IMG/VR virus record: IMGVR_UViG_3300010885_006318
Coordinates: 1-20,052 of that record
Origin: a virus
Length of the DNA: 20,052 nt
Reading direction: 5' to 3' (one strand)
Within the stretch, counting starts at the first letter, position 1; each line of letters begins with the position of its first letter. Made by a program: the position numbers and the translations under genes. Under the pieces are notes generated by a model that searched no databases, was not told where the DNA came from, and saw only the letters and a list, made by a program, of their open reading frames with translations. Positions 1 through 20,052 of the stretch are shown here, one piece after another.

Positions 1-1
1 A

Positions 2-247
2 AACGTTTGGAAGGATGTTAGGAACCGTCTGAAGGAACGATATACTCAGAACCAAGAGGAAATACTAACCGAACAATTAAATCGTCTGTATGACCTTTTA
101 AATCGTTGTAGACTACAAGGTAATAGAAGGATTGAATCAGAAGTTCTAAGAGACATAACAAAGATATTAGGAATGGAAGCACCAAAGAAAGTTGACCTAA
201 CTTCAAATGGTGAAACTATTTCTATTAATATTAATATTACAGAATAA
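2..247 (+). CDS. Probable terminase small subunit, C-terminal part (5' end outside window)
   Basis: The frame is open from base 2 to TAA at 245-247, giving 81 residues with no start inside the window. The first 60 residues are highly charged and should form helices (RLKERYTQNQEE, then EQLNRLYDLLNR). The end reads KILGMEAPKKVDLTSNGETI followed by a short beta-like ISININ tail. Small terminase subunits of Bacteroidota phages often end with a helical oligomerisation region, then a 'KVDxTSNGE' turn and a hydrophobic strand, and the large subunit lies just downstream. Small subunits recognise the packaging site and regulate the large subunit's ATPase. The DNA-binding N-terminus is not visible, so the identification rests on the tail and the neighbourhood. 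Another small helical DNA-binding protein remains possible. Confidence 0.55.
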   Translation, partial: NVWKDVRNRLKERYTQNQEEILTEQLNRLYDLLNRCRLQGNRRIESEVLRDITKILGMEAPKKVDLTSNGETISININITE

Positions 248-260
248 AAAAATTTAAATT

Positions 261-284
261 AAACGGAAGTAATGTTTCGTTTTT
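261..284 (+). terminator. Possible intrinsic terminator after the small terminase gene
   Basis: AAACGGAA (261-268) pairs with TTTCGTTT (275-282) around a six-base loop. All eight positions pair, one as G-U. The 3' arm runs into a T tract (280-284), and A-rich DNA precedes the 5' arm. The stem has only two G-C pairs, so termination may be weak. It lies 13 bases after the stop of the upstream gene and before the methyltransferase. Confidence 0.35.
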
Positions 285-286
285 GA

Positions 287-2927
<2,641 letters not shown>

Positions 2928-2928
2928 A

Positions 2929-2946
2929 ATATATATATATATATAT
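2929..2946. repeat. (AT)9 dinucleotide run ending in the start codon of the next gene
   Basis: Nine AT units fill nearly the whole 17-base gap after the large terminase stop, and the last unit supplies the A and T of the following ATG. A shorter, imperfect AT stretch precedes the methyltransferase start (about 291-306). Such an unpaired, SD-free leader fits initiation as seen in Bacteroidota. Slippage here would change leader length but not the reading frame. Confidence 0.8.
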
Positions 2947-3697
2947 GAGTAATGTAACATTTAATTTTAACGGTAATGATTATAACTTACCTGATTATTT
3001 ATCCATAGAGGATTATGTAAAGATTTTTAAAGTTAAGGATTTGTTTGAGGATGAATATCTTCACGCAAAGGTTATTAACTTATTAACCAGTTGTCCGATG
3101 AATGACTTATTGGAAGCTGAACATCATAAGGTTGAGTTTCTATCCACATCAATCTTCGCCATGGTCCCACGACCACCATATAATTTAGTAGATACATTTG
3201 AATTGAATGGTGTTAAGTACGGGTATCTACCATCATATAAGGAAATTACGTTTGGTGAGTTTGCTGACCTTGATACATTATTAACAAAGAAACCAGAGGA
3301 GGTGATGGATTATCTACATATTATCGCAGCCATCATGTATAGACCAATCATAAGTTCCAAATCCAAACACAACTTTAAGATTGAGAAGTATAATCAAGAG
3401 ACCCTCAACGATAGGGCGGAACTCTTCAAAAAGAAATTAGATGTCAAGTTTGCGTTAGGTGGACAGTTTTTTTTTACCAACTTCGGAAAGAGGTTATCCA
3501 ATTATACCCGTCTATCTTTGACACAGAAGATCAGGAGAGAATGGGAGATGACGAAATGGATAGTAAAGAATTGGAGTCTAGTATGGAAATTACTTTCGAA
3601 AAAAGATTCGGATGGTACGTCGTCCTTAATAGATTATCAGATAACAAAATCAATGAACACGATAAAATCCTTGACAAAAAAATTATTGAAGCGTTAA
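2945..3697 (+). CDS. Tail-assembly-chaperone-like protein, 0-frame product
   Basis: The unshifted frame encodes 250 residues. Residues 1-177 are acidic to neutral and well-formed: 'FNFNGNDYNLPDYLSIEDYVKI', then 'LNGVKYGYLPSYKEITFGEF', 'DLDTLLTKKPEE' and 'LHIIAAIMYRPI', with no signal peptide or convincing membrane helix. After a run of nine T (3467-3475) the character changes: the last 73 residues are basic and unusually Trp/Ser/Lys-rich. From the same point the -1 frame reads as normal acidic/basic protein. I recognise the N-terminal region as a family of Bacteroidota phage proteins of unclear function. The two-frame organisation resembles the G/GT tail assembly chaperones, which guide tail-tube polymerisation around the tape measure. 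The functional name is inference, since the tape measure is not adjacent. Confidence 0.7.
   Translation: MSNVTFNFNGNDYNLPDYLSIEDYVKIFKVKDLFEDEYLHAKVINLLTSCPMNDLLEAEHHKVEFLSTSIFAMVPRPPYNLVDTFELNGVKYGYLPSYKEITFGEFADLDTLLTKKPEEVMDYLHIIAAIMYRPIISSKSKHNFKIEKYNQETLNDRAELFKKKLDVKFALGGQFFFTNFGKRLSNYTRLSLTQKIRREWEMTKWIVKNWSLVWKLLSKKDSDGTSSLIDYQITKSMNTIKSLTKKLLKR
3467..3475 (+). other. Putative -1 ribosomal frameshift site (run of nine T)
   Basis: The bases 3469-3475 form a U UUU UUU heptamer in register with the 0 frame (codons at 3470 and 3473), the X XXY YYZ form used for -1 slippage. Slipping back one base moves reading into a frame that stays open for 99 codons to TAA at 3772-3774. The fusion is predicted to be 276 residues. 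A G-rich AGGTGGA (3457-3463) lies just upstream and could act as an SD-like stimulator, though many Bacteroidota ribosomes use such signals poorly. An undercalled T in assembly (true run of ten) would give the same frame change, so this is not proven. Confidence 0.6.
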
Positions 3698-3774
3698 ATC
3701 AATTGACCTACTTAATAGGTTTGGACGAAGAACAAATAAAACAACAAAAGAAGGCCAACGGATATCTCGCATAA
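3475..3774 (+). CDS. -1 frame extension of the tail-assembly-chaperone-like gene
   Basis: This 99-codon segment is open in the -1 frame directly from the T run to TAA at 3772-3774. Its only internal ATG that could serve as a separate start is at 3541, giving 77 residues. The sequence looks genuinely coding: balanced acidic and basic residues, 'EITFEKRFGWYVVLNRLSDN', 'KKIIEALNQLTYLIGLDEEQ', and a lysine-rich end. It resembles the C-terminal half of phage proteins I know as one continuous polypeptide, with a conserved 'GWY' and a following helix. I therefore read it as the second half of the upstream gene, reached by frameshifting, rather than an independent small gene. Independent translation from 3541 is possible but has no visible ribosome-binding site. 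Confidence 0.65.
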   Translation, partial: YQLRKEVIQLYPSIFDTEDQERMGDDEMDSKELESSMEITFEKRFGWYVVLNRLSDNKINEHDKILDKKIIEALNQLTYLIGLDEEQIKQQKKANGYLA

Positions 3775-3800
3775 TTTCAGCGGTTATTGTTGGTCTTTTT
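3751..3800 (+). terminator. Possible intrinsic terminator at the end of the frameshift gene
   Basis: AAGGCCAAC (3751-3759) pairs with GTTGGTCTT (3789-3797) over nine positions, one of them G-U, and is followed directly by T residues to 3800. The loop of about 29 bases is long for a strong terminator. The 5' arm lies inside the coding end of the -1 frame (Lys-Ala-Asn codons). It is one of the few places in the window where GC-containing bases form a stem before a T tract. Confidence 0.35.
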
Positions 3801-3813
3801 ATATTTAATATTA
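3800..3813 (+). promoter_or_regulatory. AT-rich leader motif TATATTTAATATTA, copy 1
   Basis: These 14 bases recur exactly before the gene at 19268, and the first 11 recur before the gene at 15273. Here the motif lies 7 bases before the ATG at 3821, just after the T tract of a possible terminator. That position would suit either a phage promoter element or an unstructured translation leader. No standard -35/-10 pair can be fitted with confidence. Confidence 0.35.
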
Positions 3814-3820
3814 AGAGAAT

Positions 3821-4825
3821 ATGTTAAATTATAAACAACTAGTATCGTATTTTGGTCAGATAGCCTACCATCATGAACAAATAAATTCATTTGGTGTGGG
3901 TGATTTTGAACAATTAACCAACGATGTCATTACCAAACAGGAACCAAAATATACAAGAATGTATGTTATACCTGAGAATGTTGAGTTAAAACAAAACAAT
4001 ATCCATTATAGTTTTTCAATTATAATAATGGACAAGGTAGAAGAAGATTTATCCAACCTTAAGGAAGTGATGAGTGATACTTTGGAAATATGTACTGATA
4101 TATGGACCATATTCTGGCAGTCATATACATCTGAACAAGGTGATTTTAGTAAGATTGTTGTGGGTGATTACGCACCGGATATACATCCGTTTACAGAAAG
4201 ATTTGAAACAATACTTGCAGGATGGACATTAAACATGAGATTGTCCGTACCATTTGATTACAACTCTTGTAATTTACCAATGGAAGCTTTTAGTTTCCCA
4301 CAAGATGAATCTTTTTCATCTTACATACAAATATTAGATGATTGGCAACAATTCGCTGAGAACCATAAACAATTAAGAAGTTATGGTTTCGGTGATGGTA
4401 GTCAATTAACAAACGATATAATAACAAAGAAGGAACCTGAATATCCTCGTATATATTTTATACCTGATACAACAAAATTAAATGAGAATCATTATCACAT
4501 AACATGGAATGTTATTGTTTGTGATAAAATAGAGGAAGACCAATCAAATCAAATTGAGGTCTTATCAGATTGTCTTGAGATATGTAAGGATTTCTATTCT
4601 AAAGCGTACTTATCAGATTACGATGTTGAGTGGGACGCAGTATTAAACCCATGGTTGGAGGAGACAGAATCTACTCTTGCTGGATGGTCGTTTAATATTT
4701 CCGTTCAACAAAAATTTGATTATAATAGATGTGTTCTTCCAACAACCAACTTTAGTCCTAACTTAACATGGGAAGAGGTTAATGAGTTATGGAGAAAAAT
4801 AAAAGAACAATGGGATAATGTTTAA
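3821..4825 (+). CDS. Tandem-duplicated tail-terminator-like protein
   Basis: The 334 residues contain two copies of one domain. Copy 1 spans about residues 24-153 and copy 2 about 188-307. Shared landmarks in order are: F/YGxGDxxQLTND (24 and 188), TKxEPxYxR (38 and 202), a DKxEEDxSN stretch (71 and 235), SDxLEI (85 and 249), LAGWxxN (132 and 286), and FDYNxCxLP (145 and 299). Copy 2 is about ten residues shorter. A single domain of roughly 130-150 residues with an alpha/beta profile and a 'GW' near its end resembles phage tail terminator/completion proteins, which cap the tail tube and join it to the head. That role is inference. The last 20 residues are a separate charged helix. The gene follows an A/T leader and has no SD. 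Confidence 0.6.
   Translation: MLNYKQLVSYFGQIAYHHEQINSFGVGDFEQLTNDVITKQEPKYTRMYVIPENVELKQNNIHYSFSIIIMDKVEEDLSNLKEVMSDTLEICTDIWTIFWQSYTSEQGDFSKIVVGDYAPDIHPFTERFETILAGWTLNMRLSVPFDYNSCNLPMEAFSFPQDESFSSYIQILDDWQQFAENHKQLRSYGFGDGSQLTNDIITKKEPEYPRIYFIPDTTKLNENHYHITWNVIVCDKIEEDQSNQIEVLSDCLEICKDFYSKAYLSDYDVEWDAVLNPWLEETESTLAGWSFNISVQQKFDYNRCVLPTTNFSPNLTWEEVNELWRKIKEQWDNV
3890..4279 (+). repeat. Domain copy 1 of the duplicated protein
   Basis: This encodes residues 24-153, from FGVGDFEQLTND to FDYNSCNLP. It aligns by eye with 4382-4741 at the protein level. The DNA of the two copies has diverged, so the duplication is not recent. Confidence 0.8.
4382..4741 (+). repeat. Domain copy 2 of the duplicated protein
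   Basis: This encodes residues 188-307, from YGFGDGSQLTND to FDYNRCVLP. It shares the order of landmarks with copy 1 but has a shorter segment before LAGW. Confidence 0.8.
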
Positions 4826-4842
4826 AAAAATATTAATATAAA

Positions 4843-7725
4843 ATGGGTCAATTAAATAATCTTTACGTTAGTAGTTCATTTCAAGGTCTTTTAAAAATGA
4901 CCGATAGTACTAATGGTTTAACTAACACACTACAAACCGTACAAACAGGTGACGGTGATAATTCACCTTTACAGATGAGTTTAACTGAGGTAAACATCTC
5001 AGGTTCATTCACTGTTAATGGTTCACCAATTACAGGAAGTGCGGTTGATACTGGTTCTTTCGCAACCACAGGTTCAAACACTTTTATTGGTAGCCAAATA
5101 ATTGAAGGGAATTTATCTTTCCCAAGTAATTCATTTGTATCAACCGACAATGTATCAGGTGCGTTGTACTTCTCATCATTAAATGGTGGAACATTATATA
5201 TTAACGCTGATGGTGGTGAGGGTAATGTGAATGTTGGTCATAATGGATGGACTGGTAAATTAAATGTAACAGGTTCATTAGGTGTAACTAATATACAAGG
5301 TACAGGAAGTTTATTCTTACAACCAAATCAATCTGACGCAAGATATTTGGAAGTATATAATACATCACCAACTGATACACACATCACCGCAAGTGGTGGT
5401 CAAATATTCTTGGGTAATGATGTAACATATGTTAAGGTTGATAATTACGGTTCAGTTAAACGTATTGATATTGTAGCAGAGAATGATATAAATGTTTCAG
5501 GTTCAATGAGCGTAACAGGTTCAATAGATATAACAGGACAATATCTTGTTAATGGTGTTGCGTTTAGTGGAGGTACAAATGGAACGTCTGGTACTTCAGG
5601 AACAAGTGGTGATTCAGGAAGTAGTGGTAGTTCAGGTACGAGCGGTACATCAGGTACAAGTGGAAGTTCAGGTACATCAGGAAGTAGTGGCAGTAGTGGT
5701 ACATCAGGTGTTGCTGGTTCATCGGGAACAAGTGGAACTTCAGGAGATAGTGGTAGTTCAGGAACTTCAGGAACAAGTGGAACCGCAGGTACATCAGGTA
5801 CAAGTGGAGATAGTTTATTTGCACTAACAGGTTCAGTATGGAACACAACTAATAACGTTGGTGTTACAGGTTCTTTATACGCTGATGGTAATTTATTAAA
5901 TTTATCACTTAACACAACAGTTCAACCATCATTATATTTAACAAGTTCACAAGCGGGACAAGTTAATATAATTAAAGGTTGGAGTGAAAATCCAGCAGCA
6001 AGTGGACCTGGTGCAACACAAGCAAACTATACAGGTTCATTAAGAATCACAGGTTCAAATAACATAGTATCATTACCACAATTAAGAGCCACAGGTAATG
6101 GTGGTGGTGTAGACCAACAAGGTTATATTTCAGGTTCAGATAATACATTAACATCTAATGGTGGTGGAATTTATTTAAACACAGGTTCATTATTATTCCC
6201 TAAAACAACAAACAACTATGTAGGTGCTAACGCAAATATATTAATGAACTTTACCACATCGTCTTTATCGGGTGGTCATCCAATTTTTCAAAATAATACA
6301 TTAAACGCAGGAAACATTACAATTAATAGTAATAGTGGTTCTATTCAAGCTATGGCAGCAAACTTATTGAATGGTGGTAGTATTACATCAACACAAAACT
6401 TTGTAACAAACACAAGACCATCAATATCAACAAATTTAATTAATGGTACTAGTGTTACATTAAATCATATCAGTAGTTCAATCAACTATTCAAGTAACTT
6501 TAATAACTCACCTATTACAGTTAATAACCACGTAAGTAGTTCAAATATTACTAATAACAACGTTACTCTTAATAATAATACATTTTTGGGTGGAGCAGTT
6601 GGAACAGGTCATAACATATATGTATCAGGTTCACAATCATCAAACGTAGCAAGATCATTTAACAATAACTTAATTGGTGGTAATAATAATATTATATCAT
6701 CATCATTTGTTTCATCATCAAATTCAAACTTAACTTCAACCGTAATATTTGGTAGTAACTTATCAGTGTCCGCATCAAATACATCAACAACCGCAGGTGG
6801 TTCAGCATTCTTTGGTAGATTTAATGATACAGGTTCATTATCATTATCACAAGATATAGTTTTCGCAGTAGGAACGGGTACCGCAACATCAACAAGAAGA
6901 ACAGGTTTATCAATTGATAGTGGTTCAAACACAATAATATCTGGTTCATTAACAACAATAGGAACATCAATAGTAAGTAGTTCAAACGTAAATACATCAG
7001 ATAGAACATTTGTTATTCACTCAGGTTCAATGAGAATGTATAATGAATCAGGTTCGATTAGAATTGCGGATGGTACAAACCAACCACAGTTATTCTTTAA
7101 CCCAGCAAGAAAAATAGGTTTCTTCTTAGGTCAATCTAATATGGACCAGACAGATACACAATTTGGTATCACGTCAGGATCAACTGACAACTATACAATG
7201 GGTGGTAACTTTAACAACTTTAGAACAGGTTCAAACAACTTGATGTTAGGTGTTGGTAATATCAGTATTAGGTCAGGTTCTAATAACGTAATTCTCGCAA
7301 AGGCATCAAGTTTCACAACAGGTTCTAATAACTTAATATTAGGTTCTTTACAAGGTATTGATGAAGCACAAGATTATTTCAATGTACAGTTACCAAGTAC
7401 TAGTCAACCAATTATGTTTAAGAGTGGTAGTGCACCTTTAACTATATCAGGTTCATTTGCTGTAACAGGTAATGTGTTATTCGCATCAGGTTCAGATAAA
7501 ACAATGGGAACATTTGTTCTTAATGGTGGAAACCCTGGTACTGCAACAGTATCAAATAGTTTGGTTTCAGCAACAAGTTTAATATTCTTAACCAAACAAA
7601 CAAATACTAATAGTGGAAATGGAACTGTAAGTGTAACATCAAAAGGTGGTGGAACATTTAGTATAACATCAGACCATAATGGAGACGCAGATACGGTAGC
7701 ATACTTAATTATAAACCCATCATAA
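4843..7725 (+). CDS. Long fibre-like structural protein with collagen-like and YadA-like repeats
   Basis: This protein has 960 residues, no cysteine, and is dominated by Gly, Ser, Thr and Asn. The N-terminal 240 residues contain repeated short strands ending in 'GS' (NISGSF, NVTGSLGV, SVTGSI). Residues 244-324 are 27 uninterrupted Gly-X-Y triplets, mostly GTS and GSS, with no proline. The region from about 330 to 790 is Asn/Ser-rich and beta-helix-like. Residues 795-834 carry three 'GSNN' repeats (at 796, 812 and 827) about 15 apart, like the head repeats of YadA-type trimeric adhesins. The final 73 residues form a separate compact beta domain (FVLNGGNPGTATVSN to VAYLIINPS) resembling C-terminal domains of phage fibre or decoration proteins. 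A trimeric, elongated, surface-exposed tail or capsid fibre is the best reading. The ligand cannot be deduced. Confidence 0.75.
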   Translation: MGQLNNLYVSSSFQGLLKMTDSTNGLTNTLQTVQTGDGDNSPLQMSLTEVNISGSFTVNGSPITGSAVDTGSFATTGSNTFIGSQIIEGNLSFPSNSFVSTDNVSGALYFSSLNGGTLYINADGGEGNVNVGHNGWTGKLNVTGSLGVTNIQGTGSLFLQPNQSDARYLEVYNTSPTDTHITASGGQIFLGNDVTYVKVDNYGSVKRIDIVAENDINVSGSMSVTGSIDITGQYLVNGVAFSGGTNGTSGTSGTSGDSGSSGSSGTSGTSGTSGSSGTSGSSGSSGTSGVAGSSGTSGTSGDSGSSGTSGTSGTAGTSGTSGDSLFALTGSVWNTTNNVGVTGSLYADGNLLNLSLNTTVQPSLYLTSSQAGQVNIIKGWSENPAASGPGATQANYTGSLRITGSNNIVSLPQLRATGNGGGVDQQGYISGSDNTLTSNGGGIYLNTGSLLFPKTTNNYVGANANILMNFTTSSLSGGHPIFQNNTLNAGNITINSNSGSIQAMAANLLNGGSITSTQNFVTNTRPSISTNLINGTSVTLNHISSSINYSSNFNNSPITVNNHVSSSNITNNNVTLNNNTFLGGAVGTGHNIYVSGSQSSNVARSFNNNLIGGNNNIISSSFVSSSNSNLTSTVIFGSNLSVSASNTSTTAGGSAFFGRFNDTGSLSLSQDIVFAVGTGTATSTRRTGLSIDSGSNTIISGSLTTIGTSIVSSSNVNTSDRTFVIHSGSMRMYNESGSIRIADGTNQPQLFFNPARKIGFFLGQSNMDQTDTQFGITSGSTDNYTMGGNFNNFRTGSNNLMLGVGNISIRSGSNNVILAKASSFTTGSNNLILGSLQGIDEAQDYFNVQLPSTSQPIMFKSGSAPLTISGSFAVTGNVLFASGSDKTMGTFVLNGGNPGTATVSNSLVSATSLIFLTKQTNTNSGNGTVSVTSKGGGTFSITSDHNGDADTVAYLIINPS
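5572..5814 (+). repeat. 27 Gly-X-Y triplets without proline (collagen-like)
   Basis: Every third codon is glycine (GGT or GGA). X is Thr, Ser, Asp or Val, and Y is almost always Ser. The serine codons switch between TCN and AGY, which no single base change can do, and glycine and threonine codons also vary. The repeat is therefore maintained at protein level rather than being a fresh DNA expansion. Confidence 0.95.
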
Positions 7726-7726
7726 T

Positions 7727-8254
7727 ATGGACTTAAATTTATTAGCACCTATTATTGAGGAGATTGTCAAGGAAAGTTTATCTGATAAGGTATACATATA
7801 CGGACGTTATCAAAAAGGTACAACTAATAGAGTGGCCACAGGTAATTTAAGAAACAGTATTAAAGCAAAGACAGGTCCTAATAAGCAAGGGATACAAGTT
7901 ATTCAATTGTCAGGACCTGGTGGTAAACCATTAATTAACACATACGCATATTGGTTGGCAAATGATAGAGGACCTGGTAATGTGGCAAAGGGTGTGATTG
8001 AGGAGTGGATTATGAACAAAAAAAGTTTTAAAATTAGAGATATGAAAACGGGTAGGTATCTCCCAAAGAATGAAAAGAATGTTAAGAGTGTGGCATATGT
8101 GATTAGACGTAGTATGAAAGCGTTCGGTTATTATAACCAACCTAAGAACTTTTGGGAAATATCAGTAGAAAAGATTTATAAAGACCCAAGAATAACAGAA
8201 TTGATTGCTGACGCAACCATGAATGATTTAGTAAAATTAATTGAAGGAATATGA
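7727..8254 (+). CDS. HK97-gp10-like neck / tail-completion protein
   Basis: This 175-residue basic protein has the landmarks of the HK97 gp10-like group. It has an N-terminal helix (LLAPIIEEIVKE), TGNLRNSI at 38-45, a beta region (GIQVIQLSGPGG), YAYWLANDRGPG at 73-84, then helical segments to the end. Members sit at the head-tail joint or near the tail terminator and help connect tail to head. The start is one base after the preceding stop, and the stop TGA overlaps the next ATG (ATGA), so translation is probably coupled. Only this gene in the window ends in TGA. A related minor tail protein is the main alternative. Confidence 0.65.
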   Translation: MDLNLLAPIIEEIVKESLSDKVYIYGRYQKGTTNRVATGNLRNSIKAKTGPNKQGIQVIQLSGPGGKPLINTYAYWLANDRGPGNVAKGVIEEWIMNKKSFKIRDMKTGRYLPKNEKNVKSVAYVIRRSMKAFGYYNQPKNFWEISVEKIYKDPRITELIADATMNDLVKLIEGI

Positions 8255-9831
8255 CATTTGGTTATCCATCGTTATATAGTAACGGTTTAAATAATAATAC
8301 ACAACTTCGTAGAAGTACTGATATGGTTTACCAAAGAGGTGGAACATATGAAGTTGTTTTAACTGGTGATACCTATGTGTCATCTATGAAATTAAATGTT
8401 GATTTGTATCAAGATAATGATGTCGTTGGTCGTATGTCTGTTATTCCATATCAGGTATCACAATCAGGTTCAACATATTATTATAATTTCAATGTAAGAC
8501 CATATGACTACATGTCAAATTACGTTGAGTCAGAACATTACCAATACTATTGGTTAAACAATTGGTATAATACAACAACTCAAATTAACCTTAATAATCC
8601 ATATCCAAATTCTGTTAAAGCAGCATATAAGTTTGGTTATACATTTATTTCAGGTAATACAACAGTTAATGAATATGTTACCTCACCAAATAATCCATTA
8701 AATCACTTTACAGATATTCCAGCATGTAACTCTGATACATCATTTGTTCCATCTGGTTTCACAAATACGGGGGCATACTTTAATTATGTGGGAGGTATAT
8801 TCCAAATGGATGAGAAGTATTTCCTACCAAACTTTGATCAAGAAATAGGTACTATAATTGGAACTGGTACAACTATTAACACACTTGATGTTTATAGAAG
8901 ATTGTCACCAATGTCTCAGTTCTTAATGGACTATCCAACGGTTCCTGAACAATCAGAGACCTCAAGGTTTTTAACTGAGGCACCAAGGATTCAATATATA
9001 CAAGAAGAAGAAAATTATGTATTATTTTATTTAAATGGACAAACAGGTGATAGACAAGTAATTGAAGCAGACTATGCTGTATTTGAATTTTATGATGAGA
9101 ACAATAATCAAGTAGATTATTTTAACCAAGAATTAAATTTCAGTGGTACAACATATGAATCACCTACAGACTTTGAAAACACACTTGAAATATTCTCATT
9201 ACCATGTGGTCCAAAAGATATAAACAATTTGTTCGCAACAGTAGACTGGTCACAAGTGGCATATTATAAGGTACAATTATGTTATGCATGGCCAACTAAC
9301 CAAGCAAATAGACAAATTCTTGGACCATTAGGACCAGTATCTGAAATATTTTATTTTTATCTATACAATAACTGTCAACCAGAAAACACAAGATTGGTAT
9401 GGTTGAATCAAAGAGGTGGATATGATTATTACACATTCACATCTTTTAGACAAGAAACAAGTAAAATAGCGGCACAAACATATGATAGTAGATACTACGC
9501 AACGGATTTACAATCACCTGATAGAAATGTAGGTCGTTCTTTAAAGACATTTGCGTCAGACGTAAGTAATGAGATTGTTCTTGAAAGTGAATATCTTAAC
9601 TTACCTAAAGCACATTGGATTGAAGGTTTATTTACATCTCCTCAAGTTTATATCATGAAGAGTGACTTCGTATCACCGATGGATAGACAAGATAAAATAT
9701 ATAAAGATTTAACACCAGTACAAGTAATATCAACAGAGGTTGATCATATTACTAAAAAACATAAAAAGTTGAACAAATATAGAATAACATTAAAGTCAGC
9801 ACAGACAACTTTCGTAAATAGAGGTTTCTAA
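8251..9831 (+). CDS. Phage tail structural protein, function unassigned
   Basis: This protein of 526 residues is rich in Tyr, Asn and Thr and should be mostly beta. Early residues include 'STDMVYQRGGTYEVVLTGD' (23-41). Around 374-394 is 'CQPENTRLVWLNQRGGYDYY', a motif I associate with structural proteins of Bacteroidota phages. The C-terminal 90 residues contain 'WIEGLFTSPQVYI' and a strand-rich end (PVQVISTEVDH, then KYRITLKSAQ) resembling baseplate or distal-tail proteins. There is no signal peptide or membrane segment. The start overlaps the previous gene by four bases (ATGA), and only one base separates the stop from the next ATG, so 7727-13660 reads as one translational unit. I infer a tail-tip or baseplate role and cannot name a specific component. 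Confidence 0.6.
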   Translation: MTFGYPSLYSNGLNNNTQLRRSTDMVYQRGGTYEVVLTGDTYVSSMKLNVDLYQDNDVVGRMSVIPYQVSQSGSTYYYNFNVRPYDYMSNYVESEHYQYYWLNNWYNTTTQINLNNPYPNSVKAAYKFGYTFISGNTTVNEYVTSPNNPLNHFTDIPACNSDTSFVPSGFTNTGAYFNYVGGIFQMDEKYFLPNFDQEIGTIIGTGTTINTLDVYRRLSPMSQFLMDYPTVPEQSETSRFLTEAPRIQYIQEEENYVLFYLNGQTGDRQVIEADYAVFEFYDENNNQVDYFNQELNFSGTTYESPTDFENTLEIFSLPCGPKDINNLFATVDWSQVAYYKVQLCYAWPTNQANRQILGPLGPVSEIFYFYLYNNCQPENTRLVWLNQRGGYDYYTFTSFRQETSKIAAQTYDSRYYATDLQSPDRNVGRSLKTFASDVSNEIVLESEYLNLPKAHWIEGLFTSPQVYIMKSDFVSPMDRQDKIYKDLTPVQVISTEVDHITKKHKKLNKYRITLKSAQTTFVNRGF

Positions 9832-9832
9832 T

Positions 9833-12800
9833 ATGTCACAACAACAAACAACATTAAGAGTACAGACAAATATTCCAGGTTCAATATCAGGTCAAACTGA
9901 GCAATTAACCTTGGACATTTATAGTAGTATACCATTATCAATTAATAAATCTTTTGCAGAGTTAGGAGATATAGGAAAAAGAAATTCAGATTTTTCTGTA
10001 GGAGTTTTATTACCAGCATCAAAAACAAATAACACATTCTTTGAAAGTTATTTTAACGTAGATACTGTTGGATATTATTTTAACGCAACTAAGCGTGTAC
10101 CATGTTGGATATTGATAAATGATGAACCATACTTTACAGGGTACATGAAATTAAATAAAATCAATGTTCTTAATTCAAAAGTGGAATATGATGTTACTTT
10201 ATTTTCAACTGTGGCAGATTTATACGGTACCATTGGTAATAATTTATTAAAAGATTTAGATTTTTCTGATTCTGATTTTGAATTTAACCATGAGTTTAGT
10301 TTAAATAATGTTACAGAGGCGTTCAACTACACAAACTTCGCAAACAATAGTGAAAAACCATATCTATATTTCTATCCAATTGTTCATAATGGGTATCTAT
10401 ATACGGGTGATACTGTTAACTTTTCAGGTGGAACAATACTTGAAAGAACGAGATTATATACTTCAACAGCTCCCCTTAATTCTTATGCCTCTTTGGCAGC
10501 AGCATATGCGGCAGGTGTTCAACAATTTAGAATTAATAGTCCAACACAAGGACCTTATGATAATCAATTAAAACCAGCATTAAGTGTTTGGGGATTATTA
10601 CAATTGATATTTAAAACTCATGGGTATCAAATATCCTCAGACTTTTTCAATACACCATGGATGAAGAGTTTATACATGTATGGTTATTTTAGTTCTGAAG
10701 CAACTAAGTTCTCATTTAAAGTAAATTCAATTCAAACATTACCTTTAGAAGGTGTGGATGTTTTCTTTTTAGATTTAAATGAAAAACAATATGCAATTGT
10801 TTGTAAACTTGGGACAGGTATCCCTTGTTTTTGTTCAAATGATATTAATATCAGAATGAATTATCTAAACTATACATTTGATTCAACAATTCCATATGGT
10901 ACATCAGGTTTAACATTTGATTTGGGTTCAACATTTCTTACTGGTGAATCTTTAAGTACAGCAACTTCAAGTGGTCCATTATTGTATCTTCCTGTGGCTG
11001 TTGGTAGTAGTGTTAATTTTGTGGATGGTGATTTTGTTGATTTTAATTTTGTTATAGACGAAAATATTAAACAGATAGACATACTATCATCTGTGGCCAA
11101 GAAGTTCAATTTAGTCCTTGTTCCTGACCCTTATGAACCATCTGTGATTCGTATTGAACCATATGATTTTTTCATAGGTAGTGGTACAGTTCATAACTGG
11201 TCTGATAAGATTAGTTTTGACAAAGGATTTACCGTTGAGCCAGCGTTAAACTTTATTGAAAGTCAAATAACATTTACAGACGCTGAAGATAATGATGAAG
11301 GTAATAAAGAATTTAAAGGTAATACCAATCGTATATATGGTATTAATAATTTTTATGGTCCAACATCATTTAAATCTAATGTAAAAAAGATTGAAACAAT
11401 ATTTGGACCTGAGATAATTCGTAAATGGGATACCTCTGGTACCACAAATAATGGTAATATTAGTCTACCATTAGGTATAAATTACGTTGGTTCAAGTAGT
11501 GAACAGACAGATCAGACAACTTCAAAGGTAAGTTGGGTATATAAAGGTGTTAAAACTAAACCTAAATTGATGTTTTGGTTGGGTTGTTTCAATCCATTCT
11601 TAGACATTGTGGGTGAAAACTATGACGCAACTAACTTTTATAAGACATATAATACATATGTTTCTAATACATCAGGTTCAACATATACACAATTTGACCG
11701 TATTCCTGTGATTAGTCATACAATGCCTATGGGACTTGCGGACCAAAACAAGATTAATAACGATAGTTTATGTCTTTTATTTAATTCAGAGTTTCCAACG
11801 GATACAATTGGTGTAGAAACATTCAACACATATACAGAAAACGACGCATATTCAACATTCTATCAAAATAGAATTACTAATTTATATAATCCTAATACAA
11901 GGGTATTGACAGGTAACTTTGATTTAAGTTATGCTGATGTAAAATATCTAAAACCTGAAGACGCAATTAAGATTAATGAACAATATTTTGTTGTATCCAA
12001 AATATCTGAATTTAATTTAACTAATAGAGAATTAACCAAGGTTGAATTAATTCAATTTAATGGGGATGTTAATCAATATCCAACAAGATACTTCATGTAT
12101 GATTATTGTGATGGTTTAAATAACTGTACATTCAAATTTAAGACCGATTTTACGAACCCAAATATACTGGACACTAATTATGGTTGGTCAGTATATTACG
12201 ATCACTCTGTGGGGTCTTTAACGGGTCAAACAAGTGGTTTTACATCTTCATTCAAGTTTGTAATAAACTTCTCTCAGGAAGTCTATTGTCCTTATAGTAT
12301 GTATGAGGTTGATGAGGATACTTACAACTCAACAGGATCAGATTGGAGTAATGATACATTACACAATTATATATATAATGAACAGTACGGACCTTTCCAA
12401 TATAACATGCCAACCTTTTGGATGAATAGTGGTTCAACAAGACAAGGTACAAACTTATTTAATAACTGTTCAGAATTTTATAGTACAGTATCAACATGGG
12501 GTGTGTTGACTGGCTCATCCATTAACTACGGTCAATGTTTGGTTCCAACTCCTACACCTACTCCAACTCCAACGCCTACTTCAAGTCCAACTCCTACTCC
12601 GACTCAAACACCAACATCAACACCAACTCCTACTCCTACTCCTACACCATTAGTTGGAGGTGAAATAATTTTATTATCAAATACACCACAAGAAGGTCAA
12701 AGTATAATGAAATCCACTAATAATGGTTTAGATTTTAGTGATATATATGGATTTACTGGAACTACGGAACCATATATATTATCATTAGATTCATCAGGTA

Positions 12801-13660
12801 AATACATAATCGTAACTACTAATAATACAGCAACCAGTACTAATGATAGAATATATCAATCAAGTGATAGTGGAGCAACATTTACACAGGTTGGTTCTTA
12901 TGGTATGAGTTCTGCCGATTTTGCCACAACATCAATGTCAAGAAATGGACAATATAGATTAATTACTTATGATTCAACTAATTTTATATTTTCATCTGAT
13001 TATGGTTCTAATTATAATAATTTAACGGGTACAAGTATTAGTGACCCTTATGTTAAAGGAAATTTAACATTAGATGGTAGTACAATATATTTAGCGGGAA
13101 GTTCAAAAGTTATAAAATCAACAAATTCAGGTTCAACTTGGACAACCTTAACGACCTTTCCATCTATGACAGGTACTTCAATTATAAATGAATTTTCAAT
13201 TTCAAGTGATGGTCAATATATTGGATTATTATTAAATTATTCTTATTTATATGTTTCATCTAATTATGGAACAACATGGGCTTTAGAAAATATAAAAGAT
13301 TTATATTCTTTATACTTTTTCAAAATGGCAATCAATGAAACTGGTCAATTTTGGTATTTGATGGCTGAAAGTAAATTATATAAATCAAGTGATTATGCTG
13401 ATTCATTTAATTTAATATTAAGCGGTTCTACAAATTATAGTTTTACCGATAGATTTGATGTGGTAGCAACAAATGGTTCTGGTAGTAAAATTAATGTGGC
13501 AATAAAAAGAAAGGTAGCACCTTCTTTCCCTAATAATTTTATTTATACAGTATTATATTCAACAAATGGAGGTACTTCATGGAATGTTTCAAATTATTTT
13601 AGATATAAAGGATTATCAGAATTTTATATTGGTGATATAACAATGAACCCATCAACATAA
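9833..13660 (+). CDS. Tail protein with Pro-Thr linker and C-terminal Asp-box beta-propeller
   Basis: This 1275-residue protein has three parts. Residues 1 to about 780 form a large conserved-looking tail region. Its N-terminus (LDIYSSIPLSINKSFAELGD, then NSDFSVGVLLPASKTNNTFF, then KRVPCWI) matches a Bacteroidota phage tail family I recognise. A cysteine-containing beta domain follows (about 780-903), then a Pro-Thr linker at 905-939. The rest is a propeller with seven Asp-box motifs (SxDxGxxW/F type) starting at 961, 1010, 1054, 1096, 1142, 1185 and 1243, about 45 residues apart. Box 6 (SSDYADSF) lacks the glycine. Such propellers occur in sialidases and other glycan-binding proteins. I see no sialidase catalytic set, so binding rather than cleavage is more likely. 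The design suggests a tail-anchored protein with a flexibly displayed receptor-binding head. Confidence 0.75.
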   Translation: MSQQQTTLRVQTNIPGSISGQTEQLTLDIYSSIPLSINKSFAELGDIGKRNSDFSVGVLLPASKTNNTFFESYFNVDTVGYYFNATKRVPCWILINDEPYFTGYMKLNKINVLNSKVEYDVTLFSTVADLYGTIGNNLLKDLDFSDSDFEFNHEFSLNNVTEAFNYTNFANNSEKPYLYFYPIVHNGYLYTGDTVNFSGGTILERTRLYTSTAPLNSYASLAAAYAAGVQQFRINSPTQGPYDNQLKPALSVWGLLQLIFKTHGYQISSDFFNTPWMKSLYMYGYFSSEATKFSFKVNSIQTLPLEGVDVFFLDLNEKQYAIVCKLGTGIPCFCSNDINIRMNYLNYTFDSTIPYGTSGLTFDLGSTFLTGESLSTATSSGPLLYLPVAVGSSVNFVDGDFVDFNFVIDENIKQIDILSSVAKKFNLVLVPDPYEPSVIRIEPYDFFIGSGTVHNWSDKISFDKGFTVEPALNFIESQITFTDAEDNDEGNKEFKGNTNRIYGINNFYGPTSFKSNVKKIETIFGPEIIRKWDTSGTTNNGNISLPLGINYVGSSSEQTDQTTSKVSWVYKGVKTKPKLMFWLGCFNPFLDIVGENYDATNFYKTYNTYVSNTSGSTYTQFDRIPVISHTMPMGLADQNKINNDSLCLLFNSEFPTDTIGVETFNTYTENDAYSTFYQNRITNLYNPNTRVLTGNFDLSYADVKYLKPEDAIKINEQYFVVSKISEFNLTNRELTKVELIQFNGDVNQYPTRYFMYDYCDGLNNCTFKFKTDFTNPNILDTNYGWSVYYDHSVGSLTGQTSGFTSSFKFVINFSQEVYCPYSMYEVDEDTYNSTGSDWSNDTLHNYIYNEQYGPFQYNMPTFWMNSGSTRQGTNLFNNCSEFYSTVSTWGVLTGSSINYGQCLVPTPTPTPTPTPTSSPTPTPTQTPTSTPTPTPTPTPLVGGEIILLSNTPQEGQSIMKSTNNGLDFSDIYGFTGTTEPYILSLDSSGKYIIVTTNNTATSTNDRIYQSSDSGATFTQVGSYGMSSADFATTSMSRNGQYRLITYDSTNFIFSSDYGSNYNNLTGTSISDPYVKGNLTLDGSTIYLAGSSKVIKSTNSGSTWTTLTTFPSMTGTSIINEFSISSDGQYIGLLLNYSYLYVSSNYGTTWALENIKDLYSLYFFKMAINETGQFWYLMAESKLYKSSDYADSFNLILSGSTNYSFTDRFDVVATNGSGSKINVAIKRKVAPSFPNNFIYTVLYSTNGGTSWNVSNYFRYKGLSEFYIGDITMNPST
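12545..12649 (+). repeat. Pro-Thr linker, residues 905-939 of the tail/propeller protein
   Basis: These 35 codons encode alternating Pro-Thr with SS, QT and ST interruptions. Codons for both residues vary (CCA/CCT/CCG and ACT/ACA/ACG). It separates the tail domain from the propeller and would act as a stiff, extended spacer. Confidence 0.9.
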
Positions 13661-13679
13661 ATTAAAATTAATAAATAAA

Positions 13680-15224
13680 ATGCCACAAAGAGACATTATA
13701 CAATTATCGGGAATAACACAACCACAATTAAGTTCTGGTTCATTAATGGTTACGTTCAATGAATTACCGTATGATTTTGGTTCACCTTATATACAAGTAA
13801 CAAAAAATAGTCTTACATCAAAAATACAATATACTAATATTGATAATCTTTATTCAACTTTTTTAGATATTAATGATACAATTACGGTTAGTAGATCACC
13901 AATTAATGTAAATGAATATCTAACTGTAAACAGATTGGATTATACTAGAGATGATGAGAATGGTGATATGGGTATAAAACAAAGTTATATAACTTCTGGT
14001 TCTACATCAGGAATAACTTTTACAGTTACAGGTAATTCAAGTAGTTATAATTTTGAATATCTTATTAGTAATGAAGAGTTTACATGTTATGATTTAGGAA
14101 TAGGATTTTCACCATCAGGAACAACCGATTATGTTTTAGCAATACAAACTGATAGTAGTTCAAATGTATATGTTGGTGGTAGTTTTACTGGTTATAGTGG
14201 GAACGCATCAAGAAACTTTGTTAAAACAAATAGATTTGGTAATATAGATACTTCATTCAATATCGGAACAGGATTTAGTTATACAGATACTGGTTATAAA
14301 TCATATGTAGGTACAATTATCGTTCAACCTGATGGTAAAGTTATTGTTGGTGGAAGATTCAATAGATATAATGGAAATAGTATATCGGGTATTATAAGAT
14401 TAAATACCGATGGTTCCGTTGATAATACTTTTAATGCCAATTTTCCAAATTTTACAGGAGGTAAAAGAGTTAACGATATAAGATTATTATCAGATGGTAG
14501 TATGATTGTAGTTGGTGATTTTAATTATATTACAGGAACTACAGCAACCGATATATATAAATTAAGTTCAACAGGAGCAGTATTAAATACATTTGGAACA
14601 TCCCCTAATACAATAACAGATGAAATTTATAGTGTAGATGTTTTAAGTACAGGAAAAATAGTAGCCGTTGGTGATTTTACTTCATATAGTGGAGTTACTA
14701 CAAGAGATATTATCATGTTTAATAGTGATGGTACACTTGATACATCATTTAACTCAGGTTCAGGTTTTTCAGGTTCAACAAATACCGCAAACTACTTTGT
14801 AAGGGTTCAACCTGACGATAAGATTATTGTTGGTGGAACATTCTCAAAATATAGTGGAGTATCCGTTAACGACTTGATAAGATTAAATAGTAATGGTACA
14901 ATAGACACATCATTTAATATTGGAACAGGAAGTAACGCATGGGTAGAATCATTTGACATCCTACCTGACGGTAAAATATTAGTTGTAGGACCTTTTAGTA
15001 CGTGGAATGGAAATACAAGAAATGGATTAGTAAGATTAAATTCAGATGGTTCAGTAGATAGTACGTTAACCACATTAACAGGATTTAATAGTACAACTTA
15101 TAGGGTACATAATGATGATTTAACAGATAGAATATATGTTGGTGGTCAATTTAATACATATAGAGGTTTATCTGCCAATCATTTTATTAGATTATTTTCT
15201 GATGGAACTGAGAATATATGTTAA
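13680..15224 (+). CDS. Seven-repeat DUF5122-type beta-propeller protein
   Basis: In this 514-residue protein, residues 1-140 form an N-terminal domain ending in 'EEFTCYD', probably the attachment part. Residues 151-514 hold seven repeats with the pattern 'QPDGKIIVGGxFxxYxG...xxIIRLNxDGxxDxSF', the DUF5122 (delta-60) propeller unit. The V-x-V-GG/VGD cores fall near residues 165, 223, 278, 329, 384, 435 and 487. Seven units would close one propeller. Repeat 7 lacks the 'DTSF' end because the protein stops at ENIC. DUF5122 repeats are common in secreted Bacteroidota proteins, and in this tail context a host-surface-binding role is plausible. It follows the Asp-box propeller gene by 19 A/T-only bases, so two unrelated propeller types sit in adjacent genes. 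Confidence 0.8.
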   Translation: MPQRDIIQLSGITQPQLSSGSLMVTFNELPYDFGSPYIQVTKNSLTSKIQYTNIDNLYSTFLDINDTITVSRSPINVNEYLTVNRLDYTRDDENGDMGIKQSYITSGSTSGITFTVTGNSSSYNFEYLISNEEFTCYDLGIGFSPSGTTDYVLAIQTDSSSNVYVGGSFTGYSGNASRNFVKTNRFGNIDTSFNIGTGFSYTDTGYKSYVGTIIVQPDGKVIVGGRFNRYNGNSISGIIRLNTDGSVDNTFNANFPNFTGGKRVNDIRLLSDGSMIVVGDFNYITGTTATDIYKLSSTGAVLNTFGTSPNTITDEIYSVDVLSTGKIVAVGDFTSYSGVTTRDIIMFNSDGTLDTSFNSGSGFSGSTNTANYFVRVQPDDKIIVGGTFSKYSGVSVNDLIRLNSNGTIDTSFNIGTGSNAWVESFDILPDGKILVVGPFSTWNGNTRNGLVRLNSDGSVDSTLTTLTGFNSTTYRVHNDDLTDRIYVGGQFNTYRGLSANHFIRLFSDGTENIC

Positions 15225-15259
15225 TAATGAATAATTTGGGAACTGATATAGAGAAAAAA

Positions 15260-15270
15260 TATATTTAATA
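15260..15270 (+). promoter_or_regulatory. AT-rich leader motif TATATTTAATA, copy 2
   Basis: Eleven bases are identical to the start of copies 1 and 3. The motif ends two bases before the ATG at 15273, in a 48-base gap that otherwise holds nothing recognisable. Function is unknown; it may be a promoter element or a translation leader. Confidence 0.3.
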
Positions 15271-15272
15271 AT

Positions 15273-16280
15273 ATGGGAAGAAAGTATATAAAACAAATTG
15301 ATAATCAAAATTTCGTATATCCAAATTACGATTTAACTGAATATGATACAGAGATTATTCATGATATTAATGAAAATAGTGTAAGTGGAACGGTAGTTAG
15401 TTTAAGCGCAACAACTATAAGTTATTCAGCATTAACCTTTAGTTTAGGTTATACATGGTCAAAAAATAATGCTGAAATATTCTTAAGACAAAGTGGTAAT
15501 GTATCTATATTCACACTTCATATGATGGCGGCAGGTCAAGAATATTTTAAACCATGGAGAACGATAAATTCACAAAGTAGCTCATCAACAGGTTCAACAT
15601 CTTTTTCAGGAACGATTGCGGGAATTACTGTATTACCATCAGACTTTGGTTTATCCCAATTTAGTAATGGAACATATTATTTTGAAGTTAGATTTATTGG
15701 AAAAAGAGCGGTCTATCCCATATGTCAAAATATTGTAATAAGTACTATTACACCACCAGTAACTCCGACTCCAACACCAGTTACGCCAACACCGACACCA
15801 GGTCCACCTACACCAACTCCGACACCAACGGTATATCAAAGTGGAGCAACATTAAACGTAACAGATACTGGTTGGATTAAATATGATAGTCAAACAAATG
15901 GTGATGATTATTATGTATTTGTATCCACAACAGGAACTTATACCATAACAGAATGTGCAATATGTAGTTCAATTACACCAGGTTTCCCATTTGCGGACGT
16001 AGCATCGTTTACAATAACCAATTGTGGAACAACATGTAGTGGTTTACCACCAACTCCAACACCAACTCCAACTCCAACACCAGGACCTTGTGAATCAACA
16101 TCATGGATTATTGATAACACTTCAAATGGATACGAAGTCTATTGGAGTGGTTTAGATTGTGAAAATAGTTCTGTGGGTGGAACAATTATGGCATACTCAC
16201 AAACACTTACCGGATGTGTTAAAGACGGAACATTAAGTTATACAGGATTCCCAAATGTATCAATAGCAGGAATTTGTTAA
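15273..16280 (+). CDS. Modular surface protein with two Pro-Thr linkers
   Basis: This protein of 335 residues has three beta-rich domains. Domain A is about residues 1-160, and its stretch 'FTLHMMAAGQEYFKPWRTI' sits in a jelly-roll-like strand pattern. A Pro-Thr linker (161-186) follows, then domain B (187-258), a second linker (259-272) and domain C (273-335). Cysteines cluster after the linkers (C228, C231, C251, C255, C273, C296, C315, C335), and the chain ends in GIC. No known fold can be named with confidence. No signal peptide is present, as expected for virion proteins. The position between the propeller gene and the tape measure, and the shared linker style with the protein at 9833, suggest a tail-associated binding or decoration protein. 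Confidence 0.6.
   Translation: MGRKYIKQIDNQNFVYPNYDLTEYDTEIIHDINENSVSGTVVSLSATTISYSALTFSLGYTWSKNNAEIFLRQSGNVSIFTLHMMAAGQEYFKPWRTINSQSSSSTGSTSFSGTIAGITVLPSDFGLSQFSNGTYYFEVRFIGKRAVYPICQNIVISTITPPVTPTPTPVTPTPTPGPPTPTPTPTVYQSGATLNVTDTGWIKYDSQTNGDDYYVFVSTTGTYTITECAICSSITPGFPFADVASFTITNCGTTCSGLPPTPTPTPTPTPGPCESTSWIIDNTSNGYEVYWSGLDCENSSVGGTIMAYSQTLTGCVKDGTLSYTGFPNVSIAGIC
15753..15830 (+). repeat. Pro-Thr linker 1 in the modular surface protein
   Basis: This encodes residues 161-186, alternating Pro-Thr interrupted by Val and Gly-Pro. It separates domains A and B. Confidence 0.9.
16047..16088 (+). repeat. Pro-Thr linker 2 in the modular surface protein
   Basis: This encodes residues 259-272, Pro followed by Pro-Thr units ending in GP. 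It separates domains B and C. Confidence 0.9.
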
Positions 16281-16292
16281 AAAAAATAGAAT

Positions 16293-19241
16293 ATGGCCAC
16301 AAAAGATATAAATTTTGATATTAAGGTTAACGGTAAACAATTAGACCTAGCAAAAATATCATTCAAAGATTTTGATAAGGTAGTTAAAGAAGCCAAGAAA
16401 GACTTACAAGCACTACCATTAAATGACCCTCGTTATAAGGTCCTTAACGCTGAGATTAAGGCGGCAGATAAGGCATGGAAAGAGGCAAGAAAATCCGTTG
16501 GTGATTTTGATAATGAATTGAAGAATGGTGAAAATGATGTTAAATCATATAGAGCACAGATTGCTGAATTAACTAAAGCACAAGTAGCATTAGAGGAACA
16601 AGGAAAGGAAAACTCACAACAATACGCAGATAATGAAAAGAAGATTAAATCGTTAAGAGATGCTCAAGAAAGATTAGTTAGAAGTACTCAAGATTTAGAC
16701 GATACCTTAGCACAAATACCTGGTCCAATTGGAATGATTGGTCAGGGTTTACAAACATTTGAAAGTGTTTCACAAAACGCAACTTCAGCGTTCAAATCTT
16801 TGGGTTTAGGATTTAGTTCATTCGATAAAATAGTAAAAACCAGTTTAGTTGGTTTCTTAGTAGGTTTATTGGTTACTTTAGTATCGGCAGTAATGGACGC
16901 AGCCAAATCATTTAAACCACTTCAAAACGCGTTCGCCGCGGTAGGAGACGCAGTTGGCGCCTTATTCAACGCATTAAAACCAGTTACCGACTTTATATTA
17001 AATGTAGTTGTTGGGGCACTTAATATATTGGCAGGAGCAATCAATGCTGTAGCGTCAGCGTTTGGTGGAGTTAATAATGGAGCAAAACAAATGTCTCTTG
17101 AATTAGAAAGGTCAATAGATAGACAAAAGAAGACATTAGACAATTATTCATCTTTTTTATCTGAACATTATAGAGGTTTATTAGAATTACAACAAAAATA
17201 TAATGAAAAAAGAAAGGCAGTATTAGATGATGAGAAAATGTCGGTAGACGATAAAAATACTGAAATACTTGAATTAGACGCATTATATTACATTGAAAAG
17301 GATTTATTACAGAAGAAATATGATAAAATCAAAAGAGATAGAGATATTGAATTAACAAAATTAGATAAAGAAAATACATTAAAAGGTATTGATAATGAAC
17401 GTTATACACAAAAACAAACATTAGAAATACAAAAGGTAACAGAAGAAGAGTTAGCAAATAGTGAGATTAAGGGAGCAAATGGTAGGATTATTAGAATGAT
17501 GGCTTTACAAGAACAAATTCAAGCCATAGCAAACCAAGGTTCAGACGAAGAAAGGAAAAGAAGAGCAGAAACAATAGCAGCATTAAATCAATCAATTAAC
17601 GATGAAAAAGAAAACGTTAAATATTTACAGGATCAAAAAGTTAAAATTAAAGCATCAAGTAATGCCGAATTACAAAAATTAGATAGACAATTCAGAAGAG
17701 AAGATACTGCGGCAATAATTGAGAGAAGTAATCAAATATTAGAATTAAGTACCGAACTTCTTAAAAATGAAGAAGCACGTAATCTTCAAAAAGCCACTTT
17801 CGCAATTAATACATTAAAAGAACAACATAGAAAGGAATTAGAAGAAATAAGACTTGCTGGTGGTACAGAATTAAAATTAAAAGAGAAACAGGCGGCAGAA
17901 ATGGCTGTGGCGGTAGAAAATGAAAGAAAACAAGAACTTCAATATGCCGCATGGATAATGCAACAAAAAATAAATGAAGAAAATAGAAACTTAAGAGAAG
18001 AACTTTCAAACAGTAAAGATTTTTATCAAAGAAAACGTGATTTAGCAACTTTAGAATTAGAAAAAGATTTTAAACTTGCTGATGGTAATTACGATAAAGA
18101 AGAAGAGGCAAGAACACAACAATGGGAGAAAATACTTGCCATAGACAAAGAAGAATTAGGTAATATTAGAAGTAATCTTGAATTAGAATATGATGGTATG
18201 TACCAAGTTTCCGCTGAGGCATATGACAAATTAAGGGACATTGAGAACGCAAGATACGAAGAACAAAAAAGAGGAAACGAACAGAATTATGAATTTATGG
18301 AGGCGTTAGCAAAACAACACGCCAAGAACATGAACATGATTGATGTATCCGAACTTAATACAATCGCATCACTATTGGAAAGAAGAGCGGAAACAGAGAA
18401 GAAATTGTATGGTCAAATGTTTAGAGACCTTGAAGATGCTGAAAACTTATCTTACGCGGCAAGAATTAAAGCGGCAGGAGATAACGCAGCGGAAATAGAG
18501 ATAATTGAAAGAGAACATACAAAAAATTTAAAGGATTTACAGAATCAAAAAATTCAAGCATACGCAGGTGTGGCAACCGCAATGATGGATTCTCTGGCAA
18601 ATTTAACTAGTGCAATTGGAGCCTTCTATGAGTTTGAATCTCAAAATACAGAAAACTCCATGGAGGATAGGAAGAAGGCGTTTGAACAAAACAAAAAGTA
18701 TCAAATTGCAACGGCAGCACTATCGGCAGCATCAGGTATTATTCAAATATTAACTCAACCATCGACTTTACCTTCACCATTTGATTGGATTGTTAAGATA
18801 GCAAACGCAGCGGCGTTAGGTATCATGACGGCAGTACAAATCAGTAAGATTAAATCAACTGAATTTAACGCAAGTGGAGGTAGTGGTGGAAAACAACAAG
18901 GAAATACATTAGGTAGAAACTACGGTGATGGTGGTATGATTGACGGACCATCTCATAAATCAGCAGCAGGTGGTGTTATGATTAACGCTGAAGGTGGTGA
19001 GGCAGTAATGACAAGAGGAGCTGTATCCATGTTTGGTCCGATGTTGTCAGCAATGAACCAATATGGTGGTGGAGCATCGTTTATGCCAGGAGCAGCGGGG
19101 TCATCAAGATTTGATAATCCAAGTGTTCAAAATGTGGCACAAGATAGACAACCATTAGTTATGAAGACATATGTAGTGTCAAGTGACATGAAGAGTGAAA
19201 TGGAAAAACAAGCCCGTCTTAAGGACTTAAGTACATTATAA
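16293..19241 (+). CDS. Tail tape measure protein
   Basis: This 982-residue protein sets tail length and is threaded through the tail tube. Residues 1-140 are helical and charged. 'QIPGPIGMIGQGL' at 141-153 is typical of this group. Two hydrophobic segments at about 184-201 and 233-257 could enter the host membrane during DNA ejection. A very long Lys/Glu/Gln-rich coiled coil runs from about 268 to 760. After an Ala-rich helix (about 790-860) the C-terminus has 'GDGGMIDGPSHKSAAGG' and 'NAEGGEAVMTRGAVSMFGP', a signature of phage tape measures. At about 1.5 angstrom per residue the length would suggest a tail near 145 nm, if the whole chain measures. No lysozyme or peptidase domain is visible. 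The gene starts 13 bases after the previous stop without an SD. Confidence 0.88.
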   Translation: MATKDINFDIKVNGKQLDLAKISFKDFDKVVKEAKKDLQALPLNDPRYKVLNAEIKAADKAWKEARKSVGDFDNELKNGENDVKSYRAQIAELTKAQVALEEQGKENSQQYADNEKKIKSLRDAQERLVRSTQDLDDTLAQIPGPIGMIGQGLQTFESVSQNATSAFKSLGLGFSSFDKIVKTSLVGFLVGLLVTLVSAVMDAAKSFKPLQNAFAAVGDAVGALFNALKPVTDFILNVVVGALNILAGAINAVASAFGGVNNGAKQMSLELERSIDRQKKTLDNYSSFLSEHYRGLLELQQKYNEKRKAVLDDEKMSVDDKNTEILELDALYYIEKDLLQKKYDKIKRDRDIELTKLDKENTLKGIDNERYTQKQTLEIQKVTEEELANSEIKGANGRIIRMMALQEQIQAIANQGSDEERKRRAETIAALNQSINDEKENVKYLQDQKVKIKASSNAELQKLDRQFRREDTAAIIERSNQILELSTELLKNEEARNLQKATFAINTLKEQHRKELEEIRLAGGTELKLKEKQAAEMAVAVENERKQELQYAAWIMQQKINEENRNLREELSNSKDFYQRKRDLATLELEKDFKLADGNYDKEEEARTQQWEKILAIDKEELGNIRSNLELEYDGMYQVSAEAYDKLRDIENARYEEQKRGNEQNYEFMEALAKQHAKNMNMIDVSELNTIASLLERRAETEKKLYGQMFRDLEDAENLSYAARIKAAGDNAAEIEIIEREHTKNLKDLQNQKIQAYAGVATAMMDSLANLTSAIGAFYEFESQNTENSMEDRKKAFEQNKKYQIATAALSAASGIIQILTQPSTLPSPFDWIVKIANAAALGIMTAVQISKIKSTEFNASGGSGGKQQGNTLGRNYGDGGMIDGPSHKSAAGGVMINAEGGEAVMTRGAVSMFGPMLSAMNQYGGGASFMPGAAGSSRFDNPSVQNVAQDRQPLVMKTYVVSSDMKSEMEKQARLKDLSTL

Positions 19242-19254
19242 CTCTATAATTTTA

Positions 19255-19268
19255 TATATTTAATATTA
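19255..19268 (+). promoter_or_regulatory. AT-rich leader motif TATATTTAATATTA, copy 3
   Basis: This is a 14-base exact match to copy 1 at 3800-3813. Here the final A is the A of the start codon at 19268. It fills most of the 26-base gap after the tape measure gene. Confidence 0.35.
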
Positions 19269-20052
19269 TGATAAGAAAAGACAAAGTTTTTGAACTTAAA
19301 ATAGAAGAAGATGATGAATTATCTGGAATTGATAGTATTTCCCTTGTTGACGAACCAGCAATTGAAATTAATTGGATGTTCTTTAACAAAGTTAAACCTC
19401 AAGAATTTCACATTCCTGAAGGAGAAGATAAAATCTATTTGGAAAAGTTCTTAGATAAAGGACAGAATGAAGAAGAATTATTAAACGATGGTTGGGAAGT
19501 TTACAAAACCGAATATAACAATAAAGAAAACTTTATTGACGCAAATCCAAACGCACCATCATTTGAGGATACTGACCAATATCTAATTAGATACAAATAT
19601 ATCCTTAATCCTAAGGCACCAGGTTCTCCTATCAAAGAAACAACAAGAGATTTTTGTAGAGACCTTGTGGTAAAGAATTGGGTATTTCGTATTGAAGATA
19701 TTGAGAATATTACCAACGATGAGGGTTCACCAGCAATGGTATGGAGAGGTGGATATAATTGTCGTCATTTGTGGTCTAAAATCACTTATAGAAGAGGAAC
19801 TGATATAAACATCAAATCATCTGATAGAAAGGGAAGAGTGGACACAGGATTGGATATAAACGTATTAGGATACCCTCAACCTAAAACAACGGTTGATGAA
19901 CATCCATCATTCATATTTACAAAAGAAGGATTTGAAGTAGGTGTACCACATTATACAGAAGATGGTAAATTGTACGAAGGTCCTACACATAAAGACGCTG
20001 ATGGTAGATTAATGACAGGAGCTGTTCATACAGAAGATAGTGTTTATTTATA
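19268..20052 (+). CDS. Head-associated structural protein, N-terminal part (3' end outside window)
   Basis: The frame opens at ATG 19268 and stays open to the window edge, giving 261 complete codons. The N-terminus 'LSGIDSISLVDEPAIEINW' (18-36) resembles the start of XkdF-like or prohead-related proteins of tailed phages. Next comes an acidic stretch (FLDKGQNEEELLNDGW), then 'TTRDFCRDLVVKNWVFRIED' (residues about 132-151) and 'GGYNCRHLW' (about 168-176). That Cys...CRHxW layout recalls the end of MuF-like minor head domains. The last visible part is 'DGKLYEGPTHKDADGRLMTG'. The protein is probably a head or head-maturation component. I see no protease catalytic residues in this part, and the rest is missing. 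It lies after the tape measure, which is unusual for a head gene. Confidence 0.55.
   Translation, partial: MIRKDKVFELKIEEDDELSGIDSISLVDEPAIEINWMFFNKVKPQEFHIPEGEDKIYLEKFLDKGQNEEELLNDGWEVYKTEYNNKENFIDANPNAPSFEDTDQYLIRYKYILNPKAPGSPIKETTRDFCRDLVVKNWVFRIEDIENITNDEGSPAMVWRGGYNCRHLWSKITYRRGTDINIKSSDRKGRVDTGLDINVLGYPQPKTTVDEHPSFIFTKEGFEVGVPHYTEDGKLYEGPTHKDADGRLMTGAVHTEDSVYL

Follow-up and report, generated by a model that had tools for sequence, protein, structure and literature searches.

A putative −1 slippage that exchanges the C-terminus of a tail-assembly-chaperone-like phage protein over a dual-coded overlap

The frameshift gene and its neighbours

The window analysed here is the whole of the virus record IMGVR_UViG_3300010885_006318 in IMG/VR, 20,052 bases from an uncultured phage. 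A plus-strand reading frame at 2945-3697 (the 0 frame) encodes 250 amino acids and reads a run of nine T (T9) at 3467-3475 as FFF. A T_TTT_TTT heptamer lies in the phase of this frame at 3469-3475. The −1 frame runs open from 3475 through 99 codons to its stop at 3772-3774, and the 223 bases from 3475 to 3697 are open in both frames together. The run, the heptamer, both frames and the overlap had been located in a preliminary description of this DNA, and recomputation returned exactly the same positions.

The shared N-terminal domain (2945-3475, plus strand) has 177 codons and ends with the FFF of the T run. It is modelled by AF2 with pLDDT values mostly of 76-91 per block of ten residues, the first block reaching 64. 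Past the run, the 0 frame continues as a C-terminal tail of 73 codons and a stop (3476-3697, plus strand) that is basic, rich in Trp and predicted, at low confidence, to be helical. The −1 frame gives a tail of 99 codons and a stop (3475-3774, plus strand), in which an acidic linker is followed by a GWY core and helices. Among 21 aligned members, the −1 tail has invariant residues at Y1, R4, P12, F15, G46, W47, N52, H62, E72 and N75. The tail charges in the locus that matches the window (L065) are +12 and −7, opposite in sign.

The T9 run at 3467-3475 is the sole run of seven or more T in the window. Such a run is not rare, as a first-order Markov model expects 0.53 T9 per window of this composition. 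Any T9 holds an in-phase heptamer in every phase, and the run by itself is therefore no proof of frameshifting.

The gene adjoins the terminase large subunit gene, terL (1593-2927, plus strand), which is directly upstream in 129 of the 132 window-family loci with more than 600 nt of upstream sequence. The downstream neighbour (3821-4825, plus strand) is of unknown function and contains, by eye, two similar repeat-like domain copies. It has a homologue in all 125 loci with more than 1000 nt downstream, and no family matched its product at a useful score. A tape-measure-like protein is encoded about 12.5 kb downstream of the frameshift gene (16293-19241, plus strand). It was recognized by the look of its sequence, which is long and coiled-coil-like with a hydrophobic stretch; PHROGs and Pfam gave no match to it. 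Elsewhere in the window, 4843-7725, 9833-13660 and 15273-16280 encode proteins that look structural and contain GTSGTSG or TPTPTP stretches of low complexity, and the product of 4843-7725 matches tail-fibre PHROGs. An open-ended frame at 19268-20050 matches a PHROGs portal protein with its residues 92-190 (E 1e-6), corresponding to 423-524 of a profile 560 long.

Conservation of the slip run and entry into the −1 frame

Relatives were gathered in six IMG/VR scans with the whole protein, the N domain or the −1 domain, which yielded several hundred loci. The best 80 were taken per scan (in four of the scans, the best 80 of 339, 273, 295 and 318), and N-domain and −1-domain profiles were then placed on every locus. 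Since many loci share contigs or are near-identical, distinct 260-nt junctions were counted. Only loci in which both domains matched enter the count; a C-domain match was lacking in 8 of 356 sequences. Among the matches listed, the C-domain lies in the −1 frame in 151 of 153 distinct junctions, and all 151 carry T_TTT_TTT at the end of the shared domain. The run has nine T in 126 of these regular junctions, ten in 16 and seven in 9. In one of the two irregular junctions (L064, 3311-3586) the N domain is broken or rearranged; in the other (L093) the T9 is intact and the N-domain match is shifted out of place, the probable cause being an indel.

The preliminary description had held that homologues encoding both segments in one frame, or reads with a tenth T producing one continuous gene, would speak against frameshifting. 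The N domain and C-domain share a frame in none of the 153 distinct junctions. Runs of ten T do occur, in 16 of the 151, and there too the −1 frame carries the C-domain. A homopolymer sequencing error was rejected as the source of the frame change because many assemblies agree.

An X XXY YYZ heptamer stands in the 0-frame phase in 151/151 junctions of the window family and in 46/46 of a second family described below. This phase is automatic in the 142 window-family junctions with nine or ten T, and the test of phase rests on the nine with seven. These T7 junctions represent at least four changes on the tree. Their first codon is ACT in six cases and TCT, AGT or CGT in one each, and in all nine the T in its third place and the next six T are retained. 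The first codon varies yet keeps its last T, so the amino acid is free and the last T is not. It is the conservation of the run, not its mere presence, that goes beyond chance in these alignments.

Both frames remain long throughout the family. The 0 frame is open for 60-100 codons past the run in 147/147 complete cases (commonest lengths 68, 73 and 86), and the other four run off their contigs. The third frame is shut after a median of 14 codons and a maximum of 33. Both long frames are kept in all 54 representatives sharing less than 80% nucleotide identity.

Conservation of the −1 segment begins with its first codons and no start precedes it, which leaves entry from the 0 frame, at the run, as the only way in. 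There is no ATG, GTG or TTG between the preceding −1-frame stop and the run in any of the 151 junctions, nor an ATG within the first 15 codons of the −1 frame. The idea that no frameshift takes place and that an internal start makes the −1 tail a gene of its own, as the annotation of gp39 in Nonlabens phage P12024S as a separate CDS would have it, was rejected on these grounds and is hardly tenable. Internal ATG codons do exist, the first of them at codon index 21 or 22 in 81 of the 151, but they come after a reading that is already open and conserved from the run, with R4, P12 and F15 invariant in the 21 aligned members. The conserved run and the −1 C-domain entered there, both evident from sequence evolution, thus strongly support the programmed −1 frameshifting, or an equivalent slippage, of the preliminary description, and likewise its two predicted products sharing 177 residues. 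The same two proteins would arise if RNA polymerase slipped on the T9 and added a U, so that the −1 form was translated from an altered mRNA. Transcriptional slippage at A/T runs is an established phenomenon, and the run has nine or ten T in 142 of the 151 junctions and in all 46 of the second family, though seven would be enough for ribosomes. Coding may explain this length, as the run encodes FFF in the window family and in most of the second family a hydrophobic NTT codon, FF and TAT across the run. The nine junctions with seven T only, reached through at least four changes and all in the ribosomal phase, favour slipping by the ribosome; the polymerase alternative is kept as an unlikely one.

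Elements that might stimulate ribosomal slipping were faint. No stimulatory RNA structure was consistent among the 40 of 54 representatives that were folded. The mean folding z was −0.55 in the first 60 nt (9/40 below −1.5) and −0.37 in a stretch 200 nt further on. Hairpins are likewise absent from P2-like relatives (PMC3091744). A Shine-Dalgarno-like match (5-6 of 6 to AGGAGG) stands upstream of the run in 37/142 junctions as against 7/142 further upstream, a mild excess.

Selection on the two readings of the overlap

The preliminary description considered the 0-frame continuation to be less selected than the −1 frame. This view fails: stop avoidance, suppression of silent change and the choice of codons at Trp positions each indicate selection on the 0 frame. 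With the −1 protein held fixed and synonymous codons drawn from the local usage, the openness of the 0 frame had P of 5e-5 to 0.02 in 21/21 representatives. Permuting the segment's own synonymous codons gave P <=0.05 in 15/21 and P >0.05 in 6/21. Chance openness of the 0 frame was rejected by these tests.

Silent changes in the −1 frame were counted along a tree by parsimony, with the N domain setting the scale. For 142 of the 151 junctions, on a tree built from the N domain only, the silent rate was 0.95 in the N domain, 0.59 in the overlap and 1.02 after the 0-frame stop, the last value coming from 114 sequences with an early stop. The contrasts had p=1.4e-16 and 5e-7; these p-values treat site groups as independent, and per-column tests agree. 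In a set of 103 sequences the corresponding rates were 0.96, 0.55 and 0.99. Suppression persists where the third base can neither make nor remove a 0-frame stop (0.58 in the 103 sequences and 0.64 in the 142, both significant). It is present in all four clades tested apart, those of 15 or more members, at 0.52-0.74; 24 of the 142 sequences fall in smaller clades. The weakest clade is that of the window itself (0.74, p=0.0026). The small first tests were weaker. One put the silent observed/expected ratio at 0.86 inside the overlap and at 1.12 beyond it. A second compared 8 sites, at 0.81, with the N domain (p=0.046) and with 4 tail sites at 0.86 (p=0.57). Loci L063 and L064 and those with fewer than 320 nt after the run were left out of one of the analyses. 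Both marks of dual coding, silent-site suppression and a second frame open beyond chance, were thus found.

Codon choice at Trp positions points the same way. At one column the 0 frame has Trp in 137/142 sequences while the −1 residue is M in 77, V in 34 and L in 26. All the V codons there are GTG and all the L codons TTG or CTG, as against 252/1222 and 468/2404, about a fifth each, in the N domain taken as background. Trp columns of the 0 frame are spaced seven apart, with Trp in 117/141, 137/142 and 91/142 sequences. The window departs from this spacing: its 0-frame protein has Trp at 200, 205, 210 and 214, and Val at 207. Conservation is slightly higher for the 0 frame within the linker (0.33 vs 0.27), and the reverse holds elsewhere, the −1 tail being the more conserved frame in three of the four stretches compared. 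Judged by its evolution, selection acts on both frames, and both alternative endings encoded by the same ~220 bases are kept by it.

A similar arrangement is found in a second family. Distant members of the window family led by tblastn to Nonlabens phage P12024S/L at E about 0.7, a relation then supported by profile comparison and PHROGs. The N domain of P12024S gp38 is homologous to that of the window gene (hhalign Prob 92.7), and gp38 has a T9 slip run and the same place right after terL. Its −1 tail is colinear, with a WSWY core (WGWY in relatives), a likeness that is weak taken alone (Prob 16, E 0.0016). Unlike the window gene, its 0 frame stops 25 codons past the run, and the locus is annotated as two hypothetical proteins. 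In PHROGs, gp38 belongs to 32199 and gp39 to 38404, both of unknown function. The N domain of the window family matches phrog_32199 weakly in 9/21 members (best E 6e-5) and phrog_9575 in 1/21; both are unnamed. The annotated gp39 (L210 9351-9518, 55 aa) lies inside the −1 continuation of gp38 after the T9 and is likely part of an unannotated frameshift product.

Across some 95 N-domain residues the two families are no more than about 25-31% identical. The second family was sampled as 63 IMG/VR relatives plus P12024S, with one partial locus (L422) dropped. It was found by six peptide patterns, one of which, FFYHLGND, spans the T run, so that the conservation there is partly ascertainment: the run has nine T in 45 and ten in 1 of the 46 distinct junctions. 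Among the 42 complete cases the 0 frame extends for 55-84 codons in 38, 25 in three and 16 in one; in the other four junctions it runs off. Eleven representatives were compared with background codons. The nine long ones had P of 0.0003-0.018, and permutation gave P <=0.05 in 4/9. The 0-frame lengths of P12024S and one relative (L362) are as by chance (P 0.12-0.22 with background codons). In the 38 long junctions, with the first 10 codons excluded, the silent rate was 0.39 vs 0.93 outside; when codons with T in second place were excluded as well, it was 0.40 vs 0.94. By these measures long dual coding is common to two deep families and absent in the kin of P12024S. The long 0-frame tail is missing from P12024S and its close kin and is therefore not essential in every lineage.

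Possible function and the exchange of the C-terminus

Frameshifted tail chaperones are textbook knowledge, and in them the slip is usually followed by a 0-frame stop within tens of bases. In a pair of the gpG/gpGT type both forms are needed in a fixed ratio, bind the tape measure and the tube protein, and are absent from virions. In lambda, a −1 frameshift near the end of the gene yields a common N-terminal part with or without a second domain (PMC5009743). The window gene resembles lambda in the shared N-terminal part and in the two forms made through a −1 frameshift. It differs in that lambda adds T to a nearly complete G, whereas here 73 residues of the 0 frame are replaced, the overlap is dual-coding and the genomic place is another. 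The HK97 gp13 pair and P2 E/E+E' also have an annotated −1 frameshift, and the P2 slip site, TTTTTTG, is T-rich as here (PMC3091744). These two pairs lie close before the tape-measure gene, unlike the window gene. In P2 the frameshift site at 19685 is about 20 nt from the E stop at 19705, as against 222 nt in the window. In the figures given for PRFect, the mean distance from slip to stop is 26 nt for SEA-PHAGES genes and 169 nt for a mixed viral set (PMC10885494). Nearness of the slip site to the 0-frame stop is thus usual, not defining, and the distance is 222 nt in the window and 60-100 codons in 147 relatives. The nearest concept to a swapped, overlapping C-terminus is arterivirus nsp2TF, in which a −2/−1 frameshift into a wholly overlapping frame swaps in an alternative C-terminal part (PMC5009743). 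That system differs in being part of an RNA virus polyprotein and in having its frameshift stimulated by a viral protein, and no relation by descent is known. No description of a dual-coded, exchanged tail in a gene of this kind was found in searches of open-access literature.

Structure comparison gives a hint of function. AF2 modelled the N domain of the 0-frame protein fairly confidently and the helical tail poorly. The top PDB match of the N domain in Foldseek is the HK97 tail assembly chaperone gp13 (2OB9), and it is weak (E 0.66). VIA-align placed 2OB9 at Z 4.0 over 64 residues with an rmsd of 2.8, in a list confined to folds that Foldseek had found, in which unrelated chains reach Z 3.0-4.1. 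Comparison with HK97 gp13 by sequence and profile was negative (hhalign Prob 0.2; a negative control was run). Pfam had no matching family, a sequence search of solved structures returned nothing, and PHROGs gave nothing for the −1 tail. The −1 tail alone is helical at low confidence in its model (pLDDT 61), which had no BFVD match at E 0.001 and no named relative there. The 0-frame model had 37 BFVD matches at E <=0.001, mostly uncharacterized proteins of 161-285 residues from uncultured phages; they include P12024S gp38 (E 2.9e-8) and, at a low TM, a protein of Flavobacterium phage 6H (E 5e-6). No named phage matched the window protein in tblastn at E 0.01, and a pattern-based scan of one genome each of 84,980 species found no relative. 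A host among the Flavobacteriia is suggested, through P12024S and Flavobacterium phage 6H only.

The 6H match (R9VW65, 191 aa) was equated with gp10 (L359 10352-10927, minus strand) by length only. This gene ends soon past a T_TTT_TTC, and some 305 unannotated bases, largely open in −1, precede gp09. It is possibly another unannotated frameshift, though a −1 stop stands just after the site. The tape measure gene of 6H, gp04, is some 2.6 kb downstream of gp10.

In our assessment, at a probability of about 0.7, the window gene makes two proteins from one start, with a C-terminus that is swapped, not extended, by −1 slippage, an overlap that is dual-coded, and a product like a tail assembly chaperone. 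An ordinary lambda-like frameshift, in which nothing but the −1 extension counts and composition plus the constraint of the −1 protein keep the 0 frame open, would account for the greater conservation of the −1 tail in most of the compared stretches and for the short 0 frames of P12024S and L362. It is very unlikely in view of the avoidance of stops in the 0 frame, the suppression of silent change that ends with that frame and holds where stops cannot arise, the Trp kept through codon choice, and the slightly higher conservation of the 0 frame in the linker. The tail-chaperone likeness proposed in the preliminary description stays plausible through the weak HK97 gp13 fold match and the analogy; the negative sequence comparison and the position beside terL weigh on the other side. 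The chaperone role is thus our best guess, not a finding. Chaperone pairs lie between the tail tube and tape measure genes, and this gene does not; its place beside terL speaks against a standard pair. A dual-tail frameshift protein of another kind, such as a head-tail, baseplate or packaging-linked factor, is less probable but deserves serious thought. The constant terL neighbour argues for it, as do the position beside a terminase in 35/43 second-family loci (with the P12024S query; 3/43 with the window terminase as query) and a weak match to a T4-like baseplate hub in BFVD (rank 43, E 0.03). Against it, the top PDB match in Foldseek is a chaperone, and an unsystematic look at the ORF list of the window brought up no second −1 pair directly ahead of the tape-measure-like gene.

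If the chaperone-like exchange is correct, most ribosomes would read through the T9 and make the 250-residue protein, in which the 177 shared residues carry the basic, Trp-rich tail of 73. Some would shift backwards by one base on U_UUU_UUU, giving a protein of 276 residues, in which the shared part would be followed by the 99-residue tail with its acidic linker and GWY helical core. We infer the 0-frame form to be the major one and the two to be made in a certain ratio; two chaperone genes have measured frameshifting of 6 and 7% (PMC3711429). About 70 codons after the slip are dual-coding on this view, and amino-acid selection acts on both readings. In the manner of gpG/gpGT, coating of the tape measure protein would fall to the major form and recruitment of the tail tube subunit to the minor one.

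More broadly, these genes probably form a widespread phage superfamily in which U_UUU_UUU slippage acts as a C-terminal switch, two unrelated tails, each selected in its own right, are read from the same 55-100 codons, and a chaperone pair exchanges its effector domain. In a bolder form of this switch, the oppositely charged tails would contact each other in a mixed assembly. Gene callers may name one tail of such genes and lose the other. The exchange makes the role of gpG's own C-terminus testable. With more than 100 distinct junctions that have two long readings, in two families, these phages offer a natural laboratory for the evolution of overlapping genes in bacterial viruses.
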